This document shows positions 1 through 64,000 of a stretch of 64,000 nt of DNA, one piece after another. Where the stretch lies: positions 1 through 64,000 of IMG/VR virus record IMGVR_UViG_3300027763_000043, one strand, 5' to 3'. Within the stretch, counting starts at the first letter, position 1, and the number at the start of each line of letters is the position of its first letter. Made by a program: the position numbers and the translations under genes. Source of the DNA: a virus. Under the pieces are notes generated by a model. It saw nothing but the letters and a program-made list of their open reading frames with translations. It was not told the origin of the DNA and searched no databases.

Positions 1-237
1 TTCCCTGTTGCAATCATTAAATGCAACACGACAAGCACCATCCATAATGCCATACTCATCAAATCCAACAGCACGAAGAAAACTCTTGAAGAGTTCAAAA
101 TACTGATGAGTATTCAAGTCTTGTGCAGGTGCTTCAATCGTGATAGTTTGCTTATCAACGATTTCGGGAAAATACTTGTTGTGAGATGTTTCGGTGTCGT
201 TGATGTAGGAAAACTTGATGGTTGCGTTGTAAGTCAT
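1..237 (-). CDS. Conserved phage protein, 3' end outside window (partial)
   Basis: The reading frame is open from an ATG at 237 down to base 1, giving the first 79 residues of a protein that continues beyond the window. It begins MTYNATIKFSYINDTETS and has no motif I recognise. A near-consensus sigma-70-like promoter (TTGACT, 17 bp, TATAGT) lies 23-51 bases upstream, so this is probably the first gene of an early leftward transcript. The function is unknown. Confidence 0.7.
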   Translation of the reverse strand, partial: MTYNATIKFSYINDTETSHNKYFPEIVDKQTITIEAPAQDLNTHQYFELFKSFLRAVGFDEYGIMDGACRVAFNDCNRE

Positions 238-259
238 GGTTTTATTTGATTACCCCCAT

Positions 260-288
260 ACTATAAGACCCTTGACTGCGAAAGTCAA
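260..288 (-). promoter_or_regulatory. Sigma-70-like promoter embedded in a hairpin
   Basis: On the minus strand TTGACT is followed by a 17-base spacer and TATAGT. The -35 box lies inside a perfect 11-bp stem (267-293). It points at the gene starting at 237. Confidence 0.65.
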
Positions 289-293
289 GGGTC
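267..293. other. Perfect 11-bp stem-loop overlapping a promoter
   Basis: GACCCTTGACT pairs with AGTCAAGGGTC around a 5-base loop (gcgaa). On the minus strand it follows the stop of the 319-543 gene and lacks a clear U-run, so it is a weak terminator at best. The same bases form the -35 region and spacer of the promoter at 260-288. Confidence 0.6.
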
Positions 294-316
294 AGTGGAC
301 GGTTTTTAAAGTGTCT
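294..316 (-). repeat. 23-nt intergenic repeat, copy 1
   Basis: This 23-base element (plus strand begins AGTGGACGGTT and ends AAAGTGTCT) recurs at 2493-2515 with one mismatch. Each copy sits between a gene end or promoter and a GC-rich hairpin, in the same orientation. Confidence 0.7.
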
Positions 317-318
317 GT

Positions 319-543
319 TTAGACTTCATAATCTTCTTGATAATAACCACTAACAACATTATCATCCCAAGCAGTCGGCAATTGATGCTCTCTTGCTTTC
401 ATGTGATTTACCTTAGAAACTGGAAGACCCTCCAAGTCTTCTTCATGTAAGATTCCATCTAACTGACGGATTTCATTGAATGTGTGCGGAAATCTAAGTG
501 CTCCGCTGTGCATCCATTCAATATTGCGATGAGTTCTAGACAT
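319..543 (-). CDS. Conserved hypothetical phage protein, 74 aa
   Basis: This short acidic soluble protein starts MSRTHRNIEWMHSG and ends in an acidic tail (QEDYEV). I recall similar small proteins in marine T4-like cyanophages but no assigned function. A sigma-70-like promoter (TTGAAA, 17 bp, TATAAT) lies at 570-598, about 27 bases before the ATG, overlapping the end of the upstream gene. This suggests separate early expression from the 576-2458 gene group. Confidence 0.65.
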   Translation of the reverse strand: MSRTHRNIEWMHSGALRFPHTFNEIRQLDGILHEEDLEGLPVSKVNHMKAREHQLPTAWDDNVVSGYYQEDYEV

Positions 544-569
544 AATGTTTGTGAATAAACACAGTACTA

Positions 570-598
570 ATTATATCACTTTTTGAATTCTTTTTCAA
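570..598 (-). promoter_or_regulatory. Sigma-70-like promoter
   Basis: Minus-strand TTGAAA, a 17-base spacer, then a perfect TATAAT, ending 27 bases before the start of the 319-543 gene. Confidence 0.65.
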
Positions 599-809
599 GT
601 TCCTTTGCAATTTTTAAGGAACTACGCCACATTAACCATTTTACAATCGGATTAGCGGGATTGTGAAGCAACCACCACTTTTGTTTTTCATAGTGAAACC
701 TCAGTATTTTAGAGACTAAGGTGACGGCATATGCCACACTATTATCAGTTACGATAAAGTAAGCAATTACCGCAAAAGCAAAAAACCAAAAGTAGTAGGA
801 AGATGTCAT
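576..809 (-). CDS. Small predicted membrane protein, 77 aa
   Basis: The N-terminal 25 residues (MTSSYYFWFFAFAVIAYFIV) form a clear hydrophobic segment, and residues about 26-34 are also fairly apolar. The rest is basic with many Trp and Lys and ends in KELEKEFKK. The likely topology is one N-terminal transmembrane helix with a cytoplasmic basic domain. It is the last gene of the group running from the helicase (2458) through two small proteins. Its role is unknown. Confidence 0.65.
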   Translation of the reverse strand: MTSSYYFWFFAFAVIAYFIVTDNSVAYAVTLVSKILRFHYEKQKWWLLHNPANPIVKWLMWRSSLKIAKELEKEFKK

Positions 810-831
810 CGAATTAACGCATTATGTGTAT

Positions 832-1062
832 TTAATCAGATAAAAATTGATCCAAAGTTGAAATTGATGCACCTTTTGCCGCCTTTTGAATGTAAGACTT
901 GGCGGAGTTATAGTTGTTTGCAGTATGAACTTGTTGTCCTTTATAAATGATGATGTACTTTTTTCCAGTCCAGCATACTGCTGCCCATTCGCCATCTTTT
1001 GATACAAAACCATTCGGATCTCCTGGTTTAGGATCAAGAATACCTTCTTTCTGAATGTTCAT
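832..1062 (-). CDS. Hypothetical phage protein, 76 aa
   Basis: A small soluble protein with a central beta-rich stretch (EWAAVCWTGKKYIIIYKG) followed by an amphipathic segment (YNSAKSYIQKAAKG). Its ATG overlaps the stop codon of the 1059-1202 gene (ATGA), indicating translational coupling in the helicase operon. No family was recognised. Confidence 0.6.
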   Translation of the reverse strand: MNIQKEGILDPKPGDPNGFVSKDGEWAAVCWTGKKYIIIYKGQQVHTANNYNSAKSYIQKAAKGASISTLDQFLSD

Positions 1063-1202
1063 CGGAATACAACGTTGACATTGAGGATTTGTGCATTCGG
1101 ATACTGAGACTTTGCAACTCGCTTTGCATCCTGATAATCACGAGCATAGCATTCCACATAGAACACATTGCCTTGAACGTAGCACTGAACACGATGTTTC
1201 AT
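1059..1202 (-). CDS. Very small conserved-looking phage protein, 47 aa
   Basis: The ORF translates as MKHRVQCYVQGNVFYVECYA, continuing to end NVNVVFR. It is alternately beta-like and helical, with an ARDYQDAKRVAKSQYP segment. It starts 6 bases after the helicase stop and its TGA overlaps the ATG of the 832-1062 gene, so it fills an otherwise empty gap in a tightly packed operon. That packing is the main evidence that it is real. The function is unknown. Confidence 0.6.
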   Translation of the reverse strand: MKHRVQCYVQGNVFYVECYARDYQDAKRVAKSQYPNAQILNVNVVFR

Positions 1203-1207
1203 GATTT

Positions 1208-2458
1208 TTACTTGTTGATGGTGGAGATTGCAGACTCGCCTTGAACAAAGATGGTGTCCACGACTGCCTGCAGTTTTTTGGCGGTTGTAATGCCAGTGTT
1301 ACTATAGACGGGAACATGGACGAATCCATATGCCTTGTGATAGTTCTTCAACTGTCCAGGAATCAGAGACCCTTCTGAGAGACGCCTAGCATCCTCTGTA
1401 TGAAGTCGAATCACACGACCGATGGTCTGTGCCATCGCAATGTAGTCCATGTTCCTCATGAGCACACAGGAGGTCAATCCAGGACAGTTGATACCTTCAC
1501 TCAGAATGGAATAGTGAAGAAGAATGAATTTCTTCTCAGAATCCTTACCCCATTCAGTCAGAGTATCAAAGAACACCTCACGACCAACCTTCTGATTGTT
1601 GATGAATGCACCGTACTTTGCAGTAATCCACATCACATCATAACCATGAGACTGTACTTCTGTCATGAATTCAGTCTCTGCAAGCATTCGCATGAGAACC
1701 TTAGTATTTGGTGCTGCCACCAGTACCTTCTCCATGTTATCTTCATTGAGAATCGTATCAAGAAGAGTCATGCAATCACGTTCTGCAGCAAACTCCTTAT
1801 CACGATGAACGCTCATAGAATGCACTTGAACTTGAGGAGGAAGAATATATCCACCATTCACCAGTTCAGGTGCAGAAACCTGGCAAATGACTTGACCATA
1901 GACTGATCCATCATTCATTCCAGGTTTGGATGCAACAGCAGAATGCTTTGGAGTTGCAGTAAAGAAATAGCAACGCTGAGCATGATTACTGAAATGCTTG
2001 GTTGATTCAAAGAAATGACGTTGAACTGAGTTATGTGCCTCATCAAAATAGATGGTATTTACATCAATACCAGATCGCTCAATCTGAATCAGTGAATGAT
2101 AAGTCGTAAAGATCAGTTTATGGCCATTCACATGATAATTCCATGCGAAGATCTTATTGGGATTAGTAGTACTATAATGATGTGTCTCACCGCTGTGTAC
2201 GTGCATCACAGAAGCATCGGTGATGTGCTCCAAGAACTCTGCAGACAACTGCTCTGCGAGCATGATTCTTGGTGCTACCACCACAATCGTCTGAGGAATG
2301 CTATTGGAAAACTCTCTGATAGCATCGAAAATCATGGTTGGAGTCTTACCTCCACCGGTGGTCATCAGCACTTGACCCTTGCTGTGATGCTCCATAGCAC
2401 TGTGAGCACGTTCTTGGTGAGGACGAAGAATCATCGGTTTCGTTGTGTACCGAATCAT
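1208..2458 (-). CDS. Superfamily 2 DNA helicase (DEAH type, HsdR/UvsW-like)
   Basis: A 416-aa SF2 ATPase. Visible motifs are Q-like RPHQERA, Walker A TTGGGKT (residues 33-39), motif II FDEAHN, motif III FFTATP and motif VI QTIGRVIR. The order and spacing match the helicase core of type I/III restriction subunits and phage UvsW-like helicases. It is shorter than T4 UvsW (503 aa) and lacks its N-terminal domain. The likely role is branch migration or recombination-dependent replication, as inferred from the family. The ATG at 2458 has no clear Shine-Dalgarno; an in-frame ATG at 2434, just before the LRPHQ motif, is an alternative. A promoter (2546-2574) and a hairpin with a U-run (2468-2490) lie upstream. 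Confidence 0.85.
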   Translation of the reverse strand: MIRYTTKPMILRPHQERAHSAMEHHSKGQVLMTTGGGKTPTMIFDAIREFSNSIPQTIVVVAPRIMLAEQLSAEFLEHITDASVMHVHSGETHHYSTTNPNKIFAWNYHVNGHKLIFTTYHSLIQIERSGIDVNTIYFDEAHNSVQRHFFESTKHFSNHAQRCYFFTATPKHSAVASKPGMNDGSVYGQVICQVSAPELVNGGYILPPQVQVHSMSVHRDKEFAAERDCMTLLDTILNEDNMEKVLVAAPNTKVLMRMLAETEFMTEVQSHGYDVMWITAKYGAFINNQKVGREVFFDTLTEWGKDSEKKFILLHYSILSEGINCPGLTSCVLMRNMDYIAMAQTIGRVIRLHTEDARRLSEGSLIPGQLKNYHKAYGFVHVPVYSNTGITTAKKLQAVVDTIFVQGESAISTINK

Positions 2459-2467
2459 TATAGCACT

Positions 2468-2490
2468 AAAAAACCCCCTGTGACGGGGGT
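2468..2490 (-). terminator. Rho-independent terminator between a promoter and the helicase gene
   Basis: Minus-strand CCCCC/GGGGG stem (6 bp with the flanking A-T pair) followed by a T-run. It lies downstream of the 2560-4818 fibre gene, whose transcripts it should stop. It also lies downstream of the promoter at 2546-2574, so it could attenuate the helicase transcript. Confidence 0.7.
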
Positions 2491-2492
2491 GG

Positions 2493-2515
2493 AGTGGACG
2501 GTTCTTAAAGTGTCT
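2493..2515 (-). repeat. 23-nt intergenic repeat, copy 2
   Basis: Matches 294-316 at 22 of 23 positions and, like it, directly precedes a strong hairpin on the minus strand. Confidence 0.7.
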
Positions 2516-2545
2516 TAAAGCCTCATCTTCAAACCAGACAAAGGT

Positions 2546-2574
2546 ACTCTAGCAGTATTTTAGGATAGTGTCAA
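2546..2574 (-). promoter_or_regulatory. Sigma-70-like promoter, weak -10
   Basis: Minus-strand TTGACA, 17 bases, TAGAGT. The -35 box overlaps the last codons of the fibre gene. It points to the helicase gene at 2458. Confidence 0.5.
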
Positions 2575-4818
2575 GCTTGTAGAACCAACACCAACAACGG
2601 TAAATATTAATTTATTACCAACTGTTGTAATTTGAACTGCAGTACCAATACCACTATTGAATCCATTTATTGCAGTGACAATTCCAGAATTTGCAGTAAT
2701 TCCAGTTCCAACCTTCAATCTAGTTGCACTTATAATTCCAACATTAATATCTGGAGATCCTGTTAAACCGACTGGTTCCCATGAAGTTCCATCCCAAGCC
2801 TGATGGTTATTGGTTGAACTATTATAAATGATTGCCCCAGCAATAGCTGCATTATTAGTGAATATAATTCTTTCACTAGTTGTCATTATTGGTGGATAAA
2901 AAGCACCCCTGATAGACTTTGTTAAGTTTGCCAATCGCATATCAAGGGGTCCAGCTGGAGTATCAGTACCAATTCCAATCAATCCAAACTGATTAAAATA
3001 TGTTAAATTATCAGTACTTATTCCAGGATAAAGAATCAGATTTCCTTTCAAAGTTGTTTTTCCACCGTAAACTTGAAGATTACCATCCTCAGTAGTTGGA
3101 GAAGTTGTTCCAATACCAAGTCTATTAGATATTGCACTAGTCCCATTTACAAATAATGATGTGGTAGAATTTGTAATAGTTGTATTAATACCTACTTGAA
3201 GAAATAGTGCATTTTTAGTTGCAGCATCCAATCCTGCAACAGGAATCGATGTTCCAATTCCAACTGAAGATCCAAATCCAAAAACATGAAGTTGAGATAT
3301 TGTAGTAATTCCGATATTAGTATTTAAATTGAAATTTTTAAGAGTTCCACCACTAGATGAACCAAGTACAATTTGATTAACACCAGTACCGGCAGTCATT
3401 GTTCCAGTAATTGTTACATTATTTTCAAAAGAAGCGATACCAGTGACTGTGGAAGTACCATTAACATATAATTTTGTTGCTGGATTTGTTTTTCCTATAC
3501 CAAAATTGCCATCATAAGTAAGTGATGCAAGTTCAAGATTGCCTTGACCGTATAACCAGGCATATCTTCCGGTGTTTATACCACTATCAAAACCAGCATG
3601 TAAATAAAAATTAATATTTCCAGTATCATTGTTAATAATATCAAAATTCTTTGAAGGACTTCCAAATCGTATAATTCCAGAACTTTGTCCTACACCAACG
3701 GACTGACCAATGCTAATTCTTGCTTGTCCAGAATTGGAAATAATTTCCAATAAAGAACCAGAAGTTTTTATAATTTGAATATCTGATGTTGGGGCATTAG
3801 TTCCAACTCCAATTCTTCCCGAGGTTGTTGTAAATGTAGTTGCAGTTACAACACCAACTATAATATCTGGAGTTCCTATTAGTGATCTTGCAGTACTAGC
3901 AATACCGGTTACATTACCAACAATGCCACCAGAGAACGTCGAAAGTCCAGTAGAATTTACATTACCGGTTACATTACCAACGATGCCACCAGAGAATGTT
4001 GAAAGTCCAGTAGAATTTACACTACTAGCACTAATGCCACCAGAGAACGTTGAAAGTCCAGTAGAATTTACACTACTAACACTAATCCCACCAGAGAACG
4101 TTGAAAGTCCGGTAGAATTTACATTGCCAGTTACATTACCAATAATGCCACCAGAGAACGTTGAAAGTCCGGTGGAATTTACATTCCCAGTTAAGTTTCC
4201 ACTAAAATTTGTAGATGCAGTAATGACACCAGAAACATTAATATTTTGGGGCAATCTAGAATTATTTAATGTTCCATTACTAATATTAGATGCATTAATT
4301 CCTTGCAAATCAGTTCCAAAACCAGTAAAACTATATGCAGTTATAATACCAGATGCTCTGATGTCACCAGTAGAATTAAATCCAACACCAGAATTAGTAT
4401 TGGGATTATTGCCAATTTGAAAGGTATAACTTGGGTATGTTGTTGCAATTCCAACATTTCCTCTAGAAAATATACTTGTATATCCAAATCCACTATCAAC
4501 ATCTATCCATTGGGATGTTGGCAAATTGAGAAGTTTTCCACCATCACCATAGTATGTTATGATTCCACTAATTGCAGTTATAATACCTGATGTGATAGAA
4601 ACAATACCAACTCTCAATCTTGTGGTTGAAGTCAGTCCACTTAAAGTTATATCAGTACCTTTTATTGGACTATTAAACTTTGAAGTTCCATATACATCCA
4701 AAAAATCAGTTGGAATTGTTGTTCCAATTCCAACCAAACCGTTAGCATTTACAACAAAGTTGTCATTATCAACTTGAACTCCATTCCTAAAATTAAATGA
4801 CTTATTATAATTTGCCAT
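2560..4818 (-). CDS. Virion fibre-like structural protein, 752 aa
   Basis: A low-charge Gly/Ser/Thr/Asn/Ile-rich protein starting MANYNKSFNFRNGVQVDNDN. It contains several copies of a short VGIGTTxP-type module and about five tandem copies of NSTGLSTFSGG separated by GNVTGNV (roughly residues 210-300). Such modules are typical of large cyanophage fibre and structural proteins and suggest beta-structured trimers. It follows the 1834-aa fibre gene by 19 bases, and a late-type box (GATAAATA) overlaps the stop of that gene. The role as a tail or distal fibre is inferred from composition and neighbours; no receptor-binding domain was recognised. Confidence 0.7.
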   Translation of the reverse strand: MANYNKSFNFRNGVQVDNDNFVVNANGLVGIGTTIPTDFLDVYGTSKFNSPIKGTDITLSGLTSTTRLRVGIVSITSGIITAISGIITYYGDGGKLLNLPTSQWIDVDSGFGYTSIFSRGNVGIATTYPSYTFQIGNNPNTNSGVGFNSTGDIRASGIITAYSFTGFGTDLQGINASNISNGTLNNSRLPQNINVSGVITASTNFSGNLTGNVNSTGLSTFSGGIIGNVTGNVNSTGLSTFSGGISVSSVNSTGLSTFSGGISASSVNSTGLSTFSGGIVGNVTGNVNSTGLSTFSGGIVGNVTGIASTARSLIGTPDIIVGVVTATTFTTTSGRIGVGTNAPTSDIQIIKTSGSLLEIISNSGQARISIGQSVGVGQSSGIIRFGSPSKNFDIINNDTGNINFYLHAGFDSGINTGRYAWLYGQGNLELASLTYDGNFGIGKTNPATKLYVNGTSTVTGIASFENNVTITGTMTAGTGVNQIVLGSSSGGTLKNFNLNTNIGITTISQLHVFGFGSSVGIGTSIPVAGLDAATKNALFLQVGINTTITNSTTSLFVNGTSAISNRLGIGTTSPTTEDGNLQVYGGKTTLKGNLILYPGISTDNLTYFNQFGLIGIGTDTPAGPLDMRLANLTKSIRGAFYPPIMTTSERIIFTNNAAIAGAIIYNSSTNNHQAWDGTSWEPVGLTGSPDINVGIISATRLKVGTGITANSGIVTAINGFNSGIGTAVQITTVGNKLIFTVVGVGSTSLTLS

Positions 4819-4837
4819 CTTTTGAGTCTATTTCTAG

Positions 4838-7800
4838 TTATTTATCGTTCAGTTTTTGTTGAAGTTCATCAACCTTTCTTGATAATTCCTTAACTGCCTC
4901 AATCAGAAGTGGAACAATCTTATCATACTTAACCGCAATATAATCTTTACCAATACCGGCAGCAGAAATAACTTCTGGAAGAACTGCCTGAACTTCTTGT
5001 GCAGAAACTCCAGAATGTCTAATAGCGGAATCGAGACCCAATTTTTCGGCAATTTCATTAAAATTGTAGGTAAATCCATTAAGAGTTAAAACTTTATTAA
5101 GTGCATCTCCAATTGGTTCAATATTAGTTTTAAGTCTAATATCGGAAGTTAATGCAGTAATATCACCAGTACATGTTATTTCTCCATCTACAGATAGACC
5201 TTTAATTGATGTACTACCACTTGTGACCGTTAAACCACTTCTTAGTGTAGTACTTCCACTTACATCTAGACTGCTACTGAGAGTTAAACCACCAGTAACA
5301 GTATGCCCACTAATATTTGATACGTTTAACGTATTATCAATTGTAGTAGTTTTTAATGATGTTGTTCCAGAAGTCTGAGTTAAATTGTTATTTAATGTAG
5401 TAGCACCAGTAACTCCAAGAGTACTACTAAGAGTTGTTGCTCCAGTAACTGTTAAAGCATCAGTAATAGTTGTAGTACCACCGGCAGAATCAATCGTTAA
5501 ATTTCCAGTACTTGTATCAATAGTATTATCATTTGCAACACCAATTCTAATATTATCAATAGTTGCTCCACCATTAACATCAAGAAGTCCTGTGAATGTA
5601 GCAGTTCCGCCCACATTTAGATTTTTAGCAATTCCAACACCACCCTTTACAATTAATGCTCCAGTTGTTGCGCTGGTAGAATCTTCTACATCATTTATTT
5701 TTAAAGTAAATGTTGCATTTGAATTTGCTGGTTTTGTTAATGTAACTTGATCGTTGATCTTAACTTCTTTGTTAAATGTAACAGGACCATCAAACTGTGA
5801 AAGAACAGTATTTGAGTTTCCTCCTTCAACAACAAGTCTTTCTTTAATCGTCGCTTCATCAAATACTACACTCAATCTCGATGGATCTACACCAGTAATT
5901 GTTGGAATAGGAGTATCGAATGTAATTTCTTCACCCGTTGCTGATGATTTCTTTTGATTTCCAACAAACGAATCTCCCTTGCTGTTCATTCCAGTGTAAA
6001 CAACGACACCAGCAGATCTTTCTTGCGATTGTGAAAGGAAGTCTTCTCTTTCTGTCAGAGTTTTGACTTGTACCTGTGGTAATCCAGTCGAATAGTTACC
6101 AGGACCATATCCAAGATATTCGAAAGTATGTCCAGAAGCACGTGCAATTGAAGGCCTTCTGAATTCCACAGGTAGTGGTTTAATCTTCGCAATGATTGAT
6201 CCACGATCATGATCTGTTTGTCTTGTTGCCAGAGCACCACGAATTACAGTAATCTCATCATTGAAAGTGCCACCAAGAGTGCTACTTACAATTCTCATGA
6301 TTTCATCATCAATTTGAATATAAGATCCTAATGGGAATCTATTGACAATTCCCGAAGAAGTACTACTAACTTTAATATGAGTAGCATCTGTAAATTCGAC
6401 GGCGATTAAAGTCTCATCATCAAATATTGAAATACCTCTTACTGCCAAATTTTCTGCAGAAGAATCAGATACTCCATTATTTGCAGATAATCCGTGCTTT
6501 AGAACATAACCATTTGCTGCAGAAATAGTTTTATTCGTAATTGCCGTAAAAGTATTAACTCCAACTCTCGTATCTACAATAAAATCACCAAGATTATTAT
6601 TACTTGAATCAATAACTCTGAATCTATTTCCAGTAACTAATCCATGAGGAGAAATACAATTAAAAGTGCTAATACCCGAAGTAGAATCAACTACAGTATT
6701 AGTTGAAATCTTAACCGAAGGTGACACTACAAATGCATAATGATCTGTAGTAATAATTGGATCACCTGCAGTTTTGGCAATTGAAATTTGATTTTTAGCA
6801 GGAATGGATGTAATTCTGTAATATCCATCAGAAGTTGTTGCGCCAGCACCAGTAAACTGAACAACATTTCCAATTGAAGTTGAGATACCAGAGGTGGTGA
6901 TTGTAATTGATGCATCAACTGTGCCACCAATTTGAGAATTATCGAAGAATAATGAAGGTGTAATACTGGGGGAATATCCAGAACCAGAAGACATAATATC
7001 TACTGATGTGATCGAATTTCCAACACCAGATACAACTACTTTTGCAGTTGCACCATTCCAACCACTAAGCCCGACAGTATTAAAGAGTTTTACGTTATAA
7101 TATGTTCCTGGTGTATGTCCACTACCACCAATAATGCCAGAATAAGTTATAATACCAGCAAATCCATGTTCTCTAGCGAATGTAATTGTTGCGCTTGTGG
7201 GAGAACTCGAAACAGTAGATACATCAAGACCAATACCAAATGATGTAAGGAAAGTGTCAACTGCTTCCTTCGTAACACTTTTCTTAAGATCGTTAGTTAC
7301 AACTTCACCAAGAGGAAATCTCTTTGCAAAAGTTTTGGCGCTTTGTGGAGTATCATTAATATTGTCTCTATCTAATTGTGGATAAAGATCTACAACAGTT
7401 TGACTATACTTCAGACCAGAAAATTCTCCTGGAACTGCATTATTGGCATTTAAAACATAGATGTGATAGATGCCATCCTGAATACCTTCAATATATTCTT
7501 GAATTATTTCATTTCTATAATTATAAAGATTTGTTTGTAGATTATTTCTTTCAAATCTTGGGGATAGTGTTGTTCTATTGCTTGTATTATTGGTAAATGT
7601 TCCTGGAGTTCTGATTGCAGGTAGTGCATAGGTAAATGTCATATCATTATCAATAGATGCAACCGTAAAGGTTCCATTGTATCCAAGATCATCTGCACCA
7701 GAAGTATTTGTACTGTCAGTTACGTATCTAATAATAACAGTATCATTTACTTGAAGATTATGAGGAAGTTCTGAAATAACGGTTACAGTTTTAGGCCCAC

Positions 7801-10342
7801 TATTATAAGAACACTTTGCAATTAAACTCAGATTTCTGTTATAATCATAATCTGTTCTTGTGATTGAAGAAGCACTAAAATCTGTATTATTCCTATAACC
7901 AGTGGAACTTGATTGTTGAATAATAAAACTATTTTCTGGATTTTTGGAATTTACAGTTTCTTTTGGAATAACAACTCTAATTTTGTAAATCTTTTCATCC
8001 AAACTTCTAGAATCTTGTGCTCTCTTAAAGTAAGAAGGTTCTGTTCTTACTGATAGATTTGCAACACCAAGTGAATTTAATATATTGTAAATGCCATTAC
8101 TTGCATCAGTATGAATAAACCACTGCTTATTTGTGGAATCATATTGAACAGGTGATCCAGCATCACCAGCATTTTTATCAGATACTCTGCTGAGAATTCT
8201 AAGATTAGTTCCGGCATAAACAGTAATTGAAGTGCCTGTTGATGCATTGGATGCAGAAGATGCTAACTGAATTTTTGTTGGTTCTAATGGAAGCGTGATC
8301 ACATAATAAACAGTATTTTCTACAATATTTTCTGGAAGATCGCCATCATCACTCAGAATAATAACTTTCTCACCAGTATTAAGTTTATGTGCTCCAATTG
8401 TAAATTTACTTGATGATACAGAAGATACTGAATATTCTTTTACACTACTTGTAGTTGGATTTGCAGTGCCATCAGACATTAAAATATTTGCCGAATACTC
8501 AGTCCCGTTTACTAAGAAATACAATTTATCACTTACTTTTGCACCAATTCTAAATCCTTGTGTAAGAACTGGTGGATAATCATCACGAGAATTAAATCCA
8601 TAAAGATAAAGACGATTTGCACTTGGATTAATAGAAGTATTTGTCGTAATTCCAACATCCAATGCCATCCAGTCAACATTTGCTTCTTCTGATATAATTG
8701 CTCTTGGAGGAATAATCGAAGTTACATATGCCTTATCATCTTTTGCGAATGCTTCTTTCTTAAACCCAGAAGAGTTAAGTGAAATTTGTCCAAAGTTAGA
8801 GTTTGAGTTTGTAATACTCATGTCTCCACCGGTTTCGCAATCAAAGTGCTTGGTAAAACCAATTGCAAAGACGGATACAATTTGAATAAAGGCATCATTA
8901 CTTGCCTTAATATGACTCGTTTCCCATCCAGATCTATAAACTGCATCAGAATCTAGGTGATATGCAGTTCCTGAAGTAGTAGAAGAAGATTGTCCAGAAA
9001 GTTCAGAAGCAGAAGTTCTAGTTATAGCAATAGATTCATAAGATCTTGATGTCTTATTATATTTTGCAAATGCACGGTCATCTTTCTGCAGAGATACACC
9101 GGTAAATTGTGCAACAACCATTGAACGGAAACCTGATGCTTTGCTGCCATCAGCGTGCATTCCAGCCATACCCCATACGGAACGCAAAGATATGTTAAAG
9201 ACGTATGGAGATGCACCAGATACAGTATCAGTCTCAATTGTTGCCGTTGCTCCAGTTACACTCGGAGATGTTGGCACATTTACTCTAATGTTTTCAATCA
9301 AGTATGTAAATGTTGTACTGTTAATAACACCTTGAACTTTTGCAGAAACATTATAATCGGTTACAGCAACTCCACGAATCTTAATTGGAGTTCCTTCGAT
9401 AAAATTGTGAGGAGTAGTTGTTGTGACAGTAATTTGTGGACTTGCAGTTCCACCTTGACCAGACTCAATACTTGAAATTTGAACTGGATCAGATGCAAAC
9501 GCACCGACAATTTCCCATTCAGGTCTTTGTTTTGCAAATCCAAGAGAATTTGATGGATACTTCTCATCAATATCTCTACCAGATGCAAAGTTATAAGCAT
9601 TTGAGAGTTTACTATAATACATGTCAAGATCAGTAAGTCCATATGAACCTACATTATTGACACCATCAGCATACTCAAAGCAAGTAAGTTTGTGATGAGA
9701 GAACGTTGGTGTTGATTGATTGTTATTCGAAAAATCGGCAGGATCAGTGTAAACTAATCCAGTTTCATCACCATCAAATAAACAAAACTGCCAGAAATAA
9801 CATGCACCAGTAATTTTAAAGATTGAAGATTTTCCAACAGTAGAATCAGTTGGATTCGGAACATATTTTGGACGTAGTTTAGTCTTTCTTAAGTCAAGAC
9901 CAACAACAGAAGTACCTCTTGGTACAATAACTCCACCATAGATACTATTAAATTTATAGAGAATATTGTCGTCTTGTGTTAAGTCAAAGTTAGAATCTAA
10001 TGTGAGTGATAGTGTATCAACAGCTGCGGAAGTTTGACCAGAAGGAGACTTTGCAATTGCAGTTCCACCACTACTATAAACAGCAAAACCAGGTCTATTA
10101 TCAATTGTATGCGCTCCAGGCATCAATAGGATGGTAGTTCTTTCAGTATAATCGTTATTATTTCCTTTAACGTAGGAGAATCTTCCTGCCTCTAACAGTG
10201 CCCTCTGTAGCGTCTTAAAGGGTTGTGCAAGAGAGTTTCCTTGATTAGTGATACTATCAGTAGAATCAAGATCACTTGGCGAAACATAAAGAATACGACC
10301 TTCTGTATTCTTGATAAAATTATCTAATTTGTTAAGGGGCAT
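4838..10342 (-). CDS. Giant tail fibre protein with C-terminal S74 intramolecular chaperone, 1834 aa
   Basis: The N-terminus (MPLNKLDNFIKNTEGRILYV, then about residues 20-300) resembles a right-handed beta-helix virion protein (LAQPFKTLQRALLEAGRF). The middle is repetitive (TGATTLSSTLGVTGATTL and similar, residues about 1600-1720). The last 110 residues carry the hallmarks of the peptidase S74 / endosialidase chaperone: SDIRLKTNIEPI, GVSAQEVQAVLPEV, YIAVKYDKIVPLLIEAVKEL, then a coiled-coil end. In this family the chaperone trimerises and folds the fibre, then cleaves itself at the Ser of the SDxRxK motif. This is therefore probably a trimeric receptor-contacting fibre. Late boxes lie before it (10376-10383) and at its end. 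Confidence 0.8.
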   Translation of the reverse strand: MPLNKLDNFIKNTEGRILYVSPSDLDSTDSITNQGNSLAQPFKTLQRALLEAGRFSYVKGNNNDYTERTTILLMPGAHTIDNRPGFAVYSSGGTAIAKSPSGQTSAAVDTLSLTLDSNFDLTQDDNILYKFNSIYGGVIVPRGTSVVGLDLRKTKLRPKYVPNPTDSTVGKSSIFKITGACYFWQFCLFDGDETGLVYTDPADFSNNNQSTPTFSHHKLTCFEYADGVNNVGSYGLTDLDMYYSKLSNAYNFASGRDIDEKYPSNSLGFAKQRPEWEIVGAFASDPVQISSIESGQGGTASPQITVTTTTPHNFIEGTPIKIRGVAVTDYNVSAKVQGVINSTTFTYLIENIRVNVPTSPSVTGATATIETDTVSGASPYVFNISLRSVWGMAGMHADGSKASGFRSMVVAQFTGVSLQKDDRAFAKYNKTSRSYESIAITRTSASELSGQSSSTTSGTAYHLDSDAVYRSGWETSHIKASNDAFIQIVSVFAIGFTKHFDCETGGDMSITNSNSNFGQISLNSSGFKKEAFAKDDKAYVTSIIPPRAIISEEANVDWMALDVGITTNTSINPSANRLYLYGFNSRDDYPPVLTQGFRIGAKVSDKLYFLVNGTEYSANILMSDGTANPTTSSVKEYSVSSVSSSKFTIGAHKLNTGEKVIILSDDGDLPENIVENTVYYVITLPLEPTKIQLASSASNASTGTSITVYAGTNLRILSRVSDKNAGDAGSPVQYDSTNKQWFIHTDASNGIYNILNSLGVANLSVRTEPSYFKRAQDSRSLDEKIYKIRVVIPKETVNSKNPENSFIIQQSSSTGYRNNTDFSASSITRTDYDYNRNLSLIAKCSYNSGPKTVTVISELPHNLQVNDTVIIRYVTDSTNTSGADDLGYNGTFTVASIDNDMTFTYALPAIRTPGTFTNNTSNRTTLSPRFERNNLQTNLYNYRNEIIQEYIEGIQDGIYHIYVLNANNAVPGEFSGLKYSQTVVDLYPQLDRDNINDTPQSAKTFAKRFPLGEVVTNDLKKSVTKEAVDTFLTSFGIGLDVSTVSSSPTSATITFAREHGFAGIITYSGIIGGSGHTPGTYYNVKLFNTVGLSGWNGATAKVVVSGVGNSITSVDIMSSGSGYSPSITPSLFFDNSQIGGTVDASITITTSGISTSIGNVVQFTGAGATTSDGYYRITSIPAKNQISIAKTAGDPIITTDHYAFVVSPSVKISTNTVVDSTSGISTFNCISPHGLVTGNRFRVIDSSNNNLGDFIVDTRVGVNTFTAITNKTISAANGYVLKHGLSANNGVSDSSAENLAVRGISIFDDETLIAVEFTDATHIKVSSTSSGIVNRFPLGSYIQIDDEIMRIVSSTLGGTFNDEITVIRGALATRQTDHDRGSIIAKIKPLPVEFRRPSIARASGHTFEYLGYGPGNYSTGLPQVQVKTLTEREDFLSQSQERSAGVVVYTGMNSKGDSFVGNQKKSSATGEEITFDTPIPTITGVDPSRLSVVFDEATIKERLVVEGGNSNTVLSQFDGPVTFNKEVKINDQVTLTKPANSNATFTLKINDVEDSTSATTGALIVKGGVGIAKNLNVGGTATFTGLLDVNGGATIDNIRIGVANDNTIDTSTGNLTIDSAGGTTTITDALTVTGATTLSSTLGVTGATTLNNNLTQTSGTTSLKTTTIDNTLNVSNISGHTVTGGLTLSSSLDVSGSTTLRSGLTVTSGSTSIKGLSVDGEITCTGDITALTSDIRLKTNIEPIGDALNKVLTLNGFTYNFNEIAEKLGLDSAIRHSGVSAQEVQAVLPEVISAAGIGKDYIAVKYDKIVPLLIEAVKELSRKVDELQQKLNDK
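4839..4846 (-). promoter_or_regulatory. T4-type late promoter box (GATAAATA)
   Basis: One mismatch to TATAAATA, 20 bases upstream of the ATG at 4818 and overlapping the stop codon of the preceding fibre gene. Confidence 0.45.
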
Positions 10343-10375
10343 GGTATTATGACTTCTAAAAATATTTCTATGTTT

Positions 10376-10383
10376 TATTTAGT
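10376..10383 (-). promoter_or_regulatory. T4-type late promoter box (ACTAAATA)
   Basis: Located 34 bases upstream of the ATG of the 1834-aa fibre gene. Confidence 0.5.
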
Positions 10384-10396
10384 TAGTCAATTTTTA

Positions 10397-10681
10397 TCAA
10401 TCAAACTCCATAATGTCTTCTGGTAGGTCTTGTGGGTTCTCTAAATCCACCTCGAATAGTAATGGGTGTGCCTCTTCATCTATCAAATAGAAAGAGTTTT
10501 TGAATAAATCTTCTGGTTCAAATGATCTTTGCTTATCTGCTAATCTACATAGGTCTTTATCATACAAATGACCATCCGGTAGTTCATCAAATGTAAAAGG
10601 AACTTGATTGATAAAGTACATCTTAACAATCATCGTACCTTTATTGTACCAGCAGTATGCTTGACTGATTTGATAAGACAT
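10397..10681 (-). CDS. Hypothetical acidic phage protein, 94 aa
   Basis: Begins MSYQISQAYCWYNKGTMIVK and has an acidic C-terminal half (EVDLENPQDLPEDIMEFD). It sits between the tRNA cluster and the giant fibre gene. A late-type box (AATAAATA, 10702-10709) lies 21 bases before its ATG, so it is probably expressed late. No family was recognised. Confidence 0.6.
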   Translation of the reverse strand: MSYQISQAYCWYNKGTMIVKMYFINQVPFTFDELPDGHLYDKDLCRLADKQRSFEPEDLFKNSFYLIDEEAHPLLFEVDLENPQDLPEDIMEFD

Positions 10682-10701
10682 TTTAGTATTTCAATATCTT
10701 A

Positions 10702-10709
10702 TATTTATT
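10702..10709 (-). promoter_or_regulatory. T4-type late promoter box (AATAAATA)
   Basis: Immediately downstream of the tRNA-Leu 3' end and 21 bases upstream of the ATG at 10681. Confidence 0.45.
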
Positions 10710-10712
10710 TTA

Positions 10713-10995
10713 TGCGAGTAGGGAGACTTGAACTCCCACGAGCAATGCCCAACAGATTTTCTTACCACTATAGTTTTCACTACCCTTTCGGTTTGTGGTC
10801 TGGACTATACCTTCACCATACCTTTAGGTTTAGGTGTTCCCCGTCTAGTCTCTACACCTTCAAGATTTCTCTTGCTTGGCTCGGTATTGCCATTTTACAG
10901 GTTTCACCGAATTTGAGGAATTACACTCATAAGGTTTCCCAAATGAGGCTCAATTTTCATAAGTCTGGTGTGTCTACCGATTCCACCATACTCGC
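10713..10995 (-). tRNA. tRNA-Leu(UAA) interrupted by a group I intron
   Basis: The 5' exon is 10961-10995 (acceptor GCGAGTA, D arm, ending at the anticodon with ACTT). The 3' exon is 10713-10760 (AAAATCTG, variable arm, T arm GTGGGAGTTCAAGTCTCCC, acceptor TACTCGC, discriminator A). The exons join to an 83-nt tRNA with loop CTTAAAA, anticodon UAA. The 5' and 3' acceptor strands are perfectly complementary. CCA is not encoded. The anticodon stem has one C.U opposition at its top. The intron sits after U34, the position known for cyanobacterial and plastid tRNA-Leu(UAA) introns. Confidence 0.9.
10761..10960 (-). other. Group I intron (about 200 nt) within tRNA-Leu
   Basis: The minus-strand intron begins ATGAAAATTGAGCC and ends GGTAAG, with a terminal G. 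Core elements match the cyanobacterial tRNA-Leu subgroup as I remember it: internal guide GAG pairing with exon CTT (U.G at the splice site), P-element AATTCGGTGAAACC, Q-like GGCAATACCGAGCCAAGC, R-like GAAGGTGTAGAGACTAGACG, S-like AAGGTATAGTCC. No ORF of useful size lies inside, so it would splice without an encoded maturase and has no own endonuclease. Confidence 0.88.
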
Positions 10996-11035
10996 TTGTG
11001 AGACCATTATAACTCAAAGAATCATAATGGTCAAG

Positions 11036-11108
11036 TGCTCCTTGTCGGGATCGAACCGACCTTAGCCGAATTATGAGTTCGGTGCTTTCGCCAGAGAGCT
11101 AAAGGAGC
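11036..11108 (-). tRNA. tRNA-Met(CAU)
   Basis: A 73-nt cloverleaf: acceptor GCTCCTT/AAGGAGC, D arm GCTC...AAGC, anticodon stem CCGAA/TTCGG with loop CTCATAA (anticodon CAU), T arm GTCGG/CCGAC with loop TTCGATC, discriminator A. The acceptor does not look like an initiator. A CAU anticodon could also be a tRNA-Ile read after lysidine modification, so Met is the default call. Confidence 0.88.
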
Positions 11109-11132
11109 ATTCGCTATTCGCAAACAGCGAAT
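11109..11132. other. Stem-loop between two tRNA genes
   Basis: ATTCGCT pairs with AGCGAAT around a 10-base loop, filling the spacer between tRNA-Ile and tRNA-Met. It is probably a processing element of the tRNA precursor. Confidence 0.5.
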
Positions 11133-11203
11133 GGGAATACTGGGAGTTGAACCCAGACTAAGCCCTTATAAGGAGCCCGCTCTAACCATTAAGCTATACT
11201 CCC
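11132..11203 (-). tRNA. tRNA-Ile(UAU)
   Basis: A 72-nt cloverleaf with acceptor GGGAGTA/TATTCCC (one G.U), D arm AGCTTAATGGTTAGAGC, anticodon loop CTTATAA (anticodon UAU), T loop TTCAACT with stem CTGGG/CCCAG, and discriminator A. It reads AUA codons directly, which are frequent in this AT-rich phage and rarer in higher-GC hosts. Confidence 0.85.
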
Positions 11204-11207
11204 ATAA

Positions 11208-11227
11208 AAGTTGCCTTGAAGCAACTT
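11208..11227 (-). terminator. Stem-loop before the tRNA cluster, possible terminator
   Basis: Minus-strand AAGTTGC/GCAACTT 7-bp stem followed by TTTAT, between the antitoxin-like gene and the tRNA-Ile 5' end. The stem is AU-rich, so it may be a processing element instead. Confidence 0.4.
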
Positions 11228-11251
11228 ATAAGACCTATGTGTGGTCTTGAC

Positions 11252-11422
11252 TCAACTTCCCTCTTCGTGATCCGTGTGTATTCGTATGAGATCGTCATCT
11301 GCGGGCATCATCACTGCTGCCTGCCCATCTTCGTTGACGATACCAAAATGTTCTCCATTTTCAACTCTTTCCATAAGTTCATCGAACCTTTCTTGAAACT
11401 CTTCCACTGTAAAAACTTCCAT
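11252..11422 (-). CDS. Phd/YefM-like antitoxin protein, 56 aa
   Basis: The ORF reads MEVFTVEEFQERFDELMERV then ENGEHFGIVNEDGQAAVMMP and an acidic tail. The pattern 'EEFQERFDELMERVENGE..GIVNEDGQAAVMMP' is the N-terminal fold of Phd/YefM antitoxins (strand, helix, then a strand containing the G.AVM segment). It starts 3 bases after the stop of the 61-aa gene upstream, so the two are one operon behind the promoter at 11637-11665. No recognisable toxin is adjacent, so it may neutralise a host toxin or act as a repressor. Both are inferences. Confidence 0.65.
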   Translation of the reverse strand: MEVFTVEEFQERFDELMERVENGEHFGIVNEDGQAAVMMPADDDLIRIHTDHEEGS

Positions 11423-11425
11423 TTC

Positions 11426-11611
11426 TTAAAGGGGATTAGAATATGCAAGGCGATCATCACTTACCTGTGTACGAACTACTTCCAGTACGCTCATAAACTG
11501 CTCAATACTTTCACATTCTACCACCTTTTCCGAACCTTCGCTTGAATAGAGGTAAAATTTACGTGCAAGAGTATCGACGACACATCGGGACAGGAACTCT
11601 TCGGTGGGCAT
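11426..11611 (-). CDS. Conserved phage protein next to antitoxin-like gene, 61 aa
   Basis: Begins MPTEEFLSRCVVDTLARKFY and contains VVECESIEQFMSVLEVVR. I recall close relatives as uncharacterised cyanophage proteins. It has no RelE, Doc or other known toxin signature, although it is directly upstream of the Phd-like gene. A perfect sigma-70-like promoter lies 26 bases before its ATG. The function is unknown. Confidence 0.65.
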   Translation of the reverse strand: MPTEEFLSRCVVDTLARKFYLYSSEGSEKVVECESIEQFMSVLEVVRTQVSDDRLAYSNPL

Positions 11612-11636
11612 GTGGTCTTTGATTGATTACCTTGAT

Positions 11637-11665
11637 ATTATAGGGCATTCGGGGGAGGTTGTCAA
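11637..11665 (-). promoter_or_regulatory. Consensus sigma-70-like promoter
   Basis: Minus-strand TTGACA, 17 bases, TATAAT, an exact match to consensus. It drives the 61-aa and antitoxin-like genes and possibly the tRNAs. Confidence 0.8.
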
Positions 11666-11671
11666 GGGGTA

Positions 11672-14600
11672 TCAGAATCCCAAATTTTTTCTACGAACAA
11701 ATTTCAAATCATAAGATGTATAAGTAATTGGAATAGATGGATTATTGTATGGATTTTCATGTGGTTTATAATTCCAAATAGCATGATGATGCTTTACTCC
11801 ATTTGAATCTATTATATAACCACTCCAAGCATCCCCCCACTTTTCTTCCATATAATAATGATTTGAGTCATGAGCATAATTTAGTTTTTCTTTTAAATTT
11901 GAGTCAATTCTCCAAGTTTGAGATCCTGTTGTTTTATAATCTTTTTCACCGTGAAGATAATGCAAATTCATATTATGAATCAAAACATTTTCCTTTTGAG
12001 TTCGGATATAATAATCACAATCCTCAACATATGCAGGATAAAAATTTTCATCAAATAGACCACATTTTTGAACTACCCAATCTTTGAGTAAGAACATATC
12101 CCATTGTGCCTCAGTTCCCTTTATGATTCCCACATTATCATGTTCAGATTGAATTTTAACCATTTCTTTAAGAAATCCTGGAGAAAATGCAATGTCATGA
12201 CTCGCCATTAACCAATAAGGATCCATCATATGAGTTTTAATAATCAAATTCCAGGCACCAGAACATCCAATGTTTGCTGGAAGATGGCATACTTTAATAT
12301 TTTCTATGAACTCATGATCAATTTTAGATAGATTGTCCAATTCTTCAGTCAATTCACCTTTACCATTATTATTAATTACACATAATTCTTTAACGGGATA
12401 ATCAATACTGTCAACCAATCTTTGCAACCAATGAAATCCATTAACAATCGGAACTCCAATTACTGGAATTGGTTCGCAGTCATAATCAATTTTTGGAATT
12501 TCAACTCCAATTCTTTTTAAATTTTCTTTAACGAAGTTTTTATAAATTGCCGATAATGTATAATTTTGTATAAGATCTAAAAATATTTCCTTACATTCTT
12601 TATCTTTACCCCACCAATATCCAGAAACCGCCTTTTCAAAAAGTAGAGCATATTTGCCCGGATATTCTACATCAGTACGAAGAGCAGGATAAGATTCATG
12701 CTCCGCAAACATTAAACCCTGATCCGCATAAATGTAACAATCTTGCCACCATTCTCTTCTTTCTGAAAATCTACTTAAAAGAAAATATGCTTCTGGTCTT
12801 TTGGGCATTAGACAAAGAGCCTGTTCAAGAAGAGATTTTGCACTCCCATCTCTAGTTCCTTGCTTATCATAACAATATGATGAACGAATTAATGCCTCAT
12901 AGGCAAGATTATTATCTTCTGCTCTTTCTGCACATCTTAAAAAGTAAGATAGTGCTGGTGCGGTATGACCTTCATTTTCATACCAAACACCCAAATTAAA
13001 ATTGTTAAGAGGATTTTCAGTATCCAAAGAGTAATCAACCAATAAAGATTCCAAGTTTGTTTTTATTTCATATTCTTCTGGTAACAGATAATTTTTAACT
13101 CTTGGAAGATTCCAAATAATATCAGGAAGATTTTCTGTAGGATATTTTTTCAATATTTGATTTACATTTCCACAAGGAGATATTTCACCTTCTTTTGGAA
13201 CATAGGATTTCATAAATTCAACATGCTCATCCTTTGTATAATCTTTATTTAAAAGAATTTTTAGATTATCTTCAGCATGACAAAATGATTTGAATTTATA
13301 AACTCGATTTTCTGGAGATTGCATCCAAGAAAAGTGCCATCCCAAGTCTGTTAATATTTGATTATTTTGAGTTGCATATGAAATTTTGACATCTTGAGCA
13401 TTTCTAATATGAGTAGCTGGAGTTTGTTCTAAATGTTTTTTCAAACACATAAACATAGATTTATCCCATAATTCTATATCTCCATCTTTAGTATAAACAC
13501 GCAAATCTGCCCTACCTTCAAGAAAAACTAAAGGTATTTTAAAAATTTTAGAGTTATGACGAACTAAATCACTTAAAAATTTAATATTATTTGGATTGAT
13601 AATTTCATCACAATCACTAATAATAAAAACAGTATCATCATCAAATTTATCTAAAATATCTTTGATAGCATCTCTTTGAAATCTTTCCCTACTTCCAACT
13701 TTCGCATTTGGAGAAAATCTAATATCATAATCTGTAGTTGGAGGACCGACAGATTCGTCGGACATATCCAATTCAATTAGATGTATTTTATCTTTTGGTA
13801 AATTGAGTTCTTCAATAACTTGTTTACATGTAAATGGCTTTGGATTTGCACTATGAGTATAATTTCCATCGATAATTACAAATAAATCAACGTAATCTTT
13901 TAACAAATTTACTCTAAGTTCTAATAGTTCTTTTTCATTAAAATAAGTAAAACAATCAACAACATTATACTTTTTCATTTTATTTTTCCAATAATTTAAA
14001 ACAATTTCATTTGCAACTTTATGATTATTTTTTTGCCCTTCATTTACATCATCATCCTGATCTTTAGAAAAAGTAGAATCAAATTCAATATTTTCTACAA
14101 ATAACGGTACAGTATAACATTTACCCAACGATGTGAATATAATGTTTTCAATTAATGGCATTACATCAGAGTTTGGAATCTCTAAATGAAAAATATCATC
14201 CTTAATGTAAGTATCTATAATTCTTTTAGCATAGTCTCTTCCAAGAATATATGCTGTTACTGCCCAATCATTCCAATATCTTTCACGTATTGAAAATGTT
14301 TTAAATTCATCTCTAATAGTTAATAACTGAACACATTCAGTATCTTCAGGAAGAGAATCCATGAATTCTTCCCAAGTAAAATTCCAATACTGAATTGTTT
14401 CTAAACTCAGATCATCCTCACAGAAAAATGCATAATCTTCATCAGTGGTGTCATACCACTCCTTAATTGCTTTAAGATGAGATATGGCGCAACCTTTTGT
14501 TCCATCATTTAATTGGTGCAAATATTTTCCGGTTACTTTATCGTCAGATTTTGAAAATCTCTTTGAAATAACTGGAATTGGTGTTATTCCATACTGTTTA

Positions 14601-14686
14601 AATTGATCCGTAAGATTTTTTTGGCGATCTACACTTTCTTCCAAAGACATATAATATGTTGTTGGAAAATTTTGCAATTTATTCAT
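11672..14686 (-). CDS. Triple glycosyltransferase fusion (GT25-like, GT17-like, TPR-like, GT2-like), 1004 aa
   Basis: Four regions are readable. Residues 1-220 are GT25-like (YYMSLEESVDRQKNL, GCAISHLKAIKEW, CEDD at 89-92). Residues 238-540 resemble GT17 / MGAT3-type N-acetylglucosaminyltransferases (VVDCFTYFNEKELLELRV, SDCDE at 357-361, GWHFSWM). Residues 555-720 are helical repeats like TPRs (LGVWYENEGHTAPALSYFLR). Residues 735-940 are GT2-like (INNNGKG, ANIGCSGAWNLII, EDCDYYIR at 888-895). The protein probably makes or modifies a glycan on a virion component or the host surface. Its start overlaps the 14683-15498 gene by ATGA. The fusion order and donors are unverified. Confidence 0.8.
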   Translation of the reverse strand: MNKLQNFPTTYYMSLEESVDRQKNLTDQFKQYGITPIPVISKRFSKSDDKVTGKYLHQLNDGTKGCAISHLKAIKEWYDTTDEDYAFFCEDDLSLETIQYWNFTWEEFMDSLPEDTECVQLLTIRDEFKTFSIRERYWNDWAVTAYILGRDYAKRIIDTYIKDDIFHLEIPNSDVMPLIENIIFTSLGKCYTVPLFVENIEFDSTFSKDQDDDVNEGQKNNHKVANEIVLNYWKNKMKKYNVVDCFTYFNEKELLELRVNLLKDYVDLFVIIDGNYTHSANPKPFTCKQVIEELNLPKDKIHLIELDMSDESVGPPTTDYDIRFSPNAKVGSRERFQRDAIKDILDKFDDDTVFIISDCDEIINPNNIKFLSDLVRHNSKIFKIPLVFLEGRADLRVYTKDGDIELWDKSMFMCLKKHLEQTPATHIRNAQDVKISYATQNNQILTDLGWHFSWMQSPENRVYKFKSFCHAEDNLKILLNKDYTKDEHVEFMKSYVPKEGEISPCGNVNQILKKYPTENLPDIIWNLPRVKNYLLPEEYEIKTNLESLLVDYSLDTENPLNNFNLGVWYENEGHTAPALSYFLRCAERAEDNNLAYEALIRSSYCYDKQGTRDGSAKSLLEQALCLMPKRPEAYFLLSRFSERREWWQDCYIYADQGLMFAEHESYPALRTDVEYPGKYALLFEKAVSGYWWGKDKECKEIFLDLIQNYTLSAIYKNFVKENLKRIGVEIPKIDYDCEPIPVIGVPIVNGFHWLQRLVDSIDYPVKELCVINNNGKGELTEELDNLSKIDHEFIENIKVCHLPANIGCSGAWNLIIKTHMMDPYWLMASHDIAFSPGFLKEMVKIQSEHDNVGIIKGTEAQWDMFLLKDWVVQKCGLFDENFYPAYVEDCDYYIRTQKENVLIHNMNLHYLHGEKDYKTTGSQTWRIDSNLKEKLNYAHDSNHYYMEEKWGDAWSGYIIDSNGVKHHHAIWNYKPHENPYNNPSIPITYTSYDLKFVRRKNLGF

Positions 14687-15498
14687 GATTTTTCTGCAGT
14701 GTAAAGTTGATTGCTAATTTGAGTTACATGCCATTTAATTTTTGATTGGAAATAATAATTATTATCTTCACTAAGACATTGTTGTTTGTTCTTTTGAATA
14801 TGTTCTTGTGCCAAAACATATTCGGCCTGCCATTGAAGTTCATCGCCACTAAATTGCGTTGATAAACTGCTATAAACATATGATGTTAGTTCAGTATCAG
14901 TATGATATGCCTCAAAGTTTTCCAAACGTTTTTTATCTGGATGTGGAATATGAATAATGTTGTGATTATAATATACCTTCTTCTTTTCCAATCCAAGTAA
15001 CTCTAAACGATCATCAATTTCATCATCTTCATATGCATAATATTTGGTAATATTCTCATTAAATCCTCCAATTTTTAAAAAGTTTTCTCTAGTAACATAA
15101 AGAAGACCTCTCAAATATTTGAAATATGGACTTTGATTTATCTCCGGTTGAGTGTATCCATTTTCTCCACAAACAAAGCAAGTATTATCAACTTTATAAA
15201 AATCAAAAAAATTAAAATATGGATTTAAAATATAATCAGTATCTACTTTCAGAATGTAATCTCCCGTCGCCAAACTTGCTGCAAGATTGAGTGGTTCTGG
15301 TTGATTAAAATACTGTTGATTTGGTACGGATATAATTTTAATTCTAGGATCTAAATTTGTAAAATCATTTAATGATTCATCCGAACTCCAATCAACAATG
15401 ATAATTTCCGAAATTTGGGGAAATAATAACCATGAAGTTAGGGATATTTTGAGAGGTGCGTTTCTATTTTTACATGCACAAATTAGTGATACACTCAT
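14683..15498 (-). CDS. Family 2-like glycosyltransferase, 271 aa
   Basis: A GT-A fold enzyme: N-terminal SLICACKNRNAPLKISLTSW, IIIVDWSSDES, nucleotide-sugar motif DTDY at about 105, and the acceptor-side motif GGFNENITKYYAYEDDEID typical of GT2/GT27-like transferases. It is located between the triple glycosyltransferase and the glycosidase-methyltransferase fusion, with 4-base overlaps at both ends, so the three are translated as one operon. The substrate is unknown. Confidence 0.85.
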   Translation of the reverse strand: MSVSLICACKNRNAPLKISLTSWLLFPQISEIIIVDWSSDESLNDFTNLDPRIKIISVPNQQYFNQPEPLNLAASLATGDYILKVDTDYILNPYFNFFDFYKVDNTCFVCGENGYTQPEINQSPYFKYLRGLLYVTRENFLKIGGFNENITKYYAYEDDEIDDRLELLGLEKKKVYYNHNIIHIPHPDKKRLENFEAYHTDTELTSYVYSSLSTQFSGDELQWQAEYVLAQEHIQKNKQQCLSEDNNYYFQSKIKWHVTQISNQLYTAEKS

Positions 15499-17114
15499 GG
15501 TTTTCTATGCTCCCAAATAATGCCATATTGAACTATGGATTTATTATCTCCAAAATATTCATCTACAGCTCTTCTAACTCCATCAAAATAAGGATAATCA
15601 TCACCATACATAATTCCACCACTTTTAAGCTTAGGATACCAAGATTTTATATCATCCAATACATCTTGGTATTCATGAGACCCATCAATATAGATCATAT
15701 CAATACTTTCATCTTCAAAATATTTACATGCATCTAAACTTTTAGATTTAATTGATTTAATAAGATGATCAACCTCACAATATTCAATATTTTTTTGAAA
15801 TTCTTTATAAAAATCTGAATTATTTTTATTGAGTTGATTTACCATATCAATATGGGAAATTTCATCACTTCCTTCAAATGTATCAATGCAATGTAATTTA
15901 ATATCTTTACCAGAATTTTTAATTAATTGTCCCATACAACATGAAGATCTTCCCATAAATGATCCAATTTCTACAAATGTTGCCGTAATTGGAGATTCAT
16001 TTACATATTTGGAAAAGAGTTCTGAATGATCCCCCCATCCAGGAATATCTTTCCAACTTGGATTATTTTTATTAGTTAAATTTGGAAAATTGAAAGATGT
16101 ATTATTAATTGATTCTGTTGGAGTAATATTAAGACGTTCCCTATCAAAAATATAATTTTCAACAAATTTCTTAGGAGCACGAAGAAGATATGCAGCATTA
16201 TCCTGAAATCCAAAAGTTATGAGATAATCATCACCATACTCACACATACCAACAGCAAATTCAACCTCGGCATTTAAAAAGGAGAATTGTCTGGATGCCT
16301 TTACAATATTCCAATCTTTATCCCAAACAATAAAACGATGCTTATATGTACCATCCTTGCGATCTGCTGGACTGCGAGTAAGGTATGTTTCATGAGTTAG
16401 AGCAAATCTATAATCCCCCATAGAGATAACTTGAGATCCTCCCCTTAAATCAACACATCCAAGATCTTTCCATTCCTTTTCTATTACAGAGACCGTAGTG
16501 TTTGTTTCAATATCATATTTGACAATATTTGTTCCATTGGTCCACTTCACAAAATGGTATGGCATGTCTAAAATTGGCATCCAATTTTTATTACAATACT
16601 CACCATCGTCACCAGGAGCAGGAATACGGTACTGTGAAATTTCTTTTACACCATTTTCAGTAATTTCTATTTCTGATAGTTCCATTCTACCAGTACCAAT
16701 GGTGTCAAGATCTCTTCTTACACCACAGATATAGAGTTTTCCGTCCCAACGAACAATACGTGCATCTTCCAATCCAACAAATTCCCATAGTTCTTTATCA
16801 GGAAATTTTGATGTATCAACACGATGGTGAGATTTGAATTGCATATCCTCATCCATTTCGCACATATAGTTCCATGTACGAAGTCGAAGATCATTTTCTG
16901 GATGAATATAAACTAATGGTCCCCAAGGATGCTCAAATTTTTTCTTTTCAGAATGATAAAGTGTATAGTTAATATTGCGAAGATTTACAAGAATCTTGCC
17001 ATCATCATTGTAGATGGATGGATTTGTAAGTGCCGGACCTTTTAAATCTGATGAAGGAATGATCAATGGATGAATACTTCCACCATTTTCCAATGCAAGT
17101 TTAACAAAATTCAT
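15495..17114 (-). CDS. GH130-like beta-propeller fused to a class I methyltransferase, 539 aa
   Basis: Residues 1-330 resemble the five-bladed propeller of GH130 / GH43-type enzymes (LTNPSIYNDDGKILVNLRNI, GLEDARI at 114-120, YRFALTHETYL, GMCEYGDDYLITFGFQD). Residues 375-539 form a SAM methyltransferase of the Methyltransf_24 type (FVEIGSFMGRSSCCMG at 380-395, CIDTFEG, MIYIDGSHEYQDVL, GGIMYGDDYPYFDGVRRAV). It is the first gene of the glycan operon; an extended -10 promoter lies 34 bases upstream. The role is probably synthesis or trimming plus methylation of a sugar, such as a capping step. Confidence 0.8.
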   Translation of the reverse strand: MNFVKLALENGGSIHPLIIPSSDLKGPALTNPSIYNDDGKILVNLRNINYTLYHSEKKKFEHPWGPLVYIHPENDLRLRTWNYMCEMDEDMQFKSHHRVDTSKFPDKELWEFVGLEDARIVRWDGKLYICGVRRDLDTIGTGRMELSEIEITENGVKEISQYRIPAPGDDGEYCNKNWMPILDMPYHFVKWTNGTNIVKYDIETNTTVSVIEKEWKDLGCVDLRGGSQVISMGDYRFALTHETYLTRSPADRKDGTYKHRFIVWDKDWNIVKASRQFSFLNAEVEFAVGMCEYGDDYLITFGFQDNAAYLLRAPKKFVENYIFDRERLNITPTESINNTSFNFPNLTNKNNPSWKDIPGWGDHSELFSKYVNESPITATFVEIGSFMGRSSCCMGQLIKNSGKDIKLHCIDTFEGSDEISHIDMVNQLNKNNSDFYKEFQKNIEYCEVDHLIKSIKSKSLDACKYFEDESIDMIYIDGSHEYQDVLDDIKSWYPKLKSGGIMYGDDYPYFDGVRRAVDEYFGDNKSIVQYGIIWEHRKP

Positions 17115-17147
17115 GAAATAAACAATAATATTTCTTACATACTATCT

Positions 17148-17176
17148 ATTATAGCACAATTTAGATGATATCTAAA
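17148..17176 (-). promoter_or_regulatory. Extended -10 promoter
   Basis: Minus-strand TGCTATAAT is a perfect TGnTATAAT with a weak -35 (TTTAGA) at 17 bases. It precedes the three-gene glycan operon. Confidence 0.55.
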
Positions 17177-18084
17177 GTCTGTGTAATTGGATAAGATCTT
17201 CCCAATCCCCAAATAATCTTAACTGCTCCTGATCCACCAGTTCCACCCGCTCCACCTACTTTTCCCGAACCACCTCCACCACCAAAATTTCCCCCATTTC
17301 CACCATCAATTGTTGTACTATTACTTCCCGAACTACCACCAGATCCTCCACCTCCACCATTTCCAAAATTTGTATTCAATGTTCCATTGGTTAATGATGC
17401 TGTTGCGATTGAAACTCCTCCTCCACCTCCACCAGATATAGTAGAAACTACACTAGGACTTCCTACAGCACCTCCTGCTCCTCCAGTTGATGTTGTGGGA
17501 TTAGTACTACCAAAAATTGATGATGGTGGAACACCAGAAATCTGTCCAGCTCCACCACTGCCGCCATTAGCATTCCAACCAGCAGCAGAACCTCCTCCAG
17601 CACCAGTAGAACTGAAACTACTATTTCCATTACCACAACCTTGTCCACCTGATCCACCACTAAATTTTGTGTTACCAACACCACCAGAAGAAGATCCTCC
17701 AGGATTTGCAGTTGTTGTACTAGTCCATCCACCAAACCCACCTTCTGCCAATACTAAGACTGTTGCTTGTCTTTTAATAAAACTAGATCCACCATCTAAA
17801 CCATTTGCACCATTTGCACCACCTGTTCCTCCAGATCCAACAGTAATATCTAAAATTTCTCCTGGAAAAACCGGAATACCATTTGAAAATGATAATGCCC
17901 CCCCTCCACCTCCTTGTCTTGTCGTAGATCCATTACCTCCTCCTCCTCCGCCACCTCCACCAACTGCAACTGCGTAAATTTCAAAAACACCCTGAGGAAT
18001 CTCTAATGTATAAGTTCCTGGAGTAGTAAATGACTGTTGCCCTATTGAATTAAAAAATCCAAGCATTATTGATGGAATTGTCAT
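17161..18084 (-). CDS. Glycine-rich adhesin-like protein, 307 aa
   Basis: After an N-terminal beta segment (QSFTTPGTYTLEIPQGVFEI) the protein is dominated by poly-Gly and GGxGG stretches (residues about 40-295) and ends in KIIWGLGRSYPITQTLDII. The design matches the glycine-rich domains of phage adhesins such as the gp38 type, where glycine-rich loops pack as polyglycine II helices; that parallel is from family knowledge. It lies just after the collagen-like fibre gene, as a tip protein might. It is related in design to the array at 50124-62350 but lacks the HPTSxPTxFGLGG motif found there. Confidence 0.7.
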   Translation of the reverse strand: MTIPSIMLGFFNSIGQQSFTTPGTYTLEIPQGVFEIYAVAVGGGGGGGGGNGSTTRQGGGGGALSFSNGIPVFPGEILDITVGSGGTGGANGANGLDGGSSFIKRQATVLVLAEGGFGGWTSTTTANPGGSSSGGVGNTKFSGGSGGQGCGNGNSSFSSTGAGGGSAAGWNANGGSGGAGQISGVPPSSIFGSTNPTTSTGGAGGAVGSPSVVSTISGGGGGGVSIATASLTNGTLNTNFGNGGGGGSGGSSGSNSTTIDGGNGGNFGGGGGSGKVGGAGGTGGSGAVKIIWGLGRSYPITQTLDII

Positions 18085-18090
18085 AAGATA

Positions 18091-20583
18091 TTAAAGAAGT
18101 CCGGCGCCGGAAATTACATATTCAAAAGTAGTACCAAAGACCCAATTAGTACACAATACTGTTGCAAGACCTCTTCCTTGAAGTGTTCTGTTACCATCTT
18201 TAGTTGTTCCTGCAAGTCTTAAATTAGTTGCAGTACCCATTGCAATTGTTATAGGAGAACTACTATTGTTATATATGACCACATTCATACCAGTTATAAG
18301 AGTATTATTAATAGTTACAGTTCCGGTAGCTGCAATAAATTTACCATTATCCGTGATTGAAACATTAACAGGAGTACCAGATTGACCTGGTGGTATTGTT
18401 GCTGGTCCAAAAATACCTTGTATTCCCTGAGTTCCCTGATTACTTTGGATTCCTTGAGTTCCTTGATTACTTAAACCCTGAAGTCCCTGATTTGCCTGAA
18501 GTCCTTGAGTTCCTTGAGTTCCCTGATTTGCTTGCAATCCTTGATTTCCTTGAGTTCCCTGCCTTCCCTGCAATCCTTGAGTTCCTTGATCGCCCTGAAG
18601 TCCTTGAGTTCCTTGGTTTGCCTGAAGTCCTTGAGTTCCTTGGTTTGCTCTTCCCTGAAGTCCTTGAGTTCCTTGGCCACTTTGAAGACCTTGAGATCCT
18701 TGAGATCCTCCCCCCTGCATTCCTTGAGTTCCCTGATTATTTTGAAGTCCTTGAGTTCCTTGAGTTCCTTGAAAATTGGAAAGAGGACCTTGAATACCTT
18801 GAGTACCTTGTCTTCCTTGAACTCCTTGACTTCCCTGAGTTCCTTGAAAATCGGAAAGAGGACCTTGAATACCTTGAGATCCTTGAGAAGATGCTCCTTG
18901 AAGACCCTGCATTCCTTGATTTCCACCACCACCCTGAAGACCTTGAAGTCCTTGAGTTCCCTTATCCCCCTGAAGTCCCTGTCTTCCTTGAGTTCCCTGA
19001 TTTGATTGTAATCCTTGAGTTCCCTGATTTGCTTGCAATCCTTGATTTCCTTGAGTTCCCTGCCTTCCCTGCAATCCTTGAGTTCCTTGATCACTTTGAA
19101 GGCCTTGAGTTCCTTGATTACTTAAACCCTGAAGTCCCTGCCTTCCTTGAGTTCCTTGATCACCCTGAAGTCCTTGAGTTCCTTGATTGCTTAAACCTTG
19201 TAATCCTTGTGTTCCTTGAGTTGCTTGAAGACCCTGAGATCCTTGAGTTCCTCCACCCTGAAGTCCTTGATTTCCTTGAGTTGCCTGAAGTCCTTGATTT
19301 CCTTGAGTTCCTTGGTTTGCCTGAAGTCCTTGAGTTCCTTGGTTTGCCTGAAGTCCTTGAGTTCCTTGGTTTGCCTGAAGTCCTTGAGTTCCTTGAGTTC
19401 CTTGTCCCCCCTGCAATCCTTGAAGACCTTGAGTTCCTTGAGTTCCTTGATTACTTAAACCCTGCAATCCTTGAATTCCTTGAGGACCCCTAATAACTCC
19501 AACATCAACCCAAGTTGCAGTAGGTGTTACTCCATTAGAAACCCACAAATGTCCATCAGCATCATTAATAACTCCAGAACCTTGACCATATGTTGATGAT
19601 GGAAAATAATGATTTAAATATCCTTGAGGATCATTTGGACCTCCACCAGGATAAGTACCATTGACATCAGTTGCAAATCCAACAATACTAACCGAAGTAC
19701 CATCTTTTCCAATTATTCCTTGAGCTCCATATACACCTTGAAGTCCTTGAAATCCTTGAGTTCCTTGAATTCCTTGATTACTTAAACCTTGCAATCCCTG
19801 AAGACCTTGAGTTCCTTGCCTTCCCTGCAATCCTTGAGTTCCCTGATTACTTAAACCTTGCAATCCTTGTGTTCCTTGATCACCTTGAAGTCCTTGTGTT
19901 CCTTGAGTTGCTTGAGTTCCTTGATTACTAACACCTTGCAATCCTTGAAGGCCTTGTGTTCCCTGATTGCTTAAACCTTGCAATCCTTGTGTTCCCTGAG
20001 ATCCTTGAGTTCCTGCTCCCTGCAATCCCTGAAGACCTTGAGTTCCTTGAGTTGCCTGAAGGCCTTGTGTTCCCTGATTACTTAAACCTTGCAATCCCTG
20101 AAGACCTTGAGTTCCTTGCCTTCCCTGCAATCCTTGAGTTCCCTGATTACTTAAACCTTGCAATCCTTGTGTTCCTTGATCACCTTGAAGTCCTTGTGTT
20201 CCTTGAGTTCCTTGATTTCCAGTTCCCTGAAGTCCTTGAGTTCCTTGATCACCCTGAAGTCCTTGAGTTCCTTGATTACTTAACCCCTGCAATCCTTGGA
20301 GGCCTTGTGTTCCTTGATTTGCCTGAATTCCTTGAGTTCCTTGAGTTCCTTGAGTTCCCTGTGTTCCTTGAGATCCAGTAGCTAAATTTTTCCAATATCG
20401 ATCATAAGTTGTCCCATTATCAACCGTAACTAAACTATAATATATTGGTGACGCTGGAATAGGTTTTTCTCCAGGATATCCCAAATTTGGTTCTACCTCA
20501 TCCAATCCCAAATAACGATATCTTTCCGAATTAATACCGGAAAATGGTCTAAGTTTTTTTCTTCCAGTTTTATAATCTGCCAT
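18091..20583 (-). CDS. Collagen-like tail fibre protein, 830 aa
   Basis: The N-terminal 68 residues (MADYKTGRKKLRPFSG...) probably attach to the virion. From about 70 to 285 and 365 to 725 the protein is a Gly-X-Gln repeat (GTQGLQGLQ), broken by GLSNQ, GDQ and similar units. A non-repetitive island at about 290-365 (FATDVNGTYPGGGPND, DADGHLWVSNG) and a C-terminal domain (last 95 residues) cap it. The Y position is nearly always Gln and Pro is almost absent, unlike animal collagen. The role is probably a long flexible trimeric fibre. The gene order 20586-18091-17161 suggests a fibre with a glycine-rich tip. Confidence 0.85.
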   Translation of the reverse strand: MADYKTGRKKLRPFSGINSERYRYLGLDEVEPNLGYPGEKPIPASPIYYSLVTVDNGTTYDRYWKNLATGSQGTQGTQGTQGTQGIQANQGTQGLQGLQGLSNQGTQGLQGDQGTQGLQGTGNQGTQGTQGLQGDQGTQGLQGLSNQGTQGLQGRQGTQGLQGLQGLSNQGTQGLQATQGTQGLQGLQGAGTQGSQGTQGLQGLSNQGTQGLQGLQGVSNQGTQATQGTQGLQGDQGTQGLQGLSNQGTQGLQGRQGTQGLQGLQGLSNQGIQGTQGFQGLQGVYGAQGIIGKDGTSVSIVGFATDVNGTYPGGGPNDPQGYLNHYFPSSTYGQGSGVINDADGHLWVSNGVTPTATWVDVGVIRGPQGIQGLQGLSNQGTQGTQGLQGLQGGQGTQGTQGLQANQGTQGLQANQGTQGLQANQGTQGNQGLQATQGNQGLQGGGTQGSQGLQATQGTQGLQGLSNQGTQGLQGDQGTQGRQGLQGLSNQGTQGLQSDQGTQGLQGRQGTQGNQGLQANQGTQGLQSNQGTQGRQGLQGDKGTQGLQGLQGGGGNQGMQGLQGASSQGSQGIQGPLSDFQGTQGSQGVQGRQGTQGIQGPLSNFQGTQGTQGLQNNQGTQGMQGGGSQGSQGLQSGQGTQGLQGRANQGTQGLQANQGTQGLQGDQGTQGLQGRQGTQGNQGLQANQGTQGTQGLQANQGLQGLSNQGTQGIQSNQGTQGIQGIFGPATIPPGQSGTPVNVSITDNGKFIAATGTVTINNTLITGMNVVIYNNSSSPITIAMGTATNLRLAGTTKDGNRTLQGRGLATVLCTNWVFGTTFEYVISGAGLL
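18420..20370 (-). repeat. Tandem 9- and 18-base-type repeats encoding Gly-X-Gln triplets
   Basis: On the plus strand the region is built of permuted copies of CCTTGAGTT, CCTTGAAGT and CCCTGATTA. The units are near-identical in DNA, so repeat number should change easily by slippage or recombination. Confidence 0.85.
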
Positions 20584-20585
20584 AA

Positions 20586-21245
20586 TTATGCAATGCTATT
20601 TTCAAGAATACTACAAATGAATTCCATTTGTAATGGTGCAACCAATCCACCACTCACATATGTATGAGCAATACCGACAATAGATCCGGAATTAGTGACA
20701 AAAGTCTTAGATGTACCAACATCACCAATAATAGATGTTACAGTAAAAGATTGTTGTGGTGATGGGAAAATAGTTGTTGTGATTCCAGTACTTCCAAAAC
20801 ATGTAAATGCTAAACCACTCATTGTAACTTGATCATCAACAATAAAGTTGTGTGGATTGAAAGTAGTAATTGTTGTAATTCCAGTATTATTATCATATAA
20901 ACACCCCGTAATACTCACTATTCCCGCCTGGGAACCTTCAATTACAATAGAATCTGAAATTAAAGAAGTTCTTTCAAGTACCAATCGTCCATCAATAATC
21001 ATCAAATTATCATTTGGGGGAATTTCCGTTTCCTTTAAAACTCTAATATCTCTAATATTTCCCGTTTTATTTGTTTTTCTTCTGTGAGTAAATGTAATTG
21101 TAGGATATGTAGTCAAACCAACATTAGCAACTTGTGCCAATAGGACAATCGCAGATACTCCAGTTGGTGTAGTATATACTGTTTGCTCTCCTGGAGCAAC
21201 TGGAACTGCAATTGTTATAAATTTATTGACTGGTGCTACTGCCAT
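20586..21245 (-). CDS. Virion structural protein, 219 aa
   Basis: A beta-rich protein beginning MAVAPVNKFITIAVPVAPGE. The first half has a THRRKTNKTGNIRDIRVLKE segment; the second half carries a TTFNPHNFIVDDQVTMSG module of the kind repeated inside the giant fibre proteins (TTTTPHNFIEGTPIKIRG in the 1834-aa protein). It lies 1 base after the 1201-aa gene and 2 bases before the collagen-like gene, so it is part of the fibre/baseplate operon. Its exact place in the tail is unknown. Confidence 0.65.
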   Translation of the reverse strand: MAVAPVNKFITIAVPVAPGEQTVYTTPTGVSAIVLLAQVANVGLTTYPTITFTHRRKTNKTGNIRDIRVLKETEIPPNDNLMIIDGRLVLERTSLISDSIVIEGSQAGIVSITGCLYDNNTGITTITTFNPHNFIVDDQVTMSGLAFTCFGSTGITTTIFPSPQQSFTVTSIIGDVGTSKTFVTNSGSIVGIAHTYVSGGLVAPLQMEFICSILENSIA

Positions 21246-21246
21246 T

Positions 21247-24200
21247 TTATCTTAATGCAAGAATTAGAGGTGTAACTTCTGCCTGAATTGCTTTACTGAA
21301 ATCTCTTCCCGTAATTGAAGCAGTTGTTTGGTTAATTTGAATACCAGCGCCAATATTAAAATTACCTCGTTGATCTGTACTTGTATATGGTATTTGAGCA
21401 CCATCCAAGGCAACGACTTCATTTGATTTTATTGGTACTCCACCACCTTGAGGAGTTGAATTATTTATGGACGTACCAGCACCAATGTATTCAAAAGAAT
21501 GTCCACTGGTAAGAATACGACTGATTCTTCTAAGTTCAAATTCAGTACCGGCAGACACAAGATAAGGTACAAATTCATTGAATGTAACTGTAGTGACACC
21601 AACATTATTTCCACCAACTGTTCTGTTTAATGGAAGAGATGGAGATGTTGGATTAATTGCGAATGTTACGATTCCGACTAAAGTATTAATTGCATCTTGA
21701 ACATTTGTGCAAGATAGTGGAGATGTATTAGATCCAGTACCAGAATCGGCAATCAGAGAAAGATTTTTAACTTGTGTATAAGTATTACTGGAAGGATTTT
21801 GTTTTGTAATAGTTTGGTTTGTTATGATTAACTTTGCAAGATCTCTTGCTCTCTCATACGTATAGATTGATTCATTCTGCTCACCAGCAAGAAGTACTGG
21901 ATGGTCAATATAATATTTGGCCGCATCATAAGTCTTATCATTTCCACCAAATTGGAGATTGTGACATATTTTCTTCAATACTAACTTAACATCAGCAATA
22001 CACTTCGAATTTCCTCCCGGAATAGTAAATGTGGGGAAGTTAGCAAGCATTCTATCAACTGCTTCCGTTGCAATAAAATCAAGATTATCCAGAATTAAAT
22101 TCACTGCATCGGCATATCTTCCGTTAGCACCAACAGCAAGTGTTGATTCAGTTGCCTCCAGAACTGTATAATAAATCGATTCCATCACGGCAACTAAATC
22201 ATTCGTTGGAGTACCATTAATTTTGACTCCTATATTCTGTGTTGCTAAGTAATTTCTTCCACCATTCACAACATCAACTGCAGTAATAGATCCATCATCA
22301 CCTACAGTTGAAGAAACTTCTGCAATAATTCCTTCTGGTCCCAATGGAACATTTTCATTTGTATTAATATCATAAATTGCAACATCTGGTGGAGATACTT
22401 GACTATACCCAGATCCACCATTAATAACATCGATTTTTAATAATCGCTTCATTGGAGCACTAGTAATTCCAGTCTGTCCAGTATTATAATCTGCAAGATT
22501 TAATTTAAAGAATAATGCCTGACCATCATAAGGTTTTCTTATATCAATGAATTCATCACTCACATTTGTAAATACAATTGTATCAGTTTCTTCGGTTGTT
22601 GCGGTAAGAACATTTCCAGTAAATTCTGTTGCTCCGACCCCGACTGCATACAATCCATAATTACCAAATGATGAATTGGAGTTTGTAAGATCACATTGTC
22701 CACCAGAATCTACATATACCGCAATATCAGATGCAATTGTGAATAGTGAAACTAACTGCGCATATCCATTATTGGTAATTGAGACTCCAATTCCTGCCTC
22801 ATTATATTGTGTAAATGAGTCGAGAACCATACATTTCAAGTTTGCTCCAATAGTAGAAGCAGTTGCATGATCACCATTGATCTTCATACCAATACTTCTA
22901 GACATGAAGTTAGTACAGTTCCGAACGTATGGACTCTTCCATCTTCCAGTTTCTCCTTCTGTTGCTGGTCCTGGAGCAATATATCCACTTATAGCATATT
23001 GTGATGGATTTATTGGGGGGAATGCAACCGCCCCTGCGCCAGTATGAGCAACGGAGATATTTGATCCTGCAAAGGATAGATTTTCAATTAGACAACCTCT
23101 TCTCACATGAAAAACATCTTTGGTTGGATTATTTGGAATAATAGTAACCAATCTTAGATCTTGACCTGATAAGCAAACATCAGTTCTAAGTCCGATGGGA
23201 TTATTTTCGTAATAAACACCGGAACGAACAATAATGGTATCACCAGGTTCTGCTATGGAAGCACCTGCACCAATCGTTCTTTTTGCATCACCCTCCAACA
23301 ATCCACTATTAGAATCATCACCATTAAGTGTAACCCATATGGATCTCTTTGTTTGAACGCCAGGAGGTCTCCACGAAACACCAGTACCTACAGATGCTAA
23401 ACGATAATCAGTTTTTCCAATAGCAGTACTGCCATTTATGTCGATTAGTGAAGAATCAAGTTTTAATGTTCCACCAATTTTTGTATTTCCACCAACATTC
23501 AAATTACTTCCAATACCAACACCACCCTTGATTATAAGAGCACCAGTAGATTTATTTGTGGAATTAGTTGTTGAATTAAATGTTACATTACCACCAACAG
23601 ATAATGATGAGGTTAATGATGTTATACCAGAAACATTCAATGAAGAATTTAGGTAAGTTGCTTGATTTACATTCAATGTATCATTGAGAGTTGTTGCTCC
23701 AGATACAATTAATTGATCATCAATGGTCGTAGTTCCACCATCAGAATTAATTCGCAAATTACCAGTGGAGGTATCAATAGTATTATCATCGGCAATACCA
23801 ATTCTAATATTATCGATTGTAGCGCCACTATTGACATCAAGAAGACCAGAAATTGTAGTATTGCCAGCAATATTTAAAGAATCATCTAAAGTATCCCCAA
23901 TGATAATAGTTCCATTACCACTATTAAGTATTAAACTTCCTGTAGAAGTATCAATTGTATTATTATTAGAAATGCCAATTCTAATATTATCGATTATAGC
24001 ACCATCATTAACGTCAAGAAGACCTTCAATTGTAGCATTTTTAGTTACATTTAGTGTTTCACCAATGGTTACACCATAATCGACACTTAATGAATTATAA
24101 ATTCTGCTAGCACCATAAACATTTAATGTACGATAAAATTCGGCAGATTGTTCTACATATAAATTTCCATCAATATTAACCGTTCCAACTACATCAAGAG

Positions 24201-24852
24201 TATATACTGGATCTGGATTATTGATTCCAACATTAGAATTCCTATAGATATTGGATGTTCCTGAAGCAACTTCCCAAAAATTATACAGATTAACATCTGC
24301 AATACTTGGATTGGATGTATTTGTAATTGCCTGTACTGGATCTATTGCAATTCCAGAACCATTAACATTTCTAAAGTTAAGACCTCTATATGATTGTACG
24401 CCAGCAAGAACACCTTCATTATAAACAAATATACCTTCAGTAAATGATGGTTCAAGTGCAGTCCATTTAATACCCTCATTATCTTTTGTAAGAAATCCCC
24501 CAAGTGGTCCTGGACTATTTGTAGCATCATATATTTGAGAGCTAATCTTTATATTTCCAAGAATATCTAATTTTTGTTGTGGAATAAGACTTCCAATACC
24601 AACCTTACCTGCAGCAGCATCTGCAACTAGTGTAGTTCCATCAGCACCAACAGATAATTTTTTAAGAACTGTTAAATTATTGATTCTCCCACCATCAAAA
24701 TTAACGTCTCCATAAAAATTTGCAGGTCCACGGAAATTAACTGCTCCACCAAATTCTACAGGAGAATCTATGGAATTAAAGAAAACATTTTTAAAAAACG
24801 TAACGTTTTCATTAAAATATGCTTCCTGACCTGTAACTAAAATATCTGACAT
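21247..24852 (-). CDS. Large virion protein with beta-helix region, 1201 aa
   Basis: The first 450 residues are layered modules (GGAVNFRGPANFYGDVNF, VSGATTLNDTLNVNQATYL, DNTIDTSTGNLRINSDGG) shared with the 1834-aa fibre. Residues about 505-760 look like a pectate-lyase-type right-handed beta-helix (IWVTLNGDDSNSGLLEGDAK, GDTIIVRSGVYYENNPIG, GCLIENLSFAGSNI). The C-terminal part is helical then beta. It is probably a fibre or baseplate-peripheral protein; some cyanophage beta-helix proteins bind or cut polysaccharide, but no catalytic site was identified. It is followed immediately by the 219-aa structural gene. Confidence 0.7.
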   Translation of the reverse strand: MSDILVTGQEAYFNENVTFFKNVFFNSIDSPVEFGGAVNFRGPANFYGDVNFDGGRINNLTVLKKLSVGADGTTLVADAAAGKVGIGSLIPQQKLDILGNIKISSQIYDATNSPGPLGGFLTKDNEGIKWTALEPSFTEGIFVYNEGVLAGVQSYRGLNFRNVNGSGIAIDPVQAITNTSNPSIADVNLYNFWEVASGTSNIYRNSNVGINNPDPVYTLDVVGTVNIDGNLYVEQSAEFYRTLNVYGASRIYNSLSVDYGVTIGETLNVTKNATIEGLLDVNDGAIIDNIRIGISNNNTIDTSTGSLILNSGNGTIIIGDTLDDSLNIAGNTTISGLLDVNSGATIDNIRIGIADDNTIDTSTGNLRINSDGGTTTIDDQLIVSGATTLNDTLNVNQATYLNSSLNVSGITSLTSSLSVGGNVTFNSTTNSTNKSTGALIIKGGVGIGSNLNVGGNTKIGGTLKLDSSLIDINGSTAIGKTDYRLASVGTGVSWRPPGVQTKRSIWVTLNGDDSNSGLLEGDAKRTIGAGASIAEPGDTIIVRSGVYYENNPIGLRTDVCLSGQDLRLVTIIPNNPTKDVFHVRRGCLIENLSFAGSNISVAHTGAGAVAFPPINPSQYAISGYIAPGPATEGETGRWKSPYVRNCTNFMSRSIGMKINGDHATASTIGANLKCMVLDSFTQYNEAGIGVSITNNGYAQLVSLFTIASDIAVYVDSGGQCDLTNSNSSFGNYGLYAVGVGATEFTGNVLTATTEETDTIVFTNVSDEFIDIRKPYDGQALFFKLNLADYNTGQTGITSAPMKRLLKIDVINGGSGYSQVSPPDVAIYDINTNENVPLGPEGIIAEVSSTVGDDGSITAVDVVNGGRNYLATQNIGVKINGTPTNDLVAVMESIYYTVLEATESTLAVGANGRYADAVNLILDNLDFIATEAVDRMLANFPTFTIPGGNSKCIADVKLVLKKICHNLQFGGNDKTYDAAKYYIDHPVLLAGEQNESIYTYERARDLAKLIITNQTITKQNPSSNTYTQVKNLSLIADSGTGSNTSPLSCTNVQDAINTLVGIVTFAINPTSPSLPLNRTVGGNNVGVTTVTFNEFVPYLVSAGTEFELRRISRILTSGHSFEYIGAGTSINNSTPQGGGVPIKSNEVVALDGAQIPYTSTDQRGNFNIGAGIQINQTTASITGRDFSKAIQAEVTPLILALR

Positions 24853-24853
24853 T

Positions 24854-25420
24854 TTATAGTCCTATAATTGAAGTTAATCCACCACTAAAGGTCTTCGTAA
24901 TTATATCAGCACCAACAAAAGAACCAGAAAAAACTTGCTCCCCAAAACTAGTACCAGGTGGTAGTAAATTTCCATCCAGTGCATCACAATCTACTTTATT
25001 TCCTTTGATAAGAACTCTACCAGAACCAGAATCTAATGTAATATTTCTTCCCGCCTTAATATCTACATCTTCATCTGCATCAATCATAATGTTTTGAGCA
25101 CGAATTCTAACTCTCCCATTCTTTTCTGCAGTGATGCAAACATCACCATTTCTACCACTAATTACAATATCTACACCGTTTGATTGACTTTTTTGTCCTG
25201 CGACAATTTCAATGGAATGATCATTGTAAATTTTATATGTCCCACCTTCACTTAATCCAGTAATACAAACATCATTATTATCAGTAACTGCATAAAAATT
25301 ATAGACATCAGTACCATTCAACCCCATTGTGGGATTGTTCATATCTAATCTGAATTTTGGACCAAAACTGGTTACACTCCTATTCTGCCAGTTTTGTTTA
25401 TCAAAAGGTCTTTCTGCCAT
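24854..25420 (-). CDS. Tail spike tip / needle-like beta-helix protein, 188 aa
   Basis: Residues about 65-150 show a short-period pattern (HSIEIVAG, GVDIVISGRNGDVCITAEKN, GRVRIRAQNIMIDADEDVDI, NITLDSG) like the triple-stranded beta-helix of gp5 and VgrG spikes. It lies directly downstream of the gp5 OB-fold gene, which itself lacks such repeats, so the two may together make the membrane-piercing needle that is one protein in T4. It is likely a trimer at the tail tip. The split arrangement is inferred from these two genes only. Confidence 0.65.
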   Translation of the reverse strand: MAERPFDKQNWQNRSVTSFGPKFRLDMNNPTMGLNGTDVYNFYAVTDNNDVCITGLSEGGTYKIYNDHSIEIVAGQKSQSNGVDIVISGRNGDVCITAEKNGRVRIRAQNIMIDADEDVDIKAGRNITLDSGSGRVLIKGNKVDCDALDGNLLPPGTSFGEQVFSGSFVGADIITKTFSGGLTSIIGL

Positions 25421-25421
25421 T

Positions 25422-27491
25422 TTATGTCACACAATCGATTACTTGTTTTACTTCACCTTGGAATTCTGCAGGTTCTATATCCAATATTGGTCGCAATATA
25501 GCACCAGAACCAGTTTCAGATTCAATAGTAATTATAGGAAGATCATTGACTATAGTAGTATTATTATTAGTAGTAGTAATATCATTCCCACTGATATTTA
25601 TTGGTTGAATCTTATTGATATAACCTTCAAAGACTTCAATTGAATAGTCATTACCAAATTGATCAGTTGCAGTATCAGTTTGACTATAATTTTGACCTGG
25701 ATTTTGAATTAGAATATTCTTAACGATATAATTTCTAGCAACAAGTGACCCAGTTTGGGGATCATTTAAATTATTAGTTACTGATGTATTTTCATATACA
25801 TCCCCAATTGGATAATTTTCACCTTCAGAAACAATATAAATTGAATCAACTTCACCAGCATCATTAATTGTTGCTCTTGCTATAGCACCATAACCTTGAT
25901 TACAATTATCAGATATCTCTACAAATGGTGGGAAATCATATCCAGAACCACCATTAGTTAATTTTGCGCCTATAACACTTCCAGTTGATCCAACAATTGC
26001 TCCCATTAAAGGAATTGCAGTTGCACCAGATCCCCCACCACCAAAAATGGTAACCGTAGGAGCACCAAATGAAGTAGGTGGTCCAGTATAACATCCTCCA
26101 AGTGTATTGGGTATATTATTTACAGCACTAAACGCACCGGCAACTCCACCAACAATATTTTGTACTCCACCTAAAATACCACTACCAGATGTTATTGCAC
26201 CAGCAAGATTTGCATTTTCCAAAATTTTCCCAAAATCGGGTGCTGGTACATTCGATGGTCCTTGCCCAATTACCCACTGTTCAACAATACCTTTTGCCTT
26301 ACCAGTACTTTGATTACAATCAAACATCCCAACAAGACCCTTAATAGCATCAATACCTCCTCTCAAAAATCCATCAACACTAAATGAAGAGAAGAATTTA
26401 AGAAGTGTTTGAACTCCACCAATGGCAGATTGCAATCCGCTGGTTATTTTTCCAATAATATCATTAATCAGTGATCCTGCAAATTGATTGGCAGCACAAC
26501 TTACAAAATTTTGAACATTGTCTACTGCCGAATTAAGAATTTTCTTAATTACACTACCTAACCCACTCACAATTGCCCCAGAAACACAAGACATTGCTTT
26601 TTGTAATATATTAACTGGTTGAACCATCACAGTTTGTGCTGCCACTCCAGCAAGATGAGCAGCGCCGGGATTTAATGTTGCGGACAAAACTTTGGCAAAA
26701 ACGGATTTATAAAGTAAATCTAAACCTTTGCTTAATAACTTTGTCAGATGCTTAAATAACCCATTGGTCATATTACCAACTAATCCATTGGTAATTGCCT
26801 GAACTTTATCAACTACACGATTGATCTCATTTTTGATATTAGTAAAAATAGCAGGTGCTTTAACTTTATTCAGCAAATTGCCAACTTCTGTGGAGATTTT
26901 ATTGACAACAGTATTGTTTACAGTATTTGCAAGTTGAATCTTGTCACCGATTGCACTATAATATGAGATTTCATCATCTCCAATATTTTGCGCTTGTTCT
27001 GGAGATACATGTCTCGGAGATTTCTGAGACTCAGCATTTTGCTCACTTGACTGATCAGGTTTGAGTGTTCCGTTTGGTTTTTTAACCTTATCAGTATATC
27101 CAGTAAATGGTTGAAATGGTCCTGGTTTATTGGAAGTAAGAACCTGTGAAGTTCTTCCAAAACATCCCATAATTACGGGAGTCTGTGCATTATCAGTATC
27201 TAAGAAAAATCCAAAAACAACATCACCAGGAGAGACCTTTACACTAGTCGCATTATTTCCAGCGCCTGTTCCTGAAGTTGTTGGAAGTAAGCATTGTGCC
27301 CAAGGCAAATCTTCATCTGGAAGTTCGGTAAGATCATAAGGATGATATCCCATAATACGAACCTTAAATCTATTTCCCCATCCTGCACCATTAATTTGCC
27401 CACCATGAGCAGTCTCTGGTGGAATCTGCCCAATCCACCAACGAAATCCGTCTCTTCCTAGAAAATTAGTTTTTAATGAGGATTCTTGCAT
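25422..27491 (-). CDS. gp5: Baseplate central spike / hub protein gp5-like, 689 aa
   Basis: The N-terminal 130 residues match the gp5 OB-fold domain as found in cyanophages (WIGQIPPETAHGGQINGAGW, RIMGYHPYDL, PVIMGCFGRT). The middle (about 185-420) is helical and partly hydrophobic, and the C-terminus (about 480-689) is beta-rich and Gly/Asn-rich with GGSGYDFPPFVEI-type modules. I see no T4 lysozyme-like catalytic domain; cell-wall cutting is probably supplied by the 613-aa protein encoded at 28840-30681. It overlaps the gp27-like gene by TAATG. Confidence 0.8.
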   Translation of the reverse strand: MQESSLKTNFLGRDGFRWWIGQIPPETAHGGQINGAGWGNRFKVRIMGYHPYDLTELPDEDLPWAQCLLPTTSGTGAGNNATSVKVSPGDVVFGFFLDTDNAQTPVIMGCFGRTSQVLTSNKPGPFQPFTGYTDKVKKPNGTLKPDQSSEQNAESQKSPRHVSPEQAQNIGDDEISYYSAIGDKIQLANTVNNTVVNKISTEVGNLLNKVKAPAIFTNIKNEINRVVDKVQAITNGLVGNMTNGLFKHLTKLLSKGLDLLYKSVFAKVLSATLNPGAAHLAGVAAQTVMVQPVNILQKAMSCVSGAIVSGLGSVIKKILNSAVDNVQNFVSCAANQFAGSLINDIIGKITSGLQSAIGGVQTLLKFFSSFSVDGFLRGGIDAIKGLVGMFDCNQSTGKAKGIVEQWVIGQGPSNVPAPDFGKILENANLAGAITSGSGILGGVQNIVGGVAGAFSAVNNIPNTLGGCYTGPPTSFGAPTVTIFGGGGSGATAIPLMGAIVGSTGSVIGAKLTNGGSGYDFPPFVEISDNCNQGYGAIARATINDAGEVDSIYIVSEGENYPIGDVYENTSVTNNLNDPQTGSLVARNYIVKNILIQNPGQNYSQTDTATDQFGNDYSIEVFEGYINKIQPINISGNDITTTNNNTTIVNDLPIITIESETGSGAILRPILDIEPAEFQGEVKQVIDCVT

Positions 27492-28840
27492 TACTTGTCG
27501 TTTGTCCCATGTGCTCCGAATGTATCTCTAATCAATTTCATTGAAGTATAAGATGCATCACTATCAAAATGATGACACAATTCTTTTATCATATATAGAC
27601 CACTTTGCTCCTTATCATATTCTTCCTTATCTCCTCTTGAAATTTTGGGGAAATTGCATTTAATAATATCTCCCGCTTTTAGATTCGTATTTGATCCCAC
27701 AACAATGCTCATAGTTTGTGTAAACAGCATATTGTATCTCATAATTGCCTGAGATTGATATTTGAAAGGATCAGAATTCACATCAGTCGAAACATCCTTT
27801 TCCATTGTACCAATATCGAGTACCTGAGTTAAATATCTGGTTGGAATGTGTCCAAGATCAATATTAGAATCATTGGAAATTTTGGGAAGTTCAAGTTGTT
27901 GTCCAAGATTCTTTACACCACTCACATAATCATCAGTCGTGAATGTTCCTTTTTGAGGATCGGTAAATTCAAATGTTAGTGGATTATAAAACATACGATA
28001 ACTTGCATAAGAACCAAGTCTCAATTTTTCAATTAAATTTTGATTCTTCTCTGTCTTATAATTTAAAATTGCAAAATCGTTATCTCTAGTCGTTCCAGAT
28101 TCATTGACCTGTGTATAAGTATACGTTGGAATATCATCCGGTTTTTGTGAGATTAGACTATCAATCGATCTAAACTGAAATCCTTCTCTGGTTTGATAAA
28201 ATACAAATCCTGCCGTTGCATCTCCAGAAATTTCTGCAGGAACTCCTTTTGATGCTAACCATACTAAGATTGTGAATGGTTTTCTTAGATTACCAATAAA
28301 TCCATATTTGTTTTGTGTTTTATCAATTTTACCAATCTTTTCAGTCTTGAGATAGTTTTTAAGAATATCTGTTACTGATGCATCAATTGTTGAACTTGTA
28401 GGATATTTTTTTCCGACTCTTGAAGTTTCATTCGTGATTGCTTCTCTTGAAGTTAAGTGTAATAGAAATGTTTCTCTTTGAGATTCGGATACAATATCAG
28501 TAATACTTGAGACATAAAGATAATCTTTTTGATTTGTGGCAAAATCCAATCCTGGATTTTTATCAGAGTTACCTTTTATCTTTAATGAAACTCTTTCTCC
28601 ACCACGAAGAGGAAGTCCATTATAAATTGATTGCCTTTCTCCATCAGGATTTCCTTCCTTATCTGGTGCTTGAATTGAATCTCCAGTATTAATTACTCTA
28701 ATCTTGGCGGTAATTGTTGGTGAAAAAATATCCTCATAGTAATCAATTGACACAGTACCTTGTCTAATATCAATCGTTCTCTTTTGATCATTTGATTCTA
28801 GTATCAATTCCTCATAAATTGACTTATTAATTGCTGCCAT
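27491..28840 (-). CDS. gp27: Baseplate hub protein, gp27-like, 449 aa
   Basis: The N-terminus (MAAINKSIYEELILESNDQK, TVSIDYYEDIFSPTITAKIR) and the C-terminal YMIKELCHHFDSDASYTSMK fit the hub proteins that form the trimeric torus under the tail tube and hold gp5. Length (449, against 391 in T4) and position next to gp5 agree. The identity rests on gene order and general pattern, since gp27 families diverge strongly. Confidence 0.65.
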   Translation of the reverse strand: MAAINKSIYEELILESNDQKRTIDIRQGTVSIDYYEDIFSPTITAKIRVINTGDSIQAPDKEGNPDGERQSIYNGLPLRGGERVSLKIKGNSDKNPGLDFATNQKDYLYVSSITDIVSESQRETFLLHLTSREAITNETSRVGKKYPTSSTIDASVTDILKNYLKTEKIGKIDKTQNKYGFIGNLRKPFTILVWLASKGVPAEISGDATAGFVFYQTREGFQFRSIDSLISQKPDDIPTYTYTQVNESGTTRDNDFAILNYKTEKNQNLIEKLRLGSYASYRMFYNPLTFEFTDPQKGTFTTDDYVSGVKNLGQQLELPKISNDSNIDLGHIPTRYLTQVLDIGTMEKDVSTDVNSDPFKYQSQAIMRYNMLFTQTMSIVVGSNTNLKAGDIIKCNFPKISRGDKEEYDKEQSGLYMIKELCHHFDSDASYTSMKLIRDTFGAHGTNDK

Positions 28841-30681
28841 TATGTGTACGCCAACTCTAGAAGTATTTGATTCTTAATAAGACTATTTAACGAACTTTCA
28901 GTAGGAATCATTTGTGGTTGTGATCCACCACCTACAAGAACTTGTTGAGGTTGAGGTTGTTGAGGATTATCTGCAATTATAATTTGTTGACCTTTCCTAT
29001 CTTGCGCCACTGAAGGAACATTTTGTCCTGGTGGAGTTGTTGGAGAAACTTTTGCTATTTGTGGTTTTTGGTTATTAAGAAATGCTATAGGATCTACCGT
29101 ATTTTCAAATCCACCATCAACTTTTTTTCTAATTTCATAATGAATAACTCCCGTACCACTTTCCCCCACTGCAACTAAATCTCCGGGTTTAATTGTTTGA
29201 CCCGGTTTAACCACTATTTTTGCAGCTTCAGCAATTCTTTCATATACACCAAGTTGCTGATTGTATATGTCTGTCGCCCATCCATCGTCACCATATCTAA
29301 ATTGTCCACCATATACAACTCCCCCAATTCTACTGTAAAACTTGGCATTTGGTCCACTAATATCAAAATCAACACCAGCATGTTTTCTACCCGGTCTTGA
29401 AGCACCATAATGCTGTTTTCCAGGTAAAGTGTTTGTTGGGGGTAATGGTGGTAAAGAACTTTGAGATATTCCAGATACTCCAGTTGGTTTTGTGGGAGAA
29501 GTTAAAGAAGATTGATAAACTGATTTTAAGTCTTGAGATCTTTTTGTTGGTTGTCCATAAGTATTTCCAGGAAAAGATGCCCATTCTGGAGAAAGTTTTT
29601 TAATAACTGTTTCACTAAGACCTTCCCTTTTCAATACCTCAGAAGTTACACCTCTTGCAGCAGCGAGACGAAGTGCCATCTCATCTTGAAAACTTTGATC
29701 AAATTTTCGATTCATATTCATTCCCAAAGATCGTGCCTTCGCTGTAATATCAATAATTTGATATGCACCAACAGCAGCAGAACTACCACCACCAAACTTT
29801 GATTGCGGATCGTTTAAGAATTTAGTAACTAATTTTTCAACTTCATTGGCACTTAGTTTCGTCAAATCTCCATATTTTGATTTTCCATATTTGTCTCCAA
29901 AAAACATACTATATCCAGTAGGTCCTGCAGTTCCTTCAGCAAATCTAATAGTTTTTAATAATGCTTGTTGTTCTTTAGTTCCATATCCAGACACATCACC
30001 ACCACTAGTTGGTCCAGGTTGAGTATAATCAGTATTCAGTTCTGGAACTGATTCTTCTCCAGGACCTTCTCCAAGAGGTTTACTAAGCATATCGAATCCT
30101 TGCAGGAATTGATCACGCATTGTTTCAAGATTAACATTCAAATCGTCCATAGCACTTTGGACTCTTTTTGATTGATCAGTAAAATCAAATTGAGTAACAT
30201 TCTGATATACACCAGAAAGAAGATTTCCAAAATTTTGAAATGTATATTTAATATTTGTCATAAAATCTGACAGTAATCCATATAAAGATTTAATTCTAGT
30301 AATCAAATCTTCAATTGCCGTCATAATTGTTGGCAAATTATAAAGTAACCAACCAATCAAAAGACTGGAGGAAAAATCCAATATTCTCTCAAGAAATCCC
30401 TTTGTACTATCACCAATAACTGATGCAGTTCTTCTCATTGCACCACCAATTCCAGACGCTTCGATTATACTTTCTTGATCTTTTCTTCGAATTGCTTCCT
30501 CTCTCATATTTGAAAGAACTTTATCTCTGGCAAAAGATTCTCTTTTTATTCGAGTTCTATTAAGAGTTACAGTTTTTATAGTATCTGAAGACTTTTTTAA
30601 ATTTCCCAATCCAGCATTAAGGGAATTCATCCCCTTTGAAACATTAGTAATATTAATTCCCGGTGCTAATGTTGTTGCCAT
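28840..30681 (-). CDS. Tail-associated dual cell-wall hydrolase (lysozyme-like plus M23-like), 613 aa
   Basis: The N-terminus has a hydrophobic segment (LLIGWLLYNLPTIMTAI, 107-123). Residues 238-390 resemble a GH104-type lytic/muramidase domain (LLKTIRFAEGTAGPTGYSMF with E249, SSAAVGAYQII). Residues 420-535 resemble an M23 peptidase (KHAGVDFD with H434 and D438; GVIHYEIR with H514). The usual YAHL and the first His of HxH are absent, so the M23 unit keeps the likely zinc ligands H, D, H but has lost general-base histidines and may only bind. The role is probably local peptidoglycan opening during injection. The C-terminus is Gln/Pro-rich. Confidence 0.7.
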   Translation of the reverse strand: MATTLAPGINITNVSKGMNSLNAGLGNLKKSSDTIKTVTLNRTRIKRESFARDKVLSNMREEAIRRKDQESIIEASGIGGAMRRTASVIGDSTKGFLERILDFSSSLLIGWLLYNLPTIMTAIEDLITRIKSLYGLLSDFMTNIKYTFQNFGNLLSGVYQNVTQFDFTDQSKRVQSAMDDLNVNLETMRDQFLQGFDMLSKPLGEGPGEESVPELNTDYTQPGPTSGGDVSGYGTKEQQALLKTIRFAEGTAGPTGYSMFFGDKYGKSKYGDLTKLSANEVEKLVTKFLNDPQSKFGGGSSAAVGAYQIIDITAKARSLGMNMNRKFDQSFQDEMALRLAAARGVTSEVLKREGLSETVIKKLSPEWASFPGNTYGQPTKRSQDLKSVYQSSLTSPTKPTGVSGISQSSLPPLPPTNTLPGKQHYGASRPGRKHAGVDFDISGPNAKFYSRIGGVVYGGQFRYGDDGWATDIYNQQLGVYERIAEAAKIVVKPGQTIKPGDLVAVGESGTGVIHYEIRKKVDGGFENTVDPIAFLNNQKPQIAKVSPTTPPGQNVPSVAQDRKGQQIIIADNPQQPQPQQVLVGGGSQPQMIPTESSLNSLIKNQILLELAYT

Positions 30682-30682
30682 A

Positions 30683-32476
30683 TTATAACACTACATTATA
30701 ATTAATTTGTGAATATAATGTATAGAAATTATCAGTATTTGATGATGGAATAAAAGGAACATCACTAGCAGCACCAGTACTCAGTGGTTGCTGTTGTTGT
30801 GGAGTAGAAGATCCGGAAGGAGCATAAACTACATTTGGTTTTGGTTCAGGTTCTGGTCCAATATTAAATGGAACAGTTTGCATTTTTGTTGTTTGTGCTG
30901 GAGTTATTTCTGGTGTAGAAGGTTTTGAAGAAGTTTCTGCTGGAGTAGTTGTTGATGTAGTAGAAGGTTTGGATGAAGTTTCTGCCGTTTTTGGCATCTC
31001 TTTAGAAGGAACTGGTGATGTCTGATTTACTGGATCAGGTAATTTCATTTCTTTCCAATCATATCCTTTTGATGTTGCCCAATCTTTTGCTTGCTGCTTT
31101 TCTTCAGAACTCATTTTATTCCAAGCGCCTTCTATTCTTCCTCTTGCCAAAGGATTATTTTTATATTGCCATGCCTGTTCAAACTGTTTTACTTTTGCAG
31201 GATCTGGTGCTTTTGGAGTTTCTGGTACTTTTGGAGTTTCTAATGCTTTTTGGGTATCTGGTGTTTTTTGAGTTTCTGGGGCATTGATCTGCAAATTACT
31301 TGCAGGGGGTGTCATAGAAGTTGTTGGAGCAGGTTTAGCAGTTGCTGGTTTTGGTGGTTCATCTTTTTTAAGTGGAGATGATGTAAGTTTATTTTTTTTA
31401 TTTTTTTGTGCTTCTTCTTTTGCAACCTTAGCAATTGCTTCTGCCTGTTTTTTCTTTTTTGGATCTTCCCCGAATAAATTACTACCAAATGCTTCTGCTA
31501 TTTCATCAGCAAGAAATCCCGCACCGGCAGCCAATTTCACAAATTTTCCTGGACCAAGAAGAGTTGCTATTGCTAAAAGGGCATCAACATTTTCACCATT
31601 GAAATAATTCATTAATCCAGAAATTACAGTTACACCTTTAGAAATAGTACCTCCTATTCCTCCTCCTACTTTTGGTCCTTTAGGTCCTGTACCTTTAGGT
31701 GGTGTTGGAGTTCTACCAGGTAAAGCACCCCCCAATCCACGCATGACTGCCTGAAATGGTTTAATAATTAATCCACCAACTAAAAATTTTCCAATCTTTC
31801 CGACAAGTCCAGTAATAGTACTAATAACTTTAACTATACCAACATTGATAATAGTAAATACACCACCCGCAATTAGTAGAGTTTTAATTACAGAATCTTT
31901 AATTTCATTTAGTTTCTTCGTATTGCCATCTTGAAGTGCCTTTAAGACATTAATTCCTTGAGTGGTTAACCATCCACCAAGAAGTGTCATTACAAAACTC
32001 ATCAAATTATTGAAACCAAATGATACCTTATCACCAATACGCTTTACTGGTTCTGATAAGGCACTCTGAATTTTAGTTTCTAATAAACCTTCTTGTCCTC
32101 CTCGTGCTCCAGATTCTGCTAATCTCTTTTGCTTCTCTTGTTCATAGAGATCCTTCTGCTTTTCTAATGCACTTTCACTTGCAGTGATTGTTGCAACCGA
32201 TTGTAACGTATCACTAATTCCATTCAATTGAAGTCTAACACTATCTACTTGCGCCTGAAAACTTCCAATCTGAGTTAGATTAGAAAGTATTTGTGCATTA
32301 GTTTGTGATAATTGGTTTACTTGTTTCTGCAGGGATGCTACTGCAGAAGTATTTGCGTTTATTGCAGATTCCGTTTGTGGATCAACTTTATTTCCACCAC
32401 CAAAAATACTTCCCGATACGGTACTCTGATTAATACCTGCAAGAGAATTAGAAAGTGGCGATGCTATAACAGCCAT
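30683..32476 (-). CDS. Tail tape-measure / hub protein, possibly gp29-like, 597 aa
   Basis: An N-terminal coiled coil (residues about 30-125, ASLQKQVNQLSQTNAQIL), several hydrophobic helices (about 155-245, MSFVMTLLGGWLTTQGINVL) and a long Pro/Thr/Lys-rich linker (about 340-570). Length is close to T4 gp29 (590 aa), the ruler that sets tail length, and hydrophobic segments are usual in tape measures. The gene sits directly downstream of gp26 and the 57-aa gene, interrupted only by the endonuclease insertion. Its ATG overlaps the stop of the residual gene fragment (TAATG). Confidence 0.6.
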   Translation of the reverse strand: MAVIASPLSNSLAGINQSTVSGSIFGGGNKVDPQTESAINANTSAVASLQKQVNQLSQTNAQILSNLTQIGSFQAQVDSVRLQLNGISDTLQSVATITASESALEKQKDLYEQEKQKRLAESGARGGQEGLLETKIQSALSEPVKRIGDKVSFGFNNLMSFVMTLLGGWLTTQGINVLKALQDGNTKKLNEIKDSVIKTLLIAGGVFTIINVGIVKVISTITGLVGKIGKFLVGGLIIKPFQAVMRGLGGALPGRTPTPPKGTGPKGPKVGGGIGGTISKGVTVISGLMNYFNGENVDALLAIATLLGPGKFVKLAAGAGFLADEIAEAFGSNLFGEDPKKKKQAEAIAKVAKEEAQKNKKNKLTSSPLKKDEPPKPATAKPAPTTSMTPPASNLQINAPETQKTPDTQKALETPKVPETPKAPDPAKVKQFEQAWQYKNNPLARGRIEGAWNKMSSEEKQQAKDWATSKGYDWKEMKLPDPVNQTSPVPSKEMPKTAETSSKPSTTSTTTPAETSSKPSTPEITPAQTTKMQTVPFNIGPEPEPKPNVVYAPSGSSTPQQQQPLSTGAASDVPFIPSSNTDNFYTLYSQINYNVVL

Positions 32477-32508
32477 TAGGATTGTTGATTCTTGAGATTT
32501 TCTTCTTC
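32476..32508 (-). pseudogene. Severed 3' end of the small tail gene left by the endonuclease insertion
   Basis: Reads in frame EEENLKNQQS-stop on the minus strand, the same ten residues that end the intact 57-aa gene at 33259-33288. All five base differences are synonymous third positions. The stop overlaps the next ATG as TAATG, which is the likely ancestral arrangement before insertion. Confidence 0.75.
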
Positions 32509-32517
32509 AGTCAAGAA

Positions 32518-32525
32518 TATTTATG
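32518..32525 (-). promoter_or_regulatory. T4-type late promoter box (CATAAATA)
   Basis: Within the inserted segment, 42 bases upstream of the tape-measure ATG. It could restore late expression of the downstream gene. Confidence 0.5.
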
Positions 32526-32564
32526 TTCATAAATAGAAATACCTGTTGAACCGCATTCGCAGGG

Positions 32565-32588
32565 GGGGAGTGAAAATCTCCCCTTTTT
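32565..32588 (+). terminator. Rho-independent-type hairpin on the plus strand
   Basis: GGGGAG pairs with CTCCCC, loop TGAAAAT, followed by TTTTT. It stands just upstream of the late box of the endonuclease gene and would block plus-strand read-through into it from the left. Confidence 0.6.
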
Positions 32589-32590
32589 AA

Positions 32591-32598
32591 TATAAATA
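32591..32598 (+). promoter_or_regulatory. T4-type late promoter, exact TATAAATA, plus strand
   Basis: An exact consensus box 25 bases before the ATG of the GIY-YIG endonuclease. Confidence 0.6.
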
Positions 32599-32622
32599 AT
32601 ATTGCGGTTCAATAGAGTAGAA

Positions 32623-33237
32623 ATGTATTATACTTACGCATATTTGCGGGAAGATAGAACTCCCTACTACATAGGTAAAGGAAAAGATAATAGGGCATAT
32701 GAAAAAAGAAGGAAAGGTATAAAACCACCAAATGATAAATTAAGAATAATACTATTAAAACAAAATCTTACTGAAGAAGAAGCATTTAGACACGAAATCT
32801 ATATGATTTCTGTGTTTGGTAGAAAAGATTTGGGAACAGGTATTTTACACAATATGACTGATGGTGGAGATGGATGTAGTGGTGCTATTCGTTCATTAGA
32901 ATTCAAGGAAAATTTAAGAAATTTAAATAAAAATAAAGTTCTTTCAGAAGAACACAAAAGAAAAATAGGTGATGCACAAAAGGGAGACAAAAATCATAAT
33001 TATGGTAAGTCCTCCTCACCAGAAACTAGAGAAAAGATGAGTAAATCAAGAAGAGGTGAAAAGCACCATTCATCTAACTGGTGGAAACTTACCTACACAA
33101 CTGGAAATACAATTACGATATGTGGATTATCCATTTGGGCAAAGGAAAACGGTTATAATGTTGGTAATATTCATAGTATTTACATGGGAAATAGAAAAAA
33201 ACATAAAGATATCATAAAAGTTGAAAAATTAAAATAA
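32623..33237 (+). CDS. GIY-YIG homing endonuclease (free-standing), 204 aa
   Basis: The N-terminus has a GIY-YIG-like pair (YTYAYLREDRTPYYIGKGK) and later catalytic-region residues (HEIYMISVFGRKDLGTGILH). The C-terminal half has NUMOD3-type DNA-binding motifs (SEEHKRKIGDAQKGDKNHNY, SPETREKMSKSRRGEKH). The ATG at 32623 is preferred over an in-frame TTG at 32602 because the latter lies inside the inverted repeat. The gene lies in opposite orientation to all flanking tail genes and carries its own late box. It is inserted at the 3' end of the 57-aa tail gene. Such enzymes spread their own gene by cutting uninterrupted relatives. Confidence 0.85.
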   Translation: MYYTYAYLREDRTPYYIGKGKDNRAYEKRRKGIKPPNDKLRIILLKQNLTEEEAFRHEIYMISVFGRKDLGTGILHNMTDGGDGCSGAIRSLEFKENLRNLNKNKVLSEEHKRKIGDAQKGDKNHNYGKSSSPETREKMSKSRRGEKHHSSNWWKLTYTTGNTITICGLSIWAKENGYNVGNIHSIYMGNRKKHKDIIKVEKLK

Positions 33238-33252
33238 AACGGAGATAATATT

Positions 33253-33426
33253 TTAACTTGACTGCTGATTTTTAAGATTTTCTTCTTCAATGTACTGTTG
33301 CAATAATGTAATATAAACTTCCTTTTCCCAAGGAATCATATCATTAATTTCTGTTAATGACCATTTATGGTGTTGCATCAAGGAAAAATTAGTTCTAAAG
33401 TATGACGCAAGATCATTGTGCGCCAT
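33253..33426 (-). CDS. Small tail protein following gp26, 57 aa
   Basis: Reads MAHNDLASYFRTNFSLMQHH, then KWSLTEINDMIPWEKEVYIT, then LLQQYIEEENLKNQQSS. It starts 2 bases after the gp26 stop. Small ORFs with an SLMQHH..SLTEI..M.P.E pattern follow gp26 in marine T4-like phages in my recollection; a role as tail assembly factor is inferred. Its 3' end is the insertion site of the endonuclease, and its final ten sense codons are duplicated at 32479-32508. The present C-terminus has one extra Ser before the stop. Confidence 0.7.
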   Translation of the reverse strand: MAHNDLASYFRTNFSLMQHHKWSLTEINDMIPWEKEVYITLLQQYIEEENLKNQQSS

Positions 33427-33428
33427 AC

Positions 33429-34148
33429 TTACACGAAAAAAGATGGAAGTCCCTCCAATACGACTTCACTTTCGACACCAGTATTAGGATTTTTAATTTG
33501 AATAAGATGAGAAAGTTTTGGCATCGTTTCAAAAAACTTCTCAATTTCCTTAAATTGCTTGGAACTTAATTGCTCAACAAATTCGGAAAGTTCTTTTTTA
33601 GAGCATTCACTTCCAACCCATGACTCTTCTTCAGAATACACTTGGTCAATACAAGCACAAATCAAGTCAAAAGATTCATTAACACCAATTCCCTCTCCAC
33701 TATTAAAATTGTTCTTAATGAATTCTGCCATAGAAGGATATTTCATTCTCATAGTCAAAGTATCATCCAACTTAATATCTCTCGAATGTCCTTCCTGATC
33801 TTGTACCATAATCTCATCCAAATTAATGCTGACAGGAACTTTTGTCACACCATCATCTGGACAAGTAATTAGTACATCAACAGTCTCACCAACTGACTTG
33901 CCACGAATATTAAGGAACAAATATTCAATGTCAAATGTGGCAAGATCATCAATCTTAATTCCTTTACTTAAAATACAGTTAGAAATTACTGTCTTAACTG
34001 CATTTGCAATTTGCTTACTATCCTCACTCTCCATTGCAATGATGAGGATCTTTTCTTCTTTAACTAAAAATGGCCTATATCTAATCTTTTTCTTTAATGA
34101 TGGAATTTCCAACTCATAAATTGGAGTCGCAATCTTTGGTAAAGGCAT
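33429..34148 (-). CDS. gp26: Baseplate hub assembly protein gp26-like, 239 aa
   Basis: The N-terminus (MPLPKIATPIYELEIPSLKK, KIRYRPFLVKEEKILIIAME) and the following LFLNIRGKSVGE and CPDDG segments are the hallmark of the T4-like gp26 / T4 baseplate family (PF12322 as I recall). Length 239 is near T4 gp26 (208). The protein is needed for baseplate hub assembly in T4. A late box (CATAAATA) lies 27 bases before the ATG. Confidence 0.85.
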   Translation of the reverse strand: MPLPKIATPIYELEIPSLKKKIRYRPFLVKEEKILIIAMESEDSKQIANAVKTVISNCILSKGIKIDDLATFDIEYLFLNIRGKSVGETVDVLITCPDDGVTKVPVSINLDEIMVQDQEGHSRDIKLDDTLTMRMKYPSMAEFIKNNFNSGEGIGVNESFDLICACIDQVYSEEESWVGSECSKKELSEFVEQLSSKQFKEIEKFFETMPKLSHLIQIKNPNTGVESEVVLEGLPSFFV

Positions 34149-34174
34149 AATAACCTATAGAATTCAGGTGCTTT

Positions 34175-34182
34175 TATTTATG
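34175..34182 (-). promoter_or_regulatory. T4-type late promoter box (CATAAATA)
   Basis: Overlaps the stop of the gp54-like gene and precedes gp26 by 27 bases. Confidence 0.55.
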
Positions 34183-35068
34183 TTACAGTAAACCATCCAC
34201 TAACGTTTTTAGATGTTGATGAATTGGAACGATTAGATGAACTTCTACCAGCATTGGCAGTATTGATGTCATTAACATTATTAATAGGTCCACCAATTCC
34301 TCTAGGTCTTGGATCATCCAATCTTCCAGTACCCTGATTAAGATTTCTCCACATTAATTCATCTCTTCCAGTTGCAAGTCTACCATTATTATTGGATGCA
34401 TCTGCATAATTCGATGCTGTTATATTTTGAGGTTTCTTATTATTATCTCTTAGGTAACTTACATCCAAACTTCTAATAGAACCGCAAACATATCTTTCAT
34501 AACTAAATGATGCGGTTACGGTCAATACTTGAGAATCATTGTATGCTATCGTTGGAGAATACATTGATGTTGGAAATAATCCGACAAAATTATATTCAAT
34601 CTCATTATTATAATCACGGTCAAACTTCAAAATTCTAGTTGCATCTGTCTTATAATCTGCAGGATACTTCATCCTGAAAAAATATCCCTTATCGATAGAA
34701 ATTGATCTAGATCCGCTAGCAATAAATTCTATCCAATGTTCTAAAAATTTAATCATTTTATATTCTTTATCAACATAAAATGTTAAATCAATTGGAGTAA
34801 ATATTCTAGTATGAGCCATCTTCTCAGTGACACCCGTAACATCACCAACAATATCAGCAGTTCCAAGAGAACTACCTGGCAATGATGCAGAAGAGCACAA
34901 CAATCCAGCATCTTCAACAACAAATCTCCAATCAACACCTCTCAAAGATAAGTGAGTTTGAAGAGGGGGTTGCAATCCCCCAAAAATTACTTGATAATGA
35001 CTGGTTTGTGCCAGATTACCAAAAAGTGGTTTAATTTCTGATATTCTGCGAGGACGTGCTATGGACAC
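34178..35068 (-). CDS. gp54: Tail tube initiator, gp54-like, 296 aa
   Basis: Starts MSIARPRRISEIKPLFGNLA QTSHYQV and includes SASLPGSSLGTADIVGD and FYVDKEYKMIKFLEHWIEFI. Cyanophage proteins with this pattern are annotated as the baseplate-tail tube initiator gp54, related to the tube protein gp19. It would nucleate tube growth on the gp48 cap. The C-terminal 60 residues are Asn/Ser/Arg-rich and probably disordered. Its start region is divergent from the plus-strand gp4 gene. Confidence 0.7.
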   Translation of the reverse strand: MSIARPRRISEIKPLFGNLAQTSHYQVIFGGLQPPLQTHLSLRGVDWRFVVEDAGLLCSSASLPGSSLGTADIVGDVTGVTEKMAHTRIFTPIDLTFYVDKEYKMIKFLEHWIEFIASGSRSISIDKGYFFRMKYPADYKTDATRILKFDRDYNNEIEYNFVGLFPTSMYSPTIAYNDSQVLTVTASFSYERYVCGSIRSLDVSYLRDNNKKPQNITASNYADASNNNGRLATGRDELMWRNLNQGTGRLDDPRPRGIGGPINNVNDINTANAGRSSSNRSNSSTSKNVSGWFTVT

Positions 35069-35102
35069 TCTAAATACTGTTAAGGTCTTATGTACTGTAT
35101 GT

Positions 35103-35540
35103 ATGTCATATAAGGGAAAATATCAACCAACTAATCCCCAGAAGTACCGAGGAGATCATAGTAACATTATTTATAGGTCTTTGTGGGAACGCAAGTTTAT
35201 GAAGTATTGTGATCTTAATGAAAATATTCTTGAATGGGGAAGTGAAGAAATTGCATTGCCATATAGATCTCCCATCGATAATAAGATTCATAGATATTTT
35301 CCAGATTTTTATATTAAAGTAAGGGAAAGTAGTGGTGAAATTAAAAAATGTATCATAGAAATTAAACCCAAAAAACAAACAGTAGAACCAATTCCACAAA
35401 AAAGAAAGACAAAAGGATATATTTACGAAGTGGTTGAGTATGCAAAGAATCAGGCAAAGTGGAAGGTAGCAAAAGAATGGTGTGCTGATAGAGGATATGA
35501 GTTTAAAATTCTCACAGAAGATCACTTAGGTATCAAATAA
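35103..35540 (+). CDS. gp4: Head completion protein gp4-like, 145 aa
   Basis: MSYKGKYQPTNPQKYRGDHS and YRSLWERKFMKYCD, SEEIALPYRSP, HRYFPDFYIK, CIIEIKPKKQT and FKILTEDHLG align by eye with T4 gp4 (MAYSGKWVPKNISKYRGD, EIKPKKET, FRILTEDGL). Length 145 compares with 150 in T4. The FPDFYI and EIKPKK segments give it an endonuclease-like fold. It is required for heads to become competent for tail joining. The ATG at 35103 is chosen because it matches the family N-terminus; an upstream ATG at 35061 would overlap the divergent gp54 gene. Confidence 0.88.
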   Translation: MSYKGKYQPTNPQKYRGDHSNIIYRSLWERKFMKYCDLNENILEWGSEEIALPYRSPIDNKIHRYFPDFYIKVRESSGEIKKCIIEIKPKKQTVEPIPQKRKTKGYIYEVVEYAKNQAKWKVAKEWCADRGYEFKILTEDHLGIK

Positions 35541-36094
35541 TGGCACTCACAGGATACGAAAAATCATTAGAACAATATACTAAAAATGAATTAGTTGATA
35601 TTGCAAAAGAATATACCATATATTATAAGACAGATTCTGGGCAAGGATCTACTGGAAATTATGACAAATTAACAAAAGAAAAATTAATCTCGATCATAAA
35701 ATCTGATAGAGATTATCAAAACTCTGCTCCGCCAACTAAAAAATTAAGCAGAGTTGAAATGATGATGCAAAGAATTTCGCAAGGAATTGATACCGCAGAT
35801 GAAATTATGGCAGTTATTCGGGAAGTTTTTGATGATACTGAAAAATATCCAAGACCAGGAAATATATACACATTTGTTTATACAGCAAAAACACCAGGAA
35901 TTCGATATGATCAACATCCATTATTAATGGTTGAATCAATTAGTTTATCAGGATTCAAAGGATATAATGTTCATTGGCCCGATCATAGAAATTATGTTTG
36001 GGAAGGAGTTGAAAGTTCATTTCATAGAGTTCAAAGAGGTGAAGAATTTGATTATCTTCATGATGTACCATATATGAAAAAGATGTCAACATAG
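35540..36094 (+). CDS. Uncharacterised phage structural-block protein, 184 aa
   Basis: The N-terminal half is charged and helical (ALTGYEKSLEQYTKNELVDI, LTKEKLISIIKSDRDY). The C-terminal half is beta-rich with aromatic residues (PRPGNIYTFVYTAKTPGIRY, GYNVHWPDHRNYVWEG). Its ATG overlaps the gp4 stop, and gp48 follows after 22 bases. The C-terminal half may be a processing or packaging-related fold, but I do not recognise the family. Confidence 0.6.
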   Translation: MALTGYEKSLEQYTKNELVDIAKEYTIYYKTDSGQGSTGNYDKLTKEKLISIIKSDRDYQNSAPPTKKLSRVEMMMQRISQGIDTADEIMAVIREVFDDTEKYPRPGNIYTFVYTAKTPGIRYDQHPLLMVESISLSGFKGYNVHWPDHRNYVWEGVESSFHRVQRGEEFDYLHDVPYMKKMST

Positions 36095-36102
36095 TCTAAA
36101 TA
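36095..36102 (+). promoter_or_regulatory. T4-type late promoter box (TCTAAATA)
   Basis: Plus-strand box at the stop codon of the 184-aa gene, 14 bases before the gp48 ATG. Confidence 0.4.
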
Positions 36103-36116
36103 GTTAGAAAATCTAA

Positions 36117-36992
36117 ATGGCGGAAACTCTCAGATATCCACTAAAAAAAATAAATGCTTCGGATGATTATCTGCAGATTCTTGTCGTCAAGTATGCCCCT
36201 CCAGGTGTAAGTACAAATCCATCAAATCTTATTCAAAGAACTTCCACTGAGGCATTAGGTCCAAGTTTGAATTTAAAGAATTCATTGTATCAGATTCTTC
36301 TTCCCATGCCACAAGGAATTAGTGATAGTAATATGGTTGATTGGGGTGATGATAGTTTAAATCCATTAGCTGCGGGACTAGTTGGTGGGGCACAGCAGGC
36401 TATAGCAGGAGATCCTGAAAAAGGATTTAAAGATATTACATCAGCAATAAAAAATGTTGCCACAAGCGGAAATGGACAAGATTTAGTTACCAGTTATTTT
36501 GCAGCAAAGGCAGCCAATTCCCTTAATGCGAATGTAAGTGCAGAAGGTCTTCTTTCCAGATCAGAAGGTAAAGTTCTTAATCCAAATATGGAACTCCTAT
36601 TCAAAGGAGTTACGTTGAGATCATTTAATTTTTCATTTAATCTTGCACCAAGAGATGAAACAGAAGCAGGATCTGTTAAGAATATTATAAGAGCATTTAA
36701 AAAATCAATGGCCGCCAGAACCTCAAGTGGTGCTGGTGCTGGATTGTTTATTGATTCTCCAAATGTATTTCAACTAGAATATAAAAGTGGGAATAAAAAA
36801 CATCCATTCTTACATTCATTTAAACCATGTGCATTGACAAATATGGCAGTTGACTATACTGCATCTGGTGCTTATGCAACTTATGAAGATGCAACACCTG
36901 TTCATATGAAACTTACACTATCATTTCAAGAATTGAATCCAGTTTACTTTAGTGATTATGATGATTCGAATGATATTGGAGTAGGATACTAA
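36117..36992 (+). CDS. gp48: Baseplate-tail tube junction protein gp48-like, 291 aa
   Basis: MAETLRYPLKKINASDDYLQ and VVKYAPPG at the N-terminus, TLRSFNFSFNLAPRDETEAG in the middle, and LTLSFQELNPVYFSDYDD near the end match gp48 proteins of T4-like phages. In T4 this protein forms the ring that connects the hub to the tail tube. It overlaps gp53 by one base (TAATG). Confidence 0.8.
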   Translation: MAETLRYPLKKINASDDYLQILVVKYAPPGVSTNPSNLIQRTSTEALGPSLNLKNSLYQILLPMPQGISDSNMVDWGDDSLNPLAAGLVGGAQQAIAGDPEKGFKDITSAIKNVATSGNGQDLVTSYFAAKAANSLNANVSAEGLLSRSEGKVLNPNMELLFKGVTLRSFNFSFNLAPRDETEAGSVKNIIRAFKKSMAARTSSGAGAGLFIDSPNVFQLEYKSGNKKHPFLHSFKPCALTNMAVDYTASGAYATYEDATPVHMKLTLSFQELNPVYFSDYDDSNDIGVGY

Positions 36993-37639
36993 TGGGATAC
37001 TTTAGAGAACTACCAGACTTAGAATATCAATCACCTTTTTCAGACAGAAATTCTTCTGATTCATATGTTCGTGCTAAGAATTTATTTCGTAGAATCAAAC
37101 TTCGTGATGACTTACAAAATGTTTTTACACTCTTTAACAAGTACCAAATTCCTGATGGTGCTCGTCCAGACACTGTTGCAGAAGAATTTTATGGTAGAGC
37201 AGATTTAGATTGGGTTGTGATTCTAACTGCAGGAATTGTAAACGTAAGAAACGAATGGCCGCTATCCGACAGAGATGTTTATGATTATACCGAAGACATT
37301 TATGGAGAAAACTTAAACTCAATTCACCATTATGAGACTAGAGAAGTTAAAGATTCACAAGGTCGTTTGATTCTTCCTGCTGGTAATGTTGTCGATTCAA
37401 ATTTTACAATTCAAAATCCTAATGATTATAGAGCAACATTAAATCCTGTTGTTGGTATCAGTAATTATGAATACGAAGTTCTTAAAAATAATAAGAAAAG
37501 ATCAATTTATATTTTAAAGAAAGGTTATCTTCAACAATATCTAAACGATATGAGAAGAATTATGTATTATGATAAGTCTTCACAATATGTTGACAAGACT
37601 CTAATTCGTACCGAGAACACTAGAGTCACAATGCCATAA
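36992..37639 (+). CDS. gp53: Baseplate wedge protein gp53-like, 215 aa
   Basis: MGYFRELPDLEYQSPFSDRN, FRRIKLRDDLQNVFTLFNKY and PDTVAEEFYGRADLDWVVIL, then RSIYILKKGYLQQYLNDMRR, fit T4 gp53 (compare its EIANAIYGNPQLYWVLLM and SDINSFMNDLIRIM). It is the last component to join the baseplate wedge and is about the expected length (196 in T4). It ends the plus-strand block and faces gp32 tail to tail. Confidence 0.85.
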   Translation: MGYFRELPDLEYQSPFSDRNSSDSYVRAKNLFRRIKLRDDLQNVFTLFNKYQIPDGARPDTVAEEFYGRADLDWVVILTAGIVNVRNEWPLSDRDVYDYTEDIYGENLNSIHHYETREVKDSQGRLILPAGNVVDSNFTIQNPNDYRATLNPVVGISNYEYEVLKNNKKRSIYILKKGYLQQYLNDMRRIMYYDKSSQYVDKTLIRTENTRVTMP

Positions 37640-37661
37640 AAAAGGGGAGGTTTCCCTCCCC
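37638..37661 (-). terminator. Rho-independent terminator after gp32
   Basis: Minus-strand GGGGAGG/CCTCCCC stem (7 bp, 4-base loop) followed by TTTTTT. It lies between the convergent gp53 and gp32 genes, so the hairpin may also slow plus-strand transcription. Confidence 0.8.
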
Positions 37662-37668
37662 GCTCTTA

Positions 37669-38586
37669 TCACTCGGCAAGTTTTGCAAAGTAACTCAGAG
37701 TATCATCGTCCTCATCCTCATCATAAGAAGAAGACTTAGTGGGAGCAAGATTCTTCAGTTCTGTACGAAGATCTTCATCGAGTTCACGAACCGAACCACG
37801 AGAAGTTGATTCCTCATCGGCAACTTCGGGATCTTGACGACGAGCACCCTTGTTACCAAGCACATAATCAAGACGCTTCTTCAGTTCATCATAAGACTTG
37901 AACTGATCAGGTGCAACAAGTTCTGCAAGAGAATACTGCTTCTTCCACACTGCTTCCATCGCATCATCATCGTCGAGCATAGCACCTTGTGCGGCAAACT
38001 CACTGGAATCATAGTTGCGATAACCGGCAACGTTCTTTGCCTTCAGTTTGAAGTTAGCACCCTGCCAGAAGTCAAAAGGATCGATAGGAGTCTCATCCTC
38101 AAACTCAGGTTGCATTGCGGCAGTGATCTTATCAAAGATTTTCTTACCAAACTTATAAAGGAATACTTTACCTTCATTATCAGGATTGGCAGGATCTTTG
38201 ACCACATAGATGTTGCTTACATAAGTCAGTTTACGCTTCTGCTTACGGGCAATTTCCTTACCAGCATCTGTACCATTGTTCCACAGTTCAGAATTCATTT
38301 CCGAAACTGGATCTTTTTGGTTCAGAGTGGTGAGAGAGTTTTCAATGTACCAACCACCAGAACCTTGGAAGGCATGAGAATACAACTTAACAAACGGCAG
38401 ATCTTCGCCGTTAGGAGCAGGAAGGAAACGAATGACGGCATAACCGTTGCCGCTCTTATCGCATTCAAGTTTCCATACACGATCATCACCAGATGATGTG
38501 GTATTATTCATTTTTTCGACTTCCTTGACCAGTTTTGCGGTCAGGGAACCAAGTTTGGATTGTTTCTTAAGATCAGAAAAAGACAT
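37669..38586 (-). CDS. gp32: Single-stranded DNA binding protein gp32-like, 305 aa
   Basis: The N-terminal cooperativity region has a LAST-like KKQSKLGSLTAKLV. The core has WKLECDKSGNGYAVIRFLPA and the usual KLYSHAF, SLTTLNQKDPVSEMN and KRKLTYVSNIYVVKDPANPD segments around the OB fold. The last 15 residues are strongly acidic (DEDEDDDTLSYFAKLAE), the tail that contacts other replication proteins. Length 305 against 301 in T4. An exact consensus sigma-70-like promoter lies 44 bases upstream and a strong terminator follows, so it can be expressed as a single-gene transcript. Confidence 0.93.
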   Translation of the reverse strand: MSFSDLKKQSKLGSLTAKLVKEVEKMNNTTSSGDDRVWKLECDKSGNGYAVIRFLPAPNGEDLPFVKLYSHAFQGSGGWYIENSLTTLNQKDPVSEMNSELWNNGTDAGKEIARKQKRKLTYVSNIYVVKDPANPDNEGKVFLYKFGKKIFDKITAAMQPEFEDETPIDPFDFWQGANFKLKAKNVAGYRNYDSSEFAAQGAMLDDDDAMEAVWKKQYSLAELVAPDQFKSYDELKKRLDYVLGNKGARRQDPEVADEESTSRGSVRELDEDLRTELKNLAPTKSSSYDEDEDDDTLSYFAKLAE

Positions 38587-38629
38587 TTGGATTCGTTGTG
38601 TAAATTGGGTGTTTTGGATTTACTTGGAT

Positions 38630-38658
38630 ATTATAACAAAAATGATCTCACTTGTCAA
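38630..38658 (-). promoter_or_regulatory. Consensus sigma-70-like promoter for gp32
   Basis: Minus-strand TTGACA, 17 bases, TATAAT. The -35 overlaps the end of the DUF1825-like gene. Confidence 0.8.
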
Positions 38659-38980
38659 TAAATTGTTTGAGAGATTCAATTGTTTTAGTCATACTATTGA
38701 ACAGTACGTTCATATCTGTGTCTGGTGGGAATCCCATCAGAGCCACAGATTTGCGTAGATTCTCTTTCATCTCAACTGCTTGTGAGTCATCAGAAAGAGA
38801 AAGTCTTGTGTACATGATGCGTTGCTTTTCTAACAACAAAGACAGTTTATCAATATGTTCCAGTTTATCTTCACGAGTCATAGAACCAAAAGACAGGATA
38901 CTCCCGTAAATGAACTTTTGAAGTTCATTAATTTCTTCAAGTTCATCTTGAATCAACTCAGAGTCAAAGAATTTACTCAT
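38648..38980 (-). CDS. DUF1825-like protein, 110 aa
   Basis: MSKFFDSELIQDELEEINEL, MTREDKLEHIDKLSLLLEKQ and RIMYTRLSLSDD fit the DUF1825 family (begins FFDSE.VQ.E), known from cyanobacteria and shared with their phages. It is all-helical and probably a small coiled protein. It is located between gp32 and gp59 and overlaps gp59 by 8 bases, implying a replication or early-regulation context. Its presence supports a cyanobacterial host. Confidence 0.8.
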   Translation of the reverse strand: MSKFFDSELIQDELEEINELQKFIYGSILSFGSMTREDKLEHIDKLSLLLEKQRIMYTRLSLSDDSQAVEMKENLRKSVALMGFPPDTDMNVLFNSMTKTIESLKQFIDK

Positions 38981-39563
38981 TTACTATTTCCCGTAGAAGT
39001 TTTTTGTACTGAAACTTATCAATATTTAGAAATGGTTTGTACTTCTTAATTTTTAAACTTACTGTTTCCCATACAGGATCCAGAAGTTTTTTATCAAACA
39101 CATCACCAAACATGAATATTATATCATAAATCACCAGAGTTTCAATACCAATCTTCCCACTCAGGAATTTTTTTAGAATTGGTGGATGACCTTTCGAACA
39201 GTTGAAAGCATCTTCTAATTTTATCTCCGAGAACAATTCTTCCGATTGTTCTTTGAACAAGTAGGTCAAACTCTGCCGTCGTTTCATCCACTCGACGTAT
39301 GTTCTTTCTCCAGAATTTATAATTTCTCCGATCCATAAGTTTTGGGGATTATCTGTGGAAACAAAATTTGATACAAGAAAATCTACAATTTCCTTATCAG
39401 AGTACTTTCTTGAACTTTTTTCAAACCAATACTTATCCTTACGTTTGTTGAAGGAAGTCAGAGTTGCTCTAGACTTCCCACCATATTTAAAGAAATCGTA
39501 TTTTGGATTTGTAAAATGACTTTTGAGAGAAAGATAATGTTGATAACACTCAAAAGGACTCAT
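38973..39563 (-). CDS. gp59: Replicative helicase loader gp59-like, 196 aa
   Basis: MSPFECYQHYLSLKSHFTNP KYDFFKYGG, NKRKDKYWFEKSSRKYSDKE, and the C-terminal LDPVWETVSLKIKKYKPFLN match T4 gp59 (YKLYLMIKQHMNGKYDVIKY, KRRDKYFFQKLSEKYKLKEL, LVWNNYSIKLKAYRKILNID). In T4 it loads helicase gp41 onto gp32-coated forks. Length 196 against 217 in T4. It overlaps gp33 by ATGA. Confidence 0.88.
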   Translation of the reverse strand: MSPFECYQHYLSLKSHFTNPKYDFFKYGGKSRATLTSFNKRKDKYWFEKSSRKYSDKEIVDFLVSNFVSTDNPQNLWIGEIINSGERTYVEWMKRRQSLTYLFKEQSEELFSEIKLEDAFNCSKGHPPILKKFLSGKIGIETLVIYDIIFMFGDVFDKKLLDPVWETVSLKIKKYKPFLNIDKFQYKKLLREIVNE

Positions 39564-39820
39564 AGGGGAAGTTTTGCCCTCGACGTTTTTTTCATAAAAT
39601 TAAGATTGATAGCATCATACTTCAATCTTTCTTTGAGGGGTTTTGATACTAGTTTCGTAATAGAATCTACCTCGATCTTATTAATCTCACAATAATGAAC
39701 AATAGCATCAATGTAATTCATATTCTCATCCACAACAATCTTCTCTATCTCTAGAGAAAACTTGGAAGGAGTTAGAAACTTATCCTCTATTGCCTGTTCT
39801 AATTCTTTATTTGGTTCCAT
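39560..39820 (-). CDS. gp33: Late transcription co-activator gp33-like, 86 aa
   Basis: IEKIVVDENMNYIDAIVHYC EINKIEVDSITKLV, then LKERLKYDAINLNFM, aligns with T4 gp33 (IEKMVEEFGMSYLEATTAFL, EENSIPETQFAKFIP, IQSEAIDENLL). In T4 it links sigma gp55 to the sliding clamp for late transcription, matching the many late boxes here. The ATG at 39820 is preferred: GGAA lies about 5 bases before it. A longer frame from 39901 would overlap the nuclease gene by 95 bases. Confidence 0.82.
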   Translation of the reverse strand: MEPNKELEQAIEDKFLTPSKFSLEIEKIVVDENMNYIDAIVHYCEINKIEVDSITKLVSKPLKERLKYDAINLNFMKKTSRAKLPL

Positions 39821-40490
39821 AGAGTTCCAATTTATCTCTAACAAATGTTCTAATATATTCGGAGAGCAATTTGATGTACTTTCCTTTGTCGTATTCTTCA
39901 TAAACTACACATTCTCCATTTTCACAAGCCATAATAATGACTAATTTCTTTACCATTATACCAGTAATTTCGTATAACATACAACCATATGCCATACACT
40001 GAACAAAATAATGTTCAATCCACTCTCGTGGTTTTGGTTTTTTAGAAGTCTTAAAGTCGATAATTGCCAATTCTCCATTGTATTCTGCAATACAATCGAC
40101 TGTTCCCGCAATACCTAATTGCTTACTATATAGGGAACCTTCAAGAGCGTGAATATTATTTATACGATTGAGTTCCGCTTTAGCAATCTTAAAAAGAAAA
40201 TCCGGCAACGGCGGAACAGACGGTAAATCTTGATTTTTAAGATAGTTCTCCGTAAGAGAATGCATATCCGTACCACGAGCAGTAGCTGCCTTAGTAATCT
40301 TCTCCGCCTCCTCATCACCAATCCTTTTGCGCCATTTAACAAAGATTTCTTTATTGAAATGACTGGTCACCGAAGTAATCGAGACCAGTCGGAGAAGTTC
40401 TTCTTCATCAGGAACTTTATAATATCGAATACCATCTATAGTCTCCCGATCAAGTTTCGGGAGAATCAAATCAACATGATTGAACATCAA
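39807..40490 (-). CDS. PD-(D/E)XK (RecB/Cas4-like) exonuclease, 227 aa
   Basis: The nuclease core is readable: TARGTDMHSLTENYLKNQDL (entry helix), then GIAGTVDCIAEYNGELAIID FKTSKKPK (motif with D and D-x-K), and HYFVQCMAYGCMLYEI as the final helix with Q. Cyanophages carry such proteins beside gp59 and PhoH. It probably trims DNA ends in recombination or degrades host DNA. It overlaps PhoH (ATGA) and gp33. Confidence 0.82.
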   Translation of the reverse strand: MMFNHVDLILPKLDRETIDGIRYYKVPDEEELLRLVSITSVTSHFNKEIFVKWRKRIGDEEAEKITKAATARGTDMHSLTENYLKNQDLPSVPPLPDFLFKIAKAELNRINNIHALEGSLYSKQLGIAGTVDCIAEYNGELAIIDFKTSKKPKPREWIEHYFVQCMAYGCMLYEITGIMVKKLVIIMACENGECVVYEEYDKGKYIKLLSEYIRTFVRDKLELYGTK

Positions 40491-41242
40491 AAACCTGCTT
40501 CTATTTTTGCAAGGATGTATTCTTTGACAAGTCCAGAGCGGACAATATCATCAACACCAAACTCTATTATATCAATAGATGGCATTTTACGCAAGATGCT
40601 CATAAAATCAACAATTCCATTACGCTCATTAGATTTCTGCAAATCCGACTGAGTAGCATCTCCACAAAACATAATCTTAGAGTTCTCACCAACACGAGTA
40701 ATGATCGAGTCCAGTTCATGTGATGTACAATTTTGAAATTCATCTACGATCACAATTGCGTTATCAAGAGTAGTACCTCTTAAGAATGATGTGCTCCAGA
40801 ACTTAATTGTTTCCTGAGATTTGAGATTACCATAGAGCATCTCGAACTCAGCATCAGAAGGCATCTGGAACATATACTTCACCATATTCTTATAAGGAAT
40901 TTGGTAGATGTCCGACTTATCCTCATAAGAACCAGGAAGGAATCCAATCTCTCTGGTGGCAACTAAAGAACGAACCAGATAGATTTTCTCATAAGGAGTT
41001 CTTTCATCAAGAACTTCACGAAGAGCATTATAAAGAGTAATGAATGTTTTACCGGTTCCTGCACATCCGTAGGCAACTACATGTTTACCTTCGGCATATG
41101 CATCAAAAAGTTTTCTTTGATTGTCTGTTAAGGGTTCAATATCTAAAAGATATTCATTTCCCAGTGCTTTTTTTCTTTTTGGTTGGCGGCCAGCAAGATC
41201 TGGACCGGTTTGTTGTTCATTTGCTCTTTTTCTTCTTGCCAT
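40487..41242 (-). CDS. phoH: PhoH-like P-loop ATPase, 251 aa
   Basis: Walker A GCAGTGKT (59-66), SLVATREIGFLPGSYEDK, Walker B IVIVDEFQNC and MFCGDATQSDLQ are typical of PhoH. The basic N-terminus (ARRKRANEQQ, QPKRKKA) precedes the ATPase core. phoH is very common in marine phages; its activity in them is unproven, though bacterial PhoH is an RNA-linked ATPase. It is co-transcribed with the nuclease. Confidence 0.93.
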   Translation of the reverse strand: MARRKRANEQQTGPDLAGRQPKRKKALGNEYLLDIEPLTDNQRKLFDAYAEGKHVVAYGCAGTGKTFITLYNALREVLDERTPYEKIYLVRSLVATREIGFLPGSYEDKSDIYQIPYKNMVKYMFQMPSDAEFEMLYGNLKSQETIKFWSTSFLRGTTLDNAIVIVDEFQNCTSHELDSIITRVGENSKIMFCGDATQSDLQKSNERNGIVDFMSILRKMPSIDIIEFGVDDIVRSGLVKEYILAKIEAGF

Positions 41243-41251
41243 ATTAGTAGT

Positions 41252-41494
41252 TTAGATTTTTTTGACTTTTGATTTGGGAGCTTTGCTTGCATTGCCTAGA
41301 ACTTCGTTCCATCCTGGATGTTTGGAAACCAACTTATTACGCCAATCTCCAACTTCTCCCGGAGTCGCACATCCTTGCGACCAATCTCTTTGCCATTCGG
41401 GATTGTCCTGATACCACTGAGTGATGTCATGAACACTCATTTCAATCACTTTAGTCTCGCCAGTTTCTTTATGAATAATCGGATAAATTGCCAA
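41252..41494 (-). CDS. Conserved cyanophage-type protein with TTG start, 80 aa
   Basis: The N-terminus reads (M)AIYPIIHKETGETKVIEMSV HDITQWYQDNPEWQRDWSQG and the end is ASKAPKSKVKKI. Pattern and length match a frequent uncharacterised cyanophage protein. The start is a TTG at 41494, 7-8 bases after GGAG; no in-frame ATG lies before residue 20. A late-type box (TCTAAATA) lies 27 bases upstream. No function is known. Confidence 0.7.
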   Translation of the reverse strand: MAIYPIIHKETGETKVIEMSVHDITQWYQDNPEWQRDWSQGCATPGEVGDWRNKLVSKHPGWNEVLGNASKAPKSKVKKI

Positions 41495-41520
41495 AATTAA
41501 ATCTCCATTTTATATGACTT

Positions 41521-41528
41521 TATTTAGA
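41521..41528 (-). promoter_or_regulatory. T4-type late promoter box (TCTAAATA)
   Basis: Overlaps the stop of thyX and precedes the TTG start at 41494 by 27 bases. Confidence 0.45.
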
Positions 41529-42174
41529 TGCTCCACTCATCAGAACCACCAAGTGCTTCATAGCAAGTAGGAAATTGTTCTCCAAATACTGCTTTACAGG
41601 ATTTGGCAATATCCATATGTTCTTTCTGAGTTCCCGATTTTTCTCTGAGAGCAATGTAGGTTATCCACGACCTGCAAGAACCCGTCATATAAATCCGTGT
41701 GGGAACTGCCAGTGGCAATACAAACCTTGCACATTCCTTTGCCACATCTGCCTCTAAGAGTTCCTTGTAGAGGTTCTGAGCAGCATCAAAGTGATCTTGG
41801 ATCTTGGAGTAGAGTTCAATCTTAAGATCCACTGGAAGGTCATCTGTGGAGTTCTGACGGTTCTTTGTGTCTTGCCTACGAAGTTCTGGTAGAGGAATAT
41901 CCTCAGCAATCAAATTCGTGTCAGCATAGCGTTGACTGAACTCTTGAAATGTGAAACTACGGTGACGCAGAATCTGTGCCGCAATACCACGAGTGGTCTC
42001 AATCTCCAGAGTCATAGAAGACTGCTCAAACACAGACCAATGATTATGCTTAATGCAATAAGCAAGCAACTTGGAATAGTTTTGGTTGTCCTGATTCGCA
42101 GGATTAGAAACTCTCGCAATAAATGCCATTGTTTTTTCTGCATCTGGTGTAATACTAATCAATTTTACAGTCAT
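41524..42174 (-). CDS. thyX: Flavin-dependent thymidylate synthase ThyX, 216 aa
   Basis: The ThyX signature RHRSFTFQEFSQR fits RHRxxxxxxxSxR. HWSVFEQSSMTLEIETTRG and YMTGSCRSWITYIALREKSG carry the other conserved residues. It makes dTMP from dUMP using FAD and folate to support phage DNA synthesis. Length is standard. It overlaps the 55-aa gene upstream by 4 bases and is part of the metabolic transcript. Confidence 0.95.
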   Translation of the reverse strand: MTVKLISITPDAEKTMAFIARVSNPANQDNQNYSKLLAYCIKHNHWSVFEQSSMTLEIETTRGIAAQILRHRSFTFQEFSQRYADTNLIAEDIPLPELRRQDTKNRQNSTDDLPVDLKIELYSKIQDHFDAAQNLYKELLEADVAKECARFVLPLAVPTRIYMTGSCRSWITYIALREKSGTQKEHMDIAKSCKAVFGEQFPTCYEALGGSDEWSI

Positions 42175-42338
42175 TTTTTTCCAAATCCTTTTGAGTATTT
42201 TGCTTCGATTTGTGCAAGTTCTTCTTTTACAACTCGCAATTGTCCTTTCATTTCTTTAATTTTCTCACCAGAATATAAATGATCCTGCTTTGTAAGTTTC
42301 TCAAGCAACTTCACTAATTGTTTTGCTTTTTTAGTCAT
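42171..42338 (-). CDS. Small coiled-coil protein, 55 aa
   Basis: MTKKAKQLVKLLEKLTKQDH ... IKEMKGQLRVVKEELAQIEA KYSKGFGKK is a Lys/Glu-rich helical protein. The ATG at 42338 is chosen because GAGG stands 7-10 bases before it, overlapping the end of the 52-aa gene; a longer frame to 42410 would overlap that gene widely. Function unknown. Confidence 0.65.
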   Translation of the reverse strand: MTKKAKQLVKLLEKLTKQDHLYSGEKIKEMKGQLRVVKEELAQIEAKYSKGFGKK

Positions 42339-42489
42339 CGTCATCCTCAAAGATTTCGTCATAATCCGCTTCTCTTGGTTTAATATCATCATATCGATAT
42401 GACGATACATCAGAATAAATTTCTGCCTTCAAAGAATCAACAAGAAGTTCCATATTTCGAACAATCAATTTTAGTTTGTCTTTGTTCAT
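42331..42489 (-). CDS. Small acidic protein, 52 aa
   Basis: The frame reads MNKDKLKLIVRNMELLVDSL, KAEIYSDVSSYRYDDIKPRE, ADYDEIFEDDDD. A helical first half and acidic tail resemble small conserved cyanophage proteins. It overlaps the 55-aa gene by 8 bases, and a terminator precedes it at 42521-42546. Its Shine-Dalgarno is weak, so expression may be low. Function unknown. Confidence 0.6.
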   Translation of the reverse strand: MNKDKLKLIVRNMELLVDSLKAEIYSDVSSYRYDDIKPREADYDEIFEDDDD

Positions 42490-42520
42490 GGGTTAAAAAT
42501 GTTTCAGTTTATTTTAGCAC

Positions 42521-42546
42521 AAAAAAAGGAGGGAATCAATCCCTCC
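42521..42546 (-). terminator. Rho-independent terminator
   Basis: Minus-strand GGAGGGA/TCCCTCC stem with a 5-base loop, followed by TTTTTTT. It ends the transcript carrying the 30-aa ORF and separates it from the thyX group. Confidence 0.85.
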
Positions 42547-42552
42547 AGATAA

Positions 42553-42645
42553 TCAGCGCATTGCCATTGCTAGTTTTGCTTGGTGTTTGCGTTGTTCTTT
42601 TTCTTTTTGTTTTTTGATTAAAATAAGTTGCCAGTTGTTTTTCAT
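42553..42645 (-). CDS. Basic micro-protein, 30 aa
   Basis: Reads MKNNWQLILIKKQKEKEQRK HQAKLAMAMR. AAAGGAG stands 8 bases before the ATG, and a strong terminator begins 6 bases after the stop, so gene boundaries look deliberate. The same frame is open upstream without ATG to about 42770. Highly basic amphipathic helix; role unknown. Confidence 0.5.
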   Translation of the reverse strand: MKNNWQLILIKKQKEKEQRKHQAKLAMAMR

Positions 42646-42731
42646 AAGAGATGCTCCTTTACTTTGTGGGTATTGGTGCGTTGCTTCCCGTATTGGTACT
42701 TCCACTGGTTTCCCAGTCAACGATTGCAATT

Positions 42732-43961
42732 TTATTTGCCGGGAAGCATCTTGACTCCTAATGCCTTATTGCGAGCAGTATCAGATTGACGTGCCTGATT
42801 AAGTTTCTTAGCGGCATTCGCAGCATCAGATTGCTTATAAGCACCAGCAAATAAAGATCTACCAATTCTTTCTAATGGATTGGAGGATGTCTGCGCCAGA
42901 CTCTTAGTATCTGATCTCTTATAAACTGCCTTACCATCTTTATATGCAAGATTACCAACTTCTTGTTTGCCAGTTTTAGGATTAGTAACAACAGAAGTCT
43001 TACCTAACTGAGCAGTTTTTCCTCCACTCGTAATGGTATTCTTTTTGGTATCGAAAGTAGTCTTACCACCAATACCTTTGATTGCTCCACCCGCCTGACC
43101 TTGACGATTAGCAGTTGCAATTGCTCTTCTTTCTTTTGCATTTGCACCAGCAGCAACATCAAATGCCTTTGATGCTGCCATAGATCCACCTACAGCACCA
43201 CCAACTGTTCCAACTGGACCAGCAACGCTTCCTCCTGCACCACCAAGAGCACCACCAGCGGCAACCACAGCACCTTTTGCCAATGATCTTGCCCATCCAG
43301 ATCCTTTTGATCTTTCATCAGCAACATCAAGTGCGGCAGAAGCAGGTCCGATAAGTTTTCCAGCACCCCTAAGAATACCTTTTCCTACAGATTTTGTTGC
43401 TGTTTTGGCGGCCGCCTTTTCTGCTTCCTTCGCAGCAGAAGAGGCACCTGAAGGAAGTGCTTTTGGTTTACTACCAGAAGGTAATTTGCCCTTAGGTTCA
43501 TTAAGAACTTTCACATCTACTGGTTTAACTGATGTATCCACAACTGATGATGAAGATTTATTTGCAAGATTACCAGATTTTGGTATTGTTGCTAATGCAT
43601 TAGAAGATTTTGATGTAGTTGCCAATGCACCAGATTTTGGTGTTGTTGTTAATGCACTAGAAGATTTTGGTCGTAATGCCAATGCACCACCTTTTCCAGT
43701 TTCACCCCTAACATCAGATCCAGGTACTTTAGTTGTTTTTGGTTCTGGAATCTCCATTTGTCCAGGAGATGTTCTTGGCCCTTCAGGAGATCCGGCAGGT
43801 AATCTTCTGGATGCTGGTGTTGGTGTAGGATCAGTTCCAGTAAATGGAATTCTTTTAGGATTTCTAAAATTCTGAGCAGTTCCCCTATTTGTAAGTAATC
43901 TACCTTGCACCTCCTCTTCACTCAAATAGCATTCATTTAAAAACTGATTAAACGATTTCAT
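42732..43961 (-). CDS. Putative internal head protein with T4-type capsid-targeting N-terminus, 409 aa
   Basis: The first ten residues, MKSFNQFLNE, resemble the capsid targeting sequence of T4 internal proteins (MKTYQEFIAE), including the gp21 protease site pattern L/I-x-E after residue 10. The rest is Pro/Ser/Lys-rich (20-150, with ALATTPKSG-like repeats at 101-135), Ala/Lys-rich (170-210), then a glycine zipper (229-265, AVVAAGGALGGAGGSVAGPV) able to insert in membranes. An exact TATAAATA late box lies 19 bases upstream of the ATG. Proposed role: packaged in the head and delivered with DNA; this is inference. Confidence 0.55.
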   Translation of the reverse strand: MKSFNQFLNECYLSEEEVQGRLLTNRGTAQNFRNPKRIPFTGTDPTPTPASRRLPAGSPEGPRTSPGQMEIPEPKTTKVPGSDVRGETGKGGALALRPKSSSALTTTPKSGALATTSKSSNALATIPKSGNLANKSSSSVVDTSVKPVDVKVLNEPKGKLPSGSKPKALPSGASSAAKEAEKAAAKTATKSVGKGILRGAGKLIGPASAALDVADERSKGSGWARSLAKGAVVAAGGALGGAGGSVAGPVGTVGGAVGGSMAASKAFDVAAGANAKERRAIATANRQGQAGGAIKGIGGKTTFDTKKNTITSGGKTAQLGKTSVVTNPKTGKQEVGNLAYKDGKAVYKRSDTKSLAQTSSNPLERIGRSLFAGAYKQSDAANAAKKLNQARQSDTARNKALGVKMLPGK

Positions 43962-43979
43962 TTTTTTCGTCTTTTTAGT

Positions 43980-43987
43980 TATTTATA
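43980..43987 (-). promoter_or_regulatory. T4-type late promoter, exact TATAAATA
   Basis: 19 bases before the ATG at 43961 and 16 bases after a terminator, so it marks the start of a late transcript. Confidence 0.7.
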
Positions 43988-44002
43988 AAATTGCCCATAA
44001 AC

Positions 44003-44031
44003 AAAAAAGTACCGGAAAGATCTTCCAGTAC
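44003..44031 (-). terminator. Rho-independent terminator
   Basis: Minus-strand GTACTGGAAGA/TCTTTCCGGTAC long imperfect stem followed by TTTTTT, just after the 124-aa gene. Confidence 0.85.
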
Positions 44032-44039
44032 CTTTAAAA

Positions 44040-44414
44040 TCACTTTCTCTTCTTAGGTTGAGGTGGTTTATATCCCCAAAGTCTAGGATTTACACTACCC
44101 TCAGTCCACTCAATAGATTTAAGACAATCACCGAATTTATCATAGTACATATCAAAAATACCAACTTTCTTACTCGTTTTGATGATGTCATGAAATACAT
44201 TACCATCAATTTCATAAGTAACTAGATGAGAATCAAGAGGTAGTTGTTTATTCTTTGCATCCTGTCTTGTACACCGTTCTTGTAGAATTTCACACCCATA
44301 ACGAGACCTAGAGATTTCTCTTTCTTGATTAGACCAGACTTCAGGTTTATTCTCTTTACTAGATGTTTTTTCCTTTTCTTCCGCCATTGTATTAGTTTTG
44401 GTTATATTTTCCAA
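44040..44414 (-). CDS. Hypothetical protein, 124 aa
   Basis: The N-terminal 35 residues are charged and probably disordered (AEEKEKTSSKENKPE). The rest contains CEILQERCTRQDAKNKQLPL, SHLVTYEIDGNVFHDIIKTS and IFDMYYDKFGD, then a basic Pro-rich end (GYKPPQPKKRK). The TTG at 44414 is preceded by GAGG at good spacing; an in-frame ATG at 44387 is the alternative. A terminator follows. No family recognised. Confidence 0.6.
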   Translation of the reverse strand: MENITKTNTMAEEKEKTSSKENKPEVWSNQEREISRSRYGCEILQERCTRQDAKNKQLPLDSHLVTYEIDGNVFHDIIKTSKKVGIFDMYYDKFGDCLKSIEWTEGSVNPRLWGYKPPQPKKRK

Positions 44415-44442
44415 ATTTATTCCTCATGATTAAAAATTAAAT

Positions 44443-45024
44443 TTATCCTCGATTACCCCATTGGATATCCGGATATGCTTCAGAAACAATTTCTTTTGTA
44501 ATCTTATATTTTGTTGCAAGTTTCTTATCCTTCACAAGACACAGAATTTCTGCTTCTAGAGGATGAAGACCTTGAAGAATGTTGATAAACATACTTTCTC
44601 TACGAAGAGAACTCAGTCCATCATTACCACCTTTGATAAAATTATAAAACTTCTGATATTCTTTACGAATTGAAGATCTTCCCTGATCTTGAGAACCTAA
44701 TGAATTAGAACCAAGTTCACTCATCTTATCAACGGCATCATTAATCTTTTCAGAGAGTGTACCACTGAAAGAATTTTGCTCACTTGTTGCTGCATAAGGA
44801 ACTTCACCTTCTGGAAGAACAGAAGTAATACTTTCATCAAAATTCCAAATAAAAATTGCCTTCAAAGAAGGGTCTTCATATCTTTTCAGTAGTTCTACCT
44901 TTTTTGCATTTGAACGTTGTTTAGATACAAGATTCAAAACTTCAAAAGAAAAAGGATTTGAAGGAAGATCTTCAGGTACTGTTTCTACCTTTTTGGTCGT
45001 TGCTTTAGTTTTTGTTACGGTCAT
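44443..45024 (-). CDS. DUF6433-like phage protein, 193 aa
   Basis: NPFSFEVLNLVSKQRSNAKK VELLKRYEDPSLKAIFIWNF, then DESITSVLPEGEVPYAA, matches a conserved T4-like phage protein family (DUF6433, recalled). The later HPLEAEILCLVKDKKLATKY resembles a helical DNA- or polymerase-interacting segment in the same family. It lies between the small membrane protein gene and the 124-aa gene. Function unproven. Confidence 0.7.
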   Translation of the reverse strand: MTVTKTKATTKKVETVPEDLPSNPFSFEVLNLVSKQRSNAKKVELLKRYEDPSLKAIFIWNFDESITSVLPEGEVPYAATSEQNSFSGTLSEKINDAVDKMSELGSNSLGSQDQGRSSIRKEYQKFYNFIKGGNDGLSSLRRESMFINILQGLHPLEAEILCLVKDKKLATKYKITKEIVSEAYPDIQWGNRG

Positions 45025-45052
45025 GTCAAAAAATTTTTATTAATTGTACAAT

Positions 45053-45277
45053 TTATTCCTCATCATCCTCATCATCGTATCCAAAATCACTTTCAAAACG
45101 AAATGCAATGACTTCATCAGGAATCAGATTTCCCTGCGAATCAAACATTTCTGGATGTGGCATTGGAACTTCACGATAGTTCATCATATATTCTCTTGCT
45201 ACCCAACCACCGATGAGGCCCACTATTAGAAACAAAACGGTTAGAAATGAACCTAGGACTAGACTAACTGCTAACAT
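45053..45277 (-). CDS. Single-pass membrane protein, 74 aa
   Basis: Residues 1-30 (MLAVSLVLGSFLTVLFLIVG LIGGWVAREY) form one strong transmembrane helix, followed by PMPHPEMFDSQGNLIPDEVI AFRFE and an acidic tail DEDDEE. I recall near-identical architecture in many cyanophages. The ATG at 45277 has GGAG 8 bases upstream; a 13-residue upstream extension would need a TTG. Role unknown. Confidence 0.8.
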   Translation of the reverse strand: MLAVSLVLGSFLTVLFLIVGLIGGWVAREYMMNYREVPMPHPEMFDSQGNLIPDEVIAFRFESDFGYDDEDDEE

Positions 45278-45474
45278 TTTTTTTCTCCGGGAATTTAGTG
45301 CGTTTCCTTGACTCAAAAGAAAATTGAAAATGAATGATGATTTCTCGATTCAGAAAACAAATCATCTTCTCAAAAATAATATGAAATGGATAGGTCTTTT
45401 TTCTCTTTCCTCCCGTGAGAATGAGTTCGACTCCACGATTTATACCGTGGTTCTCAGAGTTATTTATGTTCCTA
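45278..45474. other. Intergenic stretch with a late box, no gene seen
   Basis: About 200 bases with no credible gene. It holds the late box at 45461-45468, a second TATAAATC sequence within a small CCACG/CGTGG hairpin (45433-45450), and the Shine-Dalgarno of the 74-aa membrane protein. It may be a long leader for late expression of 45053-45277. Confidence 0.5.
45461..45468 (-). promoter_or_regulatory. T4-type late promoter box (CATAAATA)
   Basis: Just past the glutaredoxin stop; about 184 bases upstream of the membrane protein start. Confidence 0.45.
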
Positions 45475-45711
45475 TTAGACAACTTGCTTCTCTTTCAAAA
45501 ACTTAACAGTATCAGTGCATCCACCAAGTTTTTGATCATCACAAAGAACCTGTGGGAAAGTAGAACCTTCACCAAACTCAGAATAGAACTCTTCTTTGGT
45601 AAAGTCTTCTCCCAAAGTATACATTACAAAGTTATTTCCTGTCAACTCTAGAACTTGTTTGACTTTATAACAATGTGGGCAATCTTGTTTCGAATAAACT
45701 GTGAAATTCAT
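45475..45711 (-). CDS. Glutaredoxin, 78 aa
   Basis: VYSKQDCPHCYKVKQVLELT carries the redox motif CPHC. STFPQVLCDDQKLGGCTDTV has the cis-Pro and glutathione-binding GG.TD motif. It probably reduces phage ribonucleotide reductase or protects thiols. The length is typical of small phage glutaredoxins. A terminator (45744-45769) separates it from the promoter at 45848-45876, and a late-like TATAAATT (45732-45739) lies 21 bases before its ATG. Confidence 0.93.
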   Translation of the reverse strand: MNFTVYSKQDCPHCYKVKQVLELTGNNFVMYTLGEDFTKEEFYSEFGEGSTFPQVLCDDQKLGGCTDTVKFLKEKQVV

Positions 45712-45743
45712 AATTGTTTAATATCTAAAGTAATTTATATAAG

Positions 45744-45769
45744 AAAAAAGAGGAGATTTCTCCCCTCTC
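45744..45769 (-). terminator. Rho-independent-type terminator upstream of the glutaredoxin
   Basis: Minus-strand GAGGGGAGA/TCTCCTC stem with a bulge, followed by TTTTTT. With the promoter at 45848-45876 it would define a short RNA of about 80-95 nt. Confidence 0.6.
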
Positions 45770-45847
45770 GTTATACCACCAACCGACCTTTCCCACCACA
45801 GAAAGGATCTTCATTCCCAAAGATACAAGGATTTTGAAGACCTTGAT

Positions 45848-45876
45848 ATTATAAGGGATTTTGAATCAAATGTCAA
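45848..45876 (-). promoter_or_regulatory. Consensus sigma-70-like promoter
   Basis: Minus-strand TTGACA, 17 bases, TATAAT. The -35 lies in the last codons of the methyltransferase gene. Confidence 0.8.
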
Positions 45877-46471
45877 GTATTCTCTTTTTACTCACCAAAA
45901 CCCATGCATCAACAGTTACATTATTAGATATTTCCATAGTAGTAGAGCATAAGTTTACAATTTTCATGTGTGGTTCTATAAATGAAATCATTTCAGAACA
46001 AGTCCTTCTTGGTGGACCACAATATACTTCTTTACCATCATACGATCCAATAATACTTAACCATAACCCACTTGGTGATATGATTCTACTTACCTCATAA
46101 GCAAATTTTTCAATGTCACCGTAATTCATTCCATGAATACATCCCCGATCAAAAACAAGATCATAATAATTGTCGGATAATGTATTATTTTCCAAAAAAT
46201 TCATTACATCAAAATCAACTTGAAGATTTTTATTCTTCAAATTACTTTTAGCAGTATCAATTGCTCTTTCAGATATATCAATCCCAGTAACTTTAATACC
46301 TTGACTAGCCATCCATAAGGAATTAGTACCAAGACCACATCCAATATCAATTGCAGTTTTAAATTTTATGTTATTGGAAGAAAAAAATGATACCAAATTT
46401 TTATCGGGAATATATGTTTCCCATGGTAGATTATCGATATCATTATTATTCCAGTATTCTATCCAGTTCAT
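45866..46471 (-). CDS. SAM-dependent methyltransferase (TPMT-like), 201 aa
   Basis: Motif I AIDIGCGLGTNSLWMASQG (40-58), motif post-I VTGIDISERAI, then YDLVFDRGCIHGM and GPPRRTCSEM, which are features of the thiopurine methyltransferase / TehB-like branch. Members of this branch methylate small S-, Se-, Te- or halide-type nucleophiles; the substrate here is unknown. It is the last gene of the halogenase/oxygenase operon, 1 base from the neighbouring oxygenase gene. Confidence 0.85.
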   Translation of the reverse strand: MNWIEYWNNNDIDNLPWETYIPDKNLVSFFSSNNIKFKTAIDIGCGLGTNSLWMASQGIKVTGIDISERAIDTAKSNLKNKNLQVDFDVMNFLENNTLSDNYYDLVFDRGCIHGMNYGDIEKFAYEVSRIISPSGLWLSIIGSYDGKEVYCGPPRRTCSEMISFIEPHMKIVNLCSTTMEISNNVTVDAWVLVSKKRILDI

Positions 46472-46472
46472 T

Positions 46473-47096
46473 TTAATCCAAAGAATTTATATTAAAAGAT
46501 ATACTTATTCTTTCACTATCGGAAGAATTGCTTCGCACACCATGATCCAACCAACTGGGAAATAATATTATCATTCCGGTAACTGGTGTAATTTCATAAT
46601 CTTGACTGGAATAATCGGATGAAGATCTACTGAATATATTAGAGATCTCCATATATTTTGTTGGAGTTCTAAAATACAAATTCCCATCCTTTCCACTAGT
46701 TTTATAATAATAAATTCCAGAAATATCACAACTCTGATGATGATGAGTTTGTGTATAATTTCCCCTATCTGAAAATGTTACCCAAGAATTTTTTATATTA
46801 AGATTAATAGGGCCTTTTATGCCAATATTGGAAAAATACTGATTTACATTTTCTGATATTTTCTGTACTAATTCCGAACAACTATATTCATTTAAAAATT
46901 TAGAAGTTGTTATGTTACCATAAACTTTTGTATTTAATGGATCATGTTCGGAATGAAAATAATTTGAGCTTACAATATCATTATTAGATTTTACAAGATC
47001 AATTGCATCTTTAATTTCTTTCTGAATTGTATCTAGGTCCGTATATTCAAATATATTTGAATATATTGGAGTTGAAAATAAATTCCAAATGGTCAT
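46473..47096 (-). CDS. 2OG-Fe(II) oxygenase (type-5-like), 207 aa
   Basis: MTIWNLFSTPIYSNIFEYTD is the usual start of this family (PF13759-like). The probable iron site is THHHQSCDISGIYYYK plus the distal His of LDHGVRSN, with Arg in SERISISFNI as 2-oxoglutarate ligand. The ATG at 47096 is chosen, 2 bases after the halogenase stop; a longer frame to 47117 would overlap it. It hydroxylates an unknown substrate, possibly the same as the neighbouring halogenase. Confidence 0.8.
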   Translation of the reverse strand: MTIWNLFSTPIYSNIFEYTDLDTIQKEIKDAIDLVKSNNDIVSSNYFHSEHDPLNTKVYGNITTSKFLNEYSCSELVQKISENVNQYFSNIGIKGPINLNIKNSWVTFSDRGNYTQTHHHQSCDISGIYYYKTSGKDGNLYFRTPTKYMEISNIFSRSSSDYSSQDYEITPVTGMIILFPSWLDHGVRSNSSDSERISISFNINSLD

Positions 47097-47098
47097 TT

Positions 47099-48277
47099 TC
47101 AGAATCCATGAACACAAACATTTTTAGTAAATTCCGTCATTGGCATTCCAGTCATTCCAGAATGAATTGCTCGAAAATCTTGATAACAAAATACTCCAAT
47201 ATTTAAGAAATTATTTGTCCTATACTTACTTGCATAATTGTAGGCATAAGATAAAGATTCTTCAGAAAGTCTTGGATGAATATTCATAAAGTCTTTTGCT
47301 CTGGCATGAACATCTTGCCAGAAGATACTATCAAACTTTGAACCATAAGAATAATGAAATGCCAATGAAATTTGATAATCAAATAATTCTTGATAGTAAA
47401 GTTGATTTGCATATTCAAAACTTTCTAGCGTTCTATCTTCCAAAAACTTACAAATATGTTGAGCATATCTAACATAATAAAATAATGATAGTGCTTGCAA
47501 TGGTTCCAGGAACATCAGACGATTGCCATTATTTGCAGCATACTTATTTGCAATCATCTTCTTGGCATATTTTGGTGTCCAATCGATGGTTTTACAATCT
47601 TCTTTTCCAAGAAGTTTTTGTACTTCTTCTTTATTATGGAATTTCTTATTAAATAGATACCCACATTTAGTTAGATTTCTGTCTGGAAATGGAAGACCGA
47701 ATTGCCAACCATGCTCTGTGGCACGATGCAAAGTATATGTAGGATCATCTACTTCATTCTCAGTATAAAGAATGGCACTATTCACAGTTTCAAAAAGTGG
47801 TTTCACATAATCATTATCATTAGACCATCCACTACAAGAAATGATGAAATCGTATTCGTGTCCATTGATATAAACCTTATCGTTTTCAATACGATATTCT
47901 GAAATTTTCTTTGGATGATACTTAACACCAACTTCTTCTAGTTTTTGATGAATGAATCCATTAAAGATTGAACTTTCAAACTGAAAAGCATCTGAGTTAT
48001 TGTTGAAATGATGCCTAAAATAATCAGATTTACCATAACCCCAATTAATAAATTTAATTCCATTTTTAAAAGAGACAATACCATTATCTCTTAGATCACC
48101 AATACAAATATCTAAAATACTTGTAAGTAATTCACCAATATGAGGTGTTGTAGATTCTCCAACATTCAGTGCTGGTTTATCTGGATCATAATGAATTTCA
48201 ACTTGGTGACCATTTTGAATGCAAACTAATGCACTAATAATGGCACTTGTTCCTTTTCCAATAATTGCAATTTTCAT
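47099..48277 (-). CDS. Flavin-dependent halogenase (tryptophan halogenase-like), 392 aa
   Basis: Residues 1-15 form the FAD motif (AIIGKGTSAI, a GxGxxA variant). VGESTTPHIGELL (39-51) and FKNGIKFINWGYG (70-82) follow; K71 aligns by eye with catalytic Lys79 of PrnA. GWQFGLP (190-196) replaces the WxWxIP signature. FLEPLQ (256-261) aligns with PrnA FLEPLE, so the residue at the place of Glu346 is Gln. A marine cyanophage relative, VirX1, is a proven halogenase preferring iodide; whether this one is active is open. It overlaps the 66-aa gene by 4 bases. Confidence 0.82.
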   Translation of the reverse strand: MKIAIIGKGTSAIISALVCIQNGHQVEIHYDPDKPALNVGESTTPHIGELLTSILDICIGDLRDNGIVSFKNGIKFINWGYGKSDYFRHHFNNNSDAFQFESSIFNGFIHQKLEEVGVKYHPKKISEYRIENDKVYINGHEYDFIISCSGWSNDNDYVKPLFETVNSAILYTENEVDDPTYTLHRATEHGWQFGLPFPDRNLTKCGYLFNKKFHNKEEVQKLLGKEDCKTIDWTPKYAKKMIANKYAANNGNRLMFLEPLQALSLFYYVRYAQHICKFLEDRTLESFEYANQLYYQELFDYQISLAFHYSYGSKFDSIFWQDVHARAKDFMNIHPRLSEESLSYAYNYASKYRTNNFLNIGVFCYQDFRAIHSGMTGMPMTEFTKNVCVHGF

Positions 48278-48474
48278 TCAGTAATAAGTCTCCATTCCAA
48301 ATTTAGGCTTTCCATATAATCTACAAGATCTTGTCCATTAATGGAACAAATATCTACGGCCGTATCAAAAACAAAATCTGCCTCATAGAGATTTTCTTCT
48401 CCATCAACCTCACGAATAGCAGTTAGATATCCTTGAATGTTTCTAATTTGAAACTTTCTAATTTCTTTAATCAT
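48274..48474 (-). CDS. Hypothetical protein in the halogenase operon, 66 aa
   Basis: Reads MIKEIRKFQIRNIQGYLTAI ... LDYME-like helical end (DLVDYMESLNLEWRLITE). It overlaps the halogenase start by 4 bases (ATGA) and follows the 191-aa oxygenase by 17 bases. It could be a small partner or carrier; no phosphopantetheine motif is seen. Confidence 0.6.
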   Translation of the reverse strand: MIKEIRKFQIRNIQGYLTAIREVDGEENLYEADFVFDTAVDICSINGQDLVDYMESLNLEWRLITE

Positions 48475-48491
48475 TGGTTTTCTCCTATAAA

Positions 48492-49061
48492 TTAATTTCC
48501 TCGGTCATAAGCATATTGGACACAATGACCATTTCTTCTTACATAATGAAAGAATACTTGATGATAATAACTATCTTTATTTCCTTTCATCGGTTCCCTC
48601 CAATGTGGAAGAATACATCCCTTATAGAGTGCTCCATCTCCTGGTTTCATAGTACATGAAAGAGGTGGTTCTCCATCAGGGCGCTCAAACATAATTGGCC
48701 ACTCATAATCTAAATTTTGACTTATATTTACAGTAATACTGATCTCACAAGAAGGTCTATCAGTATGCTTTGTAAGTTCATGACCTTTAAAATAAAATCG
48801 ATCATAATAATAGGTGGGATACAATCGTTCACCAATCGTATCCTCAATCACTTGCATAATTTCATAGTGTGCTTCTTTGAATTTGGGATGATTATATCGT
48901 GCCAAACTACCAGAAACTTGTGCCTCATTTGGTTCTACAGAAACTCTTCCAGGACCATCATAACGATACATTCCTCTTTCCCAAGGAACATCCTCATAAA
49001 GTTGAGATGCATCAATGAGATTTGGCATCTCAATTACAGACCATTCTACTTTATTACTCAT
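48492..49061 (-). CDS. 2OG-Fe(II) oxygenase, 189 aa
   Basis: Probable iron-binding HxD in FKGHELTKHTDRPSCEISIT and distal His in KGCILPHWREPMKGN or YYHQVFFHYVRR. KPGDGALYKG matches the usual PGDxxLYxG turn of the fold. The ATG at 49061 has AGGTGG upstream; a GTG two codons earlier is the alternative. It is close to cyanophage prolyl-hydroxylase-like proteins in pattern. Its start overlaps the PKHD-type gene. Confidence 0.8.
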   Translation of the reverse strand: MSNKVEWSVIEMPNLIDASQLYEDVPWERGMYRYDGPGRVSVEPNEAQVSGSLARYNHPKFKEAHYEIMQVIEDTIGERLYPTYYYDRFYFKGHELTKHTDRPSCEISITVNISQNLDYEWPIMFERPDGEPPLSCTMKPGDGALYKGCILPHWREPMKGNKDSYYHQVFFHYVRRNGHCVQYAYDRGN

Positions 49062-49654
49062 TTCCACCTAGGACCTACCACCCAACCAATTAGTGATTTG
49101 CGATGACCAGAAATAACTTTCTTCACACGATGTTGAGTTCTACTATCAAATACGATTACAGTTCCTCTGGTCTTTGGAACAAAGTAGGATCTTCCATCAC
49201 CATTCATCAACTGAACTTCACCACCCTCATAATCATCAGGGTCTGAAAGTTGTAGAATAAATGAGAGTTTTCGAATTTGTTCAGAATTCGTAATTACAAA
49301 ATTTTCTTGTTTATTTTCTGTGGGTTTGTAAGAAACTTCAATACTTGCATCATTGTGCCAACCATAATATTCACCTTTCTCATAAGAAGTATATTGCATT
49401 GCTTCCCCATCAAACCCAGTAACATCATACAAAAAGTTTTCACGATTTGCACGAAGAACATAATGATAACAAAGTCCTGTTGCCCAATGACTTGAGGGCA
49501 ACCAGGAAGTTCTACTATCCCTTTTATCTAAGGTAAGTCCACCAAATGTTGTCGCCTGTTGGAAATTACCATCGAGTTGATTTAAATCTTTTTCAATCAA
49601 CTCAACAATTTCTTTTGGCATTATAGTGGAATACCAAACTGATGTACCTGCCAT
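49058..49654 (-). CDS. 2OG-Fe(II) oxygenase, PKHD-type hydroxylase, 198 aa
   Basis: YYGWHNDASIEV supplies H-x-D, STRTQHRVKKV-like (FDSRTQHRVKKVISG) the distal His, and RKSLIGWVVGP the 2-oxoglutarate Arg. KLSFILQLSDPDDYEGGEVQ is the hallmark of PKHD-type hydroxylases. It is the first gene of the halogenase operon; a consensus promoter lies 25 bases upstream. Confidence 0.88.
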   Translation of the reverse strand: MAGTSVWYSTIMPKEIVELIEKDLNQLDGNFQQATTFGGLTLDKRDSRTSWLPSSHWATGLCYHYVLRANRENFLYDVTGFDGEAMQYTSYEKGEYYGWHNDASIEVSYKPTENKQENFVITNSEQIRKLSFILQLSDPDDYEGGEVQLMNGDGRSYFVPKTRGTVIVFDSRTQHRVKKVISGHRKSLIGWVVGPRWK

Positions 49655-49678
49655 ATAAAAATAATAATATTTTCAATA

Positions 49679-49707
49679 ATTATATAGGATTATAACTCAT
49701 ATGTCAA
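49679..49707 (-). promoter_or_regulatory. Consensus sigma-70-like promoter of the modification operon
   Basis: Minus-strand TTGACA, 17 bases, TATAAT, ending 25 bases before the ATG at 49654. The -35 overlaps the end of the 137-aa gene. No terminator is seen until the end of the methyltransferase. Confidence 0.8.
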
Positions 49708-50117
49708 GTTGTGGGTTTTGGTACGGGTGATTCCCATTCACAAGTTTCTTCATTCAAAATCCAAGAAGGATAAGGTTTTGGTGCAATAAATGCAGTTAAT
49801 GTTTCATCATAAGTCCCACCAATTCCTGGTTGATTTTTGATTTCATCAGTATTTTCAATATAAATTGTATCGCCATAAGGTTTCGTATCCATAAACTCAC
49901 GACTTGCAGAAATCGTGTTCAGGACAGATCCATCTTCTCCAATGTGTACAAATAATCTTGGAAGTTGATACTCATAAATTGCTTGTGATTCTTCTTGTTG
50001 TTGCCTCTCAAGTTCTTGTTGTTGTTCTAGTTCATACTGAACAATTTCTTCTTGTGTTTTCCAAGAAGTTGTAAGTTCGTGCCAAAGGTATTCTGGCGTT
50101 TGTTCTGTGTTTTCCAT
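49704..50117 (-). CDS. Fibre-cluster accessory protein, 137 aa
   Basis: A Gln/Glu-rich coiled stretch (EEIVQYELEQQQELERQQQE) is followed by a beta region and the ending FIAPKPYPSWILNEETCEWE SPVP. The motif 'PKPYPSWxLNExTCxWExPVPxP' is common next to phage fibre genes, recalling tail-fibre-associated proteins. It lies 6 bases downstream of the first glycine-rich array gene. It may be a virion or assembly protein. Confidence 0.65.
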   Translation of the reverse strand: MENTEQTPEYLWHELTTSWKTQEEIVQYELEQQQELERQQQEESQAIYEYQLPRLFVHIGEDGSVLNTISASREFMDTKPYGDTIYIENTDEIKNQPGIGGTYDETLTAFIAPKPYPSWILNEETCEWESPVPKPTT

Positions 50118-50123
50118 AGTTTT

Positions 50124-50861
50124 TTAACCTATATATCTAATAATTACACAACCCGGATTTCCGGCAGCTCCTGGCGTTGATGTAGCAGTACTACCACCTA
50201 AACCAAACATTGTTGGGAAAGAAGTTGGATGGAGAGGTTGCCCTCCACTACCGCCTCCACTATAAAAAATAGGACTACCAGTGATTGTATAGGGTACTCC
50301 CTGTCCACCTACACCTTGAAGAAAAGAACCTCCAGCACTTCCAGCACCGCCACCGCCGCCTGGATTGCCGGGCCCACCCGCCACCTGGCCAGGAAATCCA
50401 AGTCCTATAACATTAGCACCAGTGCCGGCGGGGTTGCCAGCACCACCAGAAGCTTGAGGGCTAGGGCCTCCGGAGTTACCAGGGCCAGGGCTACCAAAAC
50501 CACCCCCCTGTGCAGTAATACTTCCACCATTATAAGTAAAAGTAGTAGCTGCACCAGAAAAAGGCCCAAGTCCCCCTGCACCAATAATTATTGGATAAGA
50601 AACACCGGCAACTAGTGGAATATTTTTTGAATATAAAGTAGCTCCTGCTCCGCCACCACCAGCCCAATTAGTTCGAGGGTTGAGTCCCCCCCCTCCGCCA
50701 CCACCAACTACCAGAACATCTATAACAGTTCCAGATCCCGTTACACTGAATGTTGTTGCACCAGGAGTACTAAAAGTATGAACAACGTATCCACTATAAT
50801 CAGTCTTAACTGTAGTAGAATTTGTTATGTTTGATATTCTATTTCCTACGATGATTGCCAT
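50124..50861 (-). CDS. Glycine-rich adhesin-like protein, array member, 245 aa
   Basis: The N-terminal module (YVVHTFSTPGATTFSVTGSG TVIDVLVVGGGGGG) is shared with all array members. The middle is GG-rich (residues 55-220), followed by HPTSFPTMFGLGG and the end VIIRYIG. The arrangement fits a small beta domain plus polyglycine-type adhesin head. It is the last of four tandem copies (52771-50124). Differences between copies are concentrated in the GG-rich middle. Confidence 0.7.
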   Translation of the reverse strand: MAIIVGNRISNITNSTTVKTDYSGYVVHTFSTPGATTFSVTGSGTVIDVLVVGGGGGGGLNPRTNWAGGGGAGATLYSKNIPLVAGVSYPIIIGAGGLGPFSGAATTFTYNGGSITAQGGGFGSPGPGNSGGPSPQASGGAGNPAGTGANVIGLGFPGQVAGGPGNPGGGGGAGSAGGSFLQGVGGQGVPYTITGSPIFYSGGGSGGQPLHPTSFPTMFGLGGSTATSTPGAAGNPGCVIIRYIG

Positions 50862-50868
50862 GGTTTTT

Positions 50869-51648
50869 TTAAGTTATATATCTAACAATGATGACGCCAG
50901 GATTTCCAGGAACACCGCCAGGAGAAGGACTAGTTCCCGAAGTACCACCCAAACCAAAGTTTGTTGGAGAAGAAGTGGGATGTAAGGAACCAAGGGCGCC
51001 AGGGCCACCACCGCCACCGCCACCACCATAAGATACTGGAGATCCGGTAATACTATAAAGTACTCCCGCCCCTCCAGGTCCACCGGTGGAACCTGGTGCA
51101 GGACTACCAGCCCCACCAGCACCACCTCCACCACCGCCCCAATTTGATATAGCGTTTCCGCCAGGAAATCCCAGTCCAATAATATTAGCACCCGTACCAC
51201 CGGGACGACCACCATCAGGTCCACTGCCACCACCGCCACCACTACCATTAGGAACCGAATTGCCAACAGTACCAATCGGGTTGGCCGATTGACCTCCTCC
51301 TCCACCGCCCACGGCAGTAATACTTCCACCATTATAATTTAAAACACTTGAAGTTCCATTTGTTGCTGCACCACTAGATCCAGGACCAACAACAAATGGA
51401 TACGATACTCCAGAAACAATTGGTATATTTTTTGCATAGATAGTAGAACCTCCACCTCCTCCACCGCTAGCCCAATTACTAAAGAACGCCTGTCCGCCGC
51501 CGCCACCAACTACAAGAACATCAATAATCCCACTTCCTCTTGCTACAAAATTACCTGATGATGTAAAAGTATGAATGGTATATCCACTAATGGTATTAAT
51601 TGTTCCGCCAGTTGCCGTAACTATTCTTGGTCCTACGTATATGGTCAT
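50869..51648 (-). CDS. Glycine-rich adhesin-like protein, array member, 259 aa
   Basis: YTIHTFTSSGNFVARGSGII DVLVVGGGGG starts the protein; KNIPIVSGVSYPFVVGPG marks the second strand; then GG-rich segments, HPTSSPTNFGLGG and VIIVRYIT at the end. It has the longest glycine tracts of the small members (GGGGGGGPGALGS). It is separated from neighbours by only 4-7 bases, so is co-transcribed. Confidence 0.7.
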   Translation of the reverse strand: MTIYVGPRIVTATGGTINTISGYTIHTFTSSGNFVARGSGIIDVLVVGGGGGQAFFSNWASGGGGGGSTIYAKNIPIVSGVSYPFVVGPGSSGAATNGTSSVLNYNGGSITAVGGGGGGQSANPIGTVGNSVPNGSGGGGGSGPDGGRPGGTGANIIGLGFPGGNAISNWGGGGGGAGGAGSPAPGSTGGPGGAGVLYSITGSPVSYGGGGGGGGPGALGSLHPTSSPTNFGLGGTSGTSPSPGGVPGNPGVIIVRYIT

Positions 51649-51652
51649 AATT

Positions 51653-52390
51653 TTATGAAGGGTAACGGATAATTATAACGCCATTGGTTCCGCCAAAATT
51701 ACCTAGACCATTAGAAGAACCACCTAAACCAAAGTTTGTTGGGGAAGAAGTGGGGTGTAGAGCACCGGCAGTGGCGCCACCACCACCACCATAAAATACT
51801 GGAGAACCAGTAATACTATAAGATACTCCCACACCAGCCAAGGTAGTTGTACCACCACCAGCACCGCCGCCAGCACCAGAACCAGGGGCACCCCCAGGAC
51901 CTCCTGGAAATCCATATCCTATAATACCAGCACCTGAACCACCACTGCCACCAAATGCACCACCGCCTCCAGATGCAAGTGGCGAAGACGCTCCAGGATT
52001 GCCGGGAATTCTTCCGCCGCCGCCACCACCAGTGGCAGAAATTGCACCACCATTATAAGTACAAGTTGTTATTCCACCCGGAACACCAGTACTAGGCAAA
52101 CCACCAGGAAGACCTCCAGCACCTATAGACATTGTATATGCAACACCAGAAATAACTGGTACAAATTTTTGATAAATTGTAGCACCTCCTCCACCACCGC
52201 CAGCATCCTGTTGAGGCGCCGTCACTACTCCACCACCGCCACCACCACCAACAACAAGAACTTCTATAGGACCACTTCCATTTGGAGTAAAAGTACCTGA
52301 TAATGAAAAAGTATGAACAGTATAACCAGTGATACTACTAATAGTACCCCCAGTTGCCGAAGTTATTTTTGCTCCTAATAATAATGACAT
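51653..52390 (-). CDS. Glycine-rich adhesin-like protein, array member, 245 aa
   Basis: YTVHTFSLSGTFTPNGSGPI EVLVVGGGGGGG opens the protein, with FVPVISGVAYTMSIGAGG, a GG-rich middle, HPTSSPTNFGLGG and VIIIRYPS at the end. A late box (CATAAATA) at 52406-52413 lies 16 bases before the ATG, making it the first gene of the three small-member transcript. Confidence 0.7.
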   Translation of the reverse strand: MSLLLGAKITSATGGTISSITGYTVHTFSLSGTFTPNGSGPIEVLVVGGGGGGGVVTAPQQDAGGGGGGATIYQKFVPVISGVAYTMSIGAGGLPGGLPSTGVPGGITTCTYNGGAISATGGGGGGRIPGNPGASSPLASGGGGAFGGSGGSGAGIIGYGFPGGPGGAPGSGAGGGAGGGTTTLAGVGVSYSITGSPVFYGGGGGATAGALHPTSSPTNFGLGGSSNGLGNFGGTNGVIIIRYPS

Positions 52391-52405
52391 ATTTCTTTTT
52401 TCCTT

Positions 52406-52413
52406 TATTTATG
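52406..52413 (-). promoter_or_regulatory. T4-type late promoter box (CATAAATA)
   Basis: Overlaps the stop of the 120-aa gene and precedes the ATG at 52390 by 16 bases. Confidence 0.5.
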
Positions 52414-52771
52414 CTGGATATCTAATAATAACAACACCAGGAGTTCCTGCGCCACCTAAACCATGTCCACCTGTACCATAAGTACCACCACCAGGAGATG
52501 CAAAACTAGTACCAGTTGCGTTTGCTCCACCGCCGCCACTACCATAAACGGTAGCAACTCCAGTAATGGCATAAACTACTCCTACTCCACCAGCACCACC
52601 CGAAGTATTGGTACTTGGTTGTCCATAGTCACCGGCACCGCCACCACCGCCACATCCATTACCAACAGCACTATCTCCACCAGAAAAACCTATTCCAATT
52701 TGATTGGGACCAGATCCTCCAGTATTTGTAACTCGTGCGTTATTGTTTCCTCCACCACCAGAACCAGGCAT
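52409..52771 (-). CDS. Truncated glycine-rich array protein, 120 aa
   Basis: Starts MPGSGGGGNNNARV and has only the C-terminal half of the array design (GSGPNQIGIGFSGGDSAVGN, AITGVATVYGSGGGG, VVIIRYPA). It lacks the HTFxxxGxxxF N-terminal strand module and the HPTS motif. Its first ten codons, Shine-Dalgarno and late box are duplicated at 55283-55339. It is either a minimal adhesin or a remnant of a longer gene. Confidence 0.6.
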   Translation of the reverse strand: MPGSGGGGNNNARVTNTGGSGPNQIGIGFSGGDSAVGNGCGGGGGAGDYGQPSTNTSGGAGGVGVVYAITGVATVYGSGGGGANATGTSFASPGGGTYGTGGHGLGGAGTPGVVIIRYPA

Positions 52772-52801
52772 AATTATTATCCTTAATTTTTAATTATTTA
52801 T
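52746..52801 (-). repeat. 56-bp direct repeat, left copy
   Basis: Contains the late box, AAGGA Shine-Dalgarno and first nine codons of the 120-aa gene. It matches 55283-55339 with one substitution and one indel by eye. Confidence 0.8.
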
Positions 52802-52802
52802 C
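52795..52802 (-). promoter_or_regulatory. T4-type late promoter box (GATAAATA)
   Basis: 24 bases upstream of the ATG at 52771, inside the left copy of the direct repeat. Confidence 0.5.
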
Positions 52803-55272
52803 AAAGTTTTACAATAATAACAAATCCACTACTACCATTACCAATAGAATTGGATTGATTGGATCCATTATTAAGAGAAGATCCGCCCCCACCATTTCCA
52901 CCGGCACTTGATTGTCCCGAACCGCCGCCGCCAGAAAATCCTCCCCCTCCGGCGCCAAACTGTCGGGTTGACCCTCCACCACCAAAAGATCCCGCCTGGC
53001 CAAAACCTGGATTAGGTCCACCTGCCAAACCATTAAGAAAAGATTTACCCCCTATGCCCTCGGCGTTTGCACCATTTGTTAAAAATCCTCCTCCACCACC
53101 CTGACCTCCAAATGATCCTCCACCATTTCCACCAGTTCCACCATTATTATCAGTTAAAAACTGAGTCCATGAAGCAGAACTATTTGCTGGATCTGATAAA
53201 GTTGCATTAGTAAATTGTGGTTGTGAAGGACCTCCAGATCCAGCACTACTTCCACCACCACCAGCAATTACTAATATGTCAGAAGTTGTTGCTGCTCCTA
53301 CAGTATTGTTTACAACAAATGTTCCCCCTCCACCACCACCAAAACCAGTACTTGAAGCAGTTTGTCCAACAGCTATTTTTATTTTTTGATTGATAACTAA
53401 GCTAAAATCACCTTGCATTATAGCACCAAGTCCAGGAGTACCAGAATTTCCTTGCCCACCTCTACCTCCTGCCGCAGTTATTCTGTAAGTACCAGTTACA
53501 GGAACAGTCCACAACTGAATTCCATCAGTAGAATTAAAATAATTTGTATTGTCTATCCAAGGAAATGATGAAGTATTATAAAATGTTTTAAGAGTTGCTA
53601 AAGATGGCCCAGCTGTCCCAGCAATTCCTGCACTACTAAAATTAAACGAAGTAAATGGATACAATACATCCAAAGTAGTAACAATAGGACTATAAGTAAG
53701 AATAGGTCCACCAGCACTTGTCTTAACACCTAACTGGAATGTTTCTTGATCAGTAATGCCATCATCAACTAGGGTAAGTGTTGTACTAGCAAAACCAGAA
53801 GAAACTGTATATATACCACTTAGAGAATTACTTGTAAAATCGGTAGAGGTAATTCCTGCAGAACCAATAATATCATAATAAAGTGTAGTACCATTAGGAA
53901 ATTCTGTGGCATTTGTTGTAAATGTGACTGACTGACCTTCTTCAACAGTATTTTTAGATACTACGGTTGTAAGTGTTGTATTATTAATTGCAACTATAGA
54001 ACTGCTGGCAACTATTTGTCCATCAATACTTTGGTATCTAACCTGCACTCTAAAGGTTTCTGCAGCATCAACTAATGCATCAGTTGCTATGGAAACATTA
54101 AATGTTCCAGCATTATTATTGATTGTAAATGAACCCGAAGTAGCAATAAAATCAGAATCTACAGTACTTATATTATCGATAGTCCAGAATAATGTGGTTC
54201 CGTTTGGTATATTAAATGTTGTAAAGTTAAATGTACCAGAAGCGCCTTCATTAATACTAGATGGTACTAAACTGAACGTATAAGTCTTAGCAGGTATTGT
54301 AACCGTAGAACTGGTAGCAACTACTTCTCCTGTAATACTTAGATACCTGATTTTTACCGTAAATGTTTCTGCACCTTCTATAAACAAATTAGTTGCTATA
54401 GGAACACTGAATGTTCCAGAATTACTATTGATTGTAAATGAACCGGAAGTGGCACCAAAGTCTGCAGAATTAGTGGTTCCATGTTCTACAGTCCAGAATA
54501 ATGTGGTTCCATTCGTTACGTTAGTGGTTGTAACGTTAAATGTGCCAGAAGCACCTTCAAGTATTGTGGATGGTACTGAACTAAACGCATAAGTCTTAGC
54601 AGGTATTGTAACTGTAGAACTTGTTGCGAGAACATTTCCACTAATACCAATACCTCTTACACTTACGGTAAACGTTTCTGCACCTTCTGCAGTTAAATTA
54701 GTTGCTACAGGAACACTAAATGATCCAGCGTTACTTGTAATCGTAAAGGAACCCGAAGTGGCACCAAAATCATTATCTAATGTAGTTCCATTGTTTATAG
54801 TCCAATATAAAGTAGTTCCGTTTGGTATTTTATCAGTGGTAACGTTAAATGTACCAGAAGCACCTTCATTGATACTAGATGGTACTGAACTGAATATAGT
54901 TTTTCCAAAACTACCAATACCAACATCTCCGGCAAGTGCAGTAATAATTTGGTTAGGAAGATTTATAACACTATCAGTTCCAAGATTACCATTAGTTCCA
55001 CCAGCACCAACATTCATTGTATAAGCAACACCAGCATTCACTTTAATCAGTTTTTGATATAAAACAGAACCTCCTCCTCCACCACCGCTACCACCAGTTT
55101 GAGCAGAACCAGCACCACCACCACCAACTACAAGAACTTCTATGGTTCCATCTGTAGTTGGTATAAAAGTATTGAGTCCTACAGTATTAAAAGTATGAAG
55201 TATATGACCCCCAATAGTACTAATCGTTCCACCAGTTGCACGATTTATTTTTCCGCCAGAGATAAATGCCAC
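52801..55272 (-). CDS. Glycine-rich / Calx-beta adhesin with ALK-type glycine-rich C-terminus, 823 aa, GTG start
   Basis: Residues 1-125: array N-terminal module (HILHTFNTVGLNTFIPTTDG, VLVVGGGGAGS). Residues about 128-525: four Calx-beta-like repeats (SSVPSSINEGASGTFNVTT ... DFGATSGSFTI ... AETFTVSVR). Residues about 540-823: a domain like the glycine-rich domain of ALK/LTK receptors (LWTVPVTGTYRITAAGGRGG, QKIKIAVGQTASSTGFGGGG). The start is a GTG where two paralogs have ATG. A ten-codon remnant lies just upstream. Probably a long receptor-binding or surface-attachment fibre. Confidence 0.75.
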   Translation of the reverse strand: MAFISGGKINRATGGTISTIGGHILHTFNTVGLNTFIPTTDGTIEVLVVGGGGAGSAQTGGSGGGGGGSVLYQKLIKVNAGVAYTMNVGAGGTNGNLGTDSVINLPNQIITALAGDVGIGSFGKTIFSSVPSSINEGASGTFNVTTDKIPNGTTLYWTINNGTTLDNDFGATSGSFTITSNAGSFSVPVATNLTAEGAETFTVSVRGIGISGNVLATSSTVTIPAKTYAFSSVPSTILEGASGTFNVTTTNVTNGTTLFWTVEHGTTNSADFGATSGSFTINSNSGTFSVPIATNLFIEGAETFTVKIRYLSITGEVVATSSTVTIPAKTYTFSLVPSSINEGASGTFNFTTFNIPNGTTLFWTIDNISTVDSDFIATSGSFTINNNAGTFNVSIATDALVDAAETFRVQVRYQSIDGQIVASSSIVAINNTTLTTVVSKNTVEEGQSVTFTTNATEFPNGTTLYYDIIGSAGITSTDFTSNSLSGIYTVSSGFASTTLTLVDDGITDQETFQLGVKTSAGGPILTYSPIVTTLDVLYPFTSFNFSSAGIAGTAGPSLATLKTFYNTSSFPWIDNTNYFNSTDGIQLWTVPVTGTYRITAAGGRGGQGNSGTPGLGAIMQGDFSLVINQKIKIAVGQTASSTGFGGGGGGTFVVNNTVGAATTSDILVIAGGGGSSAGSGGPSQPQFTNATLSDPANSSASWTQFLTDNNGGTGGNGGGSFGGQGGGGGFLTNGANAEGIGGKSFLNGLAGGPNPGFGQAGSFGGGGSTRQFGAGGGGFSGGGGSGQSSAGGNGGGGSSLNNGSNQSNSIGNGSSGFVIIVKL

Positions 55273-55276
55273 GACT

Positions 55277-55309
55277 TAATTATTTCCTCCACCACCAGAA
55301 CCAGGCATA
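55277..55309 (-). pseudogene. Ten-codon remnant of a glycine-rich gene start
   Basis: ATG followed by PGSGGGGNN and TAA, repeating the first codons of the 120-aa gene at 52771. It lies inside the right copy of the 56-bp repeat, immediately before the GTG start of the 823-aa gene. If translated it could couple to the GTG. Confidence 0.6.
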
Positions 55310-55339
55310 ATTATTATCCTTTAATTTTCAATTATTTAT
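55283..55339 (-). repeat. 57-bp direct repeat, right copy
   Basis: Matches 52746-52801 and carries the same late box, Shine-Dalgarno and start codons. The two copies flank the 823-aa gene exactly. Confidence 0.8.
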
Positions 55340-55340
55340 A
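55333..55340 (-). promoter_or_regulatory. T4-type late promoter, exact TATAAATA
   Basis: In the right copy of the direct repeat, upstream of the remnant start codon and the 823-aa gene. Confidence 0.6.
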
Positions 55341-55353
55341 TTCCTCTTATAAA

Positions 55354-57216
55354 TTATTGAATATAAGTTACAACAACAGAACCTCCTCCAGTATTCGTAG
55401 TAATAGTGTTTTGACCATTGCTAGAGAATGATCCGCCGCCACCGCCGCCACCGCCGCCTGGGAAACCGCCGCCGCCACCACCAGAAAATCCCCCTCCTCC
55501 ACCACCATAACCATTACCTGTTGCACCTCCTCCTCCACCACCAAATCCACCTGAACCAACTGTATTTTCATTATCTCCACCTATTGCAGGACCACTCAAA
55601 GATTTTGCATTAAAGTCACTAATTCTACCGCATCCTGAATTACCCAGCACCCCATCTTCATTCCATCCAGCAGCAGAGAAACCACAAACGCTGGGCCCGC
55701 CTTGACCCCCAGCACTTCCGCCAGATCCTCCATTTCCAATAACAGATCCAGGACCTAATAGACCAGAAGCACCAGAAGTAGAACTTGGTGCAGGTACTCC
55801 TCCATTATTTAATCCGGCGCCGCCACCACCACCAGCAATTGCAATTAAAGAACTAGTAGTTTCATTGTATACTACACTTCCACCACCACCACCTGCTCCT
55901 ACCGAATCAATTGTAGTCTGCCCAACTTGTCCAGCAACGATACGAATAATATGTGTTCTAGTTAATAAAATTGGATTGGTTGTAAATTTACGTCCAGTTC
56001 CACCAAGACTACCAGTGTTTCCTCCAGAAGCTCCGGCAACAGTAAATGTATAATACCCATCAATTGGAACAGTCCAAAGTTGAAGACCTTGTGTTACCAC
56101 ATTAAATTTATTAGTATTCAATAACCAAGGATATAATGTAGTATTATATGAAGATAGTAAGTTTGCCAATGTTGGTCCAGCAAATCCAGCAAGACCAGCA
56201 TTCGTAAAAGTAAACGAATCAAATTTTTCACTAATAGTAATAGTAGGACTATAAGCAAGAATAGATCCACCAGCACTTGTCTTAACGCCCAACCGGAATG
56301 TTTCCTCAGGATTTTCCACAGCATCAATACTTGCAGTAAGTGTCGTACTAGCAACACCAGCAGAAACTGTATATGTACCACTCAATGAATTACTTGTAAA
56401 ATCAGCAGCAGTAATTCCTGCAGAACCAATAATATCATAATAAAGTGTAGTACCGTTAGCAAATCCTTGCGCCTGTGTTGTAAAGGTAACTGACTGACCT
56501 TCTTGAAATATAGTTTGAGATGCTGTAGTAACAAGAGTTCTATCAACAATACTAACTACAGGACTTGTACTCAAAATAGTACCACTAGGACTATCAGATC
56601 TTATACTTACAGTAAATGTTTCTGATCCATCAATTAATTGATCATGTGCTATAGGAACACTGAATGTTCCAGCATCATTATTGACTACAAAAGAACCAGA
56701 AATGGCATCAAAGTCAACATTTACAGTACCTATATGATTAATAGTCCAGAATAATGTAGTTCCGTTTGGTATTTTATCAGTAGTAACGTTAAATGTACCA
56801 GAAGCACCTTCATTGATACTAGATGGTACTGAACTGAATATAGTTTTTCCAAAACTACCAATACCAACATCTCCAGAAAATGCAGTAACAGTTCCTGTAG
56901 GAAGATTTATAACACTATCAGTTCCAAGATTGCCATTAATTCCACCAGCACCAACATTCATTGTATAAGCAACACCAGCACTTACCCTAACTACTTTCGT
57001 ATATAAAACAGAACCTCCTCCTCCACCACCGCTACCACCAGTTTGAGCAGAACCAGCAGCACCACCACCAACTACAAGAACTTCAATAAGTCCATTTGTA
57101 GTTGGTGTAAATGTATTAAGTCCTACAGTATCAAAAGTATGAACTTTATATCCTCCAATAGTACTAATCGTTCCACCAGTTGCATTTTCCAATTTTCCGC
57201 CAGAAATAAATGCCAT
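55354..57216 (-). CDS. Glycine-rich / Calx-beta adhesin, ALK-type C-terminus, 620 aa
   Basis: The N-terminal 125 residues are nearly identical to those of the 823-aa protein (AFISGGKLENATGGTISTIG versus AFISGGKINRATGGTISTIG). Two Calx-beta-like repeats (about 128-330) are followed by an ALK-like glycine-rich C-terminal domain (FTNAGLAGFAGPTLANLLSS, LWTVPIDGYYTFTVAGASGG) ending in SGGGGGGFPGGGG and VVVTYIQ. It differs from the 823-aa protein in repeat number and C-terminal sequence. Probably an adhesin variant. Confidence 0.75.
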   Translation of the reverse strand: MAFISGGKLENATGGTISTIGGYKVHTFDTVGLNTFTPTTNGLIEVLVVGGGAAGSAQTGGSGGGGGGSVLYTKVVRVSAGVAYTMNVGAGGINGNLGTDSVINLPTGTVTAFSGDVGIGSFGKTIFSSVPSSINEGASGTFNVTTDKIPNGTTLFWTINHIGTVNVDFDAISGSFVVNNDAGTFSVPIAHDQLIDGSETFTVSIRSDSPSGTILSTSPVVSIVDRTLVTTASQTIFQEGQSVTFTTQAQGFANGTTLYYDIIGSAGITAADFTSNSLSGTYTVSAGVASTTLTASIDAVENPEETFRLGVKTSAGGSILAYSPTITISEKFDSFTFTNAGLAGFAGPTLANLLSSYNTTLYPWLLNTNKFNVVTQGLQLWTVPIDGYYTFTVAGASGGNTGSLGGTGRKFTTNPILLTRTHIIRIVAGQVGQTTIDSVGAGGGGGSVVYNETTSSLIAIAGGGGGAGLNNGGVPAPSSTSGASGLLGPGSVIGNGGSGGSAGGQGGPSVCGFSAAGWNEDGVLGNSGCGRISDFNAKSLSGPAIGGDNENTVGSGGFGGGGGGATGNGYGGGGGGFSGGGGGGFPGGGGGGGGGSFSSNGQNTITTNTGGGSVVVTYIQ

Positions 57217-57231
57217 GACTTACTAATACCT

Positions 57232-57594
57232 CTATAATGATTCTAACCAAGAATGAAAATTATCATCGCTCATCTCTTCGCCCAATCCAGAATAAAGTGC
57301 TTGTATGATTTCTTCGTATTTTGAATTTACCCAGTCTACGTTAGAATATTTCCATTTACTAATTGGACAAGATTTTAAACTAGATCTTGTCATAGAATCT
57401 AAATGGCAATTATATTGATTATAATTACACGTAACTTGAGATTCATTATAAAATTCACAAGATTTGCAAATATTAAGACGTTGTTGTTGAATTTCTGGAG
57501 ATACAAATAATGAATCACCATCAAGTGCTGCTTTAACGACTTGATATGCAGCATATTTAAATTTTCTCAATTCTTCTAATGGATCAACATTCAT
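57232..57594 (-). CDS. Cysteine-rich, probable metal-binding protein, 120 aa
   Basis: The core ICKSCEFYNESQVTCNYNQY NCHLDSMTR..LKSCPISKW has a CxxC...C...C...C pattern, like small cyanophage zinc-ribbon-like proteins with the 'CPIGKW' ending. The C-terminal third is helical and acidic. It is inserted between two adhesin genes and has its own late box (57613-57620). The function may be in fibre biogenesis or as a virion part; this is inference. Confidence 0.7.
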   Translation of the reverse strand: MNVDPLEELRKFKYAAYQVVKAALDGDSLFVSPEIQQQRLNICKSCEFYNESQVTCNYNQYNCHLDSMTRSSLKSCPISKWKYSNVDWVNSKYEEIIQALYSGLGEEMSDDNFHSWLESL

Positions 57595-57612
57595 AATTAT
57601 CTATTTTTTAAA

Positions 57613-57620
57613 TATTTAGT
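57613..57620 (-). promoter_or_regulatory. T4-type late promoter box (ACTAAATA)
   Basis: 19 bases upstream of the ATG at 57594. Confidence 0.5.
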
Positions 57621-57625
57621 ACAGT

Positions 57626-60600
57626 TTAACTTAGATAGAAAGTTCCAGCTGCTCCGACTAATCCATTACCACCATTAACACTACCATCAGTACTAAAAGT
57701 AACGTTTCCAGAATTTGAAGTAAATGATCCACTAAATCCAGTTATTTTTTGATATGTATTTGATCTGCTGCCAGAAGCACTGAATATAGTTATTCCACCA
57801 AAATTCATACCATAAGAATCACAACATGATTCGGATGCTCCACTAATTGGCGATACACCAAAACTTCCGGTTCCAAATATATAACTAACATCACTCATAA
57901 TACTATAATCTGATGCTCCCATCGTAAATGGTGTGATTTGATTTTGACCATTTGACACGAAGGAACTACTTGGCCAAGTTACTGGGAATTTGATTGATTT
58001 TACTGTGGATGGATCAGCAATTACTGCTAATGAGTATAATGTATTTGAAGTTCCTCTAAGAATTGCATTTTGACCAATCGTGGCATTTGTTGTCCATAAA
58101 GCACGACTATTGATAATAGGAGTATCACTGATTGTAACTGTAGGACTTGTAGAAATATAAGGCCCTGTTGGACCTGTTCGTATATTTAATTGGAATGTTT
58201 CTAAACCTTCACTAGATCCATCGGAAGTTGCAGTAATTGTCGTACTTGCAAATCCAGAAAGAACGTTATATGTACCAGTTAATGAATTTCTAGTAAAATC
58301 TGCAGCAGTAATTCCTGCTGAACCAGTAATATCATAATAAAGTATAGTACCATCTGCATATGCCGCATTTGTGGTAAATATGACTGATGTACCTTCCTGA
58401 ATTGCAGTTGTGGATGCCGTAGTTAAAAATGTCCGATCATTAATTGTAACAGAAGCACTGGTAGCATAAACAGCACCAGAAGTACTACCATCTCTCACAC
58501 TTACAGTGAATGTTTCTGCACTGTCATTTAATAAATCATTTGCTACAGGAACATTAAAAGATCCAGCATTACCCGTAATCGTAAAGGAACCAGAATTAGA
58601 TGTAAAGTCTGAAGAGTCGGTGGTTATGTGATTTATAGTCCAGAATAATGTATAACCATTACTTATACTATTGGTAGTAACGTTAAATGTACCAGAAGCA
58701 CCTTCATTAATATTAGATGGAATGGAACCAAAAGTAACCGTGGCGGCAGATATGGTAACCGAAGAACTAGTAGCAACTACTTCTCCAGTAATGCTTTGAT
58801 ACCTCGCCTGAACACTAAATGTTTCCGCACCTTCAAGTGTTGCATCGGTTGCTATGGGAACACTAAATGTGCCAGAATTACTTGTAATTGTAAAGGATCC
58901 TGAAGTGGATGCAAAGTCAGCATCTACTGTAGTTCCATTTAATACTGTCCAGAACAATGTAGTTCCATTTGCCACATTGAATGTTGTAAGTACAAAGTTT
59001 CCTGATGTACCGGTGGATTCATTTATAGCGGTTGGTGTAGTTGTGAATGCATAAGTCTTAGCAGGTAATGTAACAGAGGCACTGCTAGCGACTATTTCTC
59101 CAGTAATACTTTGATATCTAATCTGAACTCTAAATGTTTCCGCACCTTCTGTAGTTAAATTAGTCGCTACAGGGACACTAAATGATCCAGCGTTACTTGT
59201 AATCGTAAAGGATCCTGAAGTGGATGCAAAGTCGGCATCTACAGTACTTATATTATCAATAGTCCAGAATAATGTGGTTCCATTCGTTACATTCGTAGTT
59301 GTAACATTAAATGTACCAGAAGCACCTTCAAGTATTGTAGATGGAATAGAACTGAATATATAAGTCTTGGCGGGTATTGTAACTGTACCACTGGTAGCAA
59401 CTAGTTCTCCACTAATACTTTGGTATCTAACCTGCACAGTAAATGTTTCTGCACCTTCTACAAACAAATTAGTTGCTATAGGAACACTAAATGTTCCAGC
59501 GTTATTTGTAATCGTAAAGGATCCTGAAGTGGATGCAAAGTCAGCATTTACTGTAGTTCCATTTACAATATTCCAGAATAGTGTGGTTCCATTAGTTACA
59601 TTAGTGGTTGTAAAATTAAATGTACCAGAAGCACCTTCGTTAATAGTAGATGGAATAGAACTGAATATATAAGTCTTAGCAGGTATTGTGACCGTAGAAC
59701 TTGTTGCATAAACAGCACCAGAAGTACTACCATCCCTTACACTTACTGTAAACGTTTCTGCACCTTCTATAAACAAATTAGTTGCTATAGGAACACTAAA
59801 TGATCCAGCATTATTTGTAATCGTAAAGGAACCCGAAGTGGCACCAAAGTCTGTAGAGTCGGTAGTTCCATTGTTTATAGTCCAGAATAATATATGCCCA
59901 TTACTTATACTATTAGTAGTAACGTTAAATGTACCAGAAGCACCTTCATTGATAGTAGATGGTACTGAGCTAAATGTAACTGTTGCGGCAGATACTGTAA
60001 CTGAAGTACTAGTAGCAACTATTTCCCCAGTAATACTCTGATATCTAACCTGCACTCTAAATGTTTCCGCACCTTCAAGTGTTGCATCGGTCGATATAGG
60101 AACACTGAATGTACCAGAATTACTTGTAATCGTAAAGGATCCTGAAGTGGATGCAAAGTCAGCATCTACTGTAGTTTCATTCAATACTGTCCAGAATAAT
60201 GTTGTCCCATTTGTTACATTGAATGTTGTAAGTACAAAGTTTCCTGATGTACCGGTGGATTCATTTATAGCTGTTGGTGCAGTTGTGAATGTATAAGTCT
60301 TGGCAGGTAGTGTAACTGCACCGCTGGTAGCAACTACTTCTCCTGTAATACTTAGATACCTGATTTTTACAGTGAATGTTTCTGCGCCTTCTATAAACAA
60401 ATTAGTTGCTACCGGGACGCTAAATGATCCAGCATTACTGGTAATCGTAAAGGAACCAGAAGTGGCACCAAAGTCTGCAGAATTAGTGGTTCCATGTTCT
60501 ACAGTCCAGAATAATGTGGTTCCATTCGTTACGTTAGTGGTTGTAACGTTAAATGTGCCAGAAGCACCTTCAAGTATTGTGGATGGTACTGAACTAAACG

Positions 60601-61588
60601 CATAAGTCTTAGCAGGTATTGTGACCGAATTACTAGTGGCAACTGCCGTACCAGAAGTACCATCAATTCTTAGACTTACAGTAAACGTTTCTGCACCTTC
60701 TGCAGTTAAATTAGTTGCTATAGGAACACTAAATGATCCGGCATTATTTGTAATCGTAAAGGAACCCGAAGTGGCGCCAAAGTCTGTAGAGTCGGTAGTT
60801 CCATTGTTTATAGTCCAATATAAAGTAGTTCCATTCTCAACATTTGCAGTAGTAACATTAAATGTACCAGAAGCACCTTCATTGATAGTAGATGGTACTG
60901 AACTGAACACAAATGTTGCTTGTGGTATAACAACAGGAATAGGTAAAGTGGATACAATTTGCCCACTATTACTATCTACTCTCAAATTCAACTTAAAGGA
61001 TGTATTTCCCGTTCCAGTTATTGTTTTACTGATTGGAACAATTGCACTATTAGAAACAGTTGTTGCTCCAGTTAAAATCCCATCAGTAAAAGATGATGTA
61101 GACACACCAACAATATCATAGTATAATGTAGTCCCATTTGCCAACATTGAAGTGGAATTAAATATAACCGTTTGTCCAACTGTTCTTGTATATGAATTTG
61201 GAGTTATTGGTAAAAGACCATAACTACCAATACCAACATCTCCACCATAAGCAGTAATAATTCCTTCAGCATGATTAAATACACTATCAAATCCAAGACC
61301 AGAATTACTATTAGTTCCACCAGCACCAACAATTACTGGATAAGAAACACCGGCAGTTACTGGAATGAATCTTTGATATAAAACAGAACCTCCTCCGCCT
61401 CCACCACTTACACCAGACTGAATGGAACCGCCAGCACCACCACCAACTACAAGAACTTCAACATAACCACTTCCTCTTGCTACAAAGGTATTCAGTCCTA
61501 CAGTATCGAAAGTATGAACATTATAACCTTCAATTTGGGAAACATTTCCACCAATCGCCGTCACCCTTGATCCAGAAATAAATGCCAT
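57626..61588 (-). CDS. Calx-beta repeat adhesin, 1320 aa
   Basis: The array N-terminal module (residues 1-115, YNVHTFDTVGLNTFVARGSG) is followed by about ten Calx-beta-like repeats of 95-105 residues (about 120-1140); the first and last are divergent. Repeats 4-5 and 8-9 form a duplicated pair (TAPTAINESTGTSGNFVLTT, then a NSISNG-containing copy). The last 180 residues are unique (ALWTTNATIGQNAILRGTSN, ESCCDSYGMNFGGITIFSAS) and probably bind the target. It lacks the ALK-type domain of its two paralogs. Calx-beta domains often bind calcium; acidic residues are present at loop positions. Confidence 0.75.
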   Translation of the reverse strand: MAFISGSRVTAIGGNVSQIEGYNVHTFDTVGLNTFVARGSGYVEVLVVGGGAGGSIQSGVSGGGGGGSVLYQRFIPVTAGVSYPVIVGAGGTNSNSGLGFDSVFNHAEGIITAYGGDVGIGSYGLLPITPNSYTRTVGQTVIFNSTSMLANGTTLYYDIVGVSTSSFTDGILTGATTVSNSAIVPISKTITGTGNTSFKLNLRVDSNSGQIVSTLPIPVVIPQATFVFSSVPSTINEGASGTFNVTTANVENGTTLYWTINNGTTDSTDFGATSGSFTITNNAGSFSVPIATNLTAEGAETFTVSLRIDGTSGTAVATSNSVTIPAKTYAFSSVPSTILEGASGTFNVTTTNVTNGTTLFWTVEHGTTNSADFGATSGSFTITSNAGSFSVPVATNLFIEGAETFTVKIRYLSITGEVVATSGAVTLPAKTYTFTTAPTAINESTGTSGNFVLTTFNVTNGTTLFWTVLNETTVDADFASTSGSFTITSNSGTFSVPISTDATLEGAETFRVQVRYQSITGEIVATSTSVTVSAATVTFSSVPSTINEGASGTFNVTTNSISNGHILFWTINNGTTDSTDFGATSGSFTITNNAGSFSVPIATNLFIEGAETFTVSVRDGSTSGAVYATSSTVTIPAKTYIFSSIPSTINEGASGTFNFTTTNVTNGTTLFWNIVNGTTVNADFASTSGSFTITNNAGTFSVPIATNLFVEGAETFTVQVRYQSISGELVATSGTVTIPAKTYIFSSIPSTILEGASGTFNVTTTNVTNGTTLFWTIDNISTVDADFASTSGSFTITSNAGSFSVPVATNLTTEGAETFRVQIRYQSITGEIVASSASVTLPAKTYAFTTTPTAINESTGTSGNFVLTTFNVANGTTLFWTVLNGTTVDADFASTSGSFTITSNSGTFSVPIATDATLEGAETFSVQARYQSITGEVVATSSSVTISAATVTFGSIPSNINEGASGTFNVTTNSISNGYTLFWTINHITTDSSDFTSNSGSFTITGNAGSFNVPVANDLLNDSAETFTVSVRDGSTSGAVYATSASVTINDRTFLTTASTTAIQEGTSVIFTTNAAYADGTILYYDITGSAGITAADFTRNSLTGTYNVLSGFASTTITATSDGSSEGLETFQLNIRTGPTGPYISTSPTVTISDTPIINSRALWTTNATIGQNAILRGTSNTLYSLAVIADPSTVKSIKFPVTWPSSSFVSNGQNQITPFTMGASDYSIMSDVSYIFGTGSFGVSPISGASESCCDSYGMNFGGITIFSASGSRSNTYQKITGFSGSFTSNSGNVTFSTDGSVNGGNGLVGAAGTFYLS
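58440..60960 (-). repeat. Long near-identical DNA repeats encoding Calx-beta domains
   Basis: Units of about 300 bases recur within the 1320-aa gene. A stretch near 60459-60620 is almost identical to 54444-54610 in the 823-aa gene. Such identity favours recombination between array members. Confidence 0.75.
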
Positions 61589-61597
61589 TTTATCTGC

Positions 61598-62350
61598 TCA
61601 ATTTAAATATCTGATGAATATACATCCAGGTGTTGCATCCGGAAAAAATGCTCCAGATCCTCCACTACCGCCCAATCCAAAGTTTGAAGGACTGGACGTT
61701 GGATGCAATGATCCACCACCTCCAAATCCTCCTCCGCCGCCGCCATAAAAAGTAGAAACTCCAGTAATACTATATGCCAATCCTTGACCCCCAATATTGT
61801 CAATAGCTGCTCCACCGGCACCTCCACCAGCACCAGTAAAAGTATCACTACCATTTCCACCAGGAAATCCAAATCCGGGATTACCATTTCCAATTCCCCC
61901 AGCACCACCTCTTCCAGGAAAAGCCCCACTACCGCCGCTAGCAGAACCAACAGGATTTGGATTTCCAGGAAAAGATGCACTACTAGGAACACCACCGGAA
62001 CCACCACCAGCAGTAATAGTTCCACCATTATATCTAAAAGTAGTTGCAGTACCAGCAACAGTTCCGGCACCTGTAAAACCTACATTTAGACTATATGAAA
62101 CACCAGAAAGAACAGGAACAAATCTCTGATAAAAGACAGAACCTCCCCCACCACCACTAATTTCATTTGCACCAAGATTTTCACTTCCTCCTCCACCACC
62201 ACCAACAACGAGAACATCAACAGTTCCATTCCCTCTGGGTGTAAAAGTAAAAGTTCCCGGAGTAGTAAAGGCGTGTACAACGGCACCAGGAATATTATTT
62301 ATTATTCCACCAGTAGCAGTGGTAACACGAGGTCCTGCAATAAATCCCAT
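61598..62350 (-). CDS. Glycine-rich adhesin-like protein, array member, 250 aa
   Basis: AVVHAFTTPGTFTFTPRGNG TVDVLVVGGGGGG starts the protein; FVPVLSGVSYSLNVGF is the second strand; the middle is GG-rich; HPTSSPSNFGLGG and IFIRYLN end it. The full N-terminal and C-terminal motifs match the 50124-52390 members, although it lies 9 kb away, on the other side of the Calx-beta genes. A late box (62372-62379) lies 22 bases upstream. Confidence 0.7.
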   Translation of the reverse strand: MGFIAGPRVTTATGGIINNIPGAVVHAFTTPGTFTFTPRGNGTVDVLVVGGGGGGSENLGANEISGGGGGSVFYQRFVPVLSGVSYSLNVGFTGAGTVAGTATTFRYNGGTITAGGGSGGVPSSASFPGNPNPVGSASGGSGAFPGRGGAGGIGNGNPGFGFPGGNGSDTFTGAGGGAGGAAIDNIGGQGLAYSITGVSTFYGGGGGGFGGGGSLHPTSSPSNFGLGGSGGSGAFFPDATPGCIFIRYLN

Positions 62351-62371
62351 ATTATTTTATTATCTTTCCAG

Positions 62372-62379
62372 TATTTATG
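62372..62379 (-). promoter_or_regulatory. T4-type late promoter box (CATAAATA)
   Basis: Between the GT9 gene and the ATG at 62350. Confidence 0.5.
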
Positions 62380-62384
62380 CTAAT

Positions 62385-63290
62385 TTATTGCGCTTCAATT
62401 GCCTCAAAGATTTTATCAATATCGAATAAATCTTCGTTCTCATTGAATGGATACTCATGTTCAGATCCATTAAAATCAAAATCAAACAAATAAGAACCAG
62501 GTAACTTAAAGTTATGAGGTTTTACTGTTTCAATATTCGTATGCATATCATATCCAAATACTTTAGGACTTGTACCATTCCACAAAACAACAGAAGGAAG
62601 TTTGATTGCGGCGGCCGCATGTTGCAAACAACTATCAATCAATACTCTTTTATCACTATGAATAATTAAACTCAAAAATTCCAATGTAGAAAGTTGAGTT
62701 TCTTCATCAAACTGAATTGGAATTGTATTCATCAGTTTTGGTGAATTCATCTTAGTTGCCTGATAAATTGTATATTTTTTATGATACTTATCTACAATTT
62801 GTTGTGCAATATCAAAGGGCATATCTCTTGCCCACATATAAGGTTTTGCATCAGGAGTAATTAAACCACCATTGGTGTGAATAACCATTGTTGGTTTTTT
62901 ATCCTTGAGCCAAACATCTTTTGAAATTTTCTTTTGTAATGGGTTAAAAATTAATTCTGGAGTTTCTCCCTTATAATCCAATCCATACATCTTGCACCAT
63001 GTTTGAATGAGTGGAAGTTTCTTATGAATATGATCTGTCGTAAAATAAGGTTCATTATGAAAAATCAATGAATCTTGATTTTCAATATAATTTTGATAGA
63101 AATAATTGGTATTATTCAACTGATAGACTCTATCCACGAATGGTAGATTCATAAAAACATCAGTATAAACAGCAACTACAATGAGTTTTCTGCTTGGATG
63201 ATTGTTTTTAATACACTTTGCTACTGCAGATGCTGCAATATGCTTTCCCAACCCACCTTGAACATGGAAAATACTATACTTTTCTTTCAT
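62385..63290 (-). CDS. Glycosyltransferase family 9-like (heptosyltransferase-type), 301 aa
   Basis: A GT-B enzyme. The N-terminal IFHVQGGLGKHIAASAVAKC resembles the GGLGD motif, and the C-terminal half has VIHTNGGLI, then RVLIDSCLQHAAAAIKLPSV VLWNGTSPKVFGY, the donor-site motif of GT9 (D-S..H.A.A...P.V.L.G.T.P..). Members add sugars such as heptose to lipopolysaccharide or other glycans. Here it may alter host surface or a virion glycan. It is 16 bases after the 111-aa gene. Confidence 0.8.
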   Translation of the reverse strand: MKEKYSIFHVQGGLGKHIAASAVAKCIKNNHPSRKLIVVAVYTDVFMNLPFVDRVYQLNNTNYFYQNYIENQDSLIFHNEPYFTTDHIHKKLPLIQTWCKMYGLDYKGETPELIFNPLQKKISKDVWLKDKKPTMVIHTNGGLITPDAKPYMWARDMPFDIAQQIVDKYHKKYTIYQATKMNSPKLMNTIPIQFDEETQLSTLEFLSLIIHSDKRVLIDSCLQHAAAAIKLPSVVLWNGTSPKVFGYDMHTNIETVKPHNFKLPGSYLFDFDFNGSEHEYPFNENEDLFDIDKIFEAIEAQ

Positions 63291-63306
63291 TATAAAGTCT
63301 CAGAGA

Positions 63307-63642
63307 TTACCAGGGAAGTTCTGTAGAAATAGTTGTAGGTGCTGGAGGATTTGCAACGGCATCAATCCAGGCGGCATTATTAACTTCATGACCACCAAGA
63401 CTTTCTCCAAGTTTTTCTTTTACCCATCCAATAACAGTTTCCTCATTTAAAGATTCATAAGGAACAAAGTTTTCAATGTTTTCTGTTTCCAATTGAATAG
63501 AACCGTATGCATCACAGGAATTAGTTCCATCAGTACTTCTAACCTTATAGTCCAAAGAAGTAACTGCACCAGACCCATCATTCAATTGAACGAGTCTTTC
63601 AACTGTCCAAGTATGTGTGATTGTATTCTTCTTAGTTGCCAT
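63307..63642 (-). CDS. Small conserved phage protein, 111 aa
   Basis: THTWTVERLVQLNDGSGAVT SLDYKVRSTDG, YGSIQLETENIENFVPYESL and EETVIGWVKEKLGE match a frequent short protein of marine T4-like phages (the pattern I recall as DUF7936). It is mostly beta with one helix. It may be a head or tail decoration; function unproven. It lies 16 bases before the GT9 gene and 11 bases after the sulfotransferase-like gene. Confidence 0.7.
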   Translation of the reverse strand: MATKKNTITHTWTVERLVQLNDGSGAVTSLDYKVRSTDGTNSCDAYGSIQLETENIENFVPYESLNEETVIGWVKEKLGESLGGHEVNNAAWIDAVANPPAPTTISTELPW

Positions 63643-63653
63643 TTTATTCTACC

Positions 63654-64000
63654 TTAAGTTACAATTTTAATTTGATTTGAATTTGTTGAAATATATTTTG
63701 GAATAGAAACATCGGTTTGTTTCTGCCTCCAAATATCCATCCCATTACATTTATTTAACACATAAGAAGAAAGAACTTCTGATGGATTCGGGGCAGTTGA
63801 TTTGAGTTTTGAACGTACTTCGTGCATATCTGCAAGTCCATAAGTATTCATATCTTGCTCACGATTTTGATTCTGCAAGTTATCAAATTCATGTTCATAA
63901 TATTCTTCACCAAGAAACTCATACAATTTCTTAAGTGTTTGCTTTGATTTTTTAACAAGATCCCGATATTCCACAAAATGCATTCTATCACCAAATTCTT
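63654..64000 (-). CDS. Sulfotransferase-like protein, C-terminal part (start outside window)
   Basis: The frame is open to the end of the window and gives EFGDRMHFVEYRDLVKKSKQ TLKKLYEFLGEEYYEHEFDN, the typical middle-to-end of Sulfotransfer_3-like enzymes (R.EDL...P..TL..IYEFLGE). The internal ATG at 63983 is not the true start, because the FGDR..FVEYRDL block is already within the enzyme core. The PAPS-binding N-terminus lies beyond base 64000. It may sulfate a glycan, fitting the nearby GT9. Confidence 0.7.
   Translation of the reverse strand, partial: EFGDRMHFVEYRDLVKKSKQTLKKLYEFLGEEYYEHEFDNLQNQNREQDMNTYGLADMHEVRSKLKSTAPNPSEVLSSYVLNKCNGMDIWRQKQTDVSIPKYISTNSNQIKIVT

Follow-up and report, generated by a model that had tools for sequence, protein, structure and literature searches.

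A split tRNA-Leu(UAA) gene in a T4-like cyanophage

The window, the 64,000-nt stretch of DNA analysed here, is the first part of a 92,973-bp virus record (IMGVR_UViG_3300027763_000043). Its minus strand carries a tRNA-Leu(UAA) gene that is split by an insert and lies between a tRNA-Met(CAU) gene and a small conserved ORF. The features of the locus are as follows.

11131-11204, minus strand: tRNA-Ile(UAU)
11035-11108, minus strand: tRNA-Met(CAU)
10995-10713, minus strand: whole split tRNA-Leu(UAA) gene
10961-10995, minus strand: tRNA-Leu(UAA) 5' exon, 35 nt, GCGAGTATGGTGGAATCGGTAGACACACCAGACTT, ending ...GACTT with U34 as last base; the joined exons are called as tRNA-Leu(taa)
10761-10960, minus strand: group I intron, 200 nt, tRNA (IC3-like) type by similarity, ORF-less, inserted at U34/A35; identified by RF00028 and covariation
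10949-10951, minus strand: internal guide GAG, forming P1 with exon CTT, with a U34.G wobble at the splice site; invariant in a 31-sequence alignment
10915-10920, minus strand: 5' strand of P3, TTCCTC, with partner GGGGAA at 10842-10837; 100% of cells paired, 5 of 6 pairs changing on both sides
10846-10850, minus strand: 5' strand of P7, the guanosine-binding helix, GACTA, with partner TAGTC at 10807-10803; 100% of cells paired, 1 pair changing on both sides
10713-10760, minus strand: tRNA-Leu(UAA) 3' exon, 48 nt, AAAATCTG...CTCGCA
10397-10681, minus strand: ORFA, a 94-aa ORF of unknown function, conserved marker of the locus

An earlier note on this DNA had proposed that the two exons form a complete tRNA-Leu(UAA) once a 200-nt insert after U34 is removed. 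ARAGORN bore this out, calling the joined 83-nt exons, a class II tRNA, as tRNA-Leu(taa), and the exon/intron borders could be placed exactly to the base at 10961/10960 and 10761/10760. The 3' exon contains a long variable arm (GGGC-ATT-GCTC) and does not encode CCA. The anticodon stem has a C27.U43 mismatch which is also present in the intronless tRNA of phage S-TIM5. For the unspliced window gene, ARAGORN called no tRNA in intron-free mode; with introns allowed, it put the junction 2 nt away from its true place and called a tRNA-Tyr.

PHROG matches in the window included gp5-, gp53/54- and gp32-like T4 proteins, PhoH, ThyX, a 2OG oxygenase and a tryptophan halogenase. The gp32 was 77% identical to that of S-SRM01, with P-SSM2 and S-SKS1 also close. 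Beyond the window, the same phage carries a psbA gene (Pfam Photo_RC, E 1.4e-86) that is itself interrupted by two group I introns (90.3 and 87.5 bits; G000:C1 91586-92121, L001/L002), followed by a 187-aa Endonuclease_7-family gene (L002 751-1314). Judged by its T4-like structural genes, the gp32 relationship and the psbA context, the source virus is a T4-like cyanophage. The tryptophan-halogenase-like and 2OG-Fe(II) oxygenase genes (window 47099-48277 and 49058-49654) are probable auxiliary metabolic genes. The window has a GC content of 36%, and in 25 of its ORFs TTA accounts for 30% of the leucine codons, so that a supply of tRNA-Leu(UAA) by the phage, as suggested earlier, is plausible on codon usage.

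Structure of the intron

A search of the whole window with the Rfam group I intron model RF00028, the check suggested in the earlier note, matched positions 10970-10779 at 63.4 bits (E 9.7e-14; gathering cut-off 50 bits). The guide triplet GAG facing exon CTT and the terminal G were found as predicted, at 10951-10949 and 10761, respectively; both the G at 10951 opposite U34 and the terminal G are conserved in relatives. A structure written by hand on the query, comprising P2, P3, P4, P5, P6, P6a, P7, P8, P9 and two P9 hairpins, was scored on 31 phage introns. Within this P2-P9 structure, 98.5% of cells were paired, compared with 30-42% when the partner strands were slid by 1-3 columns as a control. 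Both sides changed in 25 of 51 pairs, a count that none of 500 shuffles reached (mean over shuffles 12.9), and covariation was seen in P2, P3, P6a, P8 and P9, including all 4 pairs of the final hairpin. The core segments described earlier are intact in the window copy, with stems kept by compensatory change: P3-P8, P4-P6, the P7 helix and covariation are all present, and the U34/A35 insertion places the intron in the tRNA-Leu(UAA) anticodon-loop family. By sequence and covariation, the insert is a well-formed group I intron, and its similarity to cyanobacterial and proteobacterial tRNA introns points to an IC3-like subclass.

Distribution and lateral movement among phages

An IMG/VR pattern search using the tRNA-Leu exon and P1 returned 108 stretches. 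Intronless tRNAs with TTGAGCC in the variable arm (L005, L007, L008 and others) were false pattern matches and were excluded, and five viral contigs with GCCCGAG exons matched a chromosomal tRNA-Leu of Achromobacter and were counted as flanking host or prophage DNA rather than as phage genes. With both kinds set aside, 73 intron-bearing phage tRNA genes remained (about 70 IMG/VR contigs). Unannotated introns at the same tRNA-Leu(UAA) site were also found in Agrobacterium phage Atu_ph07 and in the huge phages LR756501 and LR756511. In the cultured phage Atu_ph07 (MF403008.1; L112, about 1400-1740), the unannotated tRNA-Leu(UAA) holds a 278-nt group I intron, and the record has a 'hypothetical protein' over part of the gene. 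In the 595-kb phage LR756511.1 (L114, 3001-3734), the tRNA-Leu(UAA) intron is 700 nt long and has a 154-aa HNH gene inside it.

Closer to the window, S-TIM5 and S-TIM54 have the same gene order of tRNA-Ile(UAU), tRNA-Met(CAU) and tRNA-Leu(UAA), with the intron absent; the S-TIM54 tRNA is 95% identical to the window exons. At the S-SRM01 locus, tRNA-Ile is followed by an HNH gene, then by tRNA-Met and a tRNA(UAA) that has neither the intron nor the long variable arm, and finally by ORFA. This arm is absent in 41 of 168 distinct UAA tRNAs (T4-like cyanophages; L355-L434, L435-L514), whose best matches are mostly phage tRNA-Leu(UAG) and (CAA) genes with the same oddity. The same intron also splits class-I-like tRNA(UAA) genes (L448, L450, L471, L488, L494).

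Pairs of loci with discordant introns and exons were informative. The 83-nt exons of L454, which lacks the intron, match those of L040, which has it, at every base. The introns of L040 and L450 are 98% identical, yet the first splits a class II tRNA-Leu and the second a class-I-like tRNA(UAA), with bodies that are only 61% alike. We also fetched 80 loci by the downstream ORFA alone, which yielded 17 intron-plus and 55 intron-minus tRNA(UAA) genes. The junction GACTT/AAAATC was present in 17/17 intron-plus and 27/55 intron-minus genes (p 9e-5), and in 12/12 and 20/38 after dereplication (p 0.002). Because the contigs are related, neither these counts nor the HNH gene counts given below are independent. 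These comparisons provide good evidence that the intron moves laterally between phage tRNA(UAA) genes, and the earlier suggestion that phages act as a vehicle for its spread is supported and extended, both by exons that match exactly whether or not the intron is present and by near-identical introns in dissimilar tRNA bodies.

Alternatively, the intron could be an immobile ancestral feature of the phage tRNA that has been lost many times, with homing playing no part. In its favour, intron-minus alleles are common and the window has no endonuclease gene; against it, the near-identical introns of tRNA bodies that are only 61% identical, and the matching exons of interrupted and uninterrupted genes, require either movement or very precise loss. 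We regard immobility as improbable, if the least improbable of the alternatives.

An HNH endonuclease gene at the tRNA locus

In a subset of relatives, a gene for a free-standing 154-aa HNH protein (Pfam HNH, PF01844, E 3e-6) lies near the cyanophage tRNA-Leu, between the tRNA and ORFA. It is 49% identical to the HNH protein encoded inside the LR756511 intron. The gene was found downstream of the tRNA at 19 of 65 intron-plus loci and at none of 102 intron-minus loci defined by the exact uninterrupted sequence GGTAGACACACCAGACTTAAAATCTG (p 2.5e-9), with a gap of 45-70 nt between tRNA and HNH gene at most of the 19. In the ORFA-anchored sample the enrichment was weak (7/17 intron-plus versus 8/55 intron-minus, p 0.036; 5/12 versus 7/38 when dereplicated, p 0.13). 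At the window locus the HNH gene is absent, a search downstream of the tRNA found no remnant of it, and no endonuclease gene adjoins the intron-bearing gene as one would in a collaborative homing pair. A 19-codon HNH gene remnant lies downstream of the tRNA at L066, and L058, L073 and L040 have other ORFs of restriction-endonuclease-like size in the HNH position, none with a Pfam match. A second small HNH family, HNH2, occurs beside intron-plus and intron-minus genes alike.

A search from the HNH side gave 80 loci, 17 by an intron-bearing tRNA-Leu and 57 by an uninterrupted tRNA(UAA) whose body was nearly always divergent, so that the HNH gene goes with the tRNA(UAA) locus. The 57 uninterrupted cases led us to reject the proposal that the gene is confined to intron-bearing loci, and persistence of the gene therefore needs no intron. 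We likewise rejected the idea that the core site GACTTAAAATC and the HNH gene are mutually exclusive, since L469 and L491 contain both. The anticodon loop CTTAAAA was constant in 57/57 HNH-linked UAA tRNAs, with varying stems.

We hypothesize from these associations that the HNH gene may cooperate with the intron in collaborative homing. It is conceivable, and only somewhat short of an even chance, that the tRNA(UAA) locus is a homing hot spot at which the HNH family attacks the canonical tRNA-Leu(UAA); phages carrying the HNH gene would be immune because their own tRNA is either interrupted by the mobile intron or divergent, often with a class-I-like body. If true, this would be collaborative homing aimed at a tRNA, with LR756511, in which the endonuclease gene sits inside the intron, as an intermediate.

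Origin of the intron

In a tree of 70 introns, the cyanobacterial tRNA-Leu introns formed their own clade (100/100) with the phage introns outside, and cyanobacterial tRNA-fMet introns joined that clade at 97/87. The window intron grouped with phage introns in a 19-row clade (87/93) that lies apart from the cyanobacterial one, and is not a member of the cyanobacterial tRNA-Leu intron lineage. A sister placement of the phage and cyanobacterial tRNA-Leu introns was not rejected (AU p 0.26). End to end, the window intron is about 68-69% identical to the compared cyanobacterial tRNA-Leu introns, and its closest cellular blastn matches, at 77-79% over about 120-150 nt, were cyanobacterial tRNA-fMet, cyanobacterial tRNA-Leu and proteobacterial tRNA-Leu introns. 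The window exons are 95% identical to an intronless cyanophage tRNA-Leu and 75% identical to a cyanobacterial tRNA-Leu.

The earlier note had likened the intron to the ancient cyanobacterial and plastid tRNA-Leu intron and suggested acquisition from a cyanobacterial host. The shared insertion site stands; an origin within the cyanobacterial lineage is not supported, since the 100/100 clade leaves the phage introns outside. If the phage had recently taken over an intron-bearing tRNA-Leu from its host, with the intron persisting as a vertically kept relic, this would suit the cyanophage context and the shared site, and an older sister relationship would be compatible with the AU result; the separate cyanobacterial clade, the 68-69% intron identity and exons far closer to phage than to cyanobacterial tRNA-Leu all speak against it, and we give such a capture little credence. 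On the tree and the AU result together, such a recent transfer is improbable for the cyanobacterial tRNA-Leu genes that were sampled.

Proposed mechanism

We think it very probable that the window holds a T4-like cyanophage tRNA-Leu(UAA) gene interrupted by an IC3-like group I ribozyme, that this gene is spliced, and that its intron belongs to a lineage circulating among phage tRNA(UAA) genes, with likely HNH homing in some relatives. By analogy with group I biochemistry, exon CUU would pair with the internal GAG to form P1, an exogenous G would dock in P7 and attack after U34, and the freed 5' exon would then attack after the terminal G to give a class II tRNA-Leu(UAA). The spliced tRNA would decode UUA-rich phage messages. 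Spread of the lineage among phage tRNA(UAA) genes would probably proceed by homologous repair after cutting of intronless alleles and, by analogy with cyanophage psbA, the free-standing HNH homing endonuclease just downstream of the tRNA is the likely agent in some relatives. The window copy, having no HNH gene, would need the endonuclease of another genome or ordinary recombination. That the window intron is instead a decayed, non-splicing remnant in a dead tRNA gene is very hard to reconcile with its intact core segments, stems kept by compensatory change and intact exons.

Comparison with known systems

Phage introns observed by 2014 were all in protein-coding genes (PMC3984707). Later papers on phage introns and huge-phage tRNAs do not, in the passages located, describe tRNA introns (PMC11878797, PMC12363816, PMC7162821, PMC7886860, PMC11835236), and we found no published phage tRNA intron in the openly licensed literature, although an earlier report is possible. 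Within that literature, the intron is thus a known kind in a host, the phage tRNA, from which we found no report of it. The tRNA-Leu intron is widespread in phages and has been missed by standard tRNA annotation, as illustrated by the 'hypothetical protein' of Atu_ph07 and by ARAGORN, which misses or mis-splits such genes. Its wide phage spread, missed annotation and signs of lateral movement therefore make it a candidate route for the spread of tRNA introns between bacteria, and the mobility of a tRNA intron becomes testable in phage crosses.

The cyanobacterial tRNA-Leu(UAA) intron shares with the phage intron its host tRNA, the U34/A35 site, the CUU/GAG P1, core architecture, size class and absence of an ORF. 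The window intron differs in being phage-borne, of a separate lineage and flanked by phage-type exons, and the 3' ends are GGTAAG/GGTACG in phage introns versus AGAATG/AGGATG in cyanobacterial ones. The tRNA-Leu(UAA) introns of beta- and gammaproteobacteria gave a best blastn match of 79% over 127 nt to the phage intron, and the Azonexus tRNA-Ile(CAU) intron (Azoarcus-type) also matched; in the tree, proteobacterial tRNA-Leu and tRNA-Ile(CAU) introns share a side with the phage introns (86/78), but are chromosomal, only 66-73% identical end to end, and have GC-rich peripheral helices.

Among phage systems, the T4 td/nrdB/nrdD, Twort and Bastille introns are likewise phage-borne, are self-splicing and are often endonuclease-linked, but reside in protein-coding genes rather than in a tRNA (PMC3984707). 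Collaborative homing has been described for the S-PM2 psbA intron with F-CphI (PMC6083498), an arrangement that the psbA and Endonuclease_7 genes of the source phage resemble. Like the tRNA-Leu locus of relatives, the S-PM2 system combines a group I intron with an adjacent free-standing endonuclease gene in T4-like cyanophages; there the target is a protein gene and the enzyme an Endo VII, whereas here the target is a tRNA and the endonuclease a predicted HNH enzyme (PF01844).
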